Positions 1 through 64,000 of a stretch of 64,000 nucleotides of DNA are shown in pieces. The DNA is from Burkholderia sp. BCC0506 (GTDB lineage Bacteria; Pseudomonadota; Gammaproteobacteria; Burkholderiales; Burkholderiaceae), in assembly GCF_902833145.1 (NCBI RefSeq), contig NZ_CADFEN010000008.1, forward strand, positions 186,001 to 250,000, given 5' to 3'. Under the pieces are notes generated by a model, which had not been told where the DNA came from, ran no database searches, and saw only the letters and a program-made list of their open reading frames with translations. Position numbers and translations under genes: made by a program. Numbering within the stretch: position 1 is the stretch's first letter; the number at the start of each line of letters is the position of its first letter.

Positions 1-933
1 GGCACGCTGCCGAAGGGCGCGCTGCGCGTCGACGTGCCGTCCGCCAATGCATGGCTCGAGGTGCGGCTGCAGACGAGCGGCGGGCGCGACCTGACGAACG
101 TGAAGAAGCTGCAGCGCGCGATCCGCGTGGTGCCGCTGTCGGTCTACACGGGTGCCGAGCGTGGCGCATCGGTCGCGGTCCATGCGGGCAGCGCGCCGTC
201 CGAAGCGGTGGGCGGCGGCACGCCGGCCGAGCAGGTGGCCGCGCTCGACCCGAAGGCGTTCTTCACGCGCTTCGCGCAGGCGCTGCAGGACAATCCGCCG
301 CCGGCCGACGACGCGCACGCGCAGGAATCGCTCGCCGACATCGGCGTGACGGCCGGCTACCCGGTGCTGTGGACGGGCGACCGTCTGACGGCCGCGACGG
401 CCGGCGTCGCCGAGGCGCGCGCACGGCTCGCGACGCCGCCGTCGAACCTGCTGAACGCGAACGGCTGGACCTGGATCGGCGATACGGCCGGCAAGTACGG
501 CCAGGACTACGCACTGCGCGCATACGCGGCTTACACGCAGTTCGGCGCCGCGACGCGCGACGACGAAACGCTCGCGATCACCCGCGTCGACAGCGACGGC
601 CATCCGCTGAACGGCGCGAACCGCTACGTGCTGCATTTCGCGCCGGGCGCGCTGCCGCCGGTGCGCGCGTTCTGGACGCTCACGCCGTACACGACCAACG
701 GCGCGCTGCCCGACGTCGGGTCGGCGCGCCGCTCGCTCGGCGATCGCGACCGGCTGCGCCGCAATCGCGACGGCTCGATCGACGTCGTCGTGTCGGCATC
801 GCCGGGCGGCACGCATGCGGCCAACTGGCTGCCGGCGCCGCGAACCGATTTCGCGCTCGCGTTGCGCCTGTACGCGCCGAAGCCGCAGGCGAGCGACGGG
901 TCGTGGATGCCGCCCGTCGTCGTCCGGAAATGA
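1..933 (+). CDS. DUF1254/DUF1214 domain protein, C-terminal part
   Basis: The frame is open from the first base of the window, so the start and N-terminal DUF1254 half lie outside; 310 residues are visible. The C-terminal DUF1214 signature is clear: FWTLTPY near residue 224, a run resembling SLGDRDRLRRNRDGS, then NWLPAP near residue 275 and LYAPKP close to the end. Family members are about 450-490 residues, often exported, and of unsettled biochemical function. The family call is sure; the role is not. The gene ends 152 bp before the next gene, with no obvious terminator. Confidence 0.85.
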   Translation, partial: GTLPKGALRVDVPSANAWLEVRLQTSGGRDLTNVKKLQRAIRVVPLSVYTGAERGASVAVHAGSAPSEAVGGGTPAEQVAALDPKAFFTRFAQALQDNPPPADDAHAQESLADIGVTAGYPVLWTGDRLTAATAGVAEARARLATPPSNLLNANGWTWIGDTAGKYGQDYALRAYAAYTQFGAATRDDETLAITRVDSDGHPLNGANRYVLHFAPGALPPVRAFWTLTPYTTNGALPDVGSARRSLGDRDRLRRNRDGSIDVVVSASPGGTHAANWLPAPRTDFALALRLYAPKPQASDGSWMPPVVVRK

Positions 934-1085
934 ACGGTTGACCGCCGCCGTTGTCCGACCGGCGGGCGCGGCGGCGGCGCCCGATCTCCGTTCCGTCCCC
1001 TCCTGAGCCTATACTTTCGGGATAGCGTGCGCGGCCGCACCGGTTGACCGGCGCGGCCCGGCATCCATTCCCGAGGCATTCAAGC

Positions 1086-4000
1086 ATGGCAAGCGCAGAC
1101 AAAGAAACCGTAACCTCGACCCTCCATGCCCTCGGCGGCGTTGCACGCTCCCGCCGGACCCGGCGTATCGGCATCGGCGTGCTGATCTTCGTCGTTTTAT
1201 TCGGACTGCTCGGCTTCTTCGCGGCGCCGCCGCTGATCCGCCATGTCGCCGAACAGCAGTTGAGCAAGCAGCTCGACCGGCCGGCCACGATCCAGCGCAT
1301 CGCGCTGAACCCGTACACGCTGAACCTCGAAGCCGACGGCATTCATCTCGGCGAGCGCGGCGGCCAGGGCGATTTCGTCGACATCGGCAAGCTCGTCGTG
1401 AGGCCGTCGTGGTCGTCGCTGTTCCGCGGCGCGCCGATCGTCAACGAAATCCGCCTCGATTCGCCGCGCTTTCACGTCATCCGCTACGACGCGCAGCGCT
1501 TCAACTTCACCGACCTGATCGAGAAGTTCTCGTCGCCGTCGCCGAAGCCGGACAGCAAGCCGACGCCGTTCTCGGTATCGAACATCCAGGTCAACGACGG
1601 CCGGATCGACTTCGACGACCGCCTGCTGAACGAAAAGCACGTGGTCGACAACTGGACGCTCGGCATTCCGTACATCGCGACGCTGGCCTCGAAGACCGAC
1701 ATCTTCGTCGAGCCGACGCTGCGCGCACGCTTCGACGGCAGCCCGATCTCGATCGACGGCAAGACCAAGCCGTTCGCGCAGTCGCGCGAATCGGAGATCG
1801 CGCTGAAGTTCGACCGTATCGACGTGCCGAAGCTGATTTCGTACGTGCCGGCGAAGCTGCCGGTGGCCGTGACGAGCGGCCTGCTCAGCAGCAACCTCAC
1901 GGTCAATTTCGTGATGAGCGGCGAGACGCCCGCGCTGCGTGTGTCGGGCACCGTCGACCTGAACGACGCGAAGGTGACCGACCGCGCGTCGGCGCCGCTG
2001 TTCGCCGCGCGCGGCGTGCACGTCGCGGCGGCCGGCCTCGAGCCGTTGCGCAACGCGATGCACTTCGACGAGATCCGGCTCGACCAGCCGGTGGTCGATC
2101 TGTCGCGCGACAAGCAGGGCGTGCTGAACGTCGAGAAGCTCGTCGCGCAACCGGCCGCCGCGCCGAAGGCCGCGGCCGGCCAGCCGGTCGCGTCGGCCGC
2201 CGCCGTTTCCGGTGCGTCCGCCGCGTCCCGTACCGCCGTCGCCGCCGCCAGCGGCGCGAAGGCCGAAGGCAGCGCCGCCGCGAAGGTAGCACCGCCGCTC
2301 GACCTGACGATCCGCCACGTCGCGATCGACGGCGGCACGATCAACATCGACGACCGCGTGCCCGCGACGCCGACCGCGATGTCGCTGACGAAGCTCGCCG
2401 CGACGCTCGACGGCTTCTCGCTGCAGGGCAAGACGCCGGCGAAGTACACGCTGTCGACGTCGTTGTCGCGCGGCGGCGACGTGAAGGCCGAAGGCGCGTT
2501 CAACCTCGCCGCGAAGCAGGCCGACACGAAGCTGACGGTCGCCGCGCTCGCGCTGCCGGCGCTGCAGCCGTACCTCGGCGAGGCGACGCGTGCGCGCGTG
2601 CTCGACGGCACGCTCGGCGCGACCGTCAACGCGAAGACCGACTGGGGCAAGACGCCGCTCGCCGCGGAAGTCGCCGACAGCACGGTCAGCCTGAAGTCGC
2701 TGAAGATCGCCGCGCCGGACAACAAGGCGCCCGCGATCGCGCTGCCCGACGCGAATGCGAAGATCACGAAGGTCGACGTCGCCGCGCGCACCGCGGAGAT
2801 CGCGAGCGTCGACGCGACGGGCCTCGCGCTCGACGTGAAGCGGCTGAAGGACGGCAAGATCGACCTCGCGGCGCTGGCCGAACCCGCTCAGGCGGCGGTG
2901 CCGGCGCGCACGGTCGCGCGCAAGGCCCAGGCCGCCGCGCCGACGTGGCACTACCGGATCGACGCGCTGAACGTGAAGGACGGGGCCGCGAACTTCACCG
3001 ACCTGTCGACGCCGCGCCCGGTGAAGCTGGCGATCAAGCCGCTGGAGCTGTCGGTGCAGAAGGTGAGCGACGACCTGACGAAGCCGCTGCCCGTGCAACT
3101 GAAGGCGACGCTGAACCGCAAGGGCTCGCTGAACGTGACGGGCGACGTGACCGCGCAGCCGCTGAAGCTCGGCCTGAAGATCAACGGCAACCGCCTCGAC
3201 GCGGCCGCGTTCGAGCCGTACTTCGGCAGCGCGCTGAACGCGACGATCGCGAGCGCGCTGCTCAACGCGCAGGGCAACCTGACGTTCGCGCAGGTGAAGG
3301 ACACGCCCCGCGCGACCTACCGCGGCGACGTCGCGCTGGTCGACGTGCGGATGCTCGACAAGGCGACCTCCGACCCGTTCGCCGGCTGGCGCTCGCTCGC
3401 GCTGTCCAACCTGAAGGCGAACTACGACGAGAAGGGCACCGACGTCGACGCGGCGCGCGTGACGTTCTCGAACTTCTACGGCCGCGTGCTGCTCGACGCG
3501 CAGGGGCGGCTGAACCTGAAGGACGTGGTCGCGAAGGAGACGGGCCCCGCGCAGTCGCTCACGCGCGACGCGAGCAAGGGCGAGCCGGTGCCGCTGTCGC
3601 CGGGCGTGACGCCGCCGGCCGCCGCGCAGGCCGCATCGGCCGCGGCCGCGCAGCAGGCGTCCGTACCGGCCGCCGCGTCGGCGACGGTGGTCGTGAAGGC
3701 CGCGCCGCAGCCGCAGAACCCGGTGCGGATGCACTTCGGCGAACTGGTGCTGCAGAACGGCCGCGTCACGTACACGGACAACTTCATCAAGCCGAACTAC
3801 ACCGCGAACCTCGTCGCGATCAAGGGCACGGTCGGTGCGTTCGGCACGGATTCGACGACGTCCGCGCCGGTCGACGTCGCCGCGAACCTCGCGGGCAACG
3901 GGCCGATCTCGATCAAGGGCTCGGTGAATCCGCTGATCGAGAAACCGGCGCTCGACCTCACGGCGGTCGCGCACGATATCGAGCTGACCAACCTGACGCC

Positions 4001-4913
4001 GTATTCGGCGAAGTACGCGGGCTACCCGATCACGAAGGGCAAGCTCAACGTCGACCTGCACTACCAGCTCGCGAACGACCAGCTGTCGGCGAACAACCAC
4101 ATCTTCATCGACCAGCTCACGTTCGGCGATCGCATCGAGAACGACACGGCGACGAAGCTGCCGGTGAAGCTGGCGATCTCGCTCTTGAAGAACACGCGCG
4201 GCCAGATCGACGTGAACCTGCCGGTGTCGGGCTCGCTGTCGAATCCGGAGTTCAGCGTCGGCGGGCTGATCTGGCACGCCGTGCTGAACCTGATCGCGAA
4301 GGCCGTCACGTCGCCGTTCACGCTGCTCGCGAATGCGTTCGGCGGAGGCGGCGGCGAGGATCTCGGCTACGTCGAGTTCGCGCCGGGCTCGTCCGAACTG
4401 ACCGACGCGCAGCAGAAGAAGCTCGACACCGTCGTGAAGATGCTGACCGAGAAACCGTCGATCCGCCTCGACCTGATCGGCCGGGTCGATCCGGCGCAGG
4501 ACACGCCGGGGCTGCGCGACGCGTACGTCGAGCGGCTGGTGCGCCAGCAGAAGCTGAAGGACGTGGTCGGCCAGGGCGAGAGCATCGACCCGATGTCGGT
4601 GAAGGTCGACAAGGCCGAATACTCGAAGTACCTGACGCGCGCGTACAAGGCCGCCGACTTCAAGAAGCCGCGCAACCTCGTCGGCCTGCAGAAGACGCTG
4701 CCCGATGCGGACATGAAGCAGGCGCTCGCCGATCACGCGCCGGCCGACGACAACGCGCTGCGTGCGCTCGCGCAGCAGCGCGCGCAGGTCGTGCGCCAGT
4801 ACCTCGACGGCAAGATCGATGCGAGCCGCATGTTCGTCGTCGCGCCGAAGCTCGACGCGAAGGGCATTTCGGACAAGGGCGCGACGACCCGCGTCGATTT
4901 CGGGCTGCAGTAA
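1086..4913 (+). CDS. DUF748 (AsmA-like) large envelope protein
   Basis: Protein of 1275 residues. A basic N-terminus (RSRRTRR) precedes one transmembrane helix at about 28-47, then a very long periplasmic repeat region of the DUF748/AsmA type, with Ala-rich linkers near 365-400 and 840-870. Near residue 1094 an OmpA-like beta/alpha motif begins (GYVEFAPGSSELTD), as is usual at the end of DUF748 proteins. AsmA-like proteins form hydrophobic grooves thought to bridge the inner and outer membranes for lipid transport; that role is inferred here. I chose the ATG at 1086 because it follows a GAGGC-like site and directly starts a normal N-terminus; a start at 1044 would add 14 atypical residues. 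Single gene, closed by a strong terminator. Confidence 0.9.
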   Translation: MASADKETVTSTLHALGGVARSRRTRRIGIGVLIFVVLFGLLGFFAAPPLIRHVAEQQLSKQLDRPATIQRIALNPYTLNLEADGIHLGERGGQGDFVDIGKLVVRPSWSSLFRGAPIVNEIRLDSPRFHVIRYDAQRFNFTDLIEKFSSPSPKPDSKPTPFSVSNIQVNDGRIDFDDRLLNEKHVVDNWTLGIPYIATLASKTDIFVEPTLRARFDGSPISIDGKTKPFAQSRESEIALKFDRIDVPKLISYVPAKLPVAVTSGLLSSNLTVNFVMSGETPALRVSGTVDLNDAKVTDRASAPLFAARGVHVAAAGLEPLRNAMHFDEIRLDQPVVDLSRDKQGVLNVEKLVAQPAAAPKAAAGQPVASAAAVSGASAASRTAVAAASGAKAEGSAAAKVAPPLDLTIRHVAIDGGTINIDDRVPATPTAMSLTKLAATLDGFSLQGKTPAKYTLSTSLSRGGDVKAEGAFNLAAKQADTKLTVAALALPALQPYLGEATRARVLDGTLGATVNAKTDWGKTPLAAEVADSTVSLKSLKIAAPDNKAPAIALPDANAKITKVDVAARTAEIASVDATGLALDVKRLKDGKIDLAALAEPAQAAVPARTVARKAQAAAPTWHYRIDALNVKDGAANFTDLSTPRPVKLAIKPLELSVQKVSDDLTKPLPVQLKATLNRKGSLNVTGDVTAQPLKLGLKINGNRLDAAAFEPYFGSALNATIASALLNAQGNLTFAQVKDTPRATYRGDVALVDVRMLDKATSDPFAGWRSLALSNLKANYDEKGTDVDAARVTFSNFYGRVLLDAQGRLNLKDVVAKETGPAQSLTRDASKGEPVPLSPGVTPPAAAQAASAAAAQQASVPAAASATVVVKAAPQPQNPVRMHFGELVLQNGRVTYTDNFIKPNYTANLVAIKGTVGAFGTDSTTSAPVDVAANLAGNGPISIKGSVNPLIEKPALDLTAVAHDIELTNLTPYSAKYAGYPITKGKLNVDLHYQLANDQLSANNHIFIDQLTFGDRIENDTATKLPVKLAISLLKNTRGQIDVNLPVSGSLSNPEFSVGGLIWHAVLNLIAKAVTSPFTLLANAFGGGGGEDLGYVEFAPGSSELTDAQQKKLDTVVKMLTEKPSIRLDLIGRVDPAQDTPGLRDAYVERLVRQQKLKDVVGQGESIDPMSVKVDKAEYSKYLTRAYKAADFKKPRNLVGLQKTLPDADMKQALADHAPADDNALRALAQQRAQVVRQYLDGKIDASRMFVVAPKLDAKGISDKGATTRVDFGLQ

Positions 4914-4937
4914 GCGCGACCGCCTTCCGTCATCCGA

Positions 4938-4973
4938 CGCCGCGCCCGCACCCGCCGGGCGCGGCGGTTTTTT
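4938..4973 (+). terminator. Rho-independent terminator after the DUF748 gene
   Basis: A perfect 11-bp GC stem (4938-4948 with 4956-4966, left arm CGCCGCGCCCG), a 7-nt loop and six T at 4968-4973. It lies 25 bp past the stop codon of the DUF748 gene and just before the convergent small gene. Confidence 0.95.
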
Positions 4974-4982
4974 CAGCGTCCT

Positions 4983-5204
4983 TCAGCGCCCGGCGATCGC
5001 CGGTTCGCGCTTGTCCAGCTCCTTCCTCGCGGCCAGCGGCAGACGCGCGTCGTCCCACTGCGTCAGCCACTCGACTTCCTTCGCGGTGAACACCTGTCCG
5101 TAGTTGCGCAGTGCGTACTGCAGCGCGTCGACGACGTGATGGCGGATGATTTCGGGGGTACGTGCATCGTCCAGCACGAACCGGAGGGCTTCCAGGGTCG
5201 ACAT
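4983..5204 (-). CDS. Small conserved hypothetical protein (73 aa)
   Basis: A 73-residue acidic, soluble-looking protein beginning MSTLEALRFVLDDART and ending DKREPAIAGR. It contains a helical middle (IRHHVVDALQYALRNYG) and no signal peptide or membrane segment. The ATG at 5204 was chosen because the open frame upstream (to 5294) has noncoding-like composition. It sits convergent to the DUF748 gene and shares that terminator region. I do not recognise a named family; codon use is normal for the genome, so it is probably a real gene. Confidence 0.65.
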   Translation of the reverse strand: MSTLEALRFVLDDARTPEIIRHHVVDALQYALRNYGQVFTAKEVEWLTQWDDARLPLAARKELDKREPAIAGR

Positions 5205-5454
5205 ACTCGTGCTCCGGGTCAGGGAAAACCCTTTATCACACACCAATAGTCGCGGGCCAAGCCGAAAAAAAATCCCGCTGCACGGCGGGCGCACGCGATG
5301 ACCGCCGATTGCGACCGCTTCGTGTCATTTGCGATTGGTTACGTTTGACAGAGAACAGAAAGCCCCGCTTCATCCGAGCGCCGCACGATCCGGCGATATT
5401 TTGTGCGCCTGATGGCAGGTCACGCAGTTCAACATCAATCGGTGAGGTGGGGTG

Positions 5455-7131
5455 ATGATTTCCAGGTTCGTCAAGCAACGGAAAATGGCGGTGATGGTGG
5501 CGGGCGCGCTGGCGCTCGCCGGCGCGGGCGTGCATGCGGCGCAACAGGACGGCAACGCTCAGGGCGAGGGCAACGGGCGGGCGAGCCGCGTCGTGAAGCA
5601 CGTGCTGCTGCTGAGCATCGATGGCCTGCACGAGCAGGATCTCGCGCGCTGCATCGGCGCAAATACGTGCCCGAACATCGCGGTGCTCGCGAAGAGCGGC
5701 GTGACGTACGCGAATGCGTATACGCCGGGCCTGTCGGATTCGTTCCCGGGCCTCGCCGCACTCGTGACGGGCGGTTCGCCGAAGACGGCCGGCCTGTTCT
5801 ACGACGTGTCGTACGACCGCAACCTGTACGCGCCGAGCGACACGACCTGCTCGGGCAAGCAGGGCTGGAACGTCGTGTTCGACGAGACGACCGGCATCGA
5901 TGCGCTCAACGGCGGCGCGCTCGTGCACCTCGACGGCGGCGGCGCGTTCAATCCGCAGGCGATCCCGCATGCGAAGGTCAACGGCCAGTGCGTGCCGGTC
6001 TACCCGCACAACTACGTGAAGACCAACACGGTGTTCGAGGCCGTGAAGGCCGGCGTGCCGAACGCGCGCACCGCGTGGGCCGACAAGCACGCGTGGGGCT
6101 ACGACTGGCTGAACGGCCCGTCGGGCACGGGCGTCGACGACCTGATGCGCACCGAGATCAACTCGATCGACCCGGCGACCAACACGGCCTACACCGACGT
6201 CTACTCGCACACCGCGCGCTTCGACAACCTGCACGTGCAGGCGCTGATCAACCAGATCGGCGGCCGCGATTCGACCGGCACGAAGAGCGCGCCGGTGCCG
6301 ACGCTGTTCGGCGCGAATTTCCAGACGCTGAGCGTCGCGCAGAAGGCGCCGGTCGCGAAGGGCGGCGGCTATCTCGACGCCGACTTCACGCCGAACGGGC
6401 AGGTCGCGAACGCGATCACGTATGTCGACGACGCGATCGGCCGCGTCGTCGCGGCGCTGAAGCAGGCGAACCTGTATACGTCGACGGCCGTGATCGTCAC
6501 GGCCAAGCACGGCCAGTCGCCGAGCGATCGCACGAAGCTCGTGAAGAACGGCGACACGCTGACGAAGCTGCTCGAAGCGAACAACTTCCTCGACCCGAAC
6601 GGCAACTTCGGCCAGAACAATACGGCGACGGGCAACCTGAACGACGGTTCGGGCCTGGTCGGCACGGGCTTCGTGCAGACCGACGACGTCGGGCTGATCT
6701 GGCTGCGCGACCGCAGCCAGCGCACGGCGGTGGTGCAGACGCTGAAGGCGAACCTCGGCTGCAACGCGCCGGGAATCTGCGCGGACGGCCCGCAGGCGTA
6801 CGTGCTGTACGGCGCGGCGCTCGCCGATCGCTTCGGCGATCCGGCCAACGGCCGCACGCCGGACATCGTCGTCCAGCCGAATCCGGGCGTGATCTACACG
6901 TCGAGCACGAAGAAGGACGAGGAGCACGGCGGCAACGCGCCGGACGACAGCCACCTGGGCCTGCTCGTGTCGTATCCGGGCATTCATCGTGCGCGCACGG
7001 TGAACGATCTCGTCGGCACGAAGCAGGTCGCGCCGACGATCCTCGCGCTGCTCGGCGCCGACCCGCGCCTGCTGCAGGCGGTCGTGGCCGAGAACACGCA
7101 CGTGTTGCCGGGGCTCGGTATCGGGCGTTGA
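5455..7131 (+). CDS. Exported alkaline-phosphatase-superfamily phosphodiesterase-like protein
   Basis: A 558-residue protein with an N-terminal signal peptide (hydrophobic core AVMVAGALALAGAG, cleavage near VHA-A). The type I phosphodiesterase/nucleotide pyrophosphatase fold follows: LLLSIDGLH carries the first metal Asp, and SDSFPGLAALVTG occupies the nucleophile position with Ser rather than Thr. Later VTAKHGQSP stands where the family usually has a T-S-D-H-G metal site, so the canonical Asp is Lys here. GTG at 5452 precedes the ATG at 5455; I prefer ATG, 6 nt after GAGGT. Likely a periplasmic phosphodiesterase, substrate unknown. Monocistronic. Confidence 0.8.
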   Translation: MISRFVKQRKMAVMVAGALALAGAGVHAAQQDGNAQGEGNGRASRVVKHVLLLSIDGLHEQDLARCIGANTCPNIAVLAKSGVTYANAYTPGLSDSFPGLAALVTGGSPKTAGLFYDVSYDRNLYAPSDTTCSGKQGWNVVFDETTGIDALNGGALVHLDGGGAFNPQAIPHAKVNGQCVPVYPHNYVKTNTVFEAVKAGVPNARTAWADKHAWGYDWLNGPSGTGVDDLMRTEINSIDPATNTAYTDVYSHTARFDNLHVQALINQIGGRDSTGTKSAPVPTLFGANFQTLSVAQKAPVAKGGGYLDADFTPNGQVANAITYVDDAIGRVVAALKQANLYTSTAVIVTAKHGQSPSDRTKLVKNGDTLTKLLEANNFLDPNGNFGQNNTATGNLNDGSGLVGTGFVQTDDVGLIWLRDRSQRTAVVQTLKANLGCNAPGICADGPQAYVLYGAALADRFGDPANGRTPDIVVQPNPGVIYTSSTKKDEEHGGNAPDDSHLGLLVSYPGIHRARTVNDLVGTKQVAPTILALLGADPRLLQAVVAENTHVLPGLGIGR

Positions 7132-7210
7132 GCGTGGGGAAGGGCAGTGCGCCTGCGGCATGACCGGGGCGCATCGAACGGTAGAACCTGGCGAATCGGC
7201 CGGCGATATG

Positions 7211-7247
7211 AAAACAGCCGCTGCGATCGTCGTTCGATCGCAGCGGC
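7211..7247 (-). terminator. Terminator of the cyd operon
   Basis: A 13-bp perfect stem (7217-7229 with 7235-7247, arm GCCGCTGCGATCG) with a 5-nt loop, followed on the minus strand by a short T run (A at 7211-7214). It lies 9 bp past the last gene of the cyd operon and faces the end of the phosphodiesterase gene. Confidence 0.85.
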
Positions 7248-7255
7248 CGCTTCGC

Positions 7256-7435
7256 CTACTTCACCGCAAACAGCGTCAGGTTCATGAAGATCTTGAACGC
7301 ATAGCCGAGCGTGACGGCGCCGACCACGCCACCCGCCCACAAGACGACGAACCACATCCAGCCGCGCATTCGCGGCCGCGGCGCGCCGGGCTGGCCGGCA
7401 GAGGAATCAGTGGTGGTAGTAATGCTGGTCTTCAT
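7256..7435 (-). CDS. DUF2474-like small membrane subunit of the quinol oxidase operon
   Basis: A 59-residue protein, MKTSITTTTDSS... then a basic RMRGW and one transmembrane helix (about 27-52: MWFVVLWAGGVVGAVTLGYAF), ending LFAVK. It overlaps the end of cydB by 29 nt in another frame, which implies translational coupling. Small single-helix proteins (CydX/YbgT, and DUF2474 in CIO-type operons) usually sit third in these operons and stabilise the oxidase. The WFVVLWAGG stretch fits DUF2474. Family assignment is by eye; role is inferred from position. Confidence 0.75.
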   Translation of the reverse strand: MKTSITTTTDSSAGQPGAPRPRMRGWMWFVVLWAGGVVGAVTLGYAFKIFMNLTLFAVK

Positions 7436-8414
7436 GGCGCACCTTGCCTCGGAATACCCAGTAACCCATCGTCGTGTAGGCGATGATGATCGGGAGGATA
7501 ACCGCTGCGCCGACCAGCGTGAAGGTCTGGCTCGAACGCGGCGCCGCCGCTTCCCAGATCGTCATCGTCTGCGGAATCGCATACGGGAACAGCGTGACGA
7601 GCAGGCCGACGTAGCCGAGCAGCACCAGCGCCAGCGCGAGCACGAACGGCGTCATGTCGTGCCGGTCGCGCACCGCGCGGCGCATCCACACCGCGCACGC
7701 GGCCACCAGGAACGGCACCGGCAGCAGGCGCCAGAACAGCCCCGAATCGAACCAGCGCTGCGCGATGGCCGGATCCTGCAGCGGCGTCCACAGGCTGACG
7801 ACCGCGATGAAGCCGAGCAGCACGACGGTCAGCGGCCACACGACGCGATGCAGGCGGCGCTGCAGGTCGCCTTCGGTCTTCGCGACGAGCCAGCAGCAGC
7901 CGAGCAGCGCGTACGTGACGATCAGGCCGAGGCCGGTCAGCAGGCTGAACGGCGTGAGCCAGTCGAATGCGCCGCCGGCGTATACGCCGTCCTTCACGTC
8001 GATGCCTTGCAGGAATGCGCCGAGCGCGATGCCCTGGAACAGCGTCGCGCCGGCCGAGCCGCCGATGAACGCGAGATCCCACAGCTGCTTCGTGCGCCGC
8101 GCCTTCGCGCGAATCTCGAACGACACGCCGCGGAAGATCAGGCACACCAGCATGAAGATCAGCGGCAGGTACAGCGCCGACAGCACGGTCGAATAGACGA
8201 CCGGGAACACCGCGAACAGCCCGGCGCCGCCGAGCACGAGCCACGTCTCGTTGCCGTCCCACACGGGCGCGACCGTGTTCATCATCAGGTCGCGTTCCTT
8301 CTCGTCCGGGAAGAACGGGAAGACGATGCCGATGCCGAGGTCGAAGCCGTCGAGCACGACGTACATGAAGAGCCCCAATGCGATGATCGCGGCCCAGATT
8401 ACGGTGACGTCCAT
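7407..8414 (-). CDS. cydB: Cytochrome bd-type (cyanide-insensitive) quinol oxidase subunit II
   Basis: A 335-residue integral membrane protein with about eight or nine helices. The N-terminus carries VVLDGFDLGIG, and PVWDGNETWLV follows near residue 50; both are conserved CydB motifs. The C-terminal tail is His-rich (HEDQHYYHH). CydB pairs with CydA in the inner membrane to form the terminal oxidase that moves electrons from ubiquinol to O2. Length and sequence are of the CioB (cyanide-insensitive) type. It starts 29 bp after cydA, and its end overlaps the DUF2474-like gene. It is very likely cotranscribed from the cydA promoter. Confidence 0.95.
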   Translation of the reverse strand: MDVTVIWAAIIALGLFMYVVLDGFDLGIGIVFPFFPDEKERDLMMNTVAPVWDGNETWLVLGGAGLFAVFPVVYSTVLSALYLPLIFMLVCLIFRGVSFEIRAKARRTKQLWDLAFIGGSAGATLFQGIALGAFLQGIDVKDGVYAGGAFDWLTPFSLLTGLGLIVTYALLGCCWLVAKTEGDLQRRLHRVVWPLTVVLLGFIAVVSLWTPLQDPAIAQRWFDSGLFWRLLPVPFLVAACAVWMRRAVRDRHDMTPFVLALALVLLGYVGLLVTLFPYAIPQTMTIWEAAAPRSSQTFTLVGAAVILPIIIAYTTMGYWVFRGKVRHEDQHYYHH

Positions 8415-8443
8415 AGGTTTTCTCGTATGCGAAGGGAGGGGGC

Positions 8444-9856
8444 TCAGACGGTCTCGATCAGCTCGTCGACGGCCGACATCGGGCGGCGCGCGGTGTGATC
8501 GGGGCGCGTGTCCGGCTTCTCGTCATGTGCGACGTCGGGCAGCGCGGGGCCGGCCTTCATCAGCTTCAGCATGTAGTACACGCCGGTACCGAACACCAGG
8601 AAGTACACGATCACGAACGTCATCATCGACAGGCTGACCTGCTGCACCGACAGCGGCGACACGGCCTGCGCGGTGCGCATCACGCCATACACGACCCACG
8701 GCTGGCGGCCGGCTTCGGTCGTCACCCAGCCCGCGAGCAGCGACACGAAGCCGGTCGGGCCCATCGCGAGCGCGAAGCGCTGGAACCCCTTCGATTCATA
8801 CAGGCGGCCGCGGCGGCGCAGCAGCCAGGCGAGCGCGGCCAGGCCGATCATCGCGAAGCCGAGGCCGACCATGATCCGGAAGCTCCAGAACACGACCGTC
8901 GAGTTCGGGCGGTCTTCGGGCGGGAAGTCCTTCAGCCCGCGGATCTCGCCGTCCCAGCTGTGCGTGAGGATCAGGCTGCCGAGGTGCGGCACTTTCACCG
9001 CGTAGCGGGTCGTTTCCGCCTTCATGTCCGGGATGCCGAACAGGTTCAGCGCGGTGCCGCCCTTTTCGGTTTCCCACAGCCCTTCGATCGCGGCGATCTT
9101 CGCGGGCTGGTGCTTCAGCGTGTTGATGCCGTGCTGGTCGCCGATCACGGCCTGCAGCGGCGCGAGCACGAGCAGCAGCCACAGCGCCATCGAGAACATC
9201 TTCTTCACGCCCTTGTCGCGGCGGCCCTTGAGCAGGTGCCACGCGCCCGTCGCGGCCACCACCAGCGCGGCGACGATGAACGCGGCGATCGCCATGTGGA
9301 ACAGGCGGTACGGGAACGACGGGTTGAAGACGATCGCGAACCAGTCGGTCGGCACGACGCGGCCGTCGACGATCTCGAAGCCCTGCGGCGTCTGCATCCA
9401 GCTGTTCGACGCGAGGATCCAGAACGTCGAGATCAGCGTGCCGATCGCGACCATCAGCGTCGCGCCGAAGTGCGCGCGCGGGCTCACGCGGTTCCAGCCG
9501 AACAGCATGATGCCGAGGAAGCCGGCCTCGAGGAAGAACGCGGTCATGACCTCGTACATCAGCAGCGGGCCGGTGACGGCGCCGGCGAAGCTCGAGAAGC
9601 CCGACCAATTGGTGCCGAACTGGTAGCTCATCACGACGCCGGACACGACGCCCATCCCGAACGCGACCGCGAAAATCTTCGACCAGAACAGGCAGAGCGT
9701 TTTGTAGTACTGCTTGCCGGTCTTGAGCCAGCGGTATTCGAGCACGGCGATGAAGCTGGCGAGGCCGATGCTCAGCGCCGGAAAGACGATGTGAAAGGAG
9801 ACGGTGAACGCGAATTGCAGGCGGGCCAGATCGAGGGCCGAAAGTGCGGTGTCCAT
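8444..9856 (-). CDS. cydA: Cytochrome bd-type (cyanide-insensitive) quinol oxidase subunit I
   Basis: A 470-residue haem-binding subunit. H22 (SFHIVFP) corresponds to the b595/d axial His, RLFHMA near the middle to the b558 His, and FRIMVG to the b558 Met. GINTLKHQPAKIAAIEG carries the Q-loop Lys and Glu. The Q-loop is short, without the E. coli CydA insertion, so this is the CIO subtype, often resistant to cyanide and useful under low O2 or respiratory stress. ATG at 9856 was chosen because the protein starts with the standard helix there; the open frame to 10105 upstream is noncoding. First gene of the operon, with an FNR-type site about 160 bp upstream. Confidence 0.95.
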   Translation of the reverse strand: MDTALSALDLARLQFAFTVSFHIVFPALSIGLASFIAVLEYRWLKTGKQYYKTLCLFWSKIFAVAFGMGVVSGVVMSYQFGTNWSGFSSFAGAVTGPLLMYEVMTAFFLEAGFLGIMLFGWNRVSPRAHFGATLMVAIGTLISTFWILASNSWMQTPQGFEIVDGRVVPTDWFAIVFNPSFPYRLFHMAIAAFIVAALVVAATGAWHLLKGRRDKGVKKMFSMALWLLLVLAPLQAVIGDQHGINTLKHQPAKIAAIEGLWETEKGGTALNLFGIPDMKAETTRYAVKVPHLGSLILTHSWDGEIRGLKDFPPEDRPNSTVVFWSFRIMVGLGFAMIGLAALAWLLRRRGRLYESKGFQRFALAMGPTGFVSLLAGWVTTEAGRQPWVVYGVMRTAQAVSPLSVQQVSLSMMTFVIVYFLVFGTGVYYMLKLMKAGPALPDVAHDEKPDTRPDHTARRPMSAVDELIETV

Positions 9857-10337
9857 ACCAGATGACCGAGGCTGACGATACCCGCCGGCGGGTGCCGGCG
9901 GACCCCGGCGGACAGGCGTCGGGGTTGGCTGGAGTATGGGCCGCGATGTTGCACCGCGAAATGCGCCAACTCGTCGCAGATGTCCAGACCGTCGCGCGCC
10001 CTTTCCGGATAAATCGTTGATTCGTATCAAGAAGGGCGTTCGCGGTACGCATCGCCGCGGCGTGGCGGTCTGACGCACGTGCGTCAATATGGCGCGTCGC
10101 GTCATCGGAACGGTTTTGCGCAGGAGCCAGGCAGCGGGCAGGGAGGCGATTCGTTTCGGTGCGTTAAACGCGTAACGCGATCGTCCGGACCGCGCGAGCC
10201 GTCGGCGGGCCGTCTGTCACACGGGTAACGTCGCGCAACATTCGCGCGTTCGCCCGTAATGGAAGCCAGACCGCGCGCGGCGTAGCGTTCCGGATGTCGG
10301 GTTCGCATCGACGAACCGGCCTGCCGGAGAACGTGAC
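9857..10337. other. 481-bp divergent intergenic region
   Basis: No convincing gene. Besides the FNR-type box it holds two direct repeats with 9-bp periodicity: GTTAA-N4-GTAAC at 10163-10176 and GTCAC-N4-GTAAC at 10216-10229. They lie nearer the rightward small gene and may be response-regulator sites. The shadow frames here have no coding-like features. Confidence 0.6.
10017..10030. promoter_or_regulatory. FNR/ANR-type binding site upstream of cydA
   Basis: TTGAT-TCGT-ATCAA, a perfect match to the FNR/ANR consensus TTGATN4ATCAA. It is 161-174 bp upstream of the cydA start codon and about 310 bp from the divergent small gene. FNR-family activators (ANR in Burkholderia) induce high-affinity oxidases at low O2, so this most likely controls cydAB; the assignment of direction is inferred. 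Confidence 0.85.
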
Positions 10338-10664
10338 GTGAATGGATTGAAGCTCGCGCTGGGCGCGGCCACCGCGGTGGCGGTCGCGACGGGCGGCGTG
10401 GCGCATGCCGCCCGGGTCGGGGTCTATGTCGGCCCCGGTTACCCGTATTACGCCCCTGTCGTCCCTGTGCCGTACTACTACCCGCCGCCCGTCGTCGCGG
10501 TGCCGGTCGCTCCGCCGCCGCCGCCCGAGTATGTCGAGAAGGGGCAGCCACAGGACAACGGCGACGCGAACCTCTGGTACTACTGCGACGCGTCGAAGCA
10601 TTACTACCCGCATGTGAAGACCTGTGCGTCGGGCTGGCGACCGGTGCCGGCGCGGCCGCAGTGA
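10338..10664 (+). CDS. Small exported Pro/Tyr-rich protein
   Basis: A 108-residue protein with a signal peptide (cleavage near AHA-ARVG), then a Tyr/Pro/Val-rich segment (PVVPVPYYYPPPV, PPPPPEYVEKG) and a C-terminal part with two Cys (WYYCDASKHYYPHVKTC...GW) that could form a disulfide. Similar YxPP/PXPV proteins are common and uncharacterised in Burkholderia envelopes. The start is GTG at 10338, 8 nt after GGAG; no in-frame ATG is available. The next gene follows 13 bp later and is probably cotranscribed. Confidence 0.8.
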   Translation: MNGLKLALGAATAVAVATGGVAHAARVGVYVGPGYPYYAPVVPVPYYYPPPVVAVPVAPPPPPEYVEKGQPQDNGDANLWYYCDASKHYYPHVKTCASGWRPVPARPQ

Positions 10665-10677
10665 CGGAGGCACGACG

Positions 10678-11226
10678 ATGAAGACCGTATTTCGACCGCT
10701 GCGCGTGCCGGCCGCGCTGGCGCTGGCCGGGCTGCTCGGGGCATGCGCGTACATGCCGACCGGGCCGAGCGTGATGGCGCTGCCGGGCACCGGCAAGTCG
10801 TTCGACCAGTTCCGCGCGGACGACGGCAGTTGCCGTCAGTACGCGTTCGAGCAATCGGGCGGCGTGAGCGCCGGGCAGGCGTCGACCGCGAGCGCGGTCG
10901 GCAGCGCGGCCGTCGGCACCGCGCTCGGCGCGGCGGCCGGCGCCGCGTTCAACGGCGGCGCCGGCGCGGCGGTCGGCGCGGGCGCGGGGCTGCTCGCGGG
11001 CAGCGTCGTCGGCGCGGGGGCCGCGCAGGGCTCGGCGTACGACGTCCAGCGCCGCTACGACTACGCGTATCTGCAGTGCATGTATGCGACCGGCAACCGT
11101 GTGCCGGTGCCGGGCGGGATGAGCGGCGGCGGTGGCGCGTATGGCGGTGGCGGATACGGCGGTGCGCCGCGCGCGGCGCCGCCGATGCCGCCGGCCGGCA
11201 TCCAGCCGCCGCCGCCGCGATATTGA
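10678..11226 (+). CDS. Glycine-zipper lipoprotein
   Basis: A 182-residue protein with a lipoprotein signal (LAGLLGAC, lipid-modified Cys23). Residues about 65-115 form Gly/Ala zipper repeats (GTALGAAAGAAFNGG, GAGAGLLAGSVVGAG) that can pack as membrane hairpins, and the tail is rich in Gly, Pro and Tyr. Two Cys flank the zipper (DDGSCRQYAFEQ and YLQCMYATG). Probably an outer-membrane lipoprotein of the glycine-zipper type; function unknown. ATG at 10678 starts the signal peptide directly, 7 nt after a GGAGG-like site. Coupled to the preceding small exported protein. Confidence 0.85.
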   Translation: MKTVFRPLRVPAALALAGLLGACAYMPTGPSVMALPGTGKSFDQFRADDGSCRQYAFEQSGGVSAGQASTASAVGSAAVGTALGAAAGAAFNGGAGAAVGAGAGLLAGSVVGAGAAQGSAYDVQRRYDYAYLQCMYATGNRVPVPGGMSGGGGAYGGGGYGGAPRAAPPMPPAGIQPPPPRY

Positions 11227-11343
11227 TCCGCACGATCGCGCGCCTCCATCGGCACGCGCGGCGTGAATTGCGTACACTCTGAGTCTCGTTTTCGGCAGGG
11301 CCGGACGCTGGGATGCCGGCTCGCGTTTACTCAGGGCACAGCG

Positions 11344-12357
11344 ATGATCGATTTACGCAGCGATACCGTGACACGTCCGAGCCAGGCGATGCTGGCCGCC
11401 ATGACCGTCGCCGAAACCGGCGACGACGTCTGGGGCGACGACCCGACCGTCCTGCGCCTGCAGGCGGCGACGGCCGAGCTGGCCGGCAAGGAAGCCGGCC
11501 TGTTCTTTCCGAGCGGCACGCAGAGCAACCTGGCCGCGCTGATGTCGCATTGCGAGCGCGGCGACGAGTACATCGTCGGCCAGCTCGCGCACACCTACAA
11601 GTACGAAGGCGGCGGCGCGGCCGTGCTCGGCAGCATCCAGCCGCAACCGATCGAGAACGCGCCGGACGGCACGCTGCCGCTCGCGAAGATCGCCGCGGCG
11701 ATCAAGCCGCTCGACAACCACTTCGCCCGCACGCGCCTGCTCGCGCTCGAAAACACGATCGGCGGCCAGGTCTTGCCGGAAGGCTATGTGCAGGAAGCCG
11801 TCGCGCTCGCGCGCAGCCGCGGGCTGTCCACGCACCTCGACGGCGCGCGCGTATGCAATGCGGCCGTCGCGTCGGGTCGTCCGATCGCGGCGCTGTGCGC
11901 GCCGTTCGACACCGTGTCGATCTGCTTCTCGAAGGGGCTCGGTGCGCCGGTCGGCTCCGTGCTGGTCGGCAGCCGTGCGCTGATCGAGCGCGCGCAGCGC
12001 TGGCGCAAGGTGCTGGGCGGCGGGATGCGGCAGTCGGGCATTCTTGCGGCGGCGTGCCTGTATGCGCTGGATCACAACGTCGAGCGGCTCGCGGACGATC
12101 ACGCGAATGCCGCGCACCTCGCGGAAGGGCTCGCGCGCATCGATCCGGTGAAGGTGCTGTCGCAGGCGACGAACATGGTGTTCGCGCAATTCCCCGAAGC
12201 CGATTGCGCGCCGCTCGAGGCGTGGCTCAAGGCGCGCGGGATCCTCACGCAGATGCTGTACGCGTCGCGCTTCGTCACGCATTGCGACGTGTCGCGCGCG
12301 GACATCGATACCTTCATCGACGCGGTCGGCGCGTATTTCGCGCAGCGTCGCGCGTAA
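11344..12357 (+). CDS. ltaE: Low-specificity L-threonine aldolase
   Basis: A 337-residue fold-type I PLP enzyme that cleaves L-threonine or L-allo-threonine to glycine and acetaldehyde in the cytoplasm. It begins MIDLRSDTVTRP, the family hallmark; the PLP-binding Lys is K197 in CFSKGLGAP. HLDGARVCNAA carries the Asp that contacts the PLP nitrogen. Length matches the family. ATG at 11344 is the family start; the upstream open frame is noncoding. Single gene, convergent with the DUF1059 gene; a GC-rich hairpin (12366-12390, 9-bp stem, no T tract) lies just past the stop. Confidence 0.95.
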   Translation: MIDLRSDTVTRPSQAMLAAMTVAETGDDVWGDDPTVLRLQAATAELAGKEAGLFFPSGTQSNLAALMSHCERGDEYIVGQLAHTYKYEGGGAAVLGSIQPQPIENAPDGTLPLAKIAAAIKPLDNHFARTRLLALENTIGGQVLPEGYVQEAVALARSRGLSTHLDGARVCNAAVASGRPIAALCAPFDTVSICFSKGLGAPVGSVLVGSRALIERAQRWRKVLGGGMRQSGILAAACLYALDHNVERLADDHANAAHLAEGLARIDPVKVLSQATNMVFAQFPEADCAPLEAWLKARGILTQMLYASRFVTHCDVSRADIDTFIDAVGAYFAQRRA

Positions 12358-12459
12358 CGCGGAGTGCGCCGGCCGGCGGCGGGCCGGCGCGACGCGGCAT
12401 GACGCAAGACACGGAAGGGGCGCGGCGCGTTCGCGGTCGATCCTTGCCGTGCCGGCGGA

Positions 12460-12672
12460 TTACGCTTGCGGCGGCGTGTCGACGGGCGGCGTGCCGTCGT
12501 GGAACAGCGATTTCAACTGCGTGCGCAGTTCGGCGCTGTCGGTGTGCTGGTGCACCGAGACCGCGTGTTGCACGGCGGCTTCCAGCAGTTCGGTGTCGGA
12601 GTCGGCGGCAATGGCGACCGAGCAATGCGTCGCGCTGGGAAACTCGCGGCAATCGATATAGCGGCGGGACAT
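12460..12672 (-). CDS. DUF1059 domain protein
   Basis: A 70-residue protein starting MSRRYIDCREFPS and containing CSVAIAADS and LLEAAVQHAVSVHQHTD, the typical DUF1059 pattern of a conserved DC motif and a small alpha/beta fold. Function of the family is unknown. ATG at 12672 follows a GAG site in GAGGAGAACATC; the longer open frame upstream is noncoding. Monocistronic and convergent with ltaE. Confidence 0.9.
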   Translation of the reverse strand: MSRRYIDCREFPSATHCSVAIAADSDTELLEAAVQHAVSVHQHTDSAELRTQLKSLFHDGTPPVDTPPQA

Positions 12673-12835
12673 GATGTTCTCCTCACAGGAAAGGGAACGG
12701 CCGGACCGGGATGAGCGGCCGCGCGGCGCGTTTGCGAGGCCGGTGGAAAAAGTATAGGCGGCGCGGCCGAGTTTCTCGTCGCAGTGCTTGCCGCGCCGGC
12801 CGGCCGTGTCGATCACCGTCGCGGCTGCCAGCGCG

Positions 12836-13741
12836 TCACGGCAACGGGGCGAGCAAGCGGCGCGCCGCTTCGACCACGCGCTCCGACAGCGATGCCATCG
12901 TCGGCGACTGCACGGCCCACGCGTGCCAGTACAGCGTGACGTCGGTCGGATGCGCGGGCGCCAGATCGACGAGCCCCTGCACGTCGAGCGGCGTGGGGCC
13001 GATCAGCGGCTCCGGCACCATCGCGTAGCCGAGCCCGTGCCGCACCGCCGCGAAGTGCGAATGGGTGCCCGGCACGTAGTGGCACGGGTACGCGCCGTCC
13101 GGCAGGCCGAACTTCTCCTTCAGGAACGACGACTGCAGCGTGTCGCGCCGCGAATACGCGACGACGGGCGCGTGGCGCGCGCTCGTGCGGTTCAGCCCGC
13201 GCGGAAACCAGCGCACCGCGAACGCGGCGGCCGCGAGCAGCCGGTAGCGCATCGTGCCGAGCGGCGTCGCGATGCAGCCGCGCATCGGCTTCGGCTCGGT
13301 CGTCACGCAGCCGACCGCCATCCCGCTTTCGAGCAGCGCGAACGTGTGGTCCTGATCCTCGACGATCAGCTCGAACAGGATCCGCTCGCCGGCGAGCACG
13401 GACGTCAGCGCGGGCAGGAACCACGTACCGAGGCTGTCGGCGTTCAGCGCGATCGTCACGGAGATCGGCGATTCGCGCTCGGCCGCGAGCGTGCTCTGCA
13501 GGTCGGCCTGCAGCAGCGCGACGCGGCGCAGGTGCTGCAGCACGCGCTGCCCGGCCACCGTCGGGCGGCACGGCCGCGTGCGCAGCACGAGCGGCGTGCC
13601 GAGGCTCGCTTCCAGCGCGCGCACCCGCTGCGTGACGGCCGACGCGGTCACGTGCAGGCGCACGGCCGCCTGCTCGAAGCTGCCGGTATCGGCGACGGCC
13701 AGCAGCGCGGCGGCCTGCTTCGGATCGATCGTCATCGACAT
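12836..13741 (-). CDS. argP: LysR-family regulator, ArgP type
   Basis: A 301-residue LysR regulator with an N-terminal winged HTH (about 22-44, FEQAAVRLHVTASAVTQRV) and a LysR substrate domain. The opening DPKQAAALLAVADTGSFEQAA and the C-terminal part (PLIGPTPLDVQGLVDL, LYWHAW) fit ArgP (IciA), which senses Arg/Lys and controls the argO exporter. No argO/LysE gene is adjacent here; the divergent gene is the persulfide dioxygenase fusion. Whether ArgP regulates that neighbour is untested. ArgP assignment is strong by sequence pattern, its targets are unknown. Confidence 0.85.
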   Translation of the reverse strand: MSMTIDPKQAAALLAVADTGSFEQAAVRLHVTASAVTQRVRALEASLGTPLVLRTRPCRPTVAGQRVLQHLRRVALLQADLQSTLAAERESPISVTIALNADSLGTWFLPALTSVLAGERILFELIVEDQDHTFALLESGMAVGCVTTEPKPMRGCIATPLGTMRYRLLAAAAFAVRWFPRGLNRTSARHAPVVAYSRRDTLQSSFLKEKFGLPDGAYPCHYVPGTHSHFAAVRHGLGYAMVPEPLIGPTPLDVQGLVDLAPAHPTDVTLYWHAWAVQSPTMASLSERVVEAARRLLAPLP

Positions 13742-14048
13742 GTCGGGGGCATTCCTGTGGGCGGAGACGAAAACAGGCCGTAGTGTAAGGCAGCGTGCCC
13801 TGCCGTCCCGGCGCGGCGGATCGTCCCGCCGTGGGATTCGTCGTCGGAATCGGTTGCCGCGAATGGGCGGCGCGGCGGCGCGGGCGTTTTGATCTACGCT
13901 GTATGCATGCGCGAAACGCGGCGGCGCGATGCCGCCCGAGCGGCGGCGATGTCGTCATGCCGATGCCGATGCCGGTGCCCGACGACCACAGACGGCACAC
14001 GAGCCCGGCTACACTCCACTGAAGAACAAGCGACGGAGCAACCGAGCC

Positions 14049-15119
14049 ATGATCTTCCGGCAACTTTTCGATCCGCAATCGTCGACGTACACGTATCTGC
14101 TCGCCGATAGCACATCGCGCGAAGCGCTGCTGATCGATCCCGTGTTCGAGCAGGTGCGCCGCGACGCGGCGCTGCTCGACGAACTCGGGCTGCGGCTCGT
14201 CGCGACCGTCGACACGCACGTGCATGCCGATCACGTGACGGGCGCGTGGCTGCTGAAGCAGCGCACGGGCAGCGCGATCGCGATCTCGGCCGCGAGCGGC
14301 GCGCAGGGCGCCGACCGTTACCTGAACGACGGCGAGCGCTGCGCATTCGGCTCGCGCTACCTCAGCGTGCGCGCGACGCCCGGCCACACGAGCGGCTGCA
14401 TCAGCCTCGTGCTCGACGACGAATCGATGGCGTTCACCGGCGATTGCCTGCTGATCCGCGGCACCGGCCGCACCGACTTCCAGCAGGGCGACCCGCGCGC
14501 GCTGTACCGCGCGGTGCACGGGCGGCTGTTCACGCTGCCGGCCGCGTGCCTGCTGTATCCGGCCCACGACTACCGCGGGCTCACGGTGACGAGCGTCGGC
14601 GAGGAGCGGCGCTTCAACCCGCGCCTCGGCGGCGATCTCAGCGAAGACGATTTCGCGGGTTACATGCGCAACCTCGGCCTCGCGCATCCACGCCAGATCG
14701 ACGTCGCGGTGCCGGCGAACCTGCAGTGCGGTGTCGCGGCGAACGCGCCCGATGCGCAGGCGGCCCCCGACTGGGCGCCGCTCGTCTATACGTTCGCCGG
14801 CTTCTGGGAAATCGATCCGCAATGGCTCGAGGATCATCTGCCGGCCGTGCAGGTCGTCGACGTGCGCGAGCCGGACGAATTCACCGGGCCGCTCGGCCAT
14901 CTGCCCGGCGCGACGCCGATCCCGCTCGGCGAACTGGCCGCGCGCATCGGCGAGATCGCGCACGACCGGCCGGTCGTGACCGTGTGCCGGGCCGGCGGGC
15001 GCTCCGCGCAGGCGACCGTGATCCTGAAGAAGGCCGGCTTCGACGCGGTCGCGAATCTCGGCGGCGGGATGCTGCGCTGGCGCGCCGAAGGGCGCGTCGT
15101 GATGGATGGCCGGTCGTAG
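14049..15119 (+). CDS. Persulfide dioxygenase-rhodanese fusion protein
   Basis: A 356-residue fusion. Residues 1-235 form a metallo-beta-lactamase fold of the ETHE1 type: THVHADH gives H57, H59, D61 and H62, GHTSG gives H113, and FTGDCL a further metal Asp. Residues about 255-356 are a rhodanese domain with active-site Cys313 in CRAGGRS. The dioxygenase oxidises glutathione persulfide to sulfite and GSH; the rhodanese moves sulfane sulfur between GSH or thiosulfate and sulfite. Such fusions (PRF) are known from Burkholderia. ATG at 14049 starts the conserved MIFRQLFD. A GST gene follows 124 bp downstream. Confidence 0.93.
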   Translation: MIFRQLFDPQSSTYTYLLADSTSREALLIDPVFEQVRRDAALLDELGLRLVATVDTHVHADHVTGAWLLKQRTGSAIAISAASGAQGADRYLNDGERCAFGSRYLSVRATPGHTSGCISLVLDDESMAFTGDCLLIRGTGRTDFQQGDPRALYRAVHGRLFTLPAACLLYPAHDYRGLTVTSVGEERRFNPRLGGDLSEDDFAGYMRNLGLAHPRQIDVAVPANLQCGVAANAPDAQAAPDWAPLVYTFAGFWEIDPQWLEDHLPAVQVVDVREPDEFTGPLGHLPGATPIPLGELAARIGEIAHDRPVVTVCRAGGRSAQATVILKKAGFDAVANLGGGMLRWRAEGRVVMDGRS

Positions 15120-15243
15120 CGGCCAGCGCAGGCTCGAAAAAAATTCCGGACCGATGTCGAAACGGCCGGGCGCCGTTCGTCGTCCAGGTATCCGATCATG
15201 TGGCGCCGCATGACGCGGCGCCGAAAACCCGGGAGCCCCCACG

Positions 15244-15903
15244 ATGATGCCGATGCTGTACGCCCATCCTTTTTCGTCTTACTGCCAGAAGGTGCTGACC
15301 GCGCTGTACGAGAACGGCACGCCGTTCGAGTATCGCGTGCTCGCGCACGACGATCCGAAGCCGATGCAGGAACTGGCCGCGCTGTGGCCGCTGAAGCGCT
15401 TCCCCGTGCTGGTCGATGCGGGCCGCACGGTGATCGAGGCGTCGATCATCATCGAGTATCTCGGCCTGACCCGTCCGGGCCCCGTGCGCCTGCTGCCCGA
15501 CGATCCGCGCGCCGCGCTCGAGGTGCGGACGATGGACCGTTTCTTCGACAACTACGTGGCGACGCCGCAGCAGAAGGTCGTGTTCGACGCGCTGCGGCCG
15601 GAAGCCGAGCGCGATGCGCGCGGGGTGGCCGATGCGCGCGCGATGCTGGAAACGTCGTATGCGTGGCTGGACAAGACGATGGCCGATCGCGAATGGGCGG
15701 CCGGCGACCGGTTCAGCCTCGCCGATTGCGGCGCGGCGCCGTTCCTGTTCTACGCGGACTGGACGCACCGGATCGATCCGGCGTTCGCGAACGTGATCGC
15801 GTACCGCAAGCGTCTGCTCGCGCGGCCCTCGTTTGCGCGCGCGGTCGACGAGGCGCGGCCGTATCGCTCGTTCTTTCCGCTCGGCGCGCCCGATCGCGAC
15901 TGA
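15244..15903 (+). CDS. Glutathione S-transferase family protein
   Basis: A 219-residue cytosolic GST. The thioredoxin-like N-domain starts with YAHPFSSYCQKV, placing Ser11/Ser12 and Cys14 at the GSH-activating position; FPVLVD gives the cis-Pro loop and IEASIII the GSH-binding Glu-(Ala)-Ser. The helical C-domain has the N-capping DRFSLADCGAAP motif. Substrate is unknown. ATG at 15244 or 15247 are both possible after GGGAG (15230-15234). An 8-bp hairpin (15202-15222) lies just before the ribosome site. It may be cotranscribed with the persulfide dioxygenase fusion. Confidence 0.9.
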   Translation: MMPMLYAHPFSSYCQKVLTALYENGTPFEYRVLAHDDPKPMQELAALWPLKRFPVLVDAGRTVIEASIIIEYLGLTRPGPVRLLPDDPRAALEVRTMDRFFDNYVATPQQKVVFDALRPEAERDARGVADARAMLETSYAWLDKTMADREWAAGDRFSLADCGAAPFLFYADWTHRIDPAFANVIAYRKRLLARPSFARAVDEARPYRSFFPLGAPDRD

Positions 15904-16005
15904 CGGACGCGGCCGTCGCTCCGCGCGCCGCCGCCGCGCATGGCCGGCACCGCGCGCCGGGGCGACGGAACGACAGCAGCAGCGGCAGCATCGCGCGGGT
16001 GCCCG

Positions 16006-16698
16006 TCACATCGTGCGCGTGGCCGACTGCGCGAGCGTCAGCAGTTCGTCGAACTGCGTGATCAACTCGAAGCACAGCAGGAACGCGAGCGTATAGGCCG
16101 GCGCGGGAAAGCGCCGGATCATCTCCAGCACCTGCGGCGCGAAGCGCGAGCGGATCGCGTCGCGCGTCAGCACCCACGCGATCGCGATGCCGATCGCGGC
16201 GCCCGCGATCAGGTCGGTCGGATAGTGAAAGCCGAGATACGCGCGCGGCAGGCAGATGAACACGACCGAATACAGCAACGCGACGATGCCGACGCGGCGC
16301 GCGATGATGAAGATGCCGGTCGCGATCGCCATCCACAGCATCGCGTGATCGCTCGGAAACGAACTCCATGTCTGCAGCGTCGCCGCGCGCAGTCCGGCCG
16401 ACGGAAAGTGCAGGTGCAGCTCGGGGTTGTAGATCGGCCGCACGCGGAACGGCAGCACCTGCGCCAGCACGCGGCCGACGGCGAGCGCGACGAGCCCGCT
16501 CGCGACGGTGGCGATGACGCGCTCGCGTTGCTGCTCGCGATGGGGGCCCGGCTGGAACCATAGCCAGCAGAGCACGGGAATGAGCACGAAGCCCTTGAAC
16601 GTGTAGAGGCCCGCGATCACGCGGATCGCGTGATTCATCAACGGGCCGAACGTCACGTGGGTGAGGAAGATCTGGATCGTCGTGTCGAAATCGTTCAT
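16006..16698 (-). CDS. PAP2-family membrane phosphatase
   Basis: A 230-residue integral membrane protein with about six helices. The three PAP2 signatures are present: a basic segment before FRVRP, SSFPSDHAM with His118, and RAYLGFHYPTD, where Arg, His and Asp form the third motif. Such enzymes dephosphorylate lipid phosphates (undecaprenyl pyrophosphate, phosphatidate) at the periplasmic face; the substrate here is not determined. ATG at 16698 was chosen over an upstream codon at 16731 because it starts a family-typical N-terminus. Monocistronic, with an AT-richer region upstream. Confidence 0.88.
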   Translation of the reverse strand: MNDFDTTIQIFLTHVTFGPLMNHAIRVIAGLYTFKGFVLIPVLCWLWFQPGPHREQQRERVIATVASGLVALAVGRVLAQVLPFRVRPIYNPELHLHFPSAGLRAATLQTWSSFPSDHAMLWMAIATGIFIIARRVGIVALLYSVVFICLPRAYLGFHYPTDLIAGAAIGIAIAWVLTRDAIRSRFAPQVLEMIRRFPAPAYTLAFLLCFELITQFDELLTLAQSATRTM

Positions 16699-17061
16699 GT
16701 CCTGTGCGACCCGGGCGGACGCGCAGCGCATGACAGGCGGCCGGCTGGATCGGAAAGCGCGCTCGCGCGGAGCGCAACGGGGGGCAAGTATGTCACCCGT
16801 TATTTCGAAGAAAATGCAAAAAAATACCGGGATTCCCCTGATAAGCCGCAGCTGTGTGGTGGGGCCGGATGGCAGGGCGCCGTGCGGTGCGGCAGGGCCG
16901 AATCGTCCGACGTTTGCGTGCGGCCGTACACGGATGCCGGAAAAAATATTTTGGTGAACTGGATAATTCGGCAGGGCGGTGCGGACCTTGCGCCGGATGA
17001 ACGATTGCCGTGCCGGAACGGCGCGAATCTGCCGGGCGACGCAGCGCCATGCGTGCCGATC
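16699..17061. other. Intergenic region, lower GC
   Basis: About 360 bp between the PAP2 gene start and the terminator of the MFS gene. It is visibly poorer in GC than its surroundings, with A/T runs near 16800-16830 and 16940-16955, and probably holds the PAP2 promoter. I see no convincing open frame, repeat or RNA fold. Confidence 0.5.
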
Positions 17062-17103
17062 AAAAAAATAAAAAAAGCGGGCAGACCTCGTGGGCCTGCC
17101 CGC
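17062..17103 (-). terminator. Terminator after the MFS gene
   Basis: An 8-bp GC stem (17077-17084 with 17096-17103, arm GCGGGCAG) followed on the minus strand by a long T-rich tract (A runs at 17062-17068 and 17070-17076). It lies 22 bp past the stop codon of the MFS transporter. Confidence 0.9.
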
Positions 17104-17125
17104 CAGCGTTGCGCGATGCCGGACT

Positions 17126-18364
<1,239 letters not shown>

Positions 18365-18405
18365 CGCGTACATCCTCGGTTGAAGAATGGGATGGACGCG
18401 AGTGT

Positions 18406-18437
18406 GGCGGCACACGGCCGGCAACGGTAGTGCCGCC
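18406..18437. promoter_or_regulatory. Inverted repeat between divergent MFS and LysR genes
   Basis: GGCGGCAC at 18406-18413 and its exact reverse complement GTGCCGCC at 18430-18437, separated by 16 bp, in the 101-bp gap between the two start codons. Its position is that expected for a LysR-type operator, but it does not show the usual T-N11-A core, so the assignment is tentative. Confidence 0.4.
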
Positions 18438-18465
18438 TCGCGCAGATTTGTTATACGCTCCACGA

Positions 18466-19449
18466 ATGACCGAAAAATCTTCTCTCTCTCCCGCTGCTGG
18501 CGGGTCTCGACGTATTCAGACGGTTCCGGTGGACGGCGCGGGCTATCGTTTCGAGCTGATGGAAACCTTCGTGCGCATAGTCGAGGCCGGCAGCCTGTCG
18601 GCGGCGGCCGTGCAGTTGCATACGACGCAGCCGACGGTCAGCCGGCGTCTGCAGGCGCTGGAAAGTTCGCTCGGCATGCGGTTGCTGCAACGCACGACCC
18701 ACACGATGCGGCTCACCGTCGACGGCGAGCGGTGCTTCAAGCGGGCGAAGGAGCTGCTGGCGAGCTGGGCGGCGTTCGAGGCCGATTTGCGCGGCGCGCA
18801 GGAGGAGCCGGACGGGCTGCTGCGCGTCGCGGTGCCGCACGCGTTCGGCCAGCAGCGTTTCGTCGCGCCGCTCGCGCAGTTCCTGCGCGACTATCCGCGC
18901 GTGTCGGTCGAGTGGCTGCTGCAGGACGAGGTGCGCGATTTCGTCGGCAGCGGCATCGATTGCGCGATCCAGGTGGGCGAGCCGACCGATCCCGGCGTGG
19001 TAGCGATCCGGCTGACGAAGGTGCCGCGCTTCGTGGTCGCCGCGCCGTCGGTGCTGAACGGCGCCGACGTGCCGGCCGATCCGGACGCGCTTGCCGCGCT
19101 GCCGTGGCTCGCGCTGCGCACGTACTACCGCACCGAGCTCGCGTTGACGCATGCGGCCACCGGCGACACGCGGCGCATCGCGATCCGCCCGCGCATCACG
19201 ACCGCGAACCTGTACGCGCTGCGCAGCGCGGCGCTGCTGGGCGTCGGCGCCTGTGTCGGATCGTCGTGGATGCTGGCCGACGATCTCGCGCGCGGCGATC
19301 TCGTGCACCTCGCGCCGGCGTGGCAGGCCGCGCCGCTGCCCGTCTACCTGACTTATCCGCATGCGCAGTTCTATCCGTCGCGGCTCGTGCGGTTTGCCGC
19401 GATGATGCGCGAGGCCGTGCCGGCGCTCGTCGAAGGGCGCGACGGCTAA
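18466..19449 (+). CDS. LysR-family transcriptional regulator
   Basis: A 327-residue LysR regulator. A roughly 28-residue leader precedes the winged HTH (about 32-70; GSLSAAAVQLHTTQPTVSRR), then the substrate-binding domain (about 115-310). ATG at 18466 is the first sensible start; a later start at Met32 would remove the odd leader. It is divergent from the MFS exporter and probably regulates it and itself. It resembles the CrgA/DhcR-like group of LysR proteins, but the effector is unknown. Confidence 0.88.
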   Translation: MTEKSSLSPAAGGSRRIQTVPVDGAGYRFELMETFVRIVEAGSLSAAAVQLHTTQPTVSRRLQALESSLGMRLLQRTTHTMRLTVDGERCFKRAKELLASWAAFEADLRGAQEEPDGLLRVAVPHAFGQQRFVAPLAQFLRDYPRVSVEWLLQDEVRDFVGSGIDCAIQVGEPTDPGVVAIRLTKVPRFVVAAPSVLNGADVPADPDALAALPWLALRTYYRTELALTHAATGDTRRIAIRPRITTANLYALRSAALLGVGACVGSSWMLADDLARGDLVHLAPAWQAAPLPVYLTYPHAQFYPSRLVRFAAMMREAVPALVEGRDG

Positions 19450-19478
19450 AGCGGGCGGCGCCGGGCGGCGAGTCGCCG

Positions 19479-20117
19479 TCAGCCGCGCCGGATGCCTTCG
19501 GGCAGCGCGCTGATGCGGCGCACTTCGGGCGAGTCGAGCCATGCGCGCGACGTCGCGCAGTCGACGAACATGTCGGTCGCGTCCTCGCCCCAGAACAGGT
19601 CGCCGTCGAGCACGAAAGTCGGCACGCCGAACACGCCGTCGGCGATCGCGCGATCCGTGTTCGCGCGCAGCGCGTCCTTGACCGGCTGGGCGTCGACGGC
19701 CGTCACGCCCTCCGGAAAGCCGACGGCTTCGCACAGCGCGGCGAAGCCTTCCGGCGTCGATACGTCGTGACCGTCGCGCCAGATATGCCGGAAGATCCGC
19801 TGGATCGCGTCGAGTGAGCCGCCCATCGCGATCGCGAGGCGCAGCGGCTTGATCGGGTTGAACGGGTGCGCGGGCGGCATCCGGAATGCAATGCCGAGCT
19901 TGTCCGCGCGGTATTGCGCATGCCGATAGGTGAACACGCGCTTGGCCGCGATCTCCGCCGGCGCTTTCTGGCCCCAGTGCGTGAGCAGCGCGCCGAGCAC
20001 GATCGGCCGCGGCTCGAACGCGGCGGCGGGCGGCAACCGGTCGAACCGTTCCTGTTGCAGGTAGGCGAACGGCGAAACGAAATCGAAATACCAGGTGGCG
20101 GTGCGCGCGGCGTTCAT
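19479..20117 (-). CDS. 2-hydroxychromene-2-carboxylate isomerase-like DsbA-family protein
   Basis: A 212-residue protein of the kappa-GST/HCCA isomerase group. It opens WYFDFVSPFAYL, where Ser15 in SPFAY is the GSH-contacting Ser of HCCA isomerase; there is no CxxC. GVFGVPTFVLDG carries the cis-Pro loop and DLFWGEDATDMF the C-terminal signature. In naphthalene degradation this enzyme isomerises 2-hydroxychromene-2-carboxylate, but many paralogues have other GSH-dependent roles and no naphthalene genes are near. ATG at 20117 chosen by homology. It is convergent with the LysR gene. Confidence 0.87.
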   Translation of the reverse strand: MNAARTATWYFDFVSPFAYLQQERFDRLPPAAAFEPRPIVLGALLTHWGQKAPAEIAAKRVFTYRHAQYRADKLGIAFRMPPAHPFNPIKPLRLAIAMGGSLDAIQRIFRHIWRDGHDVSTPEGFAALCEAVGFPEGVTAVDAQPVKDALRANTDRAIADGVFGVPTFVLDGDLFWGEDATDMFVDCATSRAWLDSPEVRRISALPEGIRRG

Positions 20118-20262
20118 CGCGGGTGTCTCCTCGTGCGGGTCCGGTTGGCGGTTGCACGCGCGTGGCGTCGCCTGCGAACGGCGCGCTGCGTGCATCGGCG
20201 GCCAGTGTCGCATGCGGCGGCCTTTCGCGGGGCCGTGTCGCCTGCCGGGTGCAACCGGCGCC

Positions 20263-21081
20263 CTACGACCGGGCGGTGTCGTCCGGTGACGACGCGAGCC
20301 GCGCGAGACTGTCGCGCACGGCGGCCGCGTCGTAGCGCGCGCCCGCGCCGCCGAGTGCGACGGTCGCCTTCTGCGCGAGCGACAGCAGCAGCGCGAGCGC
20401 CGCCGTCATCGCCGGCGCGGCGGCGAGCCGCGATTTCGGGCCCGACACCGTCAACGCACCGACGCATTCGCCGGCCGCGCCGAACACGGGCACGGACGCC
20501 GATGCCGTCTCCGGGTCGCGCTCGCCGTACGACGCGGCCCACAGCTGTTCGCGCACGTCGTTCCAGCGCGCGTCCTGCGTGTCGGTGAAGGCCAGCAGCA
20601 CCTTCCCCGATGCGCCCTGTCCGACCGGAAACTCCTCGCCGACGCGGATCGACACGCGTACCGCCCGCGCGGGCTCGACGCGATAGAGCACGGCGCGCAC
20701 GTCGCCCTGGCGCACGTAGAACGATGCCGTTTCCCCGAGTTCGCGGCTCAGCGTCTCGAGGAGCGGCTCGACCACCGGCCCGACGCGGAACGAACGCTGG
20801 TACAGCGCGGCGAGCCGCAACGGTTCGTACCCGATCGCGTACTGGCCGTCGTCGAGCTTGCGGATGAATCCGCCATGCTCGAGCGCGGCGAGCAGGCGCA
20901 GGATCGTGCTCTTGTACAACCCGGTGCGGCGCGACAATTCGGCGAGCGACAGCCGGTCGTCGGTCTGGCCGAACGCGCGGAGGATCGCGAACGCGCGGTC
21001 GAGCACGGCGACGCCGCTGGACGCTTCTTCGATCGCCGGAGCGGGTGCGTCGCCGGCCTGATTTGCTGGATTCCTGGGCAC
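20263..21081 (-). CDS. IclR-family transcriptional regulator
   Basis: A 272-residue IclR regulator: winged HTH at about 28-88 (LSLAELSRRTGLYKSTILRLL) and an effector domain (about 100-250; VGQGASGKVLLAF). The start is GTG at 21081 (MPRNPANQ), 9 nt after AAGGA. It is divergent from the HMG-CoA-lyase-like operon, and the 171-bp gap contains three matching 17-bp operator sites, two next to the operon start and one next to its own. It most likely represses or activates the downstream catabolic operon and controls itself. Ligand probably an acyl-CoA-pathway intermediate; not known. Confidence 0.92.
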   Translation of the reverse strand: MPRNPANQAGDAPAPAIEEASSGVAVLDRAFAILRAFGQTDDRLSLAELSRRTGLYKSTILRLLAALEHGGFIRKLDDGQYAIGYEPLRLAALYQRSFRVGPVVEPLLETLSRELGETASFYVRQGDVRAVLYRVEPARAVRVSIRVGEEFPVGQGASGKVLLAFTDTQDARWNDVREQLWAASYGERDPETASASVPVFGAAGECVGALTVSGPKSRLAAAPAMTAALALLLSLAQKATVALGGAGARYDAAAVRDSLARLASSPDDTARS

Positions 21082-21118
21082 TGCCTGCTTCCTTCAGATG
21101 ACGGTGGTCGACTATATC

Positions 21119-21135
21119 GTTCTATCTGACAGAAC
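21119..21135. promoter_or_regulatory. IclR operator site 1
   Basis: GTTCTATCTGACAGAAC: GTTCT-N7-AGAAC palindrome, 17 bp, 37 bp upstream of the IclR start codon and so probably its autoregulatory site. Same arms and spacing as the two sites nearer the operon. Confidence 0.8.
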
Positions 21136-21202
21136 TCAAGTTCCAAAAAAACGCAATTTCACGGGTATACCCCGCTTATCGCCCGTTCGATACGTGCCTA
21201 AA

Positions 21203-21219
21203 GTTCTATCAAACAGAAC
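21203..21219. promoter_or_regulatory. IclR operator site 2
   Basis: GTTCTATCAAACAGAAC, GTTCT-N7-AGAAC palindrome. It starts exactly 20 bp before site 3, two helical turns, so two dimers could bind side by side on one DNA face. Confidence 0.8.
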
Positions 21220-21222
21220 TAT

Positions 21223-21239
21223 GTTCTTTCAGATAGAAC
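21223..21239. promoter_or_regulatory. IclR operator site 3
   Basis: GTTCTTTCAGATAGAAC, GTTCT-N7-AGAAC palindrome, ending 13 bp before the HMG-CoA-lyase-like start codon. Binding here would block the ribosome-site region or the early transcript, consistent with repression. Confidence 0.8.
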
Positions 21240-21252
21240 GATGGAGTGTCGA

Positions 21253-22239
21253 ATGAAGGTTTCCGAACATCCGAAAGTGCTGGTCAGCGAGGTCGGGCCG
21301 CGCGACGGGCTGCAGAGCATCAAGGCCGTGATGCCGACGGCCGGCAAGCTGCGCTGGATCACCGCGCTGGCCGCGGCCGGCCTGCGCGAGATCGAGGTCG
21401 GGTCGTTCGTGCCGGCCAGGCTGCTGCCGCAGATGGCCGACGTGCGTGACGTCGTGACGCACGCGCTCGCGATTCCGGGGCTGCACGTCGCCGCGCTCGC
21501 GCCGAACCTGCGCGGCGCCGAAGGTGCATTCGAGGCGGGCGTGCACAAGCTGACGCTGCCTGTGTCGGTCACGGAAGCGCATTCGCTGGCGAACATTCGC
21601 AAGACGCCCGCGCAGATGATCGACGAGGTGCGCGCGATCGTCGCGCTGCGCGACGCGCGGTTTCCGTCGGTGCAGATCGAGGCGGGCGTGTCGGTGGCGT
21701 TCGGTTGCACGATTGCAGGCGCGGTCAGCGATGACGAGACGATCGCGATGGCGGTGACGATGGCCGAATGCGGCGTCGACGAGATCGGCCTGTCCGATAC
21801 CAGCGGCTACGCGAACCCCGCCCAGGTGCGCCGGTTGTTCACGCGCCTGCAGCGCGAAGTGGGCGACAAGGCCGGCGGCGCGCATTTCCACAACACGCGC
21901 GGGCAGGGGCTCGCGAACGTCGTCGCGGCGCTCGACGCGGGCGTGACGACGATCGACGCGAGCCAGGGCGGCCTCGGCGGCTGCCCGTATGCGCCGGGCG
22001 CGACCGGCAACGTCGTGACCGAGGATCTCGTGTTCCTGCTCGAAGCGATGGGATACGACACGGGCGTCGACGTCGACGCGTTGCTTGCCGCGCGCGCGAT
22101 CCTGCATGCGGCGCTGCCGTCCGAGGCGCTGTACGGCCACGTGCCCGATGCGGGCTTGCCGAAGGGTTTCCGCTATGCGGACGGGCGTGCCCCGTCGGCC
22201 GCGCAACCGGAAGGATGCGTGGCGGGAGTCGCGCAATGA
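21253..22239 (+). CDS. Hydroxymethylglutaryl-CoA lyase-like enzyme
   Basis: A 328-residue TIM-barrel lyase. SEVGPRDGLQ carries the catalytic Arg-Asp of the HMGL family, GLGGCPYAPGATG holds the signature active-site Cys, and AHFHNTRGQ supplies the two metal His. The usual HxHDTYG motif is HFHNTRG here, so a metal-shell Asp is Asn; this variant may act on another 3-hydroxy-3-methyl acyl-CoA (e.g. citramalyl-like). The ATG at 21253 lies 6 nt after GGAG; the ATG at 21241 overlaps that site. First gene of the operon; its TGA overlaps the CoA transferase ATG. Confidence 0.88.
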   Translation: MKVSEHPKVLVSEVGPRDGLQSIKAVMPTAGKLRWITALAAAGLREIEVGSFVPARLLPQMADVRDVVTHALAIPGLHVAALAPNLRGAEGAFEAGVHKLTLPVSVTEAHSLANIRKTPAQMIDEVRAIVALRDARFPSVQIEAGVSVAFGCTIAGAVSDDETIAMAVTMAECGVDEIGLSDTSGYANPAQVRRLFTRLQREVGDKAGGAHFHNTRGQGLANVVAALDAGVTTIDASQGGLGGCPYAPGATGNVVTEDLVFLLEAMGYDTGVDVDALLAARAILHAALPSEALYGHVPDAGLPKGFRYADGRAPSAAQPEGCVAGVAQ

Positions 22240-23528
22240 ACGATCGCCAACCGGCCTGCCCGCTGCCGTATGCGGGCGTGCGCGTGATCGAGATGACGCA
22301 CATGGTGATGGGCCCGACGTGCGGCATGCTGCTCGCGGATCTCGGCGCGGAAGTGATCAAGATCGAGCCGATCGCGGGCGACAGCACGCGGGCGCTGCGC
22401 GGCTCCGGCGCGGGGTTCTTCGGGATGTTCAACCGCAACAAGAAGAGCCTCGCGGTCGACGTGAAGGACCCGCGCGGGCTGGAAATCGTGCTGCGGCTCG
22501 TCGCGACGGCGGACGTCTTCAGCGAGAACTTCAAGAGCGGCACGATGGACCGGCTCGGCCTCGGCTACCCGGCGCTGGAATCGCTGAATCCGCGCCTCGT
22601 GTACGTGTCGCACAAGGGTTTCCTGCCGGGGCCGTACGAGCATCGCACTGCGCTCGACGAGGTCGTGCAGATGATGGGCGGCCTGGCGTACATGACGGGC
22701 CCCGAAGGGCGGCCGCTGCGTGCGGGCGCGAGCGTGAACGACATCATGGGCGGCATGTTCGGCGCGATCGGCGCGATGGCCGCGCTCGCGCAGCGCGAGC
22801 GCACGGGGCGCGGCCAGCAGGTGCAGAGCGCGCTGTTCGAGAACAACGTGTTCCTCGTCGCGCAGCACATGATGCAGTTCGCGGTGACGGGGCAGGCCGC
22901 GTCGCCGATGCCGAGCCGGATTTCCGCGTGGGCCGTGTACGACGTGTTCTCCGTCAAGGACGACGAACAGATCTTCCTCGCGGTCGTGTCGGACACGCAG
23001 TGGATGCTCTTCTGCGACGCGTTCGGCTTGACCGCGCTGAAGGAGGACGCACGCCTCGCGACCAACAACCTGCGTGTCCAGGCGCGCGAATGGCTGCTGC
23101 CCGAGCTGCGTGCGCGGCTTGCGCCGTACTCGGCGGCAGAGATCGGCGCGATCTTCGAATCGACCGGCCTGCCGTACGCACCGATCACGAAGCCGCAGGA
23201 CCTGTTCGACGATCCGCATCTGCTCGCCACCGGCGGCCTCGAAGCCGTGACGCTGCCGGCCGACGCGAGCAGCGCCGGGCGGCCGGTCGACACGCGCACC
23301 GCGCTGCTGCCGCTGACGCTCGCCGGCGAGCGCCTGCGGCTGCGCTCGGCACCGCCCGCGCTCGGCCAGGACACGTGCGCGCTGCTCGGCGAACTCGGCT
23401 ACACGCCGGACGATGCGCGTGCGCTGATCGATGCCGGCGTCGTGGCGGGCCGGTACGGCGCGGACGCCGCGGCGCACGGCGACGGGCCGGGCGGCGCGCC
23501 GTCGGCGAACGAAGTGGCGAGCGCGTAG
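22236..23528 (+). CDS. Class III (CaiB/BaiF) CoA transferase
   Basis: A 430-residue CaiB/BaiF-type enzyme: GVRVIEMTHMVMGPTCGMLLADLGAEVIKIE is the family opening, and MFNRNKKSLAVDVKD and YVSHKGFLPGP follow. At the position of the catalytic Asp that forms the acyl-anhydride in class III transferases (Asp169 of formyl-CoA transferase) the sequence is SALFENN, i.e. Glu202. It likely activates an organic acid by transferring CoA from a donor acyl-CoA, making the substrate for the HMGL-like lyase. ATGA overlap with the lyase gene shows tight coupling. Substrate unknown. Confidence 0.87.
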   Translation: MNDRQPACPLPYAGVRVIEMTHMVMGPTCGMLLADLGAEVIKIEPIAGDSTRALRGSGAGFFGMFNRNKKSLAVDVKDPRGLEIVLRLVATADVFSENFKSGTMDRLGLGYPALESLNPRLVYVSHKGFLPGPYEHRTALDEVVQMMGGLAYMTGPEGRPLRAGASVNDIMGGMFGAIGAMAALAQRERTGRGQQVQSALFENNVFLVAQHMMQFAVTGQAASPMPSRISAWAVYDVFSVKDDEQIFLAVVSDTQWMLFCDAFGLTALKEDARLATNNLRVQAREWLLPELRARLAPYSAAEIGAIFESTGLPYAPITKPQDLFDDPHLLATGGLEAVTLPADASSAGRPVDTRTALLPLTLAGERLRLRSAPPALGQDTCALLGELGYTPDDARALIDAGVVAGRYGADAAAHGDGPGGAPSANEVASA

Positions 23529-23610
23529 CGCAACCGCGATTCATCGAACGAACGAAGGCATCCCGGCCGCGCACCGCGCGGGGAGGATCGCCGCATCCAC
23601 GGAGACAACC

Positions 23611-24915
23611 ATGACATCCGCTTCCCCGGCGCTCGCCGCCGATCGCGAGACCGACGCGTCGATCGAGCAGCGGGCCGTGCGCAAGGCCGCGTGGCGCTTC
23701 ATTCCGCTGCTCGCGCTCGCGTATTTCTTCAACTATCTGGATCGCACGAGCGTCGGATTCGCGGCGCTCACGATGAACCGCGATCTCGGGCTGACCGCGA
23801 CGCAGTTCGGCTGGGGCGCGGGGATCATGTTCGCCGGCTATTGCATGTTCGAAGTGCCGAGCAATCTCGCGCTGTACCGCTTCGGCGCGCGCCGCTGGCT
23901 GGCCCGCATCATGATCACGTGGGGGCTGATGGCGGCCGCGACCGCGCTCGCGACCGGGCCGACGAGTTTCTACGCGATCCGGCTGCTGCTCGGCATCGGG
24001 GAAGCCGGATTCTTTCCGGGCGTGATCTTCTTCCTCGCCGTGTGGTTTCCCGCGAGCTACCGCACGCGCGTGCTGGCGTGGTTCACCGTGTCGACGCCGC
24101 TGTCGTCGCTGATCGGCGGCCCGCTGTCGACGTGGCTGCTGCAGCTCGACGGCGCGCTCGGGCTCGCCGGCTGGAAGTGGATGTTCATCGTCGAAGGGCT
24201 GCCGGCGTGCGCGCTCGGTTTCCTCGTGCTGAAGCTGTTGTCCGATTCGCCGGAACAGGCGACGTGGCTGTCGGCCGACGAGCGTGCCGCGCTGCAACGC
24301 GCGTTCGAGCGCGAGGGCGCCGCCGGTCGCAAGAAGCGCTTCGGCGTCGCGCTGCGCGACGTACGCGTGTACGTGCTTGCGCTGATCTCGTTCGGCTTCA
24401 CGATGGGCTCGTACGGGATCGGCATCTGGTTGCCGCAGATGCTCAAGGCGCACGGGATGTCGACGATGCAGACCGGCTGGCTGTCCGCGGTGCCGTACTT
24501 CTTCGCAACGGTCGCGCTGCTGTGGTGGGCGAAGCGGGTGGACCGGCGCGGCCGCCCGGTCGCGAACCTGGCGATCGGCTTGTTCATCGGCGCCGTGGCG
24601 CTCGGCGTGTCGACGCATTTCCTGACGCTCGGGCCGGCGCTCGTCGGCATCACGCTGGCGCTGATCGGCACGATTGCCGGCCGCACGATCTTCTACACGC
24701 TGCCGTCGCGCTTCCTGTCCGGCCAGGCCGCGGCCGGCGGGCTGGCGCTGATCAATTCGATCGGCGCGCTCGGCGGATTCGCGGGCCCCTATCTCGTCGG
24801 TTACCTGAAGGACAGCTTCGGCACCTTCACCGCCGGGATGCTCGGCCTCGCGATCGTCCTGGCGATCACGACACTGCTCACGCTGTCGCTGTACGCGTTC
24901 GAACGGAGCGAATGA
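23611..24915 (+). CDS. MFS transporter, ACS (anion:cation symporter) family
   Basis: A 434-residue 12-helix permease. YFFNYLDRTSVGFAALTMNRDLGLT is the hallmark N-terminus of ACS-family tartrate/phthalate/sugar-acid transporters, and GIGEAGFFPGVIFFLAVWFP is their helix-4/5 signature. It likely imports the organic acid degraded by the operon. ATG at 23611 follows GGAGA. It is 82 bp after the CoA transferase and ends 1 bp before the amidohydrolase start. Confidence 0.93.
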   Translation: MTSASPALAADRETDASIEQRAVRKAAWRFIPLLALAYFFNYLDRTSVGFAALTMNRDLGLTATQFGWGAGIMFAGYCMFEVPSNLALYRFGARRWLARIMITWGLMAAATALATGPTSFYAIRLLLGIGEAGFFPGVIFFLAVWFPASYRTRVLAWFTVSTPLSSLIGGPLSTWLLQLDGALGLAGWKWMFIVEGLPACALGFLVLKLLSDSPEQATWLSADERAALQRAFEREGAAGRKKRFGVALRDVRVYVLALISFGFTMGSYGIGIWLPQMLKAHGMSTMQTGWLSAVPYFFATVALLWWAKRVDRRGRPVANLAIGLFIGAVALGVSTHFLTLGPALVGITLALIGTIAGRTIFYTLPSRFLSGQAAAGGLALINSIGALGGFAGPYLVGYLKDSFGTFTAGMLGLAIVLAITTLLTLSLYAFERSE

Positions 24916-24916
24916 C

Positions 24917-26032
24917 ATGACCATTTCGATCAAACGGCGCCGGTTGATCGGGGCGGCCGCCGCATCGCTCGCGCTGCCCGCGTTCGCCGACACGCCGGCC
25001 CACGATGGAGTTTCCCGCATGACGCAAAGCAACTACCTCCCGGTCCGCCCCGACTGGCTCGCGTCGGCGCTCGAGCCCGCGCTCGAACCCGACCTGCCGA
25101 TCGTCGACGCGCATCATCACTTCTACGAGCGACCGGGCTGGATCTACATGCTCGACGACTATCTGCAGGATGCGCGCTCGGGTCACAACATCCAGGCGTC
25201 CGTCTACATGCAGGCGCAGACGCGCTATCGCGATTCAGGCCCGGTCGAACTGAAGCCGGTGGGCGAGACCGCCTATGTCGCGGGCGTGACCGAGCCCTTG
25301 CAGCATGGCCCCGTGGCCGTCGCGAAAGGCATCGTCGGCCATGCCGACCTGCGGCTCGGCGAACGTGTGCGCGACGTGCTGGAAGCGCATCTCGAAGCCG
25401 GGCGCGGGCGGTTTCGCGGCATTCGGCACCTGAGCACGTGGGATGCCGATTCGACGCTCGCCAATCCGCTGTCGGCGGTGCCGCGCGGGCTGCTGCTCGA
25501 TCCCGCGTACCGGGCCGGTGTCGCGCAGCTTGCGCCGCTCGGGCTGTCGTACGACGCGTGGCTGTTCTTTCCGCAGTTATCCGAATTGTTCGATCTCGCG
25601 AAGGCGAACCCCGACACGCGGATCATCGTCAACCACTGCGGCGGCGTCGTGCGGATTGCCAGCTACGCGGACAAGCGGGAGGAGGTGTTCGCGCGCTGGT
25701 CGGCGTCGATGCGCACGCTCGCGCAATTGCCGAACGTGTACGTGAAGGTCGGCGGCCTCGGGATGCGCATCAACGGCTTCGATTTCGAGAAAGGCGCGAA
25801 GCCGCCGTCTTCGGCGCAACTCGCCGACGCGTGGAAGCCCTGGATGATGACCTGCATCGACGCATTCGGGCCCGGGCGCTGCATGTTCGAGAGCAATTTC
25901 CCGGTCGACAAGGGGTCGTATTCGTTCGTGAACGGCTGGAACGCGTTCAAGCGGCTGACCGCGCAGGCCAGCGCGGACGAGCGCGACGCGCTGTTCCGCG
26001 GCACGGCCACGCGGGTGTACCGGCTCGGTTGA
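24917..26032 (+). CDS. Amidohydrolase-2 family protein with twin-Arg-like leader
   Basis: A 371-residue TIM-barrel metal-dependent hydrolase (PF04909 type). DAHHHFYER gives His66-68, VNHCGG a further metal His; ESNFPVD sits where the metal Asp (usually GSDWP/SDYP) is expected, as in a known subgroup. The N-terminus, RRRLIGAAAASLALPAFA, looks like a twin-Arg signal, unusual for the family, with a second Met (25019) where a typical cytosolic N-terminus would begin. So it is either exported or translated from the later start. The ATG at 24917 is 1 bp after the MFS stop. Probably hydrolyses a lactone or amide intermediate of the operon's pathway. Confidence 0.83.
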   Translation: MTISIKRRRLIGAAAASLALPAFADTPAHDGVSRMTQSNYLPVRPDWLASALEPALEPDLPIVDAHHHFYERPGWIYMLDDYLQDARSGHNIQASVYMQAQTRYRDSGPVELKPVGETAYVAGVTEPLQHGPVAVAKGIVGHADLRLGERVRDVLEAHLEAGRGRFRGIRHLSTWDADSTLANPLSAVPRGLLLDPAYRAGVAQLAPLGLSYDAWLFFPQLSELFDLAKANPDTRIIVNHCGGVVRIASYADKREEVFARWSASMRTLAQLPNVYVKVGGLGMRINGFDFEKGAKPPSSAQLADAWKPWMMTCIDAFGPGRCMFESNFPVDKGSYSFVNGWNAFKRLTAQASADERDALFRGTATRVYRLG

Positions 26033-26047
26033 CGCGCTTGCGCGGCG

Positions 26048-26524
26048 TCATCCGGCTTCCACCAGCGCCGCGAGCTTCGCCAGCGCCATCTGCCAGCCGG
26101 TCTCGTTGTCGGCGGCCGGCACGCCGGGCGGGACGCCGTCGTGCACGGCATCCACGCGCGTGCCGCCCGCTTCGTCGGACAGCGTGATCGTGATCGTCAT
26201 CGCGCCGCGCAGCATCGGGTCGTCGGTTTCGAATACATCGATCTCGACGATCCGCTCGTCCGGCACCAGCGTGACGAAGCGGCCGTGATAGGTGTCGGTG
26301 CGCGTGGTGGTCTTGCCCGCGCCGGCCGACGGCGCGTCGTAGCTCAGCGACACGCGCAGCGCGCCGCCTTCGCGCGCATCGTACGCATGCACGCGGCAGG
26401 TCATGCCGTCGGGCACTTTCCATTGCTCGACCGCGTGCGGGTCGAGCAGCGCGCGGTAGACGCGCCCGCGCGGGGCGTTCAGGTGCCGGCTGACCCGGGT
26501 CGAATGCGTGTGCGTGTGCAACAT
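26048..26524 (-). CDS. SRPBCC (AHSA1-like) protein
   Basis: A 158-residue START-like fold protein: VSRHLNAPRGRVYRALLDPHAVEQWKVPD is the AHSA1/CalC opening, and GTRVDAVHDGVPP ... GWQMALAKLAALVEAG the usual end. Such proteins bind small hydrophobic ligands; no catalytic residue is evident. ATG at 26524 (MLHTHTHS, His-rich) chosen over 26557. It is 120 bp downstream of a second SRPBCC gene on the same strand and convergent with the amidohydrolase (15 bp). Confidence 0.88.
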   Translation of the reverse strand: MLHTHTHSTRVSRHLNAPRGRVYRALLDPHAVEQWKVPDGMTCRVHAYDAREGGALRVSLSYDAPSAGAGKTTTRTDTYHGRFVTLVPDERIVEIDVFETDDPMLRGAMTITITLSDEAGGTRVDAVHDGVPPGVPAADNETGWQMALAKLAALVEAG

Positions 26525-26643
26525 GTCGCCTCCCGCGAAGCGCGCGCGACGGTGCACGCCGGCGCCCGGCGTGTCGTCATGCTTCCTTCAGGAATCCTAG
26601 ACGCGGCCGCGGCGGCATGCAATGACCGCACGCGAGGGGGCGT

Positions 26644-27129
26644 TCAGCCCAGGGTGGCGGCGAAGGCGTCGAGCTGCGTGATGCAGGTGTTCCAGCCCTC
26701 GAAAAAGCCGAGCGCCTCGTGGCGCTCGCGCGTCGCCGCGTCGGGATGCATCACGCGCGCCTCGTAGCGGCTGCCCGCGTCGTCGTCGGCCATCGTGACG
26801 ATCGCCGTGAAGCCCAGCCACGGCGTCTGCGGCCGCCAGCCGCCCGCGAGCATCGACGTGAACGCGATGCGCGATTCCGGCACGATTTCGAGGAAGCAGC
26901 CGGGGTTGTCGCTCGTGCCGCCGTCGGGGCCGCGCATGAACGTATGGAAAGCGCCGCCCGGCCGCAGGTCGAACGCGCGCACCTCGGTGGTCCACGGCTT
27001 CGGGCACCACCATTCCTTCAGCAGTTCGGGGTCGGTCCAGGCGCGCCACAGTGCCCGGCGCGGGGCGCGCAACGTGCGCGTGATGACGAGATCGTGGGCT
27101 TCAGCGGGGTCGACGTGGCTGGCTGACAT
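26644..27129 (-). CDS. SRPBCC (AHSA1-like) protein, paralogue
   Basis: A 161-residue AHSA1-like protein: VITRTLRAPRRALWRAWTDPELLKEWWCPKPW at the start and GFFEGWNTCITQLDAFAATLG at the end. It overlaps the upstream ArsR gene by 29 nt and is therefore translationally coupled to it. ArsR-SRPBCC pairs are widespread; the SRPBCC partner may bind or sense the compound that releases the repressor. Function not established. Confidence 0.9.
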   Translation of the reverse strand: MSASHVDPAEAHDLVITRTLRAPRRALWRAWTDPELLKEWWCPKPWTTEVRAFDLRPGGAFHTFMRGPDGGTSDNPGCFLEIVPESRIAFTSMLAGGWRPQTPWLGFTAIVTMADDDAGSRYEARVMHPDAATRERHEALGFFEGWNTCITQLDAFAATLG

Positions 27130-27466
27130 CTTGCTCCTCCTGGTGACGGCGTTCGACGAATTCGACGAGACGATCGGATCGCGCTTCCCACTGCGCGCGC
27201 TGGGCGGCGAGCCAGGCCTCGGCTTCGGTCAGCCGGCCGCCGACCAGCGCGCAGGTGCGCGAGCGGCCGGTTTTCCGGGTCTCCACGAGGCCGCTGCGCT
27301 CGAGCACGGCGACGTGCTTCATGAACGACGGCAGCGCCATGTCGAACGGCGCGGCCAGCGCGGAGACGGTCCGCTCGCCCTGGCCGAGCGCGCTGACGAT
27401 CGCGCAGCGCGTCGGATCGGCCAGGGCATGGAACACGTCGCTGATGCGAGGGTGAAGGTTATCCAT
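27101..27466 (-). CDS. ArsR-family transcriptional regulator
   Basis: A 121-residue winged-helix regulator: ISDVFHALADPTRCAIVSAL, ALPSFMKHVAVLERSGLVETR recognition helix, and a C-terminal LAAQRAQWEARSDRL helix. No metal-binding ELCVCDL motif, so it belongs to the non-metal ArsR group that pairs with SRPBCC proteins. ATG at 27466 (MDNLHPR) is the family start. First gene of a coupled pair; likely autoregulated from the 203-bp gap to the GNAT gene. Confidence 0.92.
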   Translation of the reverse strand: MDNLHPRISDVFHALADPTRCAIVSALGQGERTVSALAAPFDMALPSFMKHVAVLERSGLVETRKTGRSRTCALVGGRLTEAEAWLAAQRAQWEARSDRLVEFVERRHQEEQDVSQPRRPR

Positions 27467-27669
27467 TTGGCTAAGTGTAGGCGATGTTGCAACCGCTGCA
27501 GCAAAAATTTTCGTCACGTACGATAGTGGGGCGGTAACGCACGCCGACCGGGCGCCGCGTTACCGGCGCCTGCCGCCGCCGAGCGAGCCTCGACGCGCGG
27601 CCGGCGTGCGTTCCGATTCCGGCCCATGCCGAACCCGTGCGTGCGGCCTACCTGACTACCGGAGAAGGC

Positions 27670-28200
27670 ATGACCGAACCTGTTACCGTCCGCCGCGTCG
27701 GCGCGAGCGAGGCGAGCGCCTGTGTCGATGCGCTGGCCGACGTGCTGATCGATTGCGTCGAAGGCGGTGCGTCCGTCAGCTTCATGCTGCCGATCGAGCG
27801 GTCGACCGCCGTCGCGTTCTGGACGCGCGTGGCCGAAGGCGTGGCGAACGACGAGCGCATCCTGCTCGTCGCCGAGGATACGTCCGGCCGGATCGTCGGC
27901 ACCGTGCAGGTCGTGACCGCGCAGCCCGAGAACCAGCCGCATCGCGCGGACATCGCGAAAATGCTCGTGTCGCGGTGCGCGCGCCGCCAGGGCATCGCCG
28001 CGCGGCTGATGGCGGCGGCCGAAGCGGCCGCGCGCGACGCCGGCAAGACCGTGCTCGTGCTCGACACGGTCACGGGCGGCGACGCCGAGCGGCTGTACGA
28101 GCGGGCCGGCTGGCAGCGCGTCGGCATCGTGCCGAACTATGCGCTGATGCCCGACGGCGCGCTGTGCGCGACGACGTATTTCCACAAGCAGCTCGCGTAA
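27670..28200 (+). CDS. GNAT-family N-acetyltransferase
   Basis: A 176-residue acetyltransferase fold: ILLVAEDTSGRIVGTVQVV (beta 2-4), KMLVSRCARRQGIAARLM (acetyl-CoA P-loop, R-R-Q-G-I-A) and GDAERLYERAGWQRVG (last helix and strand). The ending, PNYALMPDGALCATTYFHKQL, resembles the group often annotated as acetyltransferases acting on small amines or antibiotics. Substrate unknown. ATG at 27670 lies 6 nt after GGAGA. Monocistronic. Confidence 0.9.
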   Translation: MTEPVTVRRVGASEASACVDALADVLIDCVEGGASVSFMLPIERSTAVAFWTRVAEGVANDERILLVAEDTSGRIVGTVQVVTAQPENQPHRADIAKMLVSRCARRQGIAARLMAAAEAAARDAGKTVLVLDTVTGGDAERLYERAGWQRVGIVPNYALMPDGALCATTYFHKQLA

Positions 28201-28362
28201 CGGCAATCGCCATGATGCGCGGCATCGTTCCGGGCGTGTCGGGAGCCGCATCTCGCCCGGCAGCCAACCGTCAGGAATAGCAGGACCGGCGGCCGCTCCG
28301 GTCCGATATATTCGCGTTCTCGCAGCAGGACGCCGACAACACGCCACGCAACCGCCGCCTCG

Positions 28363-28941
28363 ATGAAACGCTCCCATGTCGCTTTTGCCCTCACGGGCCT
28401 GCTCGTCGCGCTGCCGATTGCCGCGTATGCGCTCGTCAAGCCGCTGCGCGTCGTCGCGCCCGCGCTGATTCCCGGCGTATCGTGCCCGAGCGCCGACATC
28501 TGCACGGACGATGCCGCGCAGCTCGGCGTTGCACGGCAGCTCTATCGCGACGGCTACGCGCGCGCGGCGGCGGCCGTCGGCGCGTTCCGCGCCGCACCGC
28601 GCGTCGTGTTCTGCTCGACGCGCACGTGCGCCGATGCATTCGGCCTCGGCACGCGCGCGGCGCTGACGCTCGGCGATTTCGGCGTGGTGATCGCGCCGCG
28701 CGGCTGGCAGACCTACTTCCTTGCGCACGAGCTGATCCATCACCGCCAGGCGGAAGTGCTCGGCAACGTGGCGGTCGTGACGAAGCCGCGCTGGCTGATC
28801 GAAGGGATGGCGTATGCACTCAGCGACGATCCGCGCCATCCGCTCGCGCAGCCGTTCGAAGCGTGGCGCGCGCAATTTGCCGCGTGGAATGCGGCGCGCG
28901 GCGCGCAGCCGCTGTGGGATGCCGCACGGGCGATCGAATAA
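28363..28941 (+). CDS. Putative membrane-anchored HExxH (gluzincin-like) protein
   Basis: A 192-residue protein with an N-terminal signal anchor (about 8-24), then a domain carrying FLAHELIHHRQ: His122-Glu123-x-x-His126, a zinc-protease motif. Residue Glu147, in RWLIEGMAYAL, lies 20 residues beyond His126, the distance expected for the third ligand of a gluzincin (HExxH...E), so the set is complete. Two Cys pairs (VSCPSADIC; VFCSTRTC) suggest disulfides in the periplasm. I do not recognise a named family. It may be an active peptidase or a degenerate one. ATG at 28363; monocistronic. Confidence 0.75.
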   Translation: MKRSHVAFALTGLLVALPIAAYALVKPLRVVAPALIPGVSCPSADICTDDAAQLGVARQLYRDGYARAAAAVGAFRAAPRVVFCSTRTCADAFGLGTRAALTLGDFGVVIAPRGWQTYFLAHELIHHRQAEVLGNVAVVTKPRWLIEGMAYALSDDPRHPLAQPFEAWRAQFAAWNAARGAQPLWDAARAIE

Positions 28942-28988
28942 CGCGACGACGACGCGGGCGCCGCGTCGAAGGGCGCGCCGTTACGCCA

Positions 28989-29573
28989 TCATGCCGATGC
29001 GACCGAATCGCCGCCCCGGCCGGTCAGCGCGTCGCGCCCCGCGTCGAGAATTTCGTCGGCCAGCGCGGGATCGCTGCCGGCAATCGCGCGGGACAGTACG
29101 AGCGTACCGACCATCTGGCTGACGATCGCAAGCGCATCGCGACGTGTCTGCTCCGACGTGACGCCGTCGGCCGCCACCAGCCGTTCGAGCCGATCGAGAT
29201 AGGCCGCGAGCCCGTGCGCGTAGCATGCGCGCGCCGTATCGGTCAGCCGCGGCGCATCGCCCGCGAAGCCGGACAGCGGGCACCCGGCCTCGACGTTGTC
29301 GCGATGCGCGGGCGACAGATATGCGGCGACCTGCGCGTCGAGACTGCCGGCGCCTGGCGAATCCGCGCGGTCGTGCATCGCCTTCTCCATGACTTCGGCG
29401 ACCAGCGCGTCTTTCGACTTGAAGTGGTTGTAGAAGCCGCCTTGCGTGAAGCCGGCCTCCTTCATCAGTTCCGTCAGCCCCACCGCGTCGACGCCGCGCA
29501 CGCGGAACAGCCGTTCGGCGGCCGCGACGATCGCGCTTCGGTTCTCGGCAGCCTGCTGCCTGGACACGCCCAT
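28989..29573 (-). CDS. TetR-family transcriptional regulator
   Basis: A 194-residue TetR regulator: HTH at about 14-60 (AAERLFRVRGVDAVGLTELMKEAGFTQGGFYNHF), with a C-terminal ligand domain containing CPLSGFAGD. The group resembles regulators of short-chain dehydrogenases and reactive-electrophile detoxification. ATG at 29573 follows GGGAGA. Divergent from the SDR gene, with duplicated palindromes in between, so it most likely represses the SDR and itself. Confidence 0.92.
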   Translation of the reverse strand: MGVSRQQAAENRSAIVAAAERLFRVRGVDAVGLTELMKEAGFTQGGFYNHFKSKDALVAEVMEKAMHDRADSPGAGSLDAQVAAYLSPAHRDNVEAGCPLSGFAGDAPRLTDTARACYAHGLAAYLDRLERLVAADGVTSEQTRRDALAIVSQMVGTLVLSRAIAGSDPALADEILDAGRDALTGRGGDSVASA

Positions 29574-29617
29574 CGATCTCTCCCTGATTGTTGCCCATCG
29601 CGTCGATTGAAAAACAC

Positions 29618-29633
29618 AATGGTGGTCACCATT
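29618..29633. promoter_or_regulatory. TetR operator site 1
   Basis: AATGGTGGTCACCATT: perfect 7-bp arms AATGGTG/CACCATT around a 2-bp centre, 45 bp upstream of the TetR start. The flanks (AC/CA before, GACAT after) also match site 2. Confidence 0.8.
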
Positions 29634-29673
29634 GACATACTCGGTCGCCGCGAACACAATGCGGCGCAAAGAC

Positions 29674-29689
29674 AATGGTGATCGACATT
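29674..29689. promoter_or_regulatory. TetR operator site 2
   Basis: AATGGTGATCGACATT, an imperfect copy of site 1 with three mismatches over 22 bp including the flanks; starts 56 bp from site 1. An additional half-site-like ACACAATG lies at 29655. Confidence 0.7.
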
Positions 29690-29920
29690 GACATCGAGTG
29701 TAGCCGACCTGGCAGACAACGCAAAGCCCGGGCGGAGGCAGGAATGGCAATCGGTCGACGTCTTTGACGTCGCGGGCAACGGGCAAGCGGCAATGGACGG
29801 CTTGCCGTCCGCTGCTCGCGGCGCAATGGCCCGGTACGCGATGGCCACCTCGTTTCCCACCGGATCCCATGCGCGCGGCAGGCCGGCGCGCAGGCGATTC
29901 ATCATGCGAAAGGAACGATC

Positions 29921-30625
29921 ATGAAGATCGAAGGTGCAGTCGTTTTCGTCACCGGCGCGAACCGCGGGCTTGGCCTCGAGTTCGCGAGGCAGGCGCTCGA
30001 CCGGGGCGCGCGCAAGGTCTATGCGGGCGCGCGCGATCCGGCCACCGTGACGCTGCCGGGCGTCGTGCCCGTGAAGCTCGACGTGACCGATCCGGCGGCG
30101 GTCGCCGCGGCGGCCGACGCGGCGCGCGACGTCACGCTGCTGATCAACAATGCCGGCATCGCGCGGCTCGGCAGCCTGACGGACGACGGCGCGCCCGACG
30201 CGCTGCGCGAGCACTTCGACACCAACGTGTTCGGGATGCTGGCGATGTCGCGCGCGTTTGCGGGAACCCTCGCGGCCCACGGCGGCGGCGCGATCCTCAA
30301 TATCCTGTCGGTCGCGAGCTGGGTGAACCGGCCGATCCTGTCGAGCTACGGCGTGTCGAAATCGGCCGCATGGGCGCTGACCAACGGGCTGCGCCATTCG
30401 CTGCGCGAGCAGCGTACGCAGGTCGTCGGGCTGCATGCCGGCTTCATCGATACCGACCTGACGGCCGGCCTCGACGTGCCGAAGGCCACGCCGGCCGACG
30501 TCGTGCGCCAGGCGTACGACGCCGTCGAAGCGGGGGCGGAGGAAGTGTCGACCGACGAGTTCACGCGGCAGGTGAAGGCCGCGCTGTCGTCGGGGGTCTA
30601 TCTGGACGAGCCGGCGCCGCGTTGA
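29921..30625 (+). CDS. Short-chain dehydrogenase/reductase
   Basis: A 234-residue classical SDR: TGANRGLG (NADP-binding, residues about 11-18), NNAG (active-site loop), SVASW and Tyr143-x-x-x-Lys147 (YGVSK) as the catalytic pair with the upstream Ser. An Arg near position 38 of the second strand fits NADPH preference. Substrate unknown; its TetR regulator and duplicated operator suggest a ligand-induced detoxification reductase. ATG at 29921 follows GAAAGGA. An upstream frame beginning at 29688 overlaps it by four bases, but is unconvincing. Confidence 0.92.
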   Translation: MKIEGAVVFVTGANRGLGLEFARQALDRGARKVYAGARDPATVTLPGVVPVKLDVTDPAAVAAAADAARDVTLLINNAGIARLGSLTDDGAPDALREHFDTNVFGMLAMSRAFAGTLAAHGGGAILNILSVASWVNRPILSSYGVSKSAAWALTNGLRHSLREQRTQVVGLHAGFIDTDLTAGLDVPKATPADVVRQAYDAVEAGAEEVSTDEFTRQVKAALSSGVYLDEPAPR

Positions 30626-30683
30626 CGCCGCCGGTCGTGCGAACCCGTCGCCCGCGCCATGAGCGCGGCGGCGGGCCGCCTCG

Positions 30684-31886
30684 TCAGACCGTCGTGTCGA
30701 TGATGCCGGGGATCTTCACGTCCGGGTTCACGTCCGCGTCGTAGTCGACGCCGGCGATCTCGAAGCCGAACAAACGCAGGAACTCGGTCTTGTAGCCCGC
30801 GAAGTCCGTCATCTCGTACAGGTTGTCGTTCGTGACCTTGTCCCACATCGCGACGACCTTGTCCTGCACCTGCGGATCCAGTTCCTTGTAGTCCGCGCGC
30901 AGGCGGCCTTCTTCGTCGACGTGCGGCGTCGGGCCGTACAGGCTGTCCTTCAGGAGCCCGTACACCTGCTCGATGCAGCCTTCGTGCGTGCCCTTCTCCT
31001 TCATCACCTTGAACAGCAGCGACAGGTAGAGCGGCATCATCGGGATCGCGGAGCTGGCCTGCGTGACGACGGCCTTCAGCACCGACACGCGCGCATCGCC
31101 GCCGTGCGCGGCGAGCTTGTCGCGGATCGACAGCACCTTCTTGTCGAGATCCTTCTTCGCTTCGCCGATCGAGCCGTTCCAGTAGATGTCGTGCGTGATC
31201 TGCTCGCCGAGATACGTGAACGCGGTGGTCTTCGCGCCGTCGGCCAGCACGCCGGCTTCGGCGAGCGCGTCGATCCACATCTGCCAGTCCTCGCCGCCCA
31301 TCACCGCGACGGTGCCGTCGATCTCTTCCTGCGTCGCCGGTTCGAGCGCCACTTCGCGGATCACTTCCTTGTCGGTGTCGAGGCCGCGGAACGTGACCGA
31401 CTTGCCGACCGGCTTGAGCGTCGAGCTGATTGTCTCGCCCGTCTTCGGGTGCGTGCGGCGCGGCGCCGCGAGGCTGTAGACGACCAGGTCGACCTTGCCG
31501 AGATCCTGCTTGATCGTGTCGATCGTGATCTGCTTGACCTTGTCGGAGAATGCGTCGCCGTTGATGCTGCGCGCATACAGCCCCTTTTCGGCGGCGAATT
31601 TCTCGAACGCGGCGCTGTTGTACCAGCCGGCCGTGCCCGGCTTCGTCTCGCTGCCGGCGCGCTCGAAGAACACGCCGAGCGTGTCCGCGCCCGAGCCGAA
31701 TGCGGCCGAGATCCGGGCGGCGAGGCCGTAGCCGGTCGACGCGCCGATCACGAGCACCTTTTTCGGGCCATTGGCGATCGGGCCGTGCGAAGTCACGTAG
31801 TCGATCTGTTCCTTGACGTTGGCTTCGCAGCCGACGGGATGAGTCGTCACGCAGATGAAGCCACGCACGCGCGGTTTGATGATCAT
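30684..31886 (-). CDS. fabV: Trans-2-enoyl-ACP/CoA reductase FabV
   Basis: A 400-residue NADH-dependent enoyl reductase, the last step of the fatty-acid elongation cycle. [12 protein letters not shown] is the NAD motif; the catalytic Tyr235 and Lys244 in [14 protein letters not shown] fit the YX8K pattern of B. mallei FabV exactly. FabV-type enzymes are refractory to triclosan. It is divergent from the GbsR-like gene, whose start is 146 bp away with a palindromic operator between; regulation by that protein is possible. It is convergent with the SDR gene. Confidence 0.96.
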
Positions 31887-32002
31887 GGAAACCTCTGTCT
31901 ATCGGAAAGGCGGGGACGGCCTGAAATCGGAAAAATCCCGCGCATTGTAAAGGAAGCGGCCGATCGCGGGCGGGCGCGGCCCGAAGCTGCCCGATCGCCC
32001 GG

Positions 32003-32026
32003 TTATTTCTCTCTTGACAGAAATAA
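32003..32026. promoter_or_regulatory. GbsR-family operator site 1
   Basis: Palindrome of 24 bp: TTATTTCT (32003-32010), spacer CTCTTGAC, AGAAATAA (32019-32026). It ends 5 nt before the regulator ATG and 117 bp from the fabV start, in the shared divergent region. Matches the second site almost base for base. Confidence 0.85.
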
Positions 32027-32031
32027 CTGAA

Positions 32032-32583
32032 ATGAATAAATTTCCCGACATGGAACTCACACCGATCGCCGAACGATTCATTCTCCACTGGGGCGAAATG
32101 GGCTCGCGGTGGGGCGTCAACCGCACCGTCTCGCAGATTCACGCGCTGCTCTACTTGGCCGGCCGGCCGGTGGCGGCCGACGAAATCGCCGAGACGCTCA
32201 ACGTCGCGCGCTCCAACGTCAGCACGAGCCTGAAGGAGCTGCAGGCGTGGCGGCTCGCGAAGGTCGTGCACGTGCTGGGCGATCGCCGCGACCACTTCGA
32301 GACGTCGACCGACATCTGGGAGCTGTTCAAGCTGATCGTCGAAGGGCGGCGGCAGCGCGAGATCGAGCCGACGCTCACGGTGCTGCGCGATTGCCTGACG
32401 AGCCCGGAGATCGCGAACGAGAGCCGCGAGACCGAACAGCGCATTCGCGACACGCTGCAGTTCGTCGAGACGCTCACGACCTGGTCGGACGAGATGCTGC
32501 GGCTCAAGCCCGATACGCTGATGAAGGCGCTCGGCATCGGCGCGAAGATCAGCCAGACGGTCAGGCGCAAGCCGTCGAAGTAA
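32032..32583 (+). CDS. GbsR/MarR-family transcriptional regulator
   Basis: A 183-residue winged-helix regulator of the GbsR/PadR-like MarR group: FILHWGEMGSRWGVNRTVSQIHALLYL, EIAETLNVARSNVSTSLKELQAWRL and LGDRRDHFETSTDIWELFKLI. The ATG at 32032 is used; TTG at 32014 lies inside the operator and ATG at 32050 is possible. No good ribosome site is visible, because the operator fills that region, so binding would also cover the translation start. It sits before a terminator and a second copy of the operator, and it most likely represses the following four-gene operon and itself. Confidence 0.9.
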   Translation: MNKFPDMELTPIAERFILHWGEMGSRWGVNRTVSQIHALLYLAGRPVAADEIAETLNVARSNVSTSLKELQAWRLAKVVHVLGDRRDHFETSTDIWELFKLIVEGRRQREIEPTLTVLRDCLTSPEIANESRETEQRIRDTLQFVETLTTWSDEMLRLKPDTLMKALGIGAKISQTVRRKPSK

Positions 32584-32596
32584 GCAGGAACGGGGG

Positions 32597-32621
32597 AGCG
32601 GGCAGGCAGCCCGCTTTTTTT
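32597..32621 (+). terminator. Terminator after the GbsR-like gene
   Basis: Stem AGCGGGC/GCCCGCT (32597-32603 with 32609-32615), 5-nt loop, T run at 32615-32621; 14 bp past the regulator stop. It separates the regulator from the operon, which therefore needs its own promoter at the second operator. Confidence 0.85.
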
Positions 32622-32628
32622 GGGGTGT

Positions 32629-32652
32629 TTATTTCTGTCTGTACAGAAATAA
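32629..32652. promoter_or_regulatory. GbsR-family operator site 2
   Basis: Palindrome of 24 bp: TTATTTCTGT (32629-32638), spacer CTGT, ACAGAAATAA (32643-32652). Differs from site 1 by only a few bases in the centre, and is 20 bp upstream of the SDR-DoxX start codon. Confidence 0.85.
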
Positions 32653-32671
32653 CTGTAAATTGAGGATGAAA

Positions 32672-33994
32672 ATGAACGCAGTCTTGCCGTCGACCTGTCA
32701 GCCCGAGCGCGCCGGCGCACGCGGCATGACCGTGCTCGTCTGCGGCGCGAACGGCTTCATCGGGCGGGCGCTGTGCGCGCAGCTCGAAGCCGGCGGGCAC
32801 CGCGTGCTGCGCGGCGTGCGTCATGCGGCCGGCCCGCGCGACGTCGCGATCGACTTCACGCAGGACATCGACCCGCAAGCGTGGCTGGCGCGGCTGAAGG
32901 GCGTCGACGTGGTGATCAATGCGGTCGGCATGCTGGCCGATCGACGCGGCGCGACGCTCGACACCGTGCATCGCGCCGCGCCGTGCGCGCTCTTTACCGC
33001 GTGCTGTCGTGCGGGCGTGCGGCGCGTGATCCAGATCTCGGCGCTCGGCGTCGAACGCGGCGACACACGGTACTTCGCGAGCAAGCGTGCGGCCGACCGT
33101 TTTCTGCAGACGCTGCCGATCGATTTCCGTATCGTGCGGCCCGCGCTCGTCTACGGAGCGGCCGGCACGTCAGCACGGTTTTTCCGGATGCTCGCGAGCC
33201 TGCCCGTGCAGGTGTTGCCGGCAGGCGGCCATCAGCGGCTGCGCCCCGTGCATGTCGACGATCTCGCCGAAGTCGTTGCGCGGCTCGTCATCCAGGCGGG
33301 CGATTTGCCGTCGGCGGCAACCCGCCGCGTGATCGACGTGGTCGGCCACGACGAAGTCGAATACCGCGAGATGCTGGCCGGCTATCGCGCGGCGCTCGGA
33401 TTTCCGCCGGCCGCCTGCGTGACGCTGCCGGGCCCGCTGGTGGGCGCGGCGGCCGCGCTGCTCGGCGCATGGCCGGGGGTGATGCTGACGCGCGACACGT
33501 GGACGATGCTGCGCGGCGGCAACACCGGCGATCCGGCGGCCACCGCGGCCGTGCTGGGCCGGCCGCCGCGCGGTATCGGCGGCTTCATCGGCGCGGAAGC
33601 CGCCGCGCTGCGCCGCGACGCGCTCGCGATGTGGCGGCGCCCGTTGCTGCGGGGCGCGCTCGCGGTCGTGTGGATCTGGACGGCGATCGCCAGCGCATTC
33701 ATCCATCCGCTGGAGGCGAGCCTCGCGCTGCTTGCGCCCGCGCACCTGACGGGGCTGCCCGCGCTGATCGCGCTGTACGCGGCCAGCGCGCTGGACTTCG
33801 CGTTCGGCATCGCGACCGTCGTCGCGCCGTCGCGGCGCCTGTGGGCCGCGCAAGCGGCGCTGATCGTCGCGTACTCGGCGGTCATCGCGGTCACGATGCC
33901 GGGCCTGCTCGCCGAACCGTTCGGCCCCGTGCTCAAGAACGTGCCGATTCTCGCGATCCTGTTGATCCTCTTTTCAGAAGAAGAACACGCATGA
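32672..33994 (+). CDS. NAD(P)-binding SDR fused to a DoxX-like membrane domain
   Basis: A 440-residue fusion. Residues about 20-300 are an extended SDR/NmrA-like domain (VCGANGFIGRAL dinucleotide motif, RVIQISALGV strand, YFASKRAADR catalytic-type YxxxK). The C-terminal 110 residues hold about four helices of the DoxX-like type (LRGALAVVWIWTAIASAFIHP onward). The SDR portion resembles complex I assembly (NDUFA9-like) and epimerase-type folds; function unknown. ATG at 32672 lies 6 nt after GAGG. First gene of a four-gene operon; its TGA overlaps the next ATG. Confidence 0.88.
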   Translation: MNAVLPSTCQPERAGARGMTVLVCGANGFIGRALCAQLEAGGHRVLRGVRHAAGPRDVAIDFTQDIDPQAWLARLKGVDVVINAVGMLADRRGATLDTVHRAAPCALFTACCRAGVRRVIQISALGVERGDTRYFASKRAADRFLQTLPIDFRIVRPALVYGAAGTSARFFRMLASLPVQVLPAGGHQRLRPVHVDDLAEVVARLVIQAGDLPSAATRRVIDVVGHDEVEYREMLAGYRAALGFPPAACVTLPGPLVGAAAALLGAWPGVMLTRDTWTMLRGGNTGDPAATAAVLGRPPRGIGGFIGAEAAALRRDALAMWRRPLLRGALAVVWIWTAIASAFIHPLEASLALLAPAHLTGLPALIALYAASALDFAFGIATVVAPSRRLWAAQAALIVAYSAVIAVTMPGLLAEPFGPVLKNVPILAILLILFSEEEHA

Positions 33995-34461
33995 ATACCT
34001 ATCTCGTCATCAAGGCGCTGCACATCCTGTCGTCGGTGCTGCTGGTCGGCACGGGGTTCGGCACCGCGTTCTACCTGTTCTTCGCGAACCGCACGCGGTC
34101 GGTGCCCGCGATCGCGGCCGTGTCGCGGCTCGTGGTGCGCGCGGACTGGTGGTTCACGACACCGGCCGTGATCTTCCAGCCGGCGTCCGGGCTGTGGCTC
34201 GCGCACACGGCTGGCTGGCCGTGGCATACGCCGTGGCTGCTCGCGTCGATCGTGCTGTACGCGGTTGCCGGCGCGTGCTGGTTGCCGGTCGTGTGGCTGC
34301 AGCTCGAACTTGCGGCGATGGCGCGGCGCGCGCACGCGAACGGCGACGCCGCGTTGCCGGCGCGCTACTGGCGCTATGCGAAGCGCTGGGAACTGCTCGG
34401 TTATCCGGCGTTCTTCGCGATGCTGATCGTGTATTTCCTGATGGTGGTCAAGCCGATGTAG
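33991..34461 (+). CDS. DUF2269 membrane protein
   Basis: A 156-residue integral membrane protein with four helices: NTYLVIKALHILSSVLLVGTGFGTAFYLFFA, then VRADWWFTTPAVIFQPASG, LLASIVLYAVAGACWLPVV and YPAFFAMLIVYFLMV. Conserved His11, Trp/Phe and Pro within helices fit DUF2269, which may bind haem or quinone; unproven. ATGA overlap with the preceding gene; a gap of 88 bp follows before the DCC gene. Confidence 0.9.
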   Translation: MNTYLVIKALHILSSVLLVGTGFGTAFYLFFANRTRSVPAIAAVSRLVVRADWWFTTPAVIFQPASGLWLAHTAGWPWHTPWLLASIVLYAVAGACWLPVVWLQLELAAMARRAHANGDAALPARYWRYAKRWELLGYPAFFAMLIVYFLMVVKPM

Positions 34462-34549
34462 GTCCGACGCCGTCGCGCGGGAGCGGCGGCATACGCGGGA
34501 AAGCAGTCGATCGATTCATGACGCTTGCGAAAAAAAAGGAGTGCAGAGC

Positions 34550-35419
34550 ATGAACGCGAGTGAGCTGGTTCTCTACTTCGACGGGCGATGTCCGTTATGC
34601 GTCGCGGAAATCCGGCGTCTCGGCGAGCGCGACGCGCGGCACCGGCTGGCGTTCGTCGACATCGCCGAGCCGGGTTTCGACCCGACGCCGCTGGGCGTCG
34701 ACCTGCCCGCGCTGAATCGCGAACTGCATGCGCGCCTGCCCGACGGACGCATGCTGACCGGCATCGACGGCATCGCGGCCGCCCATGCGTTGATTGGGCG
34801 TCGCTGGTTCGCGCGGCTGCTTCGCTCGCCGGCGATGCGTGCCGTGTCCGCGCCGCTGTATCGCCGCCTCGCACGCAACCGGTATGCGGTATCGCGCTGG
34901 CTCGGATATCGCACGGAAGCCGGTTGCGAAGGCGGCGCGTGCAGCATCGGCAGGAGCGCCGAAAACGCGGCGGCGAATCGGCCGCCGCGCGACAGCGCAC
35001 GCCGCATCGTCGTGCGCTGTATGTACGCAGCCGCGATCGCGCACCTGCTCGTCGGTGTGGTGATGCCGTGGATTGCCGGCGCATCCTGGCTCGATGCCTA
35101 TCACCGGAGCATCGAATCGCATTTCTGGACTGGAGCGGCGCCCGAAGCCGCGCGCGCCCAGCAGGTCTGGTGGGTGTCGCTGCTCGGCGCGACGGTGCAG
35201 TGCGCCGCGGTATGGATGCTCGCGCTCGTCCATCTCGGCAACCGGTTGCGGAACCGGGAAGTGTGGGGCTGGCTGCTGGCCGGCCTGTCGATCTGGGCGC
35301 CGCAGGACATGCTGTTGTCGTGGCAGGCGCAGGTGTGGGGGCACGTGGCGATCGACGTCGTTGCACTTGTCGCGATGGTGCCGCCGCTGGTCTGGCTGTG
35401 GAGGAGGGATACCGCATGA
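34550..35419 (+). CDS. DCC-family thiol-disulfide protein with membrane C-terminus
   Basis: A 289-residue protein. The N-terminal DUF393 (thiol-disulfide oxidoreductase DCC) domain opens with YFDGRCPLCVAEI: Asp11, Cys14 and Cys17 form the D-x-x-C-P-x-C motif. After about residue 150 come four or so helices, so the redox domain is membrane-anchored. There is a second Cys pair (GCEGGACSIG). ATG at 34550 lies 7 nt after AAGGAG. Coupled by ATGA overlap to the next gene, third in the operon. Possibly a cytoplasmic-side dithiol reductase; substrate unknown. Confidence 0.87.
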   Translation: MNASELVLYFDGRCPLCVAEIRRLGERDARHRLAFVDIAEPGFDPTPLGVDLPALNRELHARLPDGRMLTGIDGIAAAHALIGRRWFARLLRSPAMRAVSAPLYRRLARNRYAVSRWLGYRTEAGCEGGACSIGRSAENAAANRPPRDSARRIVVRCMYAAAIAHLLVGVVMPWIAGASWLDAYHRSIESHFWTGAAPEAARAQQVWWVSLLGATVQCAAVWMLALVHLGNRLRNREVWGWLLAGLSIWAPQDMLLSWQAQVWGHVAIDVVALVAMVPPLVWLWRRDTA

Positions 35420-36915
35420 ACACGTTGCCGGCTTTCGACTGGGCGCTCGACCTGCTGATCGTGCAGGGCGCGATGGGCGCATTCGATACGCTTTACCACC
35501 ACGAACTCACGCAGGATCTGCCGCACAGCCCGCGCGCGCGGCTCGAACTGGCGATTCATGCGGTGCGGTCCGTGCTGTACGGCCTCGTGTTCGCGTCGAT
35601 CGCGAACGTCGCGTTTCACGGCGCGTGGGTCGCGGCGCTTGCGGCGGTCGTGCTCGTCGAAGTAGGGCTGACGTTGTGGGATTTCGTCGTCGAGGACCAA
35701 AGCCGCAAGCTGCCGGCGACCGAGCGTGTGCTGCATACGCTGCTGGCCGTCAACGGCGGCGCGCTGTTCGGGATGATCGCAATGCAGCTCGCCGTGTGGG
35801 CGCACGAACCGACCGCACTGCACGCGCTCGACCTCGGCTGGCGCGGCCGGCTGCTCAGCCTGTTTGCCGTCGGCGTGACGGTGTCGGGCGTGCGCGACGG
35901 GATCGCCGCGTGCCGTATCGCGCGACGCACGCCGGCCGCCAACCCGTTCGCGGGACAGCCGCCGGGCAACGTGCTCGTCACCGGCGGGACCGGCTTCATC
36001 GGCGAAACGCTCGTCAACCAGTTGCTCGATGCAGGCCATACGGTCACGCTGCTGGCGCGCGATCCGCTGCGCGCGGCCTACCTGTTTCAAGGCCGCGTGC
36101 GCAGCGTGACGTCCGCTGAACAGTTGCAGCCGCACGAGCGCTTCGACACGGTCGTCAATCTCGCCGGTGCGCCGGTGCTGGGCGCCCGCTGGAGCAAGCG
36201 CCGGCAGGCGCTGCTGCTCGCCAGCCGCGTCGGCGTCACGCAGGCACTGATCCGCTGGGTCGAGACCGCCGAGGTCAAGCCGCGCACGTGGATCCAGGCG
36301 TCGGCGATCGGCTACTACGGCGTGCGGTCAGGCGACGAACGGCTCGACGAGCGTAGCCGCGCGGGCACCGGCTTCATGTCGGCGCTGTGCCGGCAGTGGG
36401 AAGCGGCCGCACAGCCGCTCGAACGCCACGGCGTGCGCACGGTGGTGTTGCGGCTGGGCATCGTGTTCGGCCCGGGCGGTGCGTTGCGCCCGATGCTGCT
36501 GCCGCACTACTTCGGGCTCGGCGGCCGATTCGGCGACGGCGCGCAGGTGATGAGCTGGATCCACCGCGACGACGTGCTGCGGATCGTCGCACGCGCGATG
36601 TCGCATGCCGGCATGCGGGGCGTCTACAACGCGGTCGCTCCGATGCCGCTGACCCAGCGCGCGTTCGTGCAGGTCGTGACGAAGGTGCTGCGCCGCCCCG
36701 CGTTGCTGCACGTGCCGGCCGCGCCGCTGCGCATCGCGATGGGCGAGATGGCCGAGCTGCTGCTGGACGGGCAGCGCGTGATGCCGGCACGGCTGCATCA
36801 GGACGGGTTCACGTTCCGCTTTCCGACGGCCGAGCACGCGCTGCGTGACCTGACGAATCGGCCGCACGCCGATTTCGCGCCCGCCGCCTGCCGTTTCCCG
36901 CGAGGTCGTGTATAA
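35416..36915 (+). CDS. Membrane domain fused to a TIGR01777 (SDR39U1) NAD(P)-binding domain
   Basis: A 499-residue fusion. Residues 1-175 form about four helices, beginning WALDLLIVQGAMGAFDTLYHHELTQDLP with a His-rich loop. Residues about 190-495 are a TIGR01777/SDR39U1 epimerase: VTGGTGFIGETLVNQLL, VVNLAGAPVLGARWSKRR, IGYYG and SWIHRDDVLRIV. The paralogue YfcH lacks the membrane part. Last gene of the GbsR-regulated operon (ATGA overlap with DCC). Two SDR domains, each anchored, plus a redox thiol protein suggest a membrane-associated NAD(P)-linked redox or lipid modification complex; this is inference. Confidence 0.88.
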   Translation: MNTLPAFDWALDLLIVQGAMGAFDTLYHHELTQDLPHSPRARLELAIHAVRSVLYGLVFASIANVAFHGAWVAALAAVVLVEVGLTLWDFVVEDQSRKLPATERVLHTLLAVNGGALFGMIAMQLAVWAHEPTALHALDLGWRGRLLSLFAVGVTVSGVRDGIAACRIARRTPAANPFAGQPPGNVLVTGGTGFIGETLVNQLLDAGHTVTLLARDPLRAAYLFQGRVRSVTSAEQLQPHERFDTVVNLAGAPVLGARWSKRRQALLLASRVGVTQALIRWVETAEVKPRTWIQASAIGYYGVRSGDERLDERSRAGTGFMSALCRQWEAAAQPLERHGVRTVVLRLGIVFGPGGALRPMLLPHYFGLGGRFGDGAQVMSWIHRDDVLRIVARAMSHAGMRGVYNAVAPMPLTQRAFVQVVTKVLRRPALLHVPAAPLRIAMGEMAELLLDGQRVMPARLHQDGFTFRFPTAEHALRDLTNRPHADFAPAACRFPRGRV

Positions 36916-36987
36916 ATTCGACGTGAACGCGTTCGGAGCGTGCCGTGCGCGCCGAACGCGCCGCACCCGACCTCACAAGGAGACTGC

Positions 36988-37611
36988 ATGCTGCACGTCC
37001 TCGGCAAGATTCCGTCCATCAACGTCCGCAAGGTGCTGTGGCTGTGCACCGAACTGAACCTGCCGTTCGAACAGGAAGACTGGGGCGCGGGTTTCCGCAC
37101 GACCCATGATCCGGCGTATCTCGCGCTGAATCCGAACGCGCTCGTGCCCGTCATCAAGGATGACGACTTCGTGCTCTGGGAATCGAACACGATCATCCGC
37201 TATCTCGCGAACCGCTACGGCGGCGATGCGCTGTATCCGGCCGAGCCGCAGGCGCGTGCGCGGGTCGACCAGTGGATCGACTGGCAGGGCTCGGACCTGA
37301 ATCGCTCGTGGGTCGGCGCATTCCTCGGCCTCGTGCGCAAATCGCCCGACCATCAGGATCCGGACGGCATCGCGCAGTCGATCGCCGGCTGGACGAAGCA
37401 CATGCACGTGTTGAATGCGCAGCTCGAAAAGACCGGCGCATATGTGGCCGGCAACACCTTCACGCTCGCGGATATCCCGATCGGCCTGTCGGTGAACCGC
37501 TGGTTCGGCACGCCGTTCGAGCATCCGGAGCTGCCGGCGGTGTCGCGCTATATCGAACGTCTCGCCACGCGTGAAGGGTTCAAGCAGTACGGAGGCAGCG
37601 CGAATCCGTAA
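36988..37611 (+). CDS. Glutathione S-transferase family protein
   Basis: A 207-residue [22 protein letters not shown] (Ser10 as GSH-activating residue), ALVPVIKDD (cis-Pro), [11 protein letters not shown] (Glu-Ser GSH-binding motif) and [12 protein letters not shown] in the helical domain. Similar to the short Burkholderia/Pseudomonas GSTs of unknown substrate. ATG at 36988 after AAGGAGA. 72 bp after the operon above but with its own ribosome site; possibly independent. Confidence 0.92.
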
Positions 37612-37689
37612 TGCCGCGCGGATCGCGCGTGAAGCGGCGGCATCGGCACGGCCGCCGCCGTAGCGCGTGCGGCGGGCAAGCGCCCGCCG

Positions 37690-39111
37690 TCACGCACCGG
37701 GCACCGGCACCGCATCGAGCACGCGCGCGAGAAACGCCTCGTGATTCCACGCGGCTTCCGGCCGCGACAGCCCGAGCCGCACGACCACCAGTTGACGGCT
37801 CGGTACCACGCTCACGAACTGGCCTTCATGGCCGACCGCATGAAACGCGTCGGCCGGCAACGTGTGCGCGTGCGGATCCGGATCGTTGAACGGCTCCGGC
37901 ACCTTGACCCACAGCTGCGCGCCGAATGCCTGCCGCGACGATTGCGGTGTCGCGCGCGTCAGATAACGCACCCAGCCTTCCGGCAGCAGCCGCTGTCCGT
38001 TCCACACGCCGGCCTGCAGCAGAAACTGCCCGAAGCGTGCCCAGTCGCGTGCGCTCGCGTACATGTACGACGCGCTGACGAGCGTGCCCGACGCATCGGG
38101 CTCGAACACCGCGCTGCGCATCCCGAGCGGCGCGAACAGCGCGCGACGGGGGAGTGCGAGGTAGTCGCCGTCGCTGCCGCCCAGCGCTTCTCGCATCACG
38201 CGTGCGACGATCGCGCTCGTGCCGCTCGAGTACGACCACCGTGCGCCGGGTGTCGCGACAAGCGGCTTCGCCGACGCGAACCGCGCGGTATCGGGCTGCG
38301 TGAACAGCATCACCGCGACGTCGGACAGCGGATCGTCGTAGTCCTCGTTGAATTGCAGGCCGCTCGTCATCCGCAGCAGCTCGTCGAGCGTGATGGCCGC
38401 GCGCGGATCGCCGCTGCCGCGCCATTCGGGCAGCAGCGCCGCGGTGTCCGGCGACAGCTTGTGCTGCGCGACCAGCGTGCCGACCAGCGCGGCCGTGACG
38501 GTCTTCGTCATCGACCAGCCGGGCAGCGGCGTGTCGGCCGTGAAGCCGGGCGCATAGCGTTCGGCGATCACCTGGCCGCGCCACATCACGACGACCGCGC
38601 GCGTGCGGCGCGGCCGCGCCGGATCGGGTTCGTCGAACGCGCGGTCGAGTGCGGTCTGCAGTCTGTGCGCGTCGACGCCGGCGGGTGGCGTGGCCGGCGC
38701 GGGCGGATCGGGTTGCGCGGGAGGCGGATCGGGCAGGGGCGGCAACGCGGCGGGCAGGGTGGCCGCCGCCGCACCGGTCGCGGATCCGAGCGCGAGCGTG
38801 CAGCCGAGCCCGGGCCGGAAGTCGGCTTCGCGTTCGGCGAAGCCGGCGAAGGTCGCCACCGCGCGATGATGGTCGGGATCGAGCGACGGCCGCACCAGTT
38901 TCAGCAGCGGATGGACGCCGGCCATGATGTCGACGTCGATCACGGACGCGGCCGGGCGGCCCGATACGAACACGCCCGAACACAGCGCCTTGGCCGCATA
39001 GCCGGTCGCGATCGGCGCGAGCCGGGACAGCATGTAGCCCGTGTAGCCGATCGCGGCGACGAGCGCGAGCGCGACACCGCGCAGCATCAGCTTCTTGAGA
39101 GGGATCGTCAT
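37690..39111 (-). CDS. Serine hydrolase of the beta-lactamase/PBP4-like family
   Basis: A 473-residue protein: N-terminal signal anchor (about 10-30), a Pro-rich linker (PLPDPPPAQPDPPAPATPP, 125-145), then a beta-lactamase-like domain. Nucleophile motif SMTK at Ser200-Lys203, YSSGTS as the second motif and a C-terminal GHEGQ as the KTG equivalent. Such class C-like hydrolases have esterase, transpeptidase-like or unknown activity rather than necessarily degrading antibiotics. ATG at 39111. Monocistronic, convergent with the GST; a 7-bp GC hairpin (37671-37688) lies between. Confidence 0.9.
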   Translation of the reverse strand: MTIPLKKLMLRGVALALVAAIGYTGYMLSRLAPIATGYAAKALCSGVFVSGRPAASVIDVDIMAGVHPLLKLVRPSLDPDHHRAVATFAGFAEREADFRPGLGCTLALGSATGAAAATLPAALPPLPDPPPAQPDPPAPATPPAGVDAHRLQTALDRAFDEPDPARPRRTRAVVVMWRGQVIAERYAPGFTADTPLPGWSMTKTVTAALVGTLVAQHKLSPDTAALLPEWRGSGDPRAAITLDELLRMTSGLQFNEDYDDPLSDVAVMLFTQPDTARFASAKPLVATPGARWSYSSGTSAIVARVMREALGGSDGDYLALPRRALFAPLGMRSAVFEPDASGTLVSASYMYASARDWARFGQFLLQAGVWNGQRLLPEGWVRYLTRATPQSSRQAFGAQLWVKVPEPFNDPDPHAHTLPADAFHAVGHEGQFVSVVPSRQLVVVRLGLSRPEAAWNHEAFLARVLDAVPVPGA

Positions 39112-39354
39112 GCGCGAAGCGTCCTCGGTGGCGTGCCGGCCGGCAACGATCCGGCAGTGTCGCAGGTTCGGGCGATGCGTTGCAATCGCTGCCGCGTGAC
39201 GCATGCTGACGGCCGCATGCGTTTGCGCCGCAGCGCGCCCGGCAGGTCGGCCGGCGTCGCGCGTCGGGCGAGTTGATATCGGGCCGGCCATCGGCCGATA
39301 ATCGTCCGGCATCGCCCTCCCAATCCCTCTATCCAACCGAGACCGGAAAACGCC

Positions 39355-39774
39355 ATGTCCTACGACGACAACAACCCGTTCGCGAAAATCCTGCGCGGCG
39401 AACTGCCGTGCGTGAAGGTCGCCGAAGACGACGCGACGCTCGCGATCATGGATCTGATGCCGCAGGCCGACGGTCACGTGCTCGTGATCCCGAAGGAGCC
39501 GGCCGCGCAGATCTTCGAGCTGTCCGGCGATGCGGCCGCGGCCGGCATCCGCATGACGCAGCGCGTCGCGGCGGCGGTGCGCGCGGCGCTCGAGCCGGAC
39601 GGCGTGTTCATCGGCCAGTTCAACGGCGCGGCGGCCGGCCAGACCGTCCCGCACGTGCACTTCCACGTGATTCCGCGGTGGGAAGGTACGGAACTGCGGA
39701 TGCATGCGCGGGATGTCGCCGATGCGGCAACGCTCGAAGCGCTCGCGCAGCGCATTCGTGCCCGCTTCGTGTAA
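39355..39774 (+). CDS. HIT-family nucleotide-binding hydrolase
   Basis: A 139-residue HIT protein: NPFAKILRGELPCVKVAED opening and the triad HVHFHV with His100, His102 and His104. HIT proteins hydrolyse purine nucleoside phosphoramidates or dinucleotides. Cytoplasmic. Length and motif are standard. Single gene, divergent from the serine hydrolase. Confidence 0.95.
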   Translation: MSYDDNNPFAKILRGELPCVKVAEDDATLAIMDLMPQADGHVLVIPKEPAAQIFELSGDAAAAGIRMTQRVAAAVRAALEPDGVFIGQFNGAAAGQTVPHVHFHVIPRWEGTELRMHARDVADAATLEALAQRIRARFV

Positions 39775-39845
39775 CAGCGCGACTCACTCTCGGCGCAGCG
39801 ATTGCCCACCGGCCGGCCGCTGCGCGGCCCGAGCCTGTTTCAGCG

Positions 39846-39869
39846 GTCACGCGAGGTAACACGTGTAAC
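39846..39869 (+). promoter_or_regulatory. GTMAC direct repeats upstream of a small lipoprotein gene
   Basis: GTCAC (39846-39850), GTAAC (39856-39860) and GTAAC (39865-39869), repeating every 10 and 9 bp, 160-180 bp upstream of the next gene. Direct half-sites spaced one helical turn apart are typical of OmpR-type response regulators. The same pattern occurs upstream of 10338. Confidence 0.4.
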
Positions 39870-40028
39870 CGCCCGGGAAACTCGGCCGGCCAGGCCCGGC
39901 GCTAGACTCCGCGCATTGTTTCATCGAGCGACGGGAAGGGCGGATCGCCTCTTCGTGCCGGCCGCCCGCTGGTGCGGCGGCGCGGCCCTCGCGAGGTGCC
40001 ATTCGTCTTTCGCGCCGGGAACCGAGCC

Positions 40029-40199
40029 ATGTCCAGACTTCTCATCACGCTTGCCCTGATCGGCGGCCTGTCCGGCTGCTACGTCGCGCCGCCGTACGGC
40101 TACGCGCCCGCGCCGGCCTACTACGGCTACGGCTATGCGCCCGCGTATTACGCGCCGCCCGTCACCGTCGGCATCGGCGGGCACTTCCGCATCCGCTGA
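40029..40199 (+). CDS. Small Tyr/Pro-rich lipoprotein
   Basis: A 56-residue lipoprotein: signal MSRLLITLALIGGLSGC with Cys17, then YVAPPYGYAPAPAYYGYGYAPAYYAPP, a repetitive Tyr/Ala/Pro stretch, and a short GIGGHFRIR tail. Envelope protein of unknown function, similar in composition to the protein at 10338. ATG at 40029; the frame upstream is noncoding. Confidence 0.8.
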   Translation: MSRLLITLALIGGLSGCYVAPPYGYAPAPAYYGYGYAPAYYAPPVTVGIGGHFRIR

Positions 40200-40354
40200 C
40201 CCGTTGCAGCGCGCCGGCCTCGGCCGTACGGGCCGGTCGGCCGCGTTCGGCCCGGTGACGCGCGCGCGTCTGCGCGCCGCATGACGGCGGCGCCCGGCAC
40301 CCGGTGTGCGCGGTTCCTATACTTCACAGGAAAGCGCATCCCCGCGAGGCCGTC

Positions 40355-41014
40355 ATGGCAGTCACCCCGAAGGTCATCGTTCTGTCGAGCCTGTCCACGC
40401 TCGTCTATCTCGGGCTCGCCGTGCTCGGCAGCGGCGGGTTCGCTGCATTCTTCTCGCATCCGCAGTTGACCGTCGTCGCGATCGCGACACTCGCGATGGC
40501 CGTCGTCGCATTGTTCACCGAAGGCAACATGAGCAGCGGCGAGCGCGAGAGTCGCGACAACCGCTGGGTGCTCGCGGCGTTCGCGGTGAGCGGTTTCCTG
40601 CTCGCGTACCTGTCCGCGCTGACCGATCGGCTCGACGTCTGGACCTTCGGCGGCGAGACGGTCCGCTGGATCGGCGTCGTGCTGTACCTCGTGGGCGGCG
40701 TGCTGCGCATCTGGCCCGTGTTCGTGCTCGGCAAGCGCTTCAGCGGGCTCGTCGCGATCCAGCCGGGCCATACGCTCGTGACCGGCGGCATCTACAGCCG
40801 TATCCGCAATCCGAGCTATCTCGGCCTGCTCGTCAATTCGCTCGGCTGGGCGCTGGCGTTCCGCTCCGGTGTGGGCGTGCTGCTGGTCGCGCTGACGCTC
40901 GTGCCGCTCGTCGCGCGAATCCGCTCGGAGGAAGCCTTGCTGCGTTCGCAGTTCGGCGCCGAATACGACGCGTACTGCGCGCGGACGTGGCGATTGCTGC
41001 CCGGTGTGTACTGA
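40355..41014 (+). CDS. Isoprenylcysteine carboxyl methyltransferase (ICMT)-like membrane protein
   Basis: A 219-residue membrane protein with about five helices and a C-terminal ICMT/phospholipid methyltransferase-like core: VLGKRFSGLVAIQPGHTLVTGGIYSRIRNPSYLG, then EEALLRSQFGAEYDAYCARTWRLLPGVY. These residues form the SAM and substrate region in such enzymes. Bacterial members methylate lipids or small molecules; the substrate here is unknown. ATG at 40355 after GAGG. Monocistronic. Confidence 0.88.
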   Translation: MAVTPKVIVLSSLSTLVYLGLAVLGSGGFAAFFSHPQLTVVAIATLAMAVVALFTEGNMSSGERESRDNRWVLAAFAVSGFLLAYLSALTDRLDVWTFGGETVRWIGVVLYLVGGVLRIWPVFVLGKRFSGLVAIQPGHTLVTGGIYSRIRNPSYLGLLVNSLGWALAFRSGVGVLLVALTLVPLVARIRSEEALLRSQFGAEYDAYCARTWRLLPGVY

Positions 41015-41390
41015 CCCCGTCACCTTTTTCCAGACCGCCGTTCGGTGCCCGTTCGCGCTATGTGCGGATGTGTTGCCACGTGTGTCTCGAACGCGCGGAT
41101 CGTCCGCATCGCGGCTCTGCCGGAAGGCGGGCCGGGCCCTCGGTGGAGCCAATGCCGGCAAGGGTTTCAGCCGGATCCGGCAGGCAAATTCGACGTCTGT
41201 TATTCGTAAACAACTTGTTACCAGAATGTCCACGGCAAGGACGCGGGACCGGTGCTATTCTTCGCCGCAAGCTCATTGAAATGAATTGGTCCGCGGTTCG
41301 GCACAATGCCCGGCTCGACGTCGATCGATTCAGATCGCCGTACCGAGCGGACCTCGATAACCAGAATTGCGAACAAGGAAGAATACGGGA
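41015..41390. other. Intergenic region without a convincing gene
   Basis: 376 bp between the ICMT-like gene and the glycine-zipper gene, becoming AT-richer towards the right (TATTCGTAAACAACTTGTTACC near 41200). It probably carries the promoter of the glycine-zipper gene. No repeat or RNA fold recognised. Confidence 0.5.
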
Positions 41391-41828
41391 ATGTGGAAGA
41401 AAATCGCCCCCGCTCTCGTCGTCGCCGCGTTGACCGGCGCGACTGCACTGCCGGCAATGGCCGGTGACTTGAACAACGCGCTCGGCGGCGCGCTCGGCGG
41501 GGTGGCCGGCGCAGCGGTCGGCGGTGCGGTCGGCGGCAGCACGGGCTCCGTCATCGGCGGCGCGATCGGCGGCGGCGCCGGCGGCGCGGTGACGTCGAAC
41601 CGTCGCGAGCGCACCGGCGCGATCATCGGCGGCGCCCTCGGCGGCGGCGCGGGTACCGCGGCCGGCAACGCGATGGGCGGCCGCACGGGCGGCCTGCTGG
41701 GCGCGGCGGTCGGCGGCGGCGCCGGCGCCGCGCTTGGCGGCAACATGTCGCGCAACTCGTACGATCGCGATTACGGCGACCGCGGCCACCGTCACCGCAA
41801 GCATCGCCACCACCGCGACTGGGACTGA
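41391..41828 (+). CDS. Exported glycine-zipper protein
   Basis: A 145-residue protein: signal peptide (cleavage near AMA-GD), then repeats of Gly-rich zippers (LGGALGGVAGAAVGGAVGGS, GAIIGGALGGGAGTAAGN, GGLLGAAVGGGAGAALGG) forming membrane-active hairpins, and a strongly basic His/Arg tail (HRHRKHRHHRDWD). Resembles the glycine-zipper 2TM family of the outer membrane. ATG at 41391. Function unknown. Confidence 0.85.
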   Translation: MWKKIAPALVVAALTGATALPAMAGDLNNALGGALGGVAGAAVGGAVGGSTGSVIGGAIGGGAGGAVTSNRRERTGAIIGGALGGGAGTAAGNAMGGRTGGLLGAAVGGGAGAALGGNMSRNSYDRDYGDRGHRHRKHRHHRDWD

Positions 41829-42665
41829 TCGCCGCTGGCGCGGCACGGTGCGCGACGCGCGCACCGGCGCGCCGACGGCGTCGACATCCCGACGCGAGTC
41901 TCTGCCCGGCACGCTGCCGGGCCGCTTCGCCGGCCGGGCCGGCGATTCTCTTCCGGCTTCATCAGCCGATGCCATGGGCCCGATCGACGGGTCGGCAATC
42001 CTCCCCCCGCTGCTTCTCCGCTTTTCGACGACATCGCCTGCCGCGCCCGAGTGTGCCCGGACAGGGTCGGCGAATGCCATCTGCTTTCGTCGAAACGTCG
42101 ACGCTTTCCAGTCTGACCGGACTGTCTCGTGCGACCTTGACGCAGCGATCCCCTGCCGCGTGCGTATCGACCTCTTCCGCTCGACCCGCGTAACGCGAGG
42201 CATCGAGACCCGCGCGTGTATCCCCCGCGTTGCCGTGCGCCGACGCATCGCGCGAACATTGCAGCCGTCAGGATTTCCCTGATAGTCAGCGTGCCGCGCA
42301 CCGGCCCCGGACCGCGCGCCACCGGTGCCGGTGGGCAGTGGGAAATCGAATGGATGCCATCGCAACATTTAATTGGTCGATCGCGATCGACTTCGCTATC
42401 GTCGGCGATGCTCGCGTACGGAGCCGAACCGTACCGCCGCCGCGCGTCGCTGCCTGATCGCGAGCGCCGCGGCCCGGCCGCCGGCCCGCCGCGTCCGCTG
42501 CACCGGACGGGCCCGACGCGAAGCCTGGCCGACCGACCGAAGGCGCATGCGCTTTCAAGCCACCCCGGTAACGATGTCCCGCCGTCGCACGCGTGCCCCA
42601 CGCGCATGCGAACCGCCCGATGCCGTTTGCGCCGGGGCCGGACCAACCCATTGCCTGGATGCAAT
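41829..42665. other. 837-bp region without a convincing gene
   Basis: All frames here are short, out of step in codon use and lack motifs. A perfect 16-bp palindrome, GTCGATCGCGATCGAC, lies at 42376-42391, following an AT-rich stretch (ACATTTAATTGG), about 275 bp upstream of the ureidoglycine aminohydrolase gene. Probably a long leader or the site of a lost gene. Confidence 0.5.
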
Positions 42666-43502
42666 ATGTCTAAGACAACGTATTACGCGCCGCATGGCGG
42701 CCACCCGCCGCAGACGGACCTGCTGACCGATCGCGCGATGTTCACCGAGGCGTACGCGGTGATCCCGAAGGGGGTGATGCGCGACATCGTCACGAGCTGG
42801 CTGCCGTTCTGGACCCACACGCGCCTGTGGGTGATCGCCCGCCCGCTGTCGGGTTTCGCGGAAACCTTCTCGCAGTACATCGTCGAAGTGAATCCGGGCG
42901 GCGGCAGCGACAAGCCCGAGCAGGACAAGCACGCCGAAGCCGTGCTGTTCGTCGTCGAAGGTGAAGCCGAGCTGACGCTGCAAGGCAAGAAGCACACGTT
43001 GAAGCCGGGCGGCTATGCGTTCATTCCGCCGGGCGCGGACTGGACGCTGCACAACGTCAGCGATGCCGCCGTGCGTTTCCACTGGATCCGCAAGCACTAC
43101 CAGGCCGTCGACGGCATTCCGCTGCCGGAAGCGTTCGTGACGAACGAGCAGGACGTCGAGCCGATCCCGATGCCGGGCACCAACGGCGCATGGGTGACGA
43201 CGCGCTTCGTCGACATGAGCGACATGCGTCACGACATGCACGTGAACATCGTGACGTTCGAGCCGGGCGGCGTGATTCCGTTCGCCGAAACGCACGTGAT
43301 GGAGCACGGCCTGTACGTGCTGGAAGGCAAGGCCGTCTATCGGCTGAACCAGGACTGGGTCGAGGTGGAAGCGGGCGACTTCATGTGGCTGCGCGCGTTC
43401 TGCCCGCAGGCTTGCTATTCGGGCGGGCCTGGGCGGTTCCGTTATCTGCTTTACAAGGACGTGAACCGGCACATGAACCTGACGCTGAACCCGGCGCGCT
43501 GA
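42666..43502 (+). CDS. allE: (S)-ureidoglycine aminohydrolase
   Basis: A 278-residue Mn-dependent bicupin that converts (S)-ureidoglycine to ureidoglycolate and ammonia in allantoin degradation. The C-terminal cupin carries the metal set: Glu208, His210 and His214 in AETHVMEHG and Gln in CPQACYSGG. The first cupin has FVVEGEAELTLQG. Size and motifs match the family. ATG at 42666 begins the family N-terminus; the ribosome site is weak (GGAT). It is alone here, with no other allantoin genes within the window. A strong terminator follows. Confidence 0.93.
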   Translation: MSKTTYYAPHGGHPPQTDLLTDRAMFTEAYAVIPKGVMRDIVTSWLPFWTHTRLWVIARPLSGFAETFSQYIVEVNPGGGSDKPEQDKHAEAVLFVVEGEAELTLQGKKHTLKPGGYAFIPPGADWTLHNVSDAAVRFHWIRKHYQAVDGIPLPEAFVTNEQDVEPIPMPGTNGAWVTTRFVDMSDMRHDMHVNIVTFEPGGVIPFAETHVMEHGLYVLEGKAVYRLNQDWVEVEAGDFMWLRAFCPQACYSGGPGRFRYLLYKDVNRHMNLTLNPAR

Positions 43503-43528
43503 AGCGCGGCGCAAGTCGGACATGAAAG

Positions 43529-43558
43529 CCCGCCGGTGTTTGCCGGCGGGTTTTTTTT
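43529..43558 (+). terminator. Terminator after allE
   Basis: 8-bp stem CCCGCCGG/CCGGCGGG (43529-43536 with 43543-43550), 6-nt loop and eight T (43551-43558), 26 bp past the stop. The lower-GC island begins just beyond. Confidence 0.95.
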
Positions 43559-43725
43559 GGTTCTGCGGGGCGTCGAATGTCGGGTGCCGACCCGAAGCAG
43601 ACAATCGCGTCGTCACGATACGGTCATTGGCTGCGCGTCAGTCCGGGGCACAGCGAGAGAATTTGTCTCGGTCTGGATGGGTAGGCGCGCGTCCGCTCAT
43701 TCTTAACCCAGTCAGCCGTGAGGCA

Positions 43726-44433
43726 TTAAATGCTTTCATTCGCGGACGAACACGGTTCGACACGTGTCACGGTTGCAGCACGGCAGTAGAGCAGAAGGGA
43801 GAAGCCAGTCGACGGATACAGGTCGATCTGGGTGAGGCCATCATCGCAGCGAGAAAACCGGAGGTCATAAATCCACGACGGGTAAGAAACGTTTTCAGTT
43901 GTGAACTCGCTTCCCTCTACATCCTCGAGAAGGAACGTAATCCTACAAGGCACCTGTTGTCCGTTCCATGCCGGATTATCCTGTCCGCTGTGACGGATCG
44001 TGAGTTCCATATCAGTACGCCATGCTCCGTTCGAGTTGACCCGACGCAGCGTCACAGCAAGCACCTCGGCATCGTGAAACTGAGGCCAGTAGCCAAAGAT
44101 ACTTCGTATCAACCAGGCATATTTGACCGCGCTCTCGTCCGTTTCCTTGCGGTTCCTGTATCGGTCTGATTCCCACGATTCCGGCAAACCCTCTACCATC
44201 TCCTCCAGCTTCTTTATCAGGTATCGTTCTGCCTCTTCAGGCGAGCCGCGGAAATCGAGCGCGCTCGCGGCGCTACCGATGCGACCGTCACTCAGCTCCT
44301 GCACGATCTCGTAACCGTATATGAACGTACCGTCGTCACGCTGATTGATGTGGTAGCCAATGTCATAGGGCAAGCGGCGTTCGTTCTGCCGAACGTACCT
44401 GAACGTCTTGGCGTAGTTTGACTGAAGCTGCAT
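43726..44433 (-). CDS. Imm50-like immunity protein candidate
   Basis: A 235-residue soluble protein. The C-terminal 130 residues contain SIFGYWPQFHDAEVLAVTLRR and IDLYPSTGFSLLLYCRAATVTRVEPC, which resemble the Imm50 family of toxin-neutralising proteins (WPxFHDAEVL motif). The N-terminal 90 residues (YAKTFRYVRQNERRLPYD) are an extra part. Base composition is clearly lower in GC than its neighbours. Imm50 proteins neutralise polymorphic toxins; no toxin gene is next to it. Family match is by eye. ATG at 44433 after GAGAG. It overlaps the upstream GNAT gene by 71 nt. Confidence 0.6.
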   Translation of the reverse strand: MQLQSNYAKTFRYVRQNERRLPYDIGYHINQRDDGTFIYGYEIVQELSDGRIGSAASALDFRGSPEEAERYLIKKLEEMVEGLPESWESDRYRNRKETDESAVKYAWLIRSIFGYWPQFHDAEVLAVTLRRVNSNGAWRTDMELTIRHSGQDNPAWNGQQVPCRITFLLEDVEGSEFTTENVSYPSWIYDLRFSRCDDGLTQIDLYPSTGFSLLLYCRAATVTRVEPCSSANESI

Positions 44434-45064
44434 TTTTTGACTCTCTCGCTATTGTCAACCGCCTGGTCCTTCGTTGATTGTCGACGCTTTTTGTGCCGAT
44501 GTCGAATGACAGAAACTGGCCGAAATGAAGCGGACACCACCTTACGAACCTCGGACGTCGACGCGAGGCAAAAAATCCGCGCCTTCCGAAAAAACGCTCC
44601 GAAGCCACATTTCCCTGGGTAACCATCGCACAGCATTCGGAATGATCGAGCGCCGATAATGTAGCCAGTGCGGCATCAAGCAACGTTCCGGCTGTGCCTG
44701 ACTTTTGATTGGCGGGAACTGTGGCTACGACAGCTATTACCGGGCATCCATAAGGCTGATAGTCGCATACAAGGCAAGCCGACTGGAGACCGTCCGTCTG
44801 CTCAACTATCCACGATGCGTCGGAGATCCATTCTCCATACCGTCCACCAAGGATCGCCTTTGCCTTTAACACATACTGAGTTTCGGTCTGCCCGGCATCG
44901 TCGATCGTTCCATGAAAGGCCGCGAAGAAAAGCTGCCCGAGCGCCGGTACGTCACCAGGCTGTACGTGGCGGACACTGGCCGACAACGCAACAGGCGGAT
45001 GGCGGCAGTCGGACAGCGTACGCTTCCAAAGTTGCGCGCTACGCTCGCGGGTCGAGCCTGGCAT
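44363..45064 (-). CDS. GNAT-family acetyltransferase with an unusual C-terminal tail
   Basis: A 233-residue protein with a GNAT core: SVRHVQPGDVPALGQLFFAAF, VIAVVATVPANQKSGTAGTLLDAAL (acetyl-CoA loop) and NVASERFFGRRGFFASR (last helix-strand). About 60 residues continue beyond the fold without recognisable pattern (CPLHFGQFLSFDIGTKS to the end), and this tail overlaps the start of the Imm50-like gene by 71 nt. The tail may be a readthrough after loss of the original stop. ATG at 45064; a GTG precedes it. Part of the low-GC island. Confidence 0.65.
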   Translation of the reverse strand: MPGSTRERSAQLWKRTLSDCRHPPVALSASVRHVQPGDVPALGQLFFAAFHGTIDDAGQTETQYVLKAKAILGGRYGEWISDASWIVEQTDGLQSACLVCDYQPYGCPVIAVVATVPANQKSGTAGTLLDAALATLSALDHSECCAMVTQGNVASERFFGRRGFFASRRRPRFVRWCPLHFGQFLSFDIGTKSVDNQRRTRRLTIARESKNAASVKLRQDVQVRSAERTPLAL

Positions 45065-45199
45065 CACGGGGCCCTTTACATGAGAAGGTTACTTTGACGA
45101 CTCGCAGATTGTCGACGATGTAGACGCCGTCGTCGACTGTCTCTTCATGGCCGACAGCAGTCATTCGAATGCGACACCATGTGCACCCAATTCCATCGA

Positions 45200-45754
45200 C
45201 TATTCCGCCGAGCTAGAGCCGCAAGGGACTCCTCGTAACCGGAGCTTTCGGCAAATCGTGTCCAGCCGAGCGTCGTTGTCTCTGGAGCCGACAAAATAGC
45301 GCTCGTTCTGCAGTGCGTCCAATCCAGACTGGAACGCGAACACTGGAGAGTCTTCGTTTCTCACCGACCCCTCAAGGTAGTAACTGTATTTGCCCTCCCG
45401 GTCCTCGAGCGAATAGACACACTCGAGGCTATTTAGCCAATCGCCAAAAGCCAGACAGACGCGATGAAGTTCGGGGTACCTTCTTCGAAGCCCGCTCGTC
45501 AGAAAGTGCACTTCGCCTACCGTCCATAGCGATGCGTGAGTGGTACGAGGAGGCACAACCGTTACTATCGGAGATGCCAGAGCATCGACCGTCTTACCGT
45601 CTTCCTCATAGTTCAGCGGCCCCAAGTGCGCGAAATACAAGACGATTTGCCGCTCGCCCACCACTTCACAAGGCGGCTCTTTTAGCTGACGAAACCAGGC
45701 CAACACAACCTCACTTTGGGCTGGGTCTGAAAGAAAGCGATAAGACGTTCCCAT
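45200..45754 (-). CDS. Hypothetical protein of the low-GC island
   Basis: A 184-residue soluble protein: MGTSYRFLSDPAQSEVVLAWFRQL, then LWTVGEVHFLTSGLRRRYPEL, YYLEGSVRNEDSPVFAFQSG and LRLRGVPCGSSSAE. Conserved-looking Trp, His and Leu-Arg-Gly motifs suggest a real family, unrecognised here. The gene lies about 135 bp upstream of the GNAT gene on the same strand and its composition is lower in GC. It may be another effector-associated or immunity gene; that is only inferred from the neighbourhood. Confidence 0.6.
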   Translation of the reverse strand: MGTSYRFLSDPAQSEVVLAWFRQLKEPPCEVVGERQIVLYFAHLGPLNYEEDGKTVDALASPIVTVVPPRTTHASLWTVGEVHFLTSGLRRRYPELHRVCLAFGDWLNSLECVYSLEDREGKYSYYLEGSVRNEDSPVFAFQSGLDALQNERYFVGSRDNDARLDTICRKLRLRGVPCGSSSAE

Positions 45755-45892
45755 GAGCGAATACCAAAGAAGGGGCCGTTGATGATACTCGTTGTAAAAC
45801 CGACCGAGTGGCGGCTTTTGGCCGAAAGGTGCCGATCGCCCCCGCACTCCCCGGCAACTCCGGATGAATCTGTTTGATCGGCATGCGTATCG

Positions 45893-46687
45893 CTACAGCC
45901 CGAGCGCCCCCGCCGCAAGCATCGCAACCTCCAGCCGCGTATCCGCCGGCAGCTCGTCTTCCATCAACCACACGGCCGACAGCCCAGCCCACGCGAGTAT
46001 CCACTGCAGCAATCGCCGTCGATCGAGCTGTGCGGCATCGGCCACGACCGCGACGCGCCGCTCGAAGCGCACGGGATCGACCGCGATGTCGTGTGCGGGA
46101 TTGCAGAACAGGTTCGCGTAGTCGAAGGTGCGTTCGCCGCGCAGCCCTTTCGGGTCGATCGCGCGCCAGCCTCGATCGCCGAAATGAAGGATGTTGCCGT
46201 GATGGATGTCGCCGTGCAGCACCACTTCGGCGACCGAAGGGCCGCCCAACAACTGACGGGCGATCGTTGCCGAGCGGCGCAGCGTGTCGTTGTCAGCGTC
46301 GTTCGACAGCAGTGCGTAGAACCAGTCGTGCAGCGGCACGACCGGTGGCAGCCGCGGCGCACGATGCGCATGCAGCCGCGCGACGACGTCGCAGGCGATG
46401 CGCATCGTGTCGTCGTCGTGGCCCGCCGCCGACAACGCGGCGAGCGTGGGCGCCGGCTGCGCGCGATCGAGCAGGATCGCGTCGCCGTCGTGCTGCCACA
46501 CCTGCGCGGCGCCTTGCCCGTTCCACCAGGCCATCACCGCATTGCCGCGCCGCTCTTCGTCGCATGTGGCGACTTTCAGCATCGCAGGTCGCGCGTGCCA
46601 GACGACCGGCAACAGGCCGCCGCTCGCGGTCAGGATTGGGCCGCCGTCAGGAACGAGGCCCCACAGGTCGAGGTATCGATCGAACAT
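45893..46687 (-). CDS. APH(6)/hydroxyurea phosphotransferase-like kinase
   Basis: A 264-residue antibiotic-phosphotransferase-fold protein. LHGDIHHGN (His158, catalytic Asp160, Asn165) and AIDPKGLRGE (metal Asp) are typical of the PF04655 APH(6)/hydroxyurea kinases. Chromosomal homologues are common in Burkholderia and often have no resistance role. ATG at 46687 (MFDRYLDLWG) chosen; the upstream frame to 46912 is noncoding. It borders the low-GC island but has normal composition. Confidence 0.85.
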   Translation of the reverse strand: MFDRYLDLWGLVPDGGPILTASGGLLPVVWHARPAMLKVATCDEERRGNAVMAWWNGQGAAQVWQHDGDAILLDRAQPAPTLAALSAAGHDDDTMRIACDVVARLHAHRAPRLPPVVPLHDWFYALLSNDADNDTLRRSATIARQLLGGPSVAEVVLHGDIHHGNILHFGDRGWRAIDPKGLRGERTFDYANLFCNPAHDIAVDPVRFERRVAVVADAAQLDRRRLLQWILAWAGLSAVWLMEDELPADTRLEVAMLAAGALGL

Positions 46688-46929
46688 CCGAAGATGGTAC
46701 AAGCGAACCGGCTCGCGTGCCCGGCGCGCCCGGCCGCGACGACACGCCGCAGATCCTCGTACGTGGCGCGAGCAGCCCCCGAAGCGATTTCCTAAATAAA
46801 ATTTAGCCAACCAAACTTTGGCTAAAGAATGTTCCGGTTTCGCGCCATCCCTTCGACAATGCGCGCCTTTCGTGACCGATCGGTGCCTGTCGCGCGCCGG
46901 CCGTCGCGGCACTGAAGAAGGAGCCCGAC

Positions 46930-49065
46930 ATGACCGACCCTACCGCCAACCCGCCGCCGCCCGCGCCGCCATCCGCCCCGCCGCGTCGCCGCCGCGTCTG
47001 GCGCACGCTCGCGGGCGCGCTGCTCGGCCTGACGCTCGCGTGCGCCGGCATCGGCGCCTGGACGATCGATCGCATCTGGACGCAGTTGCCGTCCGTCGAA
47101 CATCTGGCCGTCTATCGTCCCGCGCTGCCGCTGCGGATCTTTTCGCGCGACGGCGACCTGCTGGCCGAATACGGCGTCGAGCGGCGCGAGTTCGTACCGC
47201 TCGAACGCATCCCGCCGCTGATGCGGCACGCGCTGCTCGCGGCCGAGGATGCGAAGTTCTACGAGCACGGCCCGGTCGATATCGGCGGCCTCGCGCGCGC
47301 GACGTTCGCGAACGTGGTGACGGGGCAGCCGGGGCAGGGCGGCAGCACGATCACGATGCAGGTCGCGCGCAACTTCTACCTGACGCGCGACAAGGTGCTG
47401 AGCCGCAAGCTCGCCGAGATCCTGATGGCGGCCAAGCTCGAACGCGCATACAGCAAGGACAAGCTGCTCGAGCTGTACATGAACGAGATCTATCTGGGCG
47501 AGCGCGCGTACGGCTTCGCGGCCGCCGCGCACGTGTACTTCGGCAAGCCGCTCGACGCGCTGAACGCGGGCGAGGCGGCCGTGCTCGCCGGGCTGCCGAA
47601 GGCGCCGTCCGCGTTCAACCCGGTCGTCAACCCGGCGCGCGCGACCGCGCGGCGCAACTACGTGCTCGGCCGGATGCATGCGCTCGGCCAGCTCGACGAC
47701 GCGACGTTTCGCGCGGCTGTTGACGCGCCGATCGCACTGGCGACCACGCCGCCGCCCGGCATCGTCGCGGCGCCGTACGTCGCGGAGCGGGCGCGCCGGA
47801 TGATGGTCGAGCGGTTTCATGACGACGCGTACACGCTCGGCCTCGACGTGGCGACGACGATCTCGATGCGCGACCAGCGCGCGGCCGAAGCCGCGCTGGA
47901 ACGCACGCTGAGCCGCCAGTCGCGCGCGAAGCGCGACACGCGCAACGGGCTCGAAGGCGCGCTCGTGTCGCTCGATGCGGCCACCGGCGACATGCTCGCG
48001 CTGGTCGGCGGCGCGGATTTCAATCGCAACGTGTTCGATCATGCGCTGCAGGCGTATCGCCAGCCGGGGTCGAGCTTCAAGCCGTTCGTCTATTCGGCGG
48101 CGCTGGAGAAGGGCTACTTTCCCGGCGTGCTCGTCGACGATACGCAGCGCACGCTCACGCACGCGGAAACCGGCGCGCGGCCGTGGCGTCCGCGCAATTT
48201 CGGCAATCGCTACGAAGGCTTCATCCCGGTGCGGCGCGGGCTCGTGCGCTCGAAGAACCTGGTCGCGGTCAGCCTGATGCAGGCCACCGACGCGCGCTAC
48301 GTGCAGCAGCACGCGGTGCGTTTCGGCTTCGACGCGCAGCGCAACCCGGCGTCGCTGCCGCTCGCGCTCGGCGCGGGCGCCGTGACGCCGCTGGAGCTCG
48401 CGAGCGCCTACGGCGTGTTCGCGAACGGCGGCACGCGGATGGAGCCGCGCCTGATCCTGTCGGTGAAGCAGCGTCACGGCGGCGCGATGTACGAGGCGAC
48501 CGTGCCGGCGGGCGAGCGGGTCGTGTCGGCGCGCAATGCGTTCGTGATGGACAGCATGCTGCGCGACGTCGTGCGGGCCGGCACCGCGCGCGGCGCGCTC
48601 GCGCTGCGGCGTGACGATGCGGCGGGCAAGACGGGCACGTCGAACGGGTCGAAGGACGTGTGGTTCGCCGGCTATTCGTCGGGCGTCGTCGCGGTCGCGT
48701 GGCTCGGCTACGACACGCCGCGGTCGATGGGGCGCGCGACCGGCGCGACGCTGGCGCTGCCGGTCTGGCTCGACTACATGAAAACGGCCGTCGACGGGCG
48801 CACGCCGGTCGATGCGGCGCCGCCGCAGGACGTCGCGCTCGTCGACGGCGATTTCGTCTACGCCGAATACACGCGCGGCGCGTGCACGGCCGACGTGCCG
48901 GCGTATATCCGCAGCCGTTTCGCATGCGGCGGCGCGGCGGCCCTCGATGCGCCGGATGCGCCCGGTGCGCCGGCCGACCGCGGCAAGCGCGACGAACCGA
49001 TGCCCGCCGCCGTCGATGCGGCCGAGCGCGAACGCGTGCTCGACCTGTTCCGTACCGACGACTGA
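46930..49065 (+). CDS. Bifunctional penicillin-binding protein 1 (transglycosylase-transpeptidase)
   Basis: A 711-residue class A PBP: cytoplasmic Pro/Arg-rich N-terminus, membrane anchor (about 26-46), GT51 domain with Glu106-Asp107 in AAEDAKFYEHG, and a transpeptidase domain with Ser381-x-x-Lys384 (GSSFKP), Ser441-Lys442-Asn443 and Lys567-Thr-Gly. It polymerises and cross-links peptidoglycan in the periplasm. It is shorter than PBP1A of E. coli and lacks the OB domain, a PBP1A-like secondary enzyme. ATG at 46930 after GAAGGAG. Followed closely by the TRIC channel gene. Confidence 0.94.
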   Translation: MTDPTANPPPPAPPSAPPRRRRVWRTLAGALLGLTLACAGIGAWTIDRIWTQLPSVEHLAVYRPALPLRIFSRDGDLLAEYGVERREFVPLERIPPLMRHALLAAEDAKFYEHGPVDIGGLARATFANVVTGQPGQGGSTITMQVARNFYLTRDKVLSRKLAEILMAAKLERAYSKDKLLELYMNEIYLGERAYGFAAAAHVYFGKPLDALNAGEAAVLAGLPKAPSAFNPVVNPARATARRNYVLGRMHALGQLDDATFRAAVDAPIALATTPPPGIVAAPYVAERARRMMVERFHDDAYTLGLDVATTISMRDQRAAEAALERTLSRQSRAKRDTRNGLEGALVSLDAATGDMLALVGGADFNRNVFDHALQAYRQPGSSFKPFVYSAALEKGYFPGVLVDDTQRTLTHAETGARPWRPRNFGNRYEGFIPVRRGLVRSKNLVAVSLMQATDARYVQQHAVRFGFDAQRNPASLPLALGAGAVTPLELASAYGVFANGGTRMEPRLILSVKQRHGGAMYEATVPAGERVVSARNAFVMDSMLRDVVRAGTARGALALRRDDAAGKTGTSNGSKDVWFAGYSSGVVAVAWLGYDTPRSMGRATGATLALPVWLDYMKTAVDGRTPVDAAPPQDVALVDGDFVYAEYTRGACTADVPAYIRSRFACGGAAALDAPDAPGAPADRGKRDEPMPAAVDAAERERVLDLFRTDD

Positions 49066-49073
49066 CGCGCGCG

Positions 49074-49685
49074 ATGCATACGCTCTATCTGATTGCGATC
49101 GTCGCGGAAGCGATGTCGGGGGCGCTGATGGGCATGCGCCGCGGGATGGACCGCTTCGGGCTCGCGCTCGTTGGCGCGGTGACGGCACTCGGCGGCGGCA
49201 CCGTGCGCGACGTGCTGCTCGGCCACTATCCGCTCGGCTGGATCGCGCACCCCGAATACCTGGTGATCACGCTCGTCGCGGCGACCGTCGCGTCGTGGGT
49301 GGCACGGCATGTCGCGCGGATGAAGGCGCTGTTCGTCACCGCCGATGCGATCGGCCTCGCGGCGTTCACGATCATCGGTTGCGACATCGGTGCGTCGACC
49401 GGCACGGCGCCGATCATCGTCGTGCTGGCCGGCGCGATCACGGGCGTGTGCGGCGGGATGCTGCGCGACTTGTTGTGCAACGAGATGCCGTTGATCCTGC
49501 GCGAGGAACTGTATGCGAGCGTCGCGTTCGTCACGGGCGCGCTGTATGTCGGGATGCAGCATCTCGGTATCGACGCGGGATTCGCGACGCTCGTTGCGCT
49601 GGCGGCCGGTTTCTCGATGCGGATGCTCGCCGTGCGGCTCGGCTGGAAGATGCGGACCTTCGGCGCGGCGGACGTCGAGCATTGA
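49074..49685 (+). CDS. TRIC-family (YicG-like) channel/transporter
   Basis: A 203-residue protein with about seven helices in two repeats (AEAMSGALMGMRRGMDRFG and GCDIGASTGTAPIIVVLAGAITGVCGGMLRDLLCNEMP). Conserved Gly/Lys/Arg in GGGTVRDVLLG and GGMLRD fit the bacterial TRIC/UPF0126 family, which forms trimeric K+-permeant channels. Ion and physiological role unproven. ATG at 49074, 8 bp after the PBP stop, so possibly cotranscribed. Confidence 0.92.
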   Translation: MHTLYLIAIVAEAMSGALMGMRRGMDRFGLALVGAVTALGGGTVRDVLLGHYPLGWIAHPEYLVITLVAATVASWVARHVARMKALFVTADAIGLAAFTIIGCDIGASTGTAPIIVVLAGAITGVCGGMLRDLLCNEMPLILREELYASVAFVTGALYVGMQHLGIDAGFATLVALAAGFSMRMLAVRLGWKMRTFGAADVEH

Positions 49686-49731
49686 GCGCCCGCATTCAGT
49701 CAGGCTGCATCAACTGAAAGACGTGCCCGCG

Positions 49732-50568
49732 TTACGCAGGCACCATCACCGGCGGCGTCCCGTCGCCGGTGTCCACCATCTTCACCGCGAATCCATAGCA
49801 GCGCGCGACATGGGCGGGCGTCATTACGTCGCGCGGTGCGCCATGCGCGACGATCGTGCCGTCGGCGAGCATGGCGATCGTATCCGCATGCCGTGCGGCG
49901 AGATTCGGATCGTGGACGATCGCGAGCACGCCGAGCCGCCATTCGCGCGCGACGGCGCGCACGGTATCGAGCAGCCGGTGCTGGTGCGCGAGATCGAGCG
50001 CGGCGGTCGGCTCGTCGAGCAGCAGGTAACGCGGGTCGGTCTCCATCGTGTCGTGGTCCGGCCAAAGCTGCGCGAGGACACGGGCGAACTGCACGCGCGC
50101 GAGCTCGCCGCCCGACAACGTCGTGACGTCGCGGCCGACGAGCGCGTCGGCGCCCGCGCGTTCGAGCGCGCGCCATGCGATGTCGCGATCGCGGTGCGCA
50201 ATGACGTGGCGGGCTCCGCTGCGCCGCGCATGCGGATAGCGGCCGAGCAACACGATTTCGTCGACGCTGAACGGGAAGGCCGGTTGCGCGGCCTGCGGCA
50301 GCACCGCGCGCAGGCATGCGAGCCGCGGCGCGTCGATGCACGCAAGCGGTTCGCCGTTCAGCGTGACGTCGCCCGTCACGCGCACGCCGTTCGGTGCGAC
50401 GCTGCCGGTCAGCTCGCCGGCGAAGGTTTTCAGCAGCGTGCTCTTGCCGGCGCCGTTGCGGCCGAGCAGCGCGGTCACGCGGCCGGGTTCGATCGACAGC
50501 GACAGGTCATGCAGGATCGTGTGATGCCGGCGGGCGACGTCGAGGTGGTGGGCGGTCAGCATGGTCAT
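49732..50568 (-). CDS. hmuV: Haem ABC transporter ATP-binding protein
   Basis: A 278-residue ABC ATPase: Walker [11 protein letters not shown] (Lys42), signature LSGGE and Walker B YLLLDEP followed by AALD. It drives HmuU to pump haem from the periplasm into the cytoplasm. Start at 50568 (MTMLTA); an ATG at 50562 is equally possible and no clear ribosome site is seen. Last gene of the operon, 13 bp after hmuU. Confidence 0.94.
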
Positions 50569-50581
50569 CGTGAAGAAGGGA

Positions 50582-51670
50582 TCACCCGCCGAGCGCGCCG
50601 CGATTCTTCCACAGCAGCGCGAGGAAGAACGGCGCGCCGAGCAGCGCGGTCAGCACACCGAGCGGAATGTCGGCGGGCGCGGCGAGCGTGCGCGCGGCAA
50701 GATCGGCCGAGAGCGTCAGCAAGGCGCCGAGCAACGCGGCGCCGGGCAGCACGACGCGCTGGTCGGGGCCGCACGCGAGCCGCACGCAATGCGGCGCGAC
50801 GAGCCCGATGAAACCGATGATGCCCGCGCACGACACGAGCGCGCCGACCGCGAGCGCGACCGCGACGAGCACGCGCCGCTTCAGTCGCTGCACGGGCACG
50901 CCGAGATGCAGCGCTTCGGTTTCGCCGAGCTGCAGCGCGTTCAGCGCGTCGCGTTCGCGCGCGAGCAGCGCGCAGCCGATCGCGACGCACGGCGCGACGG
51001 CCGCCAGCGTCGACCATTGCGCGCCGCCGAGACTGCCGAGGCTCCAGAACGTCAGCGAACGCAGTTGCGCGTCGTCGGCGACGAACGTGAGCAGTCCGAT
51101 CGCCGCGCCGACCAGTGCATTGATCGCGATGCCGGCGAGCAACAGCAGCGGTAGCGCGAGCCGGCCGCGCGACGCGGCCAGCCGGTAGACGAGCGCCGCG
51201 ACCGCGAGGCCGCCGGCGAACGCGGCTGCCGGCAGCGCGGCCGCGCTCGCGTGCGCAGCGAAGAGCGCGGGGCCGAGCACGATCAGCGTGGTCGCGCCGA
51301 GCGCGGCGCCGCTCGACACGCCGACGAGCCCCGGATCGGCGAGCGGGTTGCGGAACAGCGCCTGCATCGCGGCGCCGGCCGCGCCGAAGCCGCCGCCGAC
51401 CAGCAGCGCGAGCCCGACGCGCGGCGCACGGATGTCGAGCAGCACCGCGCGCGCCTGCCGCGCGGCGGCGTCGCCGCTCAACGCGGCCCAGGCTTCCGCC
51501 AGCGGAATGCGGTACGCGCCGACGCACAGCGCGACGACGGACATCGCAACCACCAGAACGGCGAGCGCGGCCAGGACGAACGGCGCGAAGCGGCGCGACG
51601 TGCCGAGGCGCGCGGCGCCGGCGCGCGAGGCGGGCGACGGCGCATTGAAGGGCGAAGCATGAGCGGGCAT
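50582..51670 (-). CDS. hmuU: Haem ABC transporter permease
   Basis: A 362-residue FecCD/BtuC-like inner-membrane protein with about nine helices. Family motifs [33 protein letters not shown] and [18 protein letters not shown] (ATPase-coupling loop) are clear. ATG at 51670 is 15 bp after the hmuT stop (51686). Works with HmuT and HmuV. Confidence 0.95.
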
Positions 51671-51685
51671 CGAGTCGGTCCGGAA

Positions 51686-52603
51686 TCAGGCGAGCGCATC
51701 GGACAGGCGTCGATGCAGGGTCGTGACGGCGAGCGGCAGGCGTGGGCCGAAGCCGAGCAGGAGCAGCGCGTCGAGCGACACGACGCGCCGCGCGCGGCCG
51801 GCCGGCGTCGCGCCGAAACCGGGCGTCGCGAGCAGCGCGGCTTGACCGCCGACGGCCGCGAGCCCTTCGTCGGAAATCAGCACGACGTCGGGTGCGGCCG
51901 CCGCGAGCGCCTCGGTCGTCAGCGGCTTGTAGTGATCGAAGCCCTGCATCGCGTTGCGCGCGCCCGCGTAGCGGATCATCGCGTCGGCGGCCGTGCGCTG
52001 GCCGGCGACGAGCGCCTGGGCGCCGGTATGGTTCAGCACGAACAGCACGCGCGGCGGCTGCGCGCCGCCGGGCACGCGTGCGGCGACCGCGTCGCGCGCG
52101 GCCTGCCAGTCGCGATCGAAACGCTGCAGCAGCGCGGCGCCTGCATCGCGCACGTCGAGCGCCCGCGCGACGCCGGTAATCTTCGCGCGCACCGATTCGA
52201 CGTCGTGGCGCTCGTCGAACGTCGTCACCGCGACGCCGGCGCCTTTCACCTGCGCGATCGCCGTCGGCGGGCCGGCTTCCGCCGAGGCCAGCACGAGATC
52301 GGGCCGCAGCGACAGCAGCCCTTCGGCCGACAGCGCGCGCTGGTAGCCAACCTTCGGCAGGCGCTTCGCGGCGTCGGGATACGTGCAGGTCGTGTCGGCG
52401 CCGACGAGCCGGTAACGCGGCGTCTCGGCACCGCCGAGCGCGAATGCGGTTTCGGCGAGCGCGCCGCCGATCACGATCACGCGCTTCGGGCCGGCCGGCG
52501 CGACCTGGGCGAGCACGCTACCGGGTAGCGCACCCGCGAGCGCACCGGCCGCCACGCCGGCCAGCAGCGTCCGGCGGCGCGGATCGAACGGCCGCGCGCT
52601 CAC
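51686..52603 (-). CDS. hmuT: Haem-binding periplasmic protein
   Basis: A 305-residue BtuF/HmuT-type binding protein: signal with an RRR pair (PRRRTLLAGVAAGALAGALPGSVLA, residues about 8-32, twin-Arg-like), then VIVIGGALAETAFALG, VGYQRALSAEGLLSLRPDLVLAS and GFDHYKPLT. Its start is GTG at 52603, whose GTGA overlaps the hmuS stop, so it is translationally coupled. Delivers haem from the receptor to HmuUV. Confidence 0.93.
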   Translation of the reverse strand: MSARPFDPRRRTLLAGVAAGALAGALPGSVLAQVAPAGPKRVIVIGGALAETAFALGGAETPRYRLVGADTTCTYPDAAKRLPKVGYQRALSAEGLLSLRPDLVLASAEAGPPTAIAQVKGAGVAVTTFDERHDVESVRAKITGVARALDVRDAGAALLQRFDRDWQAARDAVAARVPGGAQPPRVLFVLNHTGAQALVAGQRTAADAMIRYAGARNAMQGFDHYKPLTTEALAAAAPDVVLISDEGLAAVGGQAALLATPGFGATPAGRARRVVSLDALLLLGFGPRLPLAVTTLHRRLSDALA

Positions 52604-53691
52604 CGCGCGGCCCCGCGTGCGGCCGCCGGCAGCGTCGCGACGAGCGAGCGCCAGTCGTCGCGCTCGACCTTGCCGGGCTTGCGCTCGCCGAACAGTAGCG
52701 CGACGTGGTCGCCCTGCCGGTCGAACAGCTCGAGCGACGTGACGATGCCGTCGCTCGTCGGCTTCTTCACGACCCATGCGGCGGCGATCAGGTCTTCGCG
52801 CACATGCAGGTTGAAGCCCGGATCGAGGACGTTGATCCACGCGCCGACCTCGCGCACGTTCGCGACGGGGCCCGTATGGATCTGGATCATCCCCGCGTTG
52901 CCGACGAACACCATGATCGGCTGGCCGCTTTTCGCGGCCCGTTCGAGCACGTGGCGCAACGCATGCGCGGTTTCGACCGGATATGCGTAGTGCGGATCGG
53001 CGAGGCGCAGCGCCTGCATGCGGCTCACGCCGAAGCGCTGCGTGATGCCGAAGAACTGGTGCGTGTCGGTCATCGCGTCCCACGCGGCGCGAAAGCCCGC
53101 GATGTCGATCTCGGTATCGGCGCGCTCGGGCGTTTTGGGCGAAGCGGGCGCGACCTCGAGGCCCGGCTCCTGCGACGGCGCGCGCCAGCGTCCGACGAAC
53201 GCGTCGTACGCGGCGTGATCGCTGTGCGCGCGCAGGTAGACCTTGTGGATCGCATGGCCTTGCGCGTCGAAGAACTGCAGGCTTTTCAGCGGACCGTGCG
53301 CGGTCTCGTCGCGTACCGCGAACGCCGATGCCCAGTGACGATAGAAGATGCGCAGGTCGATGTCGCCGAGCGCGAGGCCGACGGGGCCGTCATGGCTCAT
53401 CTGCGCATATTCGCCATCTTTCTCGTGGACCGCCGTGTCGTTGCGCGTGAGCGCCATCACGCGGCCGAGGCGCGGCATTTCCTCGAACATCGCCGGAAAG
53501 CGCGCGTCGAGCCGCACGACGTGCTCGCCGACGAACGCGGCGAGCGCCTCGCCTTCGCTGACGCCGAGCGCTTGCGCGACGTCGCGGTTGCGCAACTGGC
53601 GCTCGGTCTTGAGCTTGATGAACGCGTCGCGCAGCGCGGCGGCCGCGCGGGCCGGCGTGACCGATTGGCCGGGAAGGGCGGATTGCATCAT
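52600..53691 (-). CDS. hmuS: Haem-degrading/trafficking protein HmuS
   Basis: A 363-residue HmuS/ChuS/HemS-type protein with two ~160-residue repeats (the first with MALTRNDTAVHEKDGEYAQM, the second with IMVFVGNAGMIQIHTGPVANV), each forming a haem-binding beta-sheet half. Family members store, shuttle or degrade haem in the cytoplasm. Downstream of hmuR by 50 bp; its end overlaps hmuT by 4 bp. ATG at 53691, start MMQ. Confidence 0.93.
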   Translation of the reverse strand: MMQSALPGQSVTPARAAAALRDAFIKLKTERQLRNRDVAQALGVSEGEALAAFVGEHVVRLDARFPAMFEEMPRLGRVMALTRNDTAVHEKDGEYAQMSHDGPVGLALGDIDLRIFYRHWASAFAVRDETAHGPLKSLQFFDAQGHAIHKVYLRAHSDHAAYDAFVGRWRAPSQEPGLEVAPASPKTPERADTEIDIAGFRAAWDAMTDTHQFFGITQRFGVSRMQALRLADPHYAYPVETAHALRHVLERAAKSGQPIMVFVGNAGMIQIHTGPVANVREVGAWINVLDPGFNLHVREDLIAAAWVVKKPTSDGIVTSLELFDRQGDHVALLFGERKPGKVERDDWRSLVATLPAAARGAAR

Positions 53692-53740
53692 GTCGGACTC
53701 CTTCGAGTAACGGTTGGGGCGGACGCGCGGGCAGCGCGCA

Positions 53741-56011
53741 TCAGAAATCCACTTTCATGCTGACGGCGACCGTGCGGCCGGGCGACGAATATGCGTCGAG
53801 CACCTGCGAATCGGCCGCGATACCGCGCACGTCCGACCAGTTCCAGTACTTGCGGTCGAACAGGTTGCGAATGCCGATCGTCGCGCTCACGTGCTTGTTG
53901 AAGCGGTAGCCGCCGCGCAGGTCGACGACGAACGACGACGGCGGCGTGAAGCACGCCTTGTTCGAGCAGTCGGACTTGTCGACGTCCTTGTCGCGTTTGG
54001 CGGCCTGGAACAGCAGGTCGGTCTGCACGAACCAGCGTTCGCCCGGCTCGTACCGCACGCCGAACACGGCCGAGAACGGGTTCACGGTGTTCAGCGGCTG
54101 GCTGGCCGCGCCGTCGTTCTGCGTCGAGCCCTTCGTGAACGCCATCGCCGTCTTCAGCGTGATGCCGTTCGGCATCGCCCACTCGGCGCGGCCTTCGAGG
54201 CCATGGATGCGCGCGTCGGCGAAGTTCACGTACTGGAACACGAACGGGTCGGCCGGGCGGCCGCTGCCGGCGATCGTCGTGCGCGAGATGAAGTTGCGGT
54301 AGCGGCCCGTGAACGCGGCCGCGCTGTAGCGCACGACGCCGTAGCCGGTGCCGGCCTTGCCGCGCAGGCCGGCTTCGAACGTGTCGCTGGTTTCGGGCTT
54401 CAGGTTCGGATTGCCGATCGACGTGTAGCCGTACACCGGGTTCGAGAAGCTGCTGTTCACCTGGTCGGGCGTCGGCGCGCGGAAACCGTGCGCGTACTGC
54501 AGGTACGGAATGACGGCGGGCGTGATCTCGTAGAGCACGGCGACGCGCGGCGACAGTTCGTTCGCGCTCGTCGACACGGCCTGGCCGGTGAACAGCGGAT
54601 CGTTTTCGGTCGGGCTCAGCCGGTACGTGTCGAAGCGCAGGCCCGGCGTGACGAGCAGGCGGCCGTAGCCGATCTGGTCCTGCACGAACGCGCCGAACAA
54701 CGTGTAGTCGGTGTCGGGGAACGCCTTGTTCGGGAACGCTTCGCCGACGCCCGGCACCGTGCCGTCGCGTAGGTTCGTCACGCGCGACACGCTGCCGTCC
54801 ACGCCGTAGAGCAGCTTGTGCGCGAGCGGGCCGGTCGCGAAGCCGCTTTCGGCGAACGCCGAGCCGCCGAACGTGCGTTCCTTGTACTGGTTGTCGCGCG
54901 AACGCGAGGGCAGTCTGCCGCGCGTCTCGAACGCGTGCTGGTCCTGCTTCGCGTCCTGATAGTAGAACTGCACGTGCGCGGTCTGGAACCAGCGGAATGC
55001 GTCGCCGCGGAAGTCGTAGTCGACGCTGAAGCGGTTGCGCTCGAGCCGGTCGTAGGTCGTGAGGCCGAGCGTGGCCGGCGCATTGATCGCCGACAGCACG
55101 TCGGTGCTCACGCGCCGCTGCACCGTTTCGGCGGTGAACTTGATCGTGTCGCGCGGGGTGGGCGTGAGCACGAGCTTGCCGAGCAGCGATTCCGAGTAGA
55201 CGTCCTGCGGGTTCGACGTCGTGCGCAGCGTGCTCGCCGTGTTGTTGCCGCCGCGCGTGTCGACCTCGTGGCCGCGCCGGCCGTCGGCGACGATCATCCC
55301 CTGGATGCGATCGTTGCCGCCCGCGGCCGACACGGTCGCGCCGATGCTGCGGTCGGTCGAGTCGTAGCTCGGCCGGAACGAGAAGTAGTAAGGCTTTCCG
55401 TAGATCGACAGCAGGTCGCGCGGGTCCTTCGTGATGAAGTTCACCGCGCCGGTCAGCCCGTCGCTGCCGTAGAGCGCCGACGCCGGCCCGCGCACGATCT
55501 CGATGCGCTTGAGCGTGTCGAGATCGGCGTAGTCGCCGCGGCCCGCTTCGAGCGGACCGAACGAGAATGCGTACGGCAGGCGGATGCCGTCCTCCATCAG
55601 CAGCACGCGATTGCCTTCGAGGCCGCGGATGTTGATGCTCGAATCGCCGTCGCGGCCGCCGCCGAGCGCGGCAGTGCCCGGCCGGTACGCGGTGCGGCGC
55701 ACCGTGATGCCCGGCTCGTAGCGCAATGCGTCCTTGATGTTGGTGACCTGCTGCTCGTCGAGATCCTCGTCGGTGATCACCGACACGGACGCCGCCGTGC
55801 GGCTCGCCGCGGTGGCGGTGCGGGTGGCCGTGACGGTGACGGGGTCGAGCAGCGCCGCATCGCCGCGCGTGGACGCGGCGGCAGTCGGAACGGCGGAAGG
55901 CGGGGTGGCGCGTTGTGGCGACGAATCGGCGTGAGCCGTGACCGCGGACAGGCCGAACGCGCCGAACAGCGCGGCCCGGATCGGCCGCCGCGCCAGCGTA
56001 TAGCAATGCAC
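53741..56011 (-). CDS. hmuR: TonB-dependent haem/haemoglobin receptor
   Basis: A 756-residue outer-membrane receptor: signal peptide (cleavage near AHA-DSS), a TonB box (LDPVTVTATRT), an N-terminal plug (ALYGSDGLTGAVNF) and a 22-strand barrel. FRAP (about residue 510) and NPNL (about 535), the haem-receptor hallmarks, are both present. The His usually found between them (His461 of HemR) is absent here. The start is GTG at 56011, 7 nt after GGGAG. The C-terminus ends in Phe, as outer-membrane barrels do. First gene of the operon; a Fur box lies about 130 bp upstream. Confidence 0.94.
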   Translation of the reverse strand: MHCYTLARRPIRAALFGAFGLSAVTAHADSSPQRATPPSAVPTAAASTRGDAALLDPVTVTATRTATAASRTAASVSVITDEDLDEQQVTNIKDALRYEPGITVRRTAYRPGTAALGGGRDGDSSINIRGLEGNRVLLMEDGIRLPYAFSFGPLEAGRGDYADLDTLKRIEIVRGPASALYGSDGLTGAVNFITKDPRDLLSIYGKPYYFSFRPSYDSTDRSIGATVSAAGGNDRIQGMIVADGRRGHEVDTRGGNNTASTLRTTSNPQDVYSESLLGKLVLTPTPRDTIKFTAETVQRRVSTDVLSAINAPATLGLTTYDRLERNRFSVDYDFRGDAFRWFQTAHVQFYYQDAKQDQHAFETRGRLPSRSRDNQYKERTFGGSAFAESGFATGPLAHKLLYGVDGSVSRVTNLRDGTVPGVGEAFPNKAFPDTDYTLFGAFVQDQIGYGRLLVTPGLRFDTYRLSPTENDPLFTGQAVSTSANELSPRVAVLYEITPAVIPYLQYAHGFRAPTPDQVNSSFSNPVYGYTSIGNPNLKPETSDTFEAGLRGKAGTGYGVVRYSAAAFTGRYRNFISRTTIAGSGRPADPFVFQYVNFADARIHGLEGRAEWAMPNGITLKTAMAFTKGSTQNDGAASQPLNTVNPFSAVFGVRYEPGERWFVQTDLLFQAAKRDKDVDKSDCSNKACFTPPSSFVVDLRGGYRFNKHVSATIGIRNLFDRKYWNWSDVRGIAADSQVLDAYSSPGRTVAVSMKVDF

Positions 56012-56141
56012 AGGTGGTCTCCCATTGACGATAACAAGCCCGAAGGCTGGCTGGGTGACGCGTTCACCTGGCTGGCCCGGTTGCGTGCGCTACGCGCGGC
56101 AAACGGCGATTTGAAAGGCAACTGACAACTTTACCAGTGTA

Positions 56142-56160
56142 AATGAGAATTATTATCAAT
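56142..56160 (-). promoter_or_regulatory. Fur box upstream of hmuR
   Basis: On the minus strand ATTGATAATAATTCTCATT, matching the Fur consensus GATAATGATAATCATTATC at most positions, 131-149 bp upstream of the hmuR start. Iron-replete Fur would repress the haem operon. Confidence 0.85.
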
Positions 56161-56241
56161 ACAAGGACGCAAAGCGGGCCGTGCGAGTGAGCGCTCGCCT
56201 GCGCGGCTCGGGCGAGCCGTGGCGGACGGTCCTGACGGCGC

Positions 56242-56469
56242 TCAGGCCAGCGCTTCGAGGCGAATCAGCAGGTTGCGCGCATGCGCGATGAACGCGTCGT
56301 GCGTGGCGCGATCGCTGTGGCTTTCGATACCGGCCTGTTCGGCGAACGCGATCTGCTCGGTGTAGAGCTCGACGAGCGCGCGGCGTGTGTCAGGGGGAAG
56401 CGCGCGGATCATCGACACGATCAGCAGTTCCTGCGCGCGAAGCATGCCGGACAGCGATTGAGCGTTCAT
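56242..56469 (-). CDS. Small helical hypothetical protein (75 aa)
   Basis: 75 residues: MNAQSLSGMLRAQELLIVSMIRALPPDTRRALVELYTEQIAFAEQAG ... HDAFIAHARNLLIRLEALA, all-helical by composition with no signal peptide. The open frame continues to 56619 but the ATG at 56469 (preceded by GAGGAGG-like GGAGGCC) is the plausible start. Family unrecognised. It sits just upstream of hmuR on the same strand with 231 bp between, the Fur box included. Confidence 0.6.
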   Translation of the reverse strand: MNAQSLSGMLRAQELLIVSMIRALPPDTRRALVELYTEQIAFAEQAGIESHSDRATHDAFIAHARNLLIRLEALA

Positions 56470-56590
56470 GCTGGCCTCCTCGGACGATGCGGCGGCGAGC
56501 CGCTCTTTCCATACTAGGCGGTTGGCGTTGCGGGTGGAGGCGAGGTGCGTGCGGCCCGCGCGAACGGGCGCGTGACGGATGCGAAGGAAA

Positions 56591-56974
56591 TCAGCCGGCC
56601 GCGGTGGCGGACTGCGCATCGCGCACGACCTGCGCGACGCGTTCGACGAACTCGGCGTCGACGCTCGACAGCGCTTCGCGCTTGCCGTCGGGCATCTCGA
56701 CCATCAGGCGATACGTGACGTCCTGCGTGGTCCACGCGAGATAGCCGACGACGACGAGCATCACGCCGACCACGAGCGCGGCGCTCGATGCGCCGATGTC
56801 GCCTGCGACGGCGACGGCCGCGCCGATCAGCGAGATCAGCGACGGCACGAGACGGTTCTTCGGAATCTTGACGACGTCGACGTGGCGAATGTCACGCAGC
56901 GCGAATATCTGCCCGGCGGCCGACAGGCCGTTGCGCGTGACCATCACGCCACGTTCGTTGAATGCGTTTTCCAT
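56591..56974 (-). CDS. DUF6232-like membrane protein (127 aa)
   Basis: 127 residues: a soluble start (MENAFNERGVMVTRNGLSAAGQIFALRDIRHVDVVKI), two helices (VPSLISLIGAAVAVAGDIGASSAALVVGVMLVVVGYLAW) and a soluble C-terminus (TYRLMVEMPDGKREALSSVDAEFVERVAQVVRDA). This two-helix layout with flanking PH-like strands fits DUF6232. Function unknown. ATG at 56974. Same strand as its neighbours. Confidence 0.7.
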   Translation of the reverse strand: MENAFNERGVMVTRNGLSAAGQIFALRDIRHVDVVKIPKNRLVPSLISLIGAAVAVAGDIGASSAALVVGVMLVVVGYLAWTTQDVTYRLMVEMPDGKREALSSVDAEFVERVAQVVRDAQSATAAG

Positions 56975-57098
56975 CGTGTGTTGCGTGGACGAAAACGCGC
57001 AGCGTAGCAGGTTTCGTTGCCGCGTCAAACGAGACCGACTGCCGCACGATGCGTGCGGCGCGGCCGAAACACGGCACGCGGGTGGAGCGGAAACGCGT

Positions 57099-57359
57099 TC
57101 AGAACTGCAACCGGCCGTCGCCGTAGAGCCGACCCGGCACGTGCGACGCGACGACCTCGGCGATTTCCTCGTCGGTCGATTCGGCCGGCACGATCTGGCG
57201 CCGCGCGGGCGCGTCGAGATGCATCGTCCATTCGACGAGGCGATACGGGCGGCCCCAGGGGCGCTGCATTTCAACCGAGACGCGGCAGCTCTGGACCGGC
57301 AGCGAGTGTTGGCACGTCAGAATCGCGTGCAGATGGCTGAAAACGGTATCTTCGATCAT
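57099..57359 (-). CDS. Small hypothetical protein (86 aa)
   Basis: 86 residues starting MIEDTVFSHLHAILTCQHSLPVQS and ending VPGRLYGDGRLQF; it contains a possible alpha/beta fold but no recognisable motif. ATG at 57359 sits 5 nt after GGAGG; the ATG at 57362 is too close to it. It lies downstream of the porin and the second terminator of that locus. Confidence 0.6.
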   Translation of the reverse strand: MIEDTVFSHLHAILTCQHSLPVQSCRVSVEMQRPWGRPYRLVEWTMHLDAPARRQIVPAESTDEEIAEVVASHVPGRLYGDGRLQF

Positions 57360-57412
57360 CATGGCCTCCGATCCGGTCTTGTGGGCAATCGATGGCGGCG
57401 CCGTCGGCGTTT

Positions 57413-57441
57413 AAAAAAAAAGCCGCCGATGCTCAGGCGGC
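57413..57441 (-). terminator. Second terminator downstream of the porin
   Basis: On the minus strand: stem GCCGCC/GGCGGC (57436-57441 with 57422-57427), 8-nt loop and nine T (A at 57413-57421). It follows the porin terminator by about 60 bp and a short hairpin (57454-57469, arms TGAGAG/CTCTCA). Either a backup terminator or the end of a small transcript. Confidence 0.75.
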
Positions 57442-57501
57442 CAACAGGGGGGGTGAGAGCATCCTCTCAGCCCAGAATTAAGCGAAACTTAAAAGCCCCA
57501 T
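57442..57501 (-). ncRNA. Candidate small RNA between the two porin terminators
   Basis: About 60-90 nt on the minus strand between the porin terminator's T run and the nine-T terminator. It holds a small hairpin (57454-57469) and a leader GTTTCGCTTAATTCTG. No clear -10/-35 is seen, so it may only be a 3'-UTR fragment. Speculative. Confidence 0.25.
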
Positions 57502-57530
57502 AAAAAAGCGCCCCGCGTGGAGCGGGGCGC
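57502..57530 (-). terminator. Porin terminator
   Basis: On the minus strand: 9-bp stem GCGCCCCGC/GCGGGGCGC (57508-57516 with 57522-57530), 5-nt loop, then six T (A at 57502-57507). It lies 47 bp past the porin stop. Confidence 0.95.
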
Positions 57531-57577
57531 TTCTTGCCGTCGTATCCGCGAGTGACGCGGACAGTTAAGCGAACGCT

Positions 57578-58735
57578 TTAGAACTTGTGGCGGATACCGA
57601 TGCGTGCGGCGATCTGGTTCTTCGAACCCGTACCCGACGTGTTGAAGTAGCTCGTGCTCGAGCCGATCTGCGCTTGCACACCCTTGCCCGATGCCTGCTG
57701 GTACACGACCAGGCCGTACACGTCCGTACGCTTGCTGAGCGCGTAGTCGGCGATACCGTTGACCTGGTTCCAGTGCCACGAGTTGCCGTTCTGCGTCGCG
57801 TTCGTGTACGTGTAGCCGAGGCCGCCCGACAGTGCCGGCGTGAATGCGTACTTCGCGCCTGCTTCATACGCGTTGTAGAACGTGCCGCCCGCGCCCGACA
57901 CCGTCGAGAACTGCGTACGCGTCCACAGCAGCCATGCCGTTGCCGGGCCCCACACGTAGCGGCCGCCCACGCCGTACGTGCGCAGGTCGCGGACGTTGCC
58001 GGTGCTCAGGTTCGCGATCGTCGTCGAGAAGGCCGGCGTCGACTGGCTCGGGAAACGGATGTCCGTGTACGCCGCGCCGACCGAGACCGGGCCGTTCGCG
58101 TAGTTCAGGCCGAAGCTGTATGCGCGCGACGAGCCGGCGGTCGTCGTCGTGCCCGTCGTCGTGGCCGGTGCGCCGGCGAAGTCGGTCGAGTTCGAGAAGC
58201 CGTACAACGCGCCGAACGTGAAGCCCGAGTAGTTCGCGCTCTGGAACTTCACGGCGTTGTTGATGCGGCTCGACGTGAGCTGGTCGATGTTGTTCACGTG
58301 GTACGCGTAGTTACCCGCGACCGTGTTGCCGCCCGTCGAGTAGTTCGAACCGAGGATGTCGGTCGAGAACGAGTACTGGCGGCCGAACGTGACCGTGCCG
58401 TATTGCGACTGGCTCAGGCCGACGTAAGCCTGGCGGCCGAAGATCGCGCCACCCTGGCCGATCGTGCCGTTGCCGCTGTTGAAGCCGTTTTCGAGCACGA
58501 AGATCGCCTTCAGGCCGCCACCGAGGTCTTCGGTGCCGCGCAGGCCCCAACGGCTGCCCTGGGCCACGCCGTCGTCGTACTTGAACAGCTTGCCCGTGCC
58601 GCCGTTGGCGGTCTTGCTGTGGTTCACATAGCTGATACCGGCATCGATGACGCCGTACAGGGTCACGCTGCTTTGTGCGTGTGCCGTGCCGGCCGTTGCT
58701 GCCAGGGCGGCGATGGTCAACAGTTTCTTGTTCAA
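57578..58735 (-). CDS. Trimeric outer-membrane porin
   Basis: A 385-residue general porin: signal peptide (MNKKLLTIAALAATAGTAHA), first strand SVTLYGVIDAGISYVNHS, strand ends such as RWGLRGTEDLGGGLKAIF and ENGFNSGNGTI, and the C-terminal ARIGIRHKF ending in Phe, as outer-membrane barrels require. It fits the OpcP/Omp38-type diffusion pores of Burkholderia. Start is TTG at 58735, 6 nt after GGAG; no in-frame ATG is close. A 21-bp palindrome lies about 100 bp upstream. Monocistronic, with a strong terminator. Confidence 0.93.
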   Translation of the reverse strand: MNKKLLTIAALAATAGTAHAQSSVTLYGVIDAGISYVNHSKTANGGTGKLFKYDDGVAQGSRWGLRGTEDLGGGLKAIFVLENGFNSGNGTIGQGGAIFGRQAYVGLSQSQYGTVTFGRQYSFSTDILGSNYSTGGNTVAGNYAYHVNNIDQLTSSRINNAVKFQSANYSGFTFGALYGFSNSTDFAGAPATTTGTTTTAGSSRAYSFGLNYANGPVSVGAAYTDIRFPSQSTPAFSTTIANLSTGNVRDLRTYGVGGRYVWGPATAWLLWTRTQFSTVSGAGGTFYNAYEAGAKYAFTPALSGGLGYTYTNATQNGNSWHWNQVNGIADYALSKRTDVYGLVVYQQASGKGVQAQIGSSTSYFNTSGTGSKNQIAARIGIRHKF

Positions 58736-59044
58736 AGGATTCTCCGAGCGAATGAATGGCGTGTCCAGTTGCGGTTCCGGCGCTCTCTATGGGCGCTTTC
58801 ACGGACCGGCGCAACTTTATCGGCGGGCCACGTAATGAATATGACAGTTGCTGTCATATGAAGAATGTGTGGTGCCGATGCGACACTGAATTCTGCCCGG
58901 GTTGTATATCGGTGGTTATACCGAATTCGCCTGTCGTTCGATCCCTATCGGGAATATGCACATGAAATAAGCTTGGTTTGCGGCGTCCGCGCCCCGTGCC
59001 ACGATCCGTGCTCCAACAAACGACATGGGACAAGAGGACACCAC
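58736..59044. other. 309-bp divergent region between porin and MetQ-like gene
   Basis: AT-richer than its flanks, with the 21-bp palindrome and runs such as AAGAATGTG and TATATCGGTGGTTATACC (58900-58920). It holds the promoters of both genes. No further gene seen. Confidence 0.5.
58839..58859. promoter_or_regulatory. 21-bp palindrome upstream of the porin
   Basis: Arms ATATGACAG (58839-58847) and CTGTCATAT (58851-58859) around TTG; perfect. It is 104-124 bp before the porin start and about 190 bp before the MetQ-like gene. Operator of an unidentified regulator. Confidence 0.7.
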
Positions 59045-59851
59045 ATGCGACGTTCGATCCTGACCGGCCTCGGCGCACTCGCCGCCGCGCTGGCATTCGC
59101 CGCGCCCGGCGCGCACGCCGACCCGCAAACGCTGAAGATCGGCACGATGAGCGGCCCCGACGCGCAAATCTGGACCGAGGTGACGAAGGTCGCCGCGCGC
59201 GAAGGCCTCGCGATCAAGGTCATCGAATTCAACGACTACGTGCAGCCGAACGCGGCGCTCGATGCCGGCGACCTCGATGCGAACGGCTTCCAGCACCAGC
59301 CGTTCCTCGACAGCCAGATCAAGCAGCGCGGCTACAAGATCGTCAACGTCGGGCTTACCTACACCGCGCCGATGGGCTTCTATTCGAAGAAGCTCAAGTC
59401 GCTGAAGGACCTGCCGGTCGGCGCGAAGGTCGGGATCCAGAACGATCCGTCGAACGGCAACCGCGCGCTGTTGCTGCTGCAGAAATACGGGGTGATCAAG
59501 CTGAAGGCCGGCGTCGGCACGAACGGCGTGAACGCGACGCCGCTCGACGTCGCCGAGAACCCGAAGAAGATCAAGATCGTCGAGCTCGACGCCGCGCAAC
59601 TGCCGCGCGCGCTGCCCGATCTCGATGCCGCGTCGATCAATACCGACTACGCGGTGAAGGCCGGGCTCACGCCGGTGAAGGATGCGATCGCGATCGAGGA
59701 CCTGCGCGGGCCGTACGCGAACCTGATCGCGGTGCGCGCGCAGGACAAGGACAAGCCGTGGGTGAAGAAGCTCGTCGCGGCCTATGAATCGGACGACGTG
59801 CGCAAGTTCATCGACCAGAAGTTCGGCGGCGCGATCGTGCCGGCGTTCTGA
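59045..59851 (+). CDS. MetQ/NlpA-family periplasmic binding protein
   Basis: A 268-residue substrate-binding protein: signal peptide with AHA-D cleavage (after residue 25) and no lipobox Cys, so it is soluble periplasmic. LKIGTMSGPDAQIW, VQPNAALDAGDLDANGFQHQPFLD and NDPSNGNRALLLLQ are NlpA/MetQ motifs. No metN or metI is adjacent, and the ligand need not be methionine. ATG at 59045 follows GAGG. A GC-rich hairpin at 59915-59938 follows the stop. Confidence 0.88.
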   Translation: MRRSILTGLGALAAALAFAAPGAHADPQTLKIGTMSGPDAQIWTEVTKVAAREGLAIKVIEFNDYVQPNAALDAGDLDANGFQHQPFLDSQIKQRGYKIVNVGLTYTAPMGFYSKKLKSLKDLPVGAKVGIQNDPSNGNRALLLLQKYGVIKLKAGVGTNGVNATPLDVAENPKKIKIVELDAAQLPRALPDLDAASINTDYAVKAGLTPVKDAIAIEDLRGPYANLIAVRAQDKDKPWVKKLVAAYESDDVRKFIDQKFGGAIVPAF

Positions 59852-59914
59852 ACGGCATTCGCGCGTCGCGGCCGGCGGCGCGGTATCGGCCGCCGACGCG
59901 CGCGCCGAAAAGCT

Positions 59915-59938
59915 AATCGCCCGCGCAAGCGGGCGATT
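59915..59938. terminator. Bidirectional hairpin between MetQ-like and AstE-like genes
   Basis: 10-bp stem AATCGCCCGC/GCGGGCGATT with a GCAA loop (59915-59938), flanked by short T tracts on both strands, lying between convergent genes. Confidence 0.7.
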
Positions 59939-60004
59939 TCGTTGGGGCAGGCGATTTGCCTGCGCTGCACGCCGTAACCCGGCGCGCGGGCCGGGCGCTC
60001 GGGC

Positions 60005-61120
60005 TCAGGCCGACAGCAGCGAACCGGTGCGGATCGCGGTCGCGCCGGCGATGCGCGCGACTTCCATGCCGGCCGTCGCGAAGCGCACGATCTGGCGCGC
60101 GTACAGCACGCCCGACACGCTGCTCTTCAGCGTGACGACGCGATCGGTCAGCGGATCGACGATGTCGGCCACGGCCTGGCCGGCCTCGATCATCACGCCG
60201 ACCGGCGTGCGGAACACGATCACGCCCGACACGGGCGCGACGAGCGGATCGGTGCCCGCGAGCGGCGTGGCCGGATGCGCGAGCGGCGGCAGCGGCGCCG
60301 GCGTGCCGTCGACGATGCCGCGCTCGGTCAGGTACTCGACGATCGCCTGCGCATCCTGTTCGGCGAACTCGTACGACACGTCGCGTTCGCTGCGCAGTTC
60401 CACCGTCACGGAAATCGCGCCGTTCGGGATCGGGAAGCGGTCGCCGAAGCGGCTGCGCAGATCCGACCAGCAGAAGCTGTGGATTTCGTCGAACGGGTTG
60501 CCGACCGAATTCAGCGCGAGCAGCGATGCCTTTGCATCGAGATAGCGCGCCAGCGGTTCGACGTCTTCCCAGAGGTCGGGATTCGTGTAGAGGTGCATCA
60601 CCGCATCGCTGTCGCAGTGCAGGTCGAGCACGATATCGGCGTCGAACGACAGTTTCTGCAGCGCGAGGCGCTGCGAGTCGAGTTCGGTGCGCGGCTTCTG
60701 TTCGTCGAGCGCTTCGCGCATCGCGGCGCGCACGACGGCGAGGTTGCGCTGCGCGTCGTTCGTGAGGCGGCTTTCGACGCGCGGCAGCACGAGCGCCGCG
60801 AGATCGTAGAAATTGCGGTTGAAGTTCTGCATCGAGCCGAGCTCGAAGCGGCCGAGGTGATCGCCGAACACGTGTTGCGACAGGCCGATCGGGTTGGGCA
60901 CGGGCACGATGACGATTTCGCCGCGCAGCTTGCCGGCCGTCTCGAGCGCGGCGATCTTGCGGCGCAGCAGCGTGGCGACCAGCATGCCGGGCAGCTCGTC
61001 CGCGTGCAGCGACGACTGGATGTAGACCTTCTTGCCGCCGCGCGGGCCGTAGTGGAAGCTGGTGATCTGGCGTTCGGTGCCGACGGCGGGGGAAATCAGC
61101 GGATGGGTCTGCGTTTGCAT
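60005..61120 (-). CDS. Succinylglutamate desuccinylase/aspartoacylase-family zinc enzyme
   Basis: A 371-residue AstE/AspA-type protein: QSSLHADELPGM supplies the first metal ligands (His39, Glu42) and DLHCDSDAVMHLY the second His. The C-terminus has a lipoyl/biotinyl-like beta-sandwich (FRTPVGVMIEAGQAVADIVDP), as in this branch. Bacterial members hydrolyse N-acyl amino acids. ATG at 61120. A terminator separates it from the binding-protein gene on the same strand. It lies next to a basic-amino-acid binding protein, suggesting N-acyl-arginine/ornithine use. Confidence 0.85.
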   Translation of the reverse strand: MQTQTHPLISPAVGTERQITSFHYGPRGGKKVYIQSSLHADELPGMLVATLLRRKIAALETAGKLRGEIVIVPVPNPIGLSQHVFGDHLGRFELGSMQNFNRNFYDLAALVLPRVESRLTNDAQRNLAVVRAAMREALDEQKPRTELDSQRLALQKLSFDADIVLDLHCDSDAVMHLYTNPDLWEDVEPLARYLDAKASLLALNSVGNPFDEIHSFCWSDLRSRFGDRFPIPNGAISVTVELRSERDVSYEFAEQDAQAIVEYLTERGIVDGTPAPLPPLAHPATPLAGTDPLVAPVSGVIVFRTPVGVMIEAGQAVADIVDPLTDRVVTLKSSVSGVLYARQIVRFATAGMEVARIAGATAIRTGSLLSA

Positions 61121-61280
61121 GATGAGGGGAGTGCGGCGCAGCCGCGAATGATCCGTGTGCGTGGAAGATCGATTGTACGTTGCCTTCGTCGCCCCCATCA
61201 AACCGGCGCCAGATCGTGCGGATTTCCGTTGAGAATCATCGGGTTGGCACGAAAAAAATAACGCCGGCCGTGCCGCGCGC

Positions 61281-61309
61281 AAAAAAAACGGGCTCCTTGC
61301 GGAGCCCGT
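61281..61309 (-). terminator. Terminator after the binding-protein gene
   Basis: Stem ACGGGCTCC/GGAGCCCGT (61288-61296 with 61301-61309), TTGC loop, and eight T on the minus strand (A at 61281-61288), 36 bp past the stop of the binding protein. Confidence 0.93.
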
Positions 61310-61344
61310 CGGTGTCGCGCTCGATCGCGCGTCGGTCGGCCGGA

Positions 61345-62127
61345 TTACTTGCCGTAGACGTCGAAATCGAAGTACTTCTTCGCGATCTTCTGGTACGTGC
61401 CGTCCTTGCGCATGCCGGCGATCGCGCCGTCGATCTTCGCCTTCAGGTCGGTGTCTTCCTTGCGCAGGCCGATGCCGGCGCCTTCGCCGAGCGTCTTCGG
61501 ATCGTCGAGGTCCTTGCCGGCGAAATCGAAGTTCGCGCCGCGCGGCGTCTTCAGGAAGCCGATCTCGGCCTGCACCGCGTCCTGCAGCGCGCCGTCCAGA
61601 CGGCCCGAGATCAGGTCGGCGTAGACCTGGTCCTGGTTCTGGTAAGGCACGACGGTGACGCCCTTCGACGCCCAGTACGTCTTCGCGTAGGTTTCCTGGA
61701 TCGTGCCCTGCTCGACGCCGACCGACTTGCCCTTCAGCGATTCGGCCGTCGGCTGCAGGCCGGCGCCCTTCTTCGTGACGAGGCGCGTCGGCGTGTTGAA
61801 CAGCTTCGACGAGAACGCGATCTGTTCAGCGCGCGCCGGCGTCATCGACATCGACGACAGCACGCCGTCGAACTTGCGGGCCTTCAGCGCCGGGATCATC
61901 CCGTCGAAGTCGTTTTCGATCCACACGCACTTCGCGTTGATGCGGCGGCAGATCTCGTTGCCGAGATCGACGTCGAAACCGACGACCTTGCCGTCAGCGC
62001 CTTTCGATTCGAAAGGCGGGTAGCTTGCGTCGACGCCGAAGCGTACGGTCGTCCAGTCCTTCGCGTAAGCCGTGCCGGCCGATACGGCGAGCAGGGCCAC
62101 GGTCACAGCCGCAAGAATCTTTTTCAC
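61345..62127 (-). CDS. Lysine/arginine/ornithine-type ABC binding protein
   Basis: A 260-residue periplasmic binding protein: signal peptide (MKKILAAVTVALLAVSAGTAYA), then RFGVDASYPPFESKGADGKVVGFDVDLGN, the classic ArgT/HisJ opening, and SMSMTPARAEQIAFSSKLF. It binds basic amino acids for an ABC importer; the permease genes are not adjacent here. Start is GTG at 62127, 7 nt after AGGAG. Cotranscription with the LysR gene upstream is not obvious (226 bp apart). Confidence 0.92.
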   Translation of the reverse strand: MKKILAAVTVALLAVSAGTAYAKDWTTVRFGVDASYPPFESKGADGKVVGFDVDLGNEICRRINAKCVWIENDFDGMIPALKARKFDGVLSSMSMTPARAEQIAFSSKLFNTPTRLVTKKGAGLQPTAESLKGKSVGVEQGTIQETYAKTYWASKGVTVVPYQNQDQVYADLISGRLDGALQDAVQAEIGFLKTPRGANFDFAGKDLDDPKTLGEGAGIGLRKEDTDLKAKIDGAIAGMRKDGTYQKIAKKYFDFDVYGK

Positions 62128-62352
62128 TCGGTGACTCCTCGTTTTGTTCGATGGGTGCGCGGTTGTGCCGCGCCGTAAACCTTCGGCCCGCCGCGGCTTC
62201 GCGTCGGACTGTCCGTTTCGCCCGCCCGATGGGGGCGCGCGACGTGCGCAAGATTATCAAGACAAAATACCGGCAGGGCGCCTAGGACAAGCCCCGATAC
62301 CGGGCCCGGCGGCGGCGCGTCGGTGCGCCGCCGTTTCACTCACAGGAACGAT

Positions 62353-63273
62353 TCAGCCGAGCGTTTCGTTGACCGCGCGCTGCAGGCACGTGACGAAGTG
62401 CGACACGGCCGGCGTCGGCAGCAGGTCGCGCCGCGCGATGATCGACAGGTCGAAGCGCGGCATGCTTTCGTCGAGTTCGGCCGTGCGGATGCCGAGCGGC
62501 GCGACCATCGCGGCGAGCGGGCGCGTGAAGCAGCCGATCACGTCCGAGCGTGCGACGAGCCCGAGCGTCACCGCGAACGACATCGGCGAGCGCAGCAGGC
62601 GTTTCGGCAGCGGCAGCCCGTGCGCCTCGAACATCCCGACCATCACGCTGTGCGGAAACTGTTCGGCGCCGACGGTGACGATCCATTCGGCGTCGAGCAG
62701 TTCCTCTAACCGGCGTGCGTGCGCGAGCGGGTGACCGTCGCGCATCACGATCGTGAACTCGGTCGACAGCAGCGGCAATTGCGTGAAATCGCGGTCGAGC
62801 GCGGGCACATGGTGCATCGCAGCGATGTCGAGCGTGCCGTTGCGCAACCGCGCGAGCGCATCGGGCACCGTCAGTTCCTCGAGATGCAGGCTGACGTTCG
62901 GCATCGATTCGCGGAACGCCGTCACCGCGAGCGGCAACGCGGTCAGCGCGATCGACGGCATCGTGCCGACCGCGACACGGCCCGACATCTCGCCTTTCAC
63001 CTGCTCGACGGCCTCGACCGTGCGGCGGACGTCGCCGAGCAACTGCTCGGCGCGCGGCAGCAGCGCCTCGCCGCAGGCGGTCAGTTCGACGCCGCGTACG
63101 CTGCGCGCGAGCAGCTCCGCGTTGAGCGCCGTTTCGAGCTCGCGGATCGTGTGCGTGATCGCCGGCTGCGTGACGCCGAGTTCGCGCGCGGCGGCGCGCA
63201 GGCTCTTCAGGTGCGCGGCGGAGACGAACGCCTGGAGCTGCGCGATGTTCAGGGGGTTGCGGATGCGGGTCAT
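62353..63273 (-). CDS. LysR-family transcriptional regulator
   Basis: A 306-residue LysR protein: winged HTH (about 9-67; SLRAAARELGVTQPAITHTIRELE) and a substrate domain (about 92-300; GRVAVGTMPSIALTALPLAV). It precedes the binding-protein gene on the same strand and may control it or the AstE-like gene. ATG at 63273. Effector unknown. Confidence 0.9.
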   Translation of the reverse strand: MTRIRNPLNIAQLQAFVSAAHLKSLRAAARELGVTQPAITHTIRELETALNAELLARSVRGVELTACGEALLPRAEQLLGDVRRTVEAVEQVKGEMSGRVAVGTMPSIALTALPLAVTAFRESMPNVSLHLEELTVPDALARLRNGTLDIAAMHHVPALDRDFTQLPLLSTEFTIVMRDGHPLAHARRLEELLDAEWIVTVGAEQFPHSVMVGMFEAHGLPLPKRLLRSPMSFAVTLGLVARSDVIGCFTRPLAAMVAPLGIRTAELDESMPRFDLSIIARRDLLPTPAVSHFVTCLQRAVNETLG

Positions 63274-63465
63274 CGGTCGGGTCCGGTTGGCGCGAAAGGG
63301 GGCGGTAGGTTCATGCGGCGATCCGGATGAACATCACGCCTCGGCGCGCGCATTGAGCGGGCACGGGTTCGGCGCCGTCGCTCGGGCAGGCCGGCGGGCG
63401 CGGTGATCGTCGCGACGGCGATCGTCGCCGGGCGGGCCGTGCTCGAGCCGTTGCGGCGGGGCGAA

Positions 63466-64000
63466 TCAGGCGAGCGCGATCTCCACCGCCGCCAGCGTAC
63501 GACGCCGGATCCAGCCGCTGCCCAGCCGGATTGCGAGCCAGTACGGCGTGAACAGCCGGCGCGTGTGCGCGCTCGGGCAGTGGACGAAGGTTTCGGTCCG
63601 CAGGATGTGCGCGCCCGACGCGAGCCCGACCACCTCGAACCGGAGCACCAGCTTCGCATCGCGCGGGTCGTCGTGCCGGACGAAGGCGTCGGCATCGGCG
63701 AGGGGGCGCACGTCGGGCGTCGGGCGCCAGAAGCGGCCGACCAGGCCGAGCGACAGCGACGTGTCGTCGCGATGGAGCGGCGTGAACGTGTCGAAGCCGA
63801 AGCGCGCGCGTTCGGGGCGGGCCGGCGCGTTGCGCAGCGCGGCCGCGATGGCCGCCGGGAATTCGCGCACCGTCAGCAGCGTGTCGATCACGGGATCGGC
63901 GCGCATGTCGAGCGACGCGACGACATCGATGATGCGCGCGGGCGGCGCGCCGATCGGCTGCGATTCGTGGACCTCGTGGAAGCCGAACGACGGAATGAAC
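63466..64000 (-). CDS. SRPBCC-like protein of unknown function, N-terminus outside the window
   Basis: The frame is open to the right edge, so the protein is truncated; at least 178 residues. It reads FIPSFGFHEVHESQPIGAPPARIIDVVA, then LLTVREFPAAI, LSLGLVGRFWRP, RFEVVGLASGAHILRTETFV and PYWLAIRLGSGWIRRRTLAAVEIAL. This resembles a group of START-like proteins of about 180 residues often annotated as hypothetical. No function is known. A 192-bp gap separates it from the LysR gene downstream. Confidence 0.6.
   Translation of the reverse strand, partial: FIPSFGFHEVHESQPIGAPPARIIDVVASLDMRADPVIDTLLTVREFPAAIAAALRNAPARPERARFGFDTFTPLHRDDTSLSLGLVGRFWRPTPDVRPLADADAFVRHDDPRDAKLVLRFEVVGLASGAHILRTETFVHCPSAHTRRLFTPYWLAIRLGSGWIRRRTLAAVEIALA

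Follow-up and report, generated by a model that had tools for sequence, protein, structure and literature searches.

Introduction

GbsR-type repressors of cytochrome bd have been described in Alishewanella (CydE; PMC6096048) and Chromobacterium violaceum (CioR; PMC11837568), and the OpuAR, GbsR and OpcR proteins of Bacillus belong to the same regulator family as the protein reported here (PMC6207618). In the available excerpts of these papers, CydE and CioR are autoregulated and their genes adjoin the target operon, CydE was footprinted on TATTTCAGAAATTTCTGAAAGTTCA (PMC6096048), Mj223 (1ku9) was the template for modelling GbsR, and 80 of 179 GbsR-type proteins belong to neither the osmostress nor the cytochrome bd group (PMC6207618). 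In M. tuberculosis a thiol oxidoreductase partners a membrane protein of the DoxX type: DoxX-SodA-SseA is presented, in the part of the source available, as a membrane oxidoreductase complex (PMC6930017).

The window analysed here is a 64,000-nt stretch of Burkholderia sp. BCC0506 (contig NZ_CADFEN010000008.1, positions 186,001 to 250,000, forward strand). Its GbsR-type regulator resembles CydE and CioR in family, in adjoining its target operon and, by prediction, in autoregulation; the target differs, being SDR-DoxX/DUF2269 here and cydAB in the excerpts on CydE and CioR. cydAB was not found beside the window regulator, whose neighbours are fabV and the SDR-DoxX gene. Unlike the Bacillus systems, the locus has, among the window neighbours scanned, no genes for osmolyte transport or for choline, and NF047500 (CudC) scored 47.3 against the regulator, below its cut-off of 218. 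In a tree of 43 regulators, seven subfamily-B regulators were monophyletic (support 1.0) with L131 branching at their base; cydA stood beside all four subfamily-B regulators tested, and cydA-linked regulators of the same order formed a sister clade.

Regulator, promoter and operators

The predicted repressor gene was placed at 32050..32583 (+). The product matched PF12802 MarR_2 (E 7.7e-10), and its nearest solved chain by sequence was 1ku9/Mj223 (positions 8-136, E 1.1e-15), with similarity extending beyond the helix-turn-helix, so the GbsR-type assignment of the first-pass annotation was retained. The start is most likely ATG 32050; the alternative, ATG 32032, sits in the promoter spacer. 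The predicted promoter comprises a -35 hexamer, TTGACA (32014..32019, +), and a -10 hexamer, TAAATT (32037..32042, +), separated by a spacer of 17, with the ATG 7 nt downstream of the -10.

Two putative operators were located, operator 1 (32003..32026) overlapping the -35 box and operator 2 (32629..32652) lying ahead of the operon. They are identical at 21 of 24 letters and each pairs at 10 of 12 positions, in agreement with the two near-identical 24-bp palindromes annotated earlier. With up to 3 mismatches allowed, TTATTTCTGTN4ACAGAAATAA matched these two sites and no others in the 7.29-Mb genome; a backwards control pattern gave zero matches in 41 genomes. Across the genus, the core site was present in 22 of 25 genomes (two copies each in 21, one in G011), and the three genomes lacking it were the same three that lacked DUF2269. 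Outside the genus, single one-mismatch sites occurred in G042, G050 and G051, all of which gave no DUF2269 match, and G049 had a third site distant from its locus. At order level, a loose pattern (composed after sites had been seen) found sites at 29 of 30 regulator loci, 53 in all against 0.05 when each locus was put through 20 simple dinucleotide shuffles.

The same architecture was followed through the named DUF2269 loci, that is, the best 80 of 387 relatives among the matches listed; the 17 nearest of these are Burkholderia, and this set overlaps the genus set. Named environmental carriers include Roseateles depolymerans DSM 11813 (L260) and Paraburkholderia phenazinium LMG 2247 (L233). 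In these best 80 of 387, sites conforming to ATTTCTGTN4ACAGAAAT (loose pattern) were found in 66 of the 68 regulator-bearing loci, two Pandoraea loci giving no site by this pattern despite having the regulator, and at least two sites occurred in 59 of the 80. TTGACA was present in 62 of 63 operator-1 sites from this best-80 set, a -10 was recognised in 58 of 61 operator-1 promoters, and the start codon followed the -10 by 6-9 nt in 58 of 58. Such spacing points to a regulator mRNA that is probably leaderless and, since operator 1 contains the -35 box, the regulator would act as an autorepressor. At operator 2 no recognisable promoter was found, the window copy having no clear sigma-70 promoter around it, and TTG stood at the corresponding place in 5 of 59 sites of the same best 80 of 387.

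Between the regulator and operator 2 lies a predicted intrinsic terminator (32592..32621, +), as had been annotated: a hairpin followed by a T tract, folding at -17.1 kcal/mol (z -2.15; 6 of 200 shuffles folded as well). This hairpin was not among the matches of a terminator pattern scan. A run of at least five T within 30 nt ahead of operator 2 was seen at 57 of 59 named loci (best 80 of 387).

Footprinted CydE site 1 and the present operators have a common TTTC-N10-GAAA frame, and the L103 site has 19 consecutive letters in common with the footprinted CydE site, as given in the available portion of PMC6096048. The inner half-site is TTTCTGT here versus TTTCAG in the CydE type.

The divergent fabV enoyl reductase gene (30684..31886, -) starts 116 nt from operator 1 and points away from the regulator at all 27 genus loci, an arrangement in which operator 1 could also govern fabV and the regulon would concern fatty-acid synthesis stress. 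We consider this highly improbable: operator 1 lies on the regulator's own -35 box, and at L060, the one locus outside the genus examined for this, the site is kept and the gene upstream of the regulator is GST-like.

Genes of the operon

Four genes follow operator 2 on the forward strand. The first (32672..33994) encodes an SDR fused to a DoxX_3 membrane domain (PF01370/PF13460 and PF13781). The second (33991..34461) encodes DUF2269 (PF10027), a predicted four-helix membrane protein. The third (34550..35419) encodes a DCC1-like thiol-disulfide protein (PF04134, E 6.6e-22; CPLC from residue 14) with a C-terminal membrane domain of its own, M1, which the first-pass annotation had missed. The fourth (35416..36915) encodes a membrane domain, M2, fused to SDR39U1/TIGR01777 and DUF1731. 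The domain matches thus bear out the operon as originally proposed, as well as its combination of membrane, NAD(P)H and CxxC parts. Two of the three junctions overlap and a gap of 88 nt separates DUF2269 from DCC, consistent with the claim that all junctions but one are ATGA overlaps. A GST-like gene (36988..37611, +) begins 72 nt downstream, its membership of the operon being putative; it adjoins 26 of 27 genus loci, with none in the stretch fetched for L053. Four hand-picked comparisons within the genus gave dN/dS of 0-0.31.

The window SDR domain has GxxGxxG and the Ser/Tyr/Lys pattern. Among SDR matches, YxxxK was present in 69 of 73 and GxxGxxG in 71 of 73; columns conserved at 97% or more included S123 and K138, the tyrosine Y134 being absent from them. 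CxxC was found in 28 of 29 DCC proteins. In the M. tuberculosis complex, as excerpted, DoxX likewise has a thiol oxidoreductase partner; here PF13781 DoxX_3 is fused to an SDR and the DCC partner is optional, and neither SodA nor SseA was among the six window gene products scanned.

Pfam gave no match for the window copies of M1 or M2. The SDR39U1 part scored 314.9 bits against TIGR01777 (cut-off 207.35) and has solved relatives 3oh8 and 4b4o; it differs from SDR39U1/YfcH/TIGR01777 proteins in the N-terminal fusion to M2. In M2, D24, H29-E30, E44xxxH48, E82, D89, E93-D94 and E103xxxH107 were kept in 12 of 12 aligned homologues, and by predicted topology the conserved polar residues lie mostly near helix ends, on the side leading into the fused SDR domain.

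For the DUF2269 product (P0003), PF10027 was the sole match at E up to 0.1, and PF03653 (HemJ) did not match. HemJ and DUF2269 are nonetheless alike in size, in K-x-x-H-I in helix 1 and in aligning end to end as profiles. Alignment by hhalign from HemJ to DUF2269 scored 31.9 over 131 columns (maximum 23.0 in 100 shuffled controls); the reverse direction scored 19.9, within the shuffled range (maximum 23.1). The common motif is partly a product of choice because HemJ ORFs were picked with the K-x-x-H motif, one of 14 HemJ loci being left out for want of an ORF by that motif. In comparisons with the PDB, neither model had a match that rose above the background of helical proteins. The excerpted text of PMC4562309 (PuuD/DUF989) reports that DUF989 and DUF2269 are distantly similar (E 0.15). 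Kinship of DUF2269 with HemJ is accordingly treated as a lead only. The excerpts available from open-licence literature mentioning DUF2269 give no function for it.

Distribution and composition of the cluster

DUF2269 was present in 105 of 398 sampled Pseudomonadota genomes, and the cluster with a GbsR-type repressor recurs in many beta-proteobacteria. Conserved synteny, whose absence would have counted against the first-pass reading, was observed. Genus loci were counted at 27, two of 29 matches outside the window's own being omitted (G031, on a short contig, and G035). Regulator, SDR-DoxX and DUF2269 were constant across these loci, with DCC and membrane-SDR39U1 as add-ons. In seven of seven genus genomes without DUF2269 the regulator was not found by the same model that detects it in the window genome.

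Membrane-SDR39U1 was intact in 15 of the 27 genus loci, a remnant in 2 and absent from 10, corresponding to at least three losses in the genus if it is ancestral; the DCC domain alone was missing in three. Many genus loci retain the regulator and both sites, scored as the best site within a 230-bp search window, but have DCC and membrane-SDR39U1 lost, truncated or absent. Among the named DUF2269 loci (best 80 of 387), the regulator was present at 68 of 80, SDR and DoxX matches at 72, DCC at 27 and M2 at 10; in the Neisseriaceae-type loci L264, L272 and L273 of that set, DoxX, SDR and DUF2269 are separate, with DUF2269 in the middle. Extended loci outside the genus were hand-picked for family spread rather than at random. 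In 20 regulator-bearing extended loci, some on short stretches, DUF2269 was in view in 8, DCC in 16 and M2 in 7, and M2 occurred without DUF2269 in view in 5; none of the module profiles matched at L181 or L182. This regulator-seeded sample does not show a single constant core. The four proteins had been proposed to form one membrane complex; as an obligatory complex this is not supported, given the losses from genus loci that keep regulator and sites, and the distant loci that pair the regulator with DCC and/or membrane-SDR39U1 while DUF2269 is out of view.

These counts also favour a reading in which SDR-DoxX-DUF2269 and DCC/M2-SDR39U1 are biochemically independent, having merely the same regulator, with the GST as a bystander. 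It is quite possible, if somewhat short of probable, and is countered by other families in which the two units again adjoin each other and share this regulator and its sites, with order and domain splits varying; this recurrence suggests related tasks.

Several of the extended loci bear on membrane-lipid modification, in which DoxX/DUF2269 would hold a lipid or isoprenoid for reduction or isomerisation by the SDRs, without electron transfer to a respiratory acceptor. At L181 the regulator and two sites precede a 615-aa fatty acid desaturase-like and methyltransferase protein (PF00487 at 27.5 bits, below the cut-off of 29.7), and at L174 a methyltransferase follows the regulator. DUF4166 matched in 7 of the 20 regulator loci and was confirmed by Pfam in both copies scanned (L190, L193), the L190 copy having a weak match to Polyketide_cyc2, described as lipid transport. 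The SDR-facing placement predicted for most conserved polar residues of M2 points the same way. The desaturase case is one locus, however, and the nearly invariant CxxC of DCC, the possible HemJ kinship of DUF2269 and the sister regulators adjoining cytochrome bd argue against lipid modification, which we regard as somewhat unlikely.

Proposed mechanism

Our tentative reading, just short of an even chance, is that the genes form a membrane-redox operon that is inducible and controlled by an autorepressor of the GbsR type. The predicted regulator and two-site switch are well supported by the comparisons above; the chemistry under its control is a guess. A regulator dimer at operator 1 would exclude RNA polymerase from the regulator's own promoter, and a dimer at operator 2, between the terminator and the first operon gene, would stop transcription entering the operon. 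By analogy with CydE and CioR, a signal such as a metal, a sulfur compound or a respiratory inhibitor may free the regulator.

In the window and near relatives, SDR-DoxX and DUF2269 would take hydride from NAD(P)H, and electrons would travel through the helices of DoxX and DUF2269 to a membrane acceptor; DUF2269 may bind heme, as HemJ does. The same switch would govern a second module, DCC with M2-SDR39U1, that is separable from the first and acts on thiols or in a different NAD(P)H-dependent reaction at the surface of the membrane. In distant genomes this second module may stand under the regulator without DUF2269. The products may also associate physically, and their redox chemistry may act on a lipid or quinone.

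A bolder form of this proposal is distinctly unlikely as a whole. SDR-DoxX with DUF2269 would constitute a class of membrane NAD(P)H:acceptor oxidoreductase that has not been described, and DUF2269 would be a heme protein resembling HemJ. In some lineages M2-SDR39U1 would join this pair or take its place, M2 being a novel membrane domain that may contain a two-metal site. The common repressor would be translated from a leaderless mRNA with a promoter inside the repressor's operator, and site 2 would be a roadblock to read-through instead of acting on a separate promoter.

Significance

A search of open-licence PMC literature found no paper on the set of regulator, SDR-DoxX, DUF2269, DCC and membrane-SDR39U1, in keeping with the earlier statement that no function had been described for it. 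GbsR/CydE-type control is known from cytochrome bd and from the uptake of osmolytes; this locus would add a membrane operon of a new kind to its targets. Because DUF2269 is accompanied here by a clearly delimited regulator, site and partner, its inducer, and thereby its function, may be testable.

Operators and switch architecture

The two 24-bp palindromes that the first-pass annotation had placed before a GbsR-type regulator gene (operator 1, 32003–32026) and before the operon that follows it (operator 2, 32629–32652) were real, with 21/24 letters identical between them, and at ≤3 mismatches no further copies were found in the 7.29-Mb genome. The annotated gene kinds (GbsR-type regulator, SDR-DoxX_3, DUF2269, DCC1-like and SDR39U1) also held, as did the ATGA overlaps at all but one operon junction (2 of 3; the remaining one is an 88-nt gap) and the terminator, a hairpin and T tract 3' of the regulator. 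The C-terminal membrane domain of the DCC protein (M1) and the N-terminal membrane domain of the SDR39U1 protein (M2) had no Pfam match in the window copies. A GST-like gene lies 3' of the operon (36988–37611) and in the genus is kept even without DCC and SDR39U1.

Promoter geometry was compared across named DUF2269 loci, taken as the best 80 of 387 relatives and including Burkholderia, Paraburkholderia, Caballeronia, Cupriavidus, Achromobacter, Bordetella, Pandoraea, Chromobacterium, Neisseria, Roseateles and others. TTGACA spanned the centre of operator 1 in 62/63, occupying the nominally free four letters, with a TANNNT -10 at 16–18 nt from it in 58/61 and a start codon 6–9 nt past the -10 in 58/58 (exactly 7 nt in 39). 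The window has TTGACA at 32014–32019, a 17-nt spacer, TAAATT at 32037–32042 and ATG at 32050. Since the -35 lies inside operator 1, the regulator would cover the -35 box of its own promoter, and from the close spacing of -10 and start codon we infer that its mRNA may be leaderless. In the same best 80, the central letters of operator 2 were TTG in just 5/59, a run of ≥5 T lay within 30 nt 5' of it in 57/59, and no conserved promoter was visible around it (window 32621–32672 and named loci). Operator 2 may act as a roadblock or at a weak promoter, which fit equally well. Regulation of the operon by the GbsR-type repressor through these operators is highly probable.

Distribution of sites and regulator

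Core sites (≤1 mismatch) were scanned in 41 genomes, 25 of the genus and 16 others of the order. They were present in 22/25 genus genomes (two copies in 21, one in G011), all mapping by their listed coordinates to the operon locus; the three genomes without them (G006, G014, G021) were exactly those without DUF2269 among the 25. A backwards control pattern was found in 0/41 genomes. The regulator was absent from 7/7 genus genomes without DUF2269, using a model that recovers it in the window's own genome. Because sites and regulator are missing where DUF2269 is missing, locus and sites are present or absent as one within the genus. Both operators were located in 27/27 fetched genus loci with 0–3 mismatches, as the best match per window searched.

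Outside the genus, 6/16 genomes carried core sites: at the respective regulator loci in G040, G049 (with an additional third site elsewhere) and G052, and singly in G042, G050 and G051, where a DUF2269 match was absent. G052 also had no DUF2269 match; it carries the regulator together with M2-SDR39U1. Profile search recovered regulator relatives of either subfamily in 80/349 genomes of the order. Of the 30 best regulator loci, 29 had a loose-pattern site and 28 a module gene; their 53 sites against 0.05 in shuffles are a description and no blind test, the pattern having been drawn up after the first sites were seen. Among the best 80 of 387 DUF2269 loci, 68 had the regulator, 66 of these had a site (the two without are both Pandoraea), 59 of the 80 had at least two sites, and four had a site without a regulator in view.

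Gene content of the modules

DUF2269 was detected in 105/398 sampled Pseudomonadota genomes, 95 above the curated cut-off, and in 0/14 controls. Counting matches on the DUF2269 strand no more than 3 kb away, 21/40 hand-picked DUF2269 loci had both SDR and DoxX, 7/40 a saccharopine-type partner and 29/40 any of the three. SDR and DoxX occurred in 72 of the best 80 of 387, including three Neisseriaceae-type loci in which DUF2269 separates them, an arrangement that argues for a common function of SDR, DoxX and DUF2269. SDR matches retained GxxGxxG (71/73) and YxxxK (69/73); columns conserved at ≥97% include S123 and K138, not Y134. CxxC was retained in 28/29 DCC proteins. A saccharopine-dehydrogenase-like partner replaces SDR beside DUF2269 in L239, L269, L271, L274, L278 and L283, with regulator or site in view in 0/6 of these (best 80 of 387); in L193 such a gene stands alongside regulator, sites and SDR-DoxX. 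L087, L090 and L124 carry tandem DUF2269 genes, with SDR, DoxX and regulator matches absent from the fetched stretch.

In the 27 genus loci, M2-SDR39U1 was intact in 15, a remnant in 2 (L043, L059) and missing in 10; DCC-M1 was full in 12 and absent in 11; three further copies lacked the DCC domain and one was partial. An ancestral presence would require at least three losses. Four hand-chosen comparisons gave dN/dS of 0 to 0.31.

Seen from the regulator rather than from DUF2269, the association is looser, which speaks against a single core. A hand-picked set of 20 extended loci showing the regulator, some of them ending early, contained DUF2269 (8), DCC (16), SDR of the SDR-DoxX type (10), SDR39U1 (9), M2 (7) and DUF4166 (7), with M2 but no DUF2269 in 5/20. 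L180, L183, L184 and L187 pair the regulator with M2-SDR39U1, DUF2269 being absent from the fetched stretch; DCC and/or DUF4166 are present in 3/4. No module profile matched in the extended stretches of L181 and L182. From this mixed content, regulator and sites are the constant part, and SDR-DoxX-DUF2269 and DCC/M2-SDR39U1 two separable modules beneath it; the window carries both. A small membrane protein, alike by eye, occurs in L176 (6457–6789), L177 (1702–2061), L182 (7179–7595) and L063, without a Pfam match in the two copies scanned (L063, L182).

Predicted structures and candidate chemistry

The predicted model of DUF2269 consists of four long helices (pLDDT 93.7). HemJ aligned with it end to end (131 columns, 28% identity), with K-x-x-H-I in common, partly by selection, as HemJ ORFs were chosen by that motif (13/14 loci). 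The HemJ query scored 31.9 against a maximum of 23.0 in 100 shuffled controls; the reverse query scored 19.9, not above its shuffled maximum of 23.1. A weak DUF989/PuuD-DUF2269 link is reported in PMC4562309. Kinship of DUF2269 with HemJ is a lead. M2 was predicted as five helices (pLDDT 92.3); residues invariant in 12/12 aligned homologues (D24, H29, E30, E44, H48, E82, D89, E93, D94, E103, H107) lie in the model mostly near the ends of helices 1–4, on one membrane face, that leading into the fused SDR domain, and may form a putative metal or substrate site. PDB comparisons of DUF2269 and M2 gave nothing above helical background.

That the modules oxidise NAD(P)H at the membrane and reduce a quinone, heme or thiol as acceptor falls just short of probable. 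The main rival is lipid modification, favoured by one locus, L181, in which the same regulator and two sites precede a 615-aa fatty acid desaturase-like and methyltransferase protein (6065–7909).

Relation to cytochrome bd repressors

A sister GbsR-type subfamily of the order (L164–L170, seven loci), a clade of its own in the tree, precedes cydA in the four of seven loci tested (PF01654 in 4/4 neighbours). A TTTC..GAAA box was present in 6/7, four being TTTCAG or TTTCCAG, and one falls within the ORF as called. According to PMC6096048, CydE, a GbsR-type repressor of cytochrome bd, was footprinted on TATTTCAGAAATTTCTGAAAGTTCA, which has 19 consecutive letters in common with the site of L103. 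The sister regulators CydE and CioR are reported to be released by sulfate, with cyanide or metals acting indirectly (PMC6096048, PMC11837568); by analogy, these signals would be the first candidate inducers for the window regulator.
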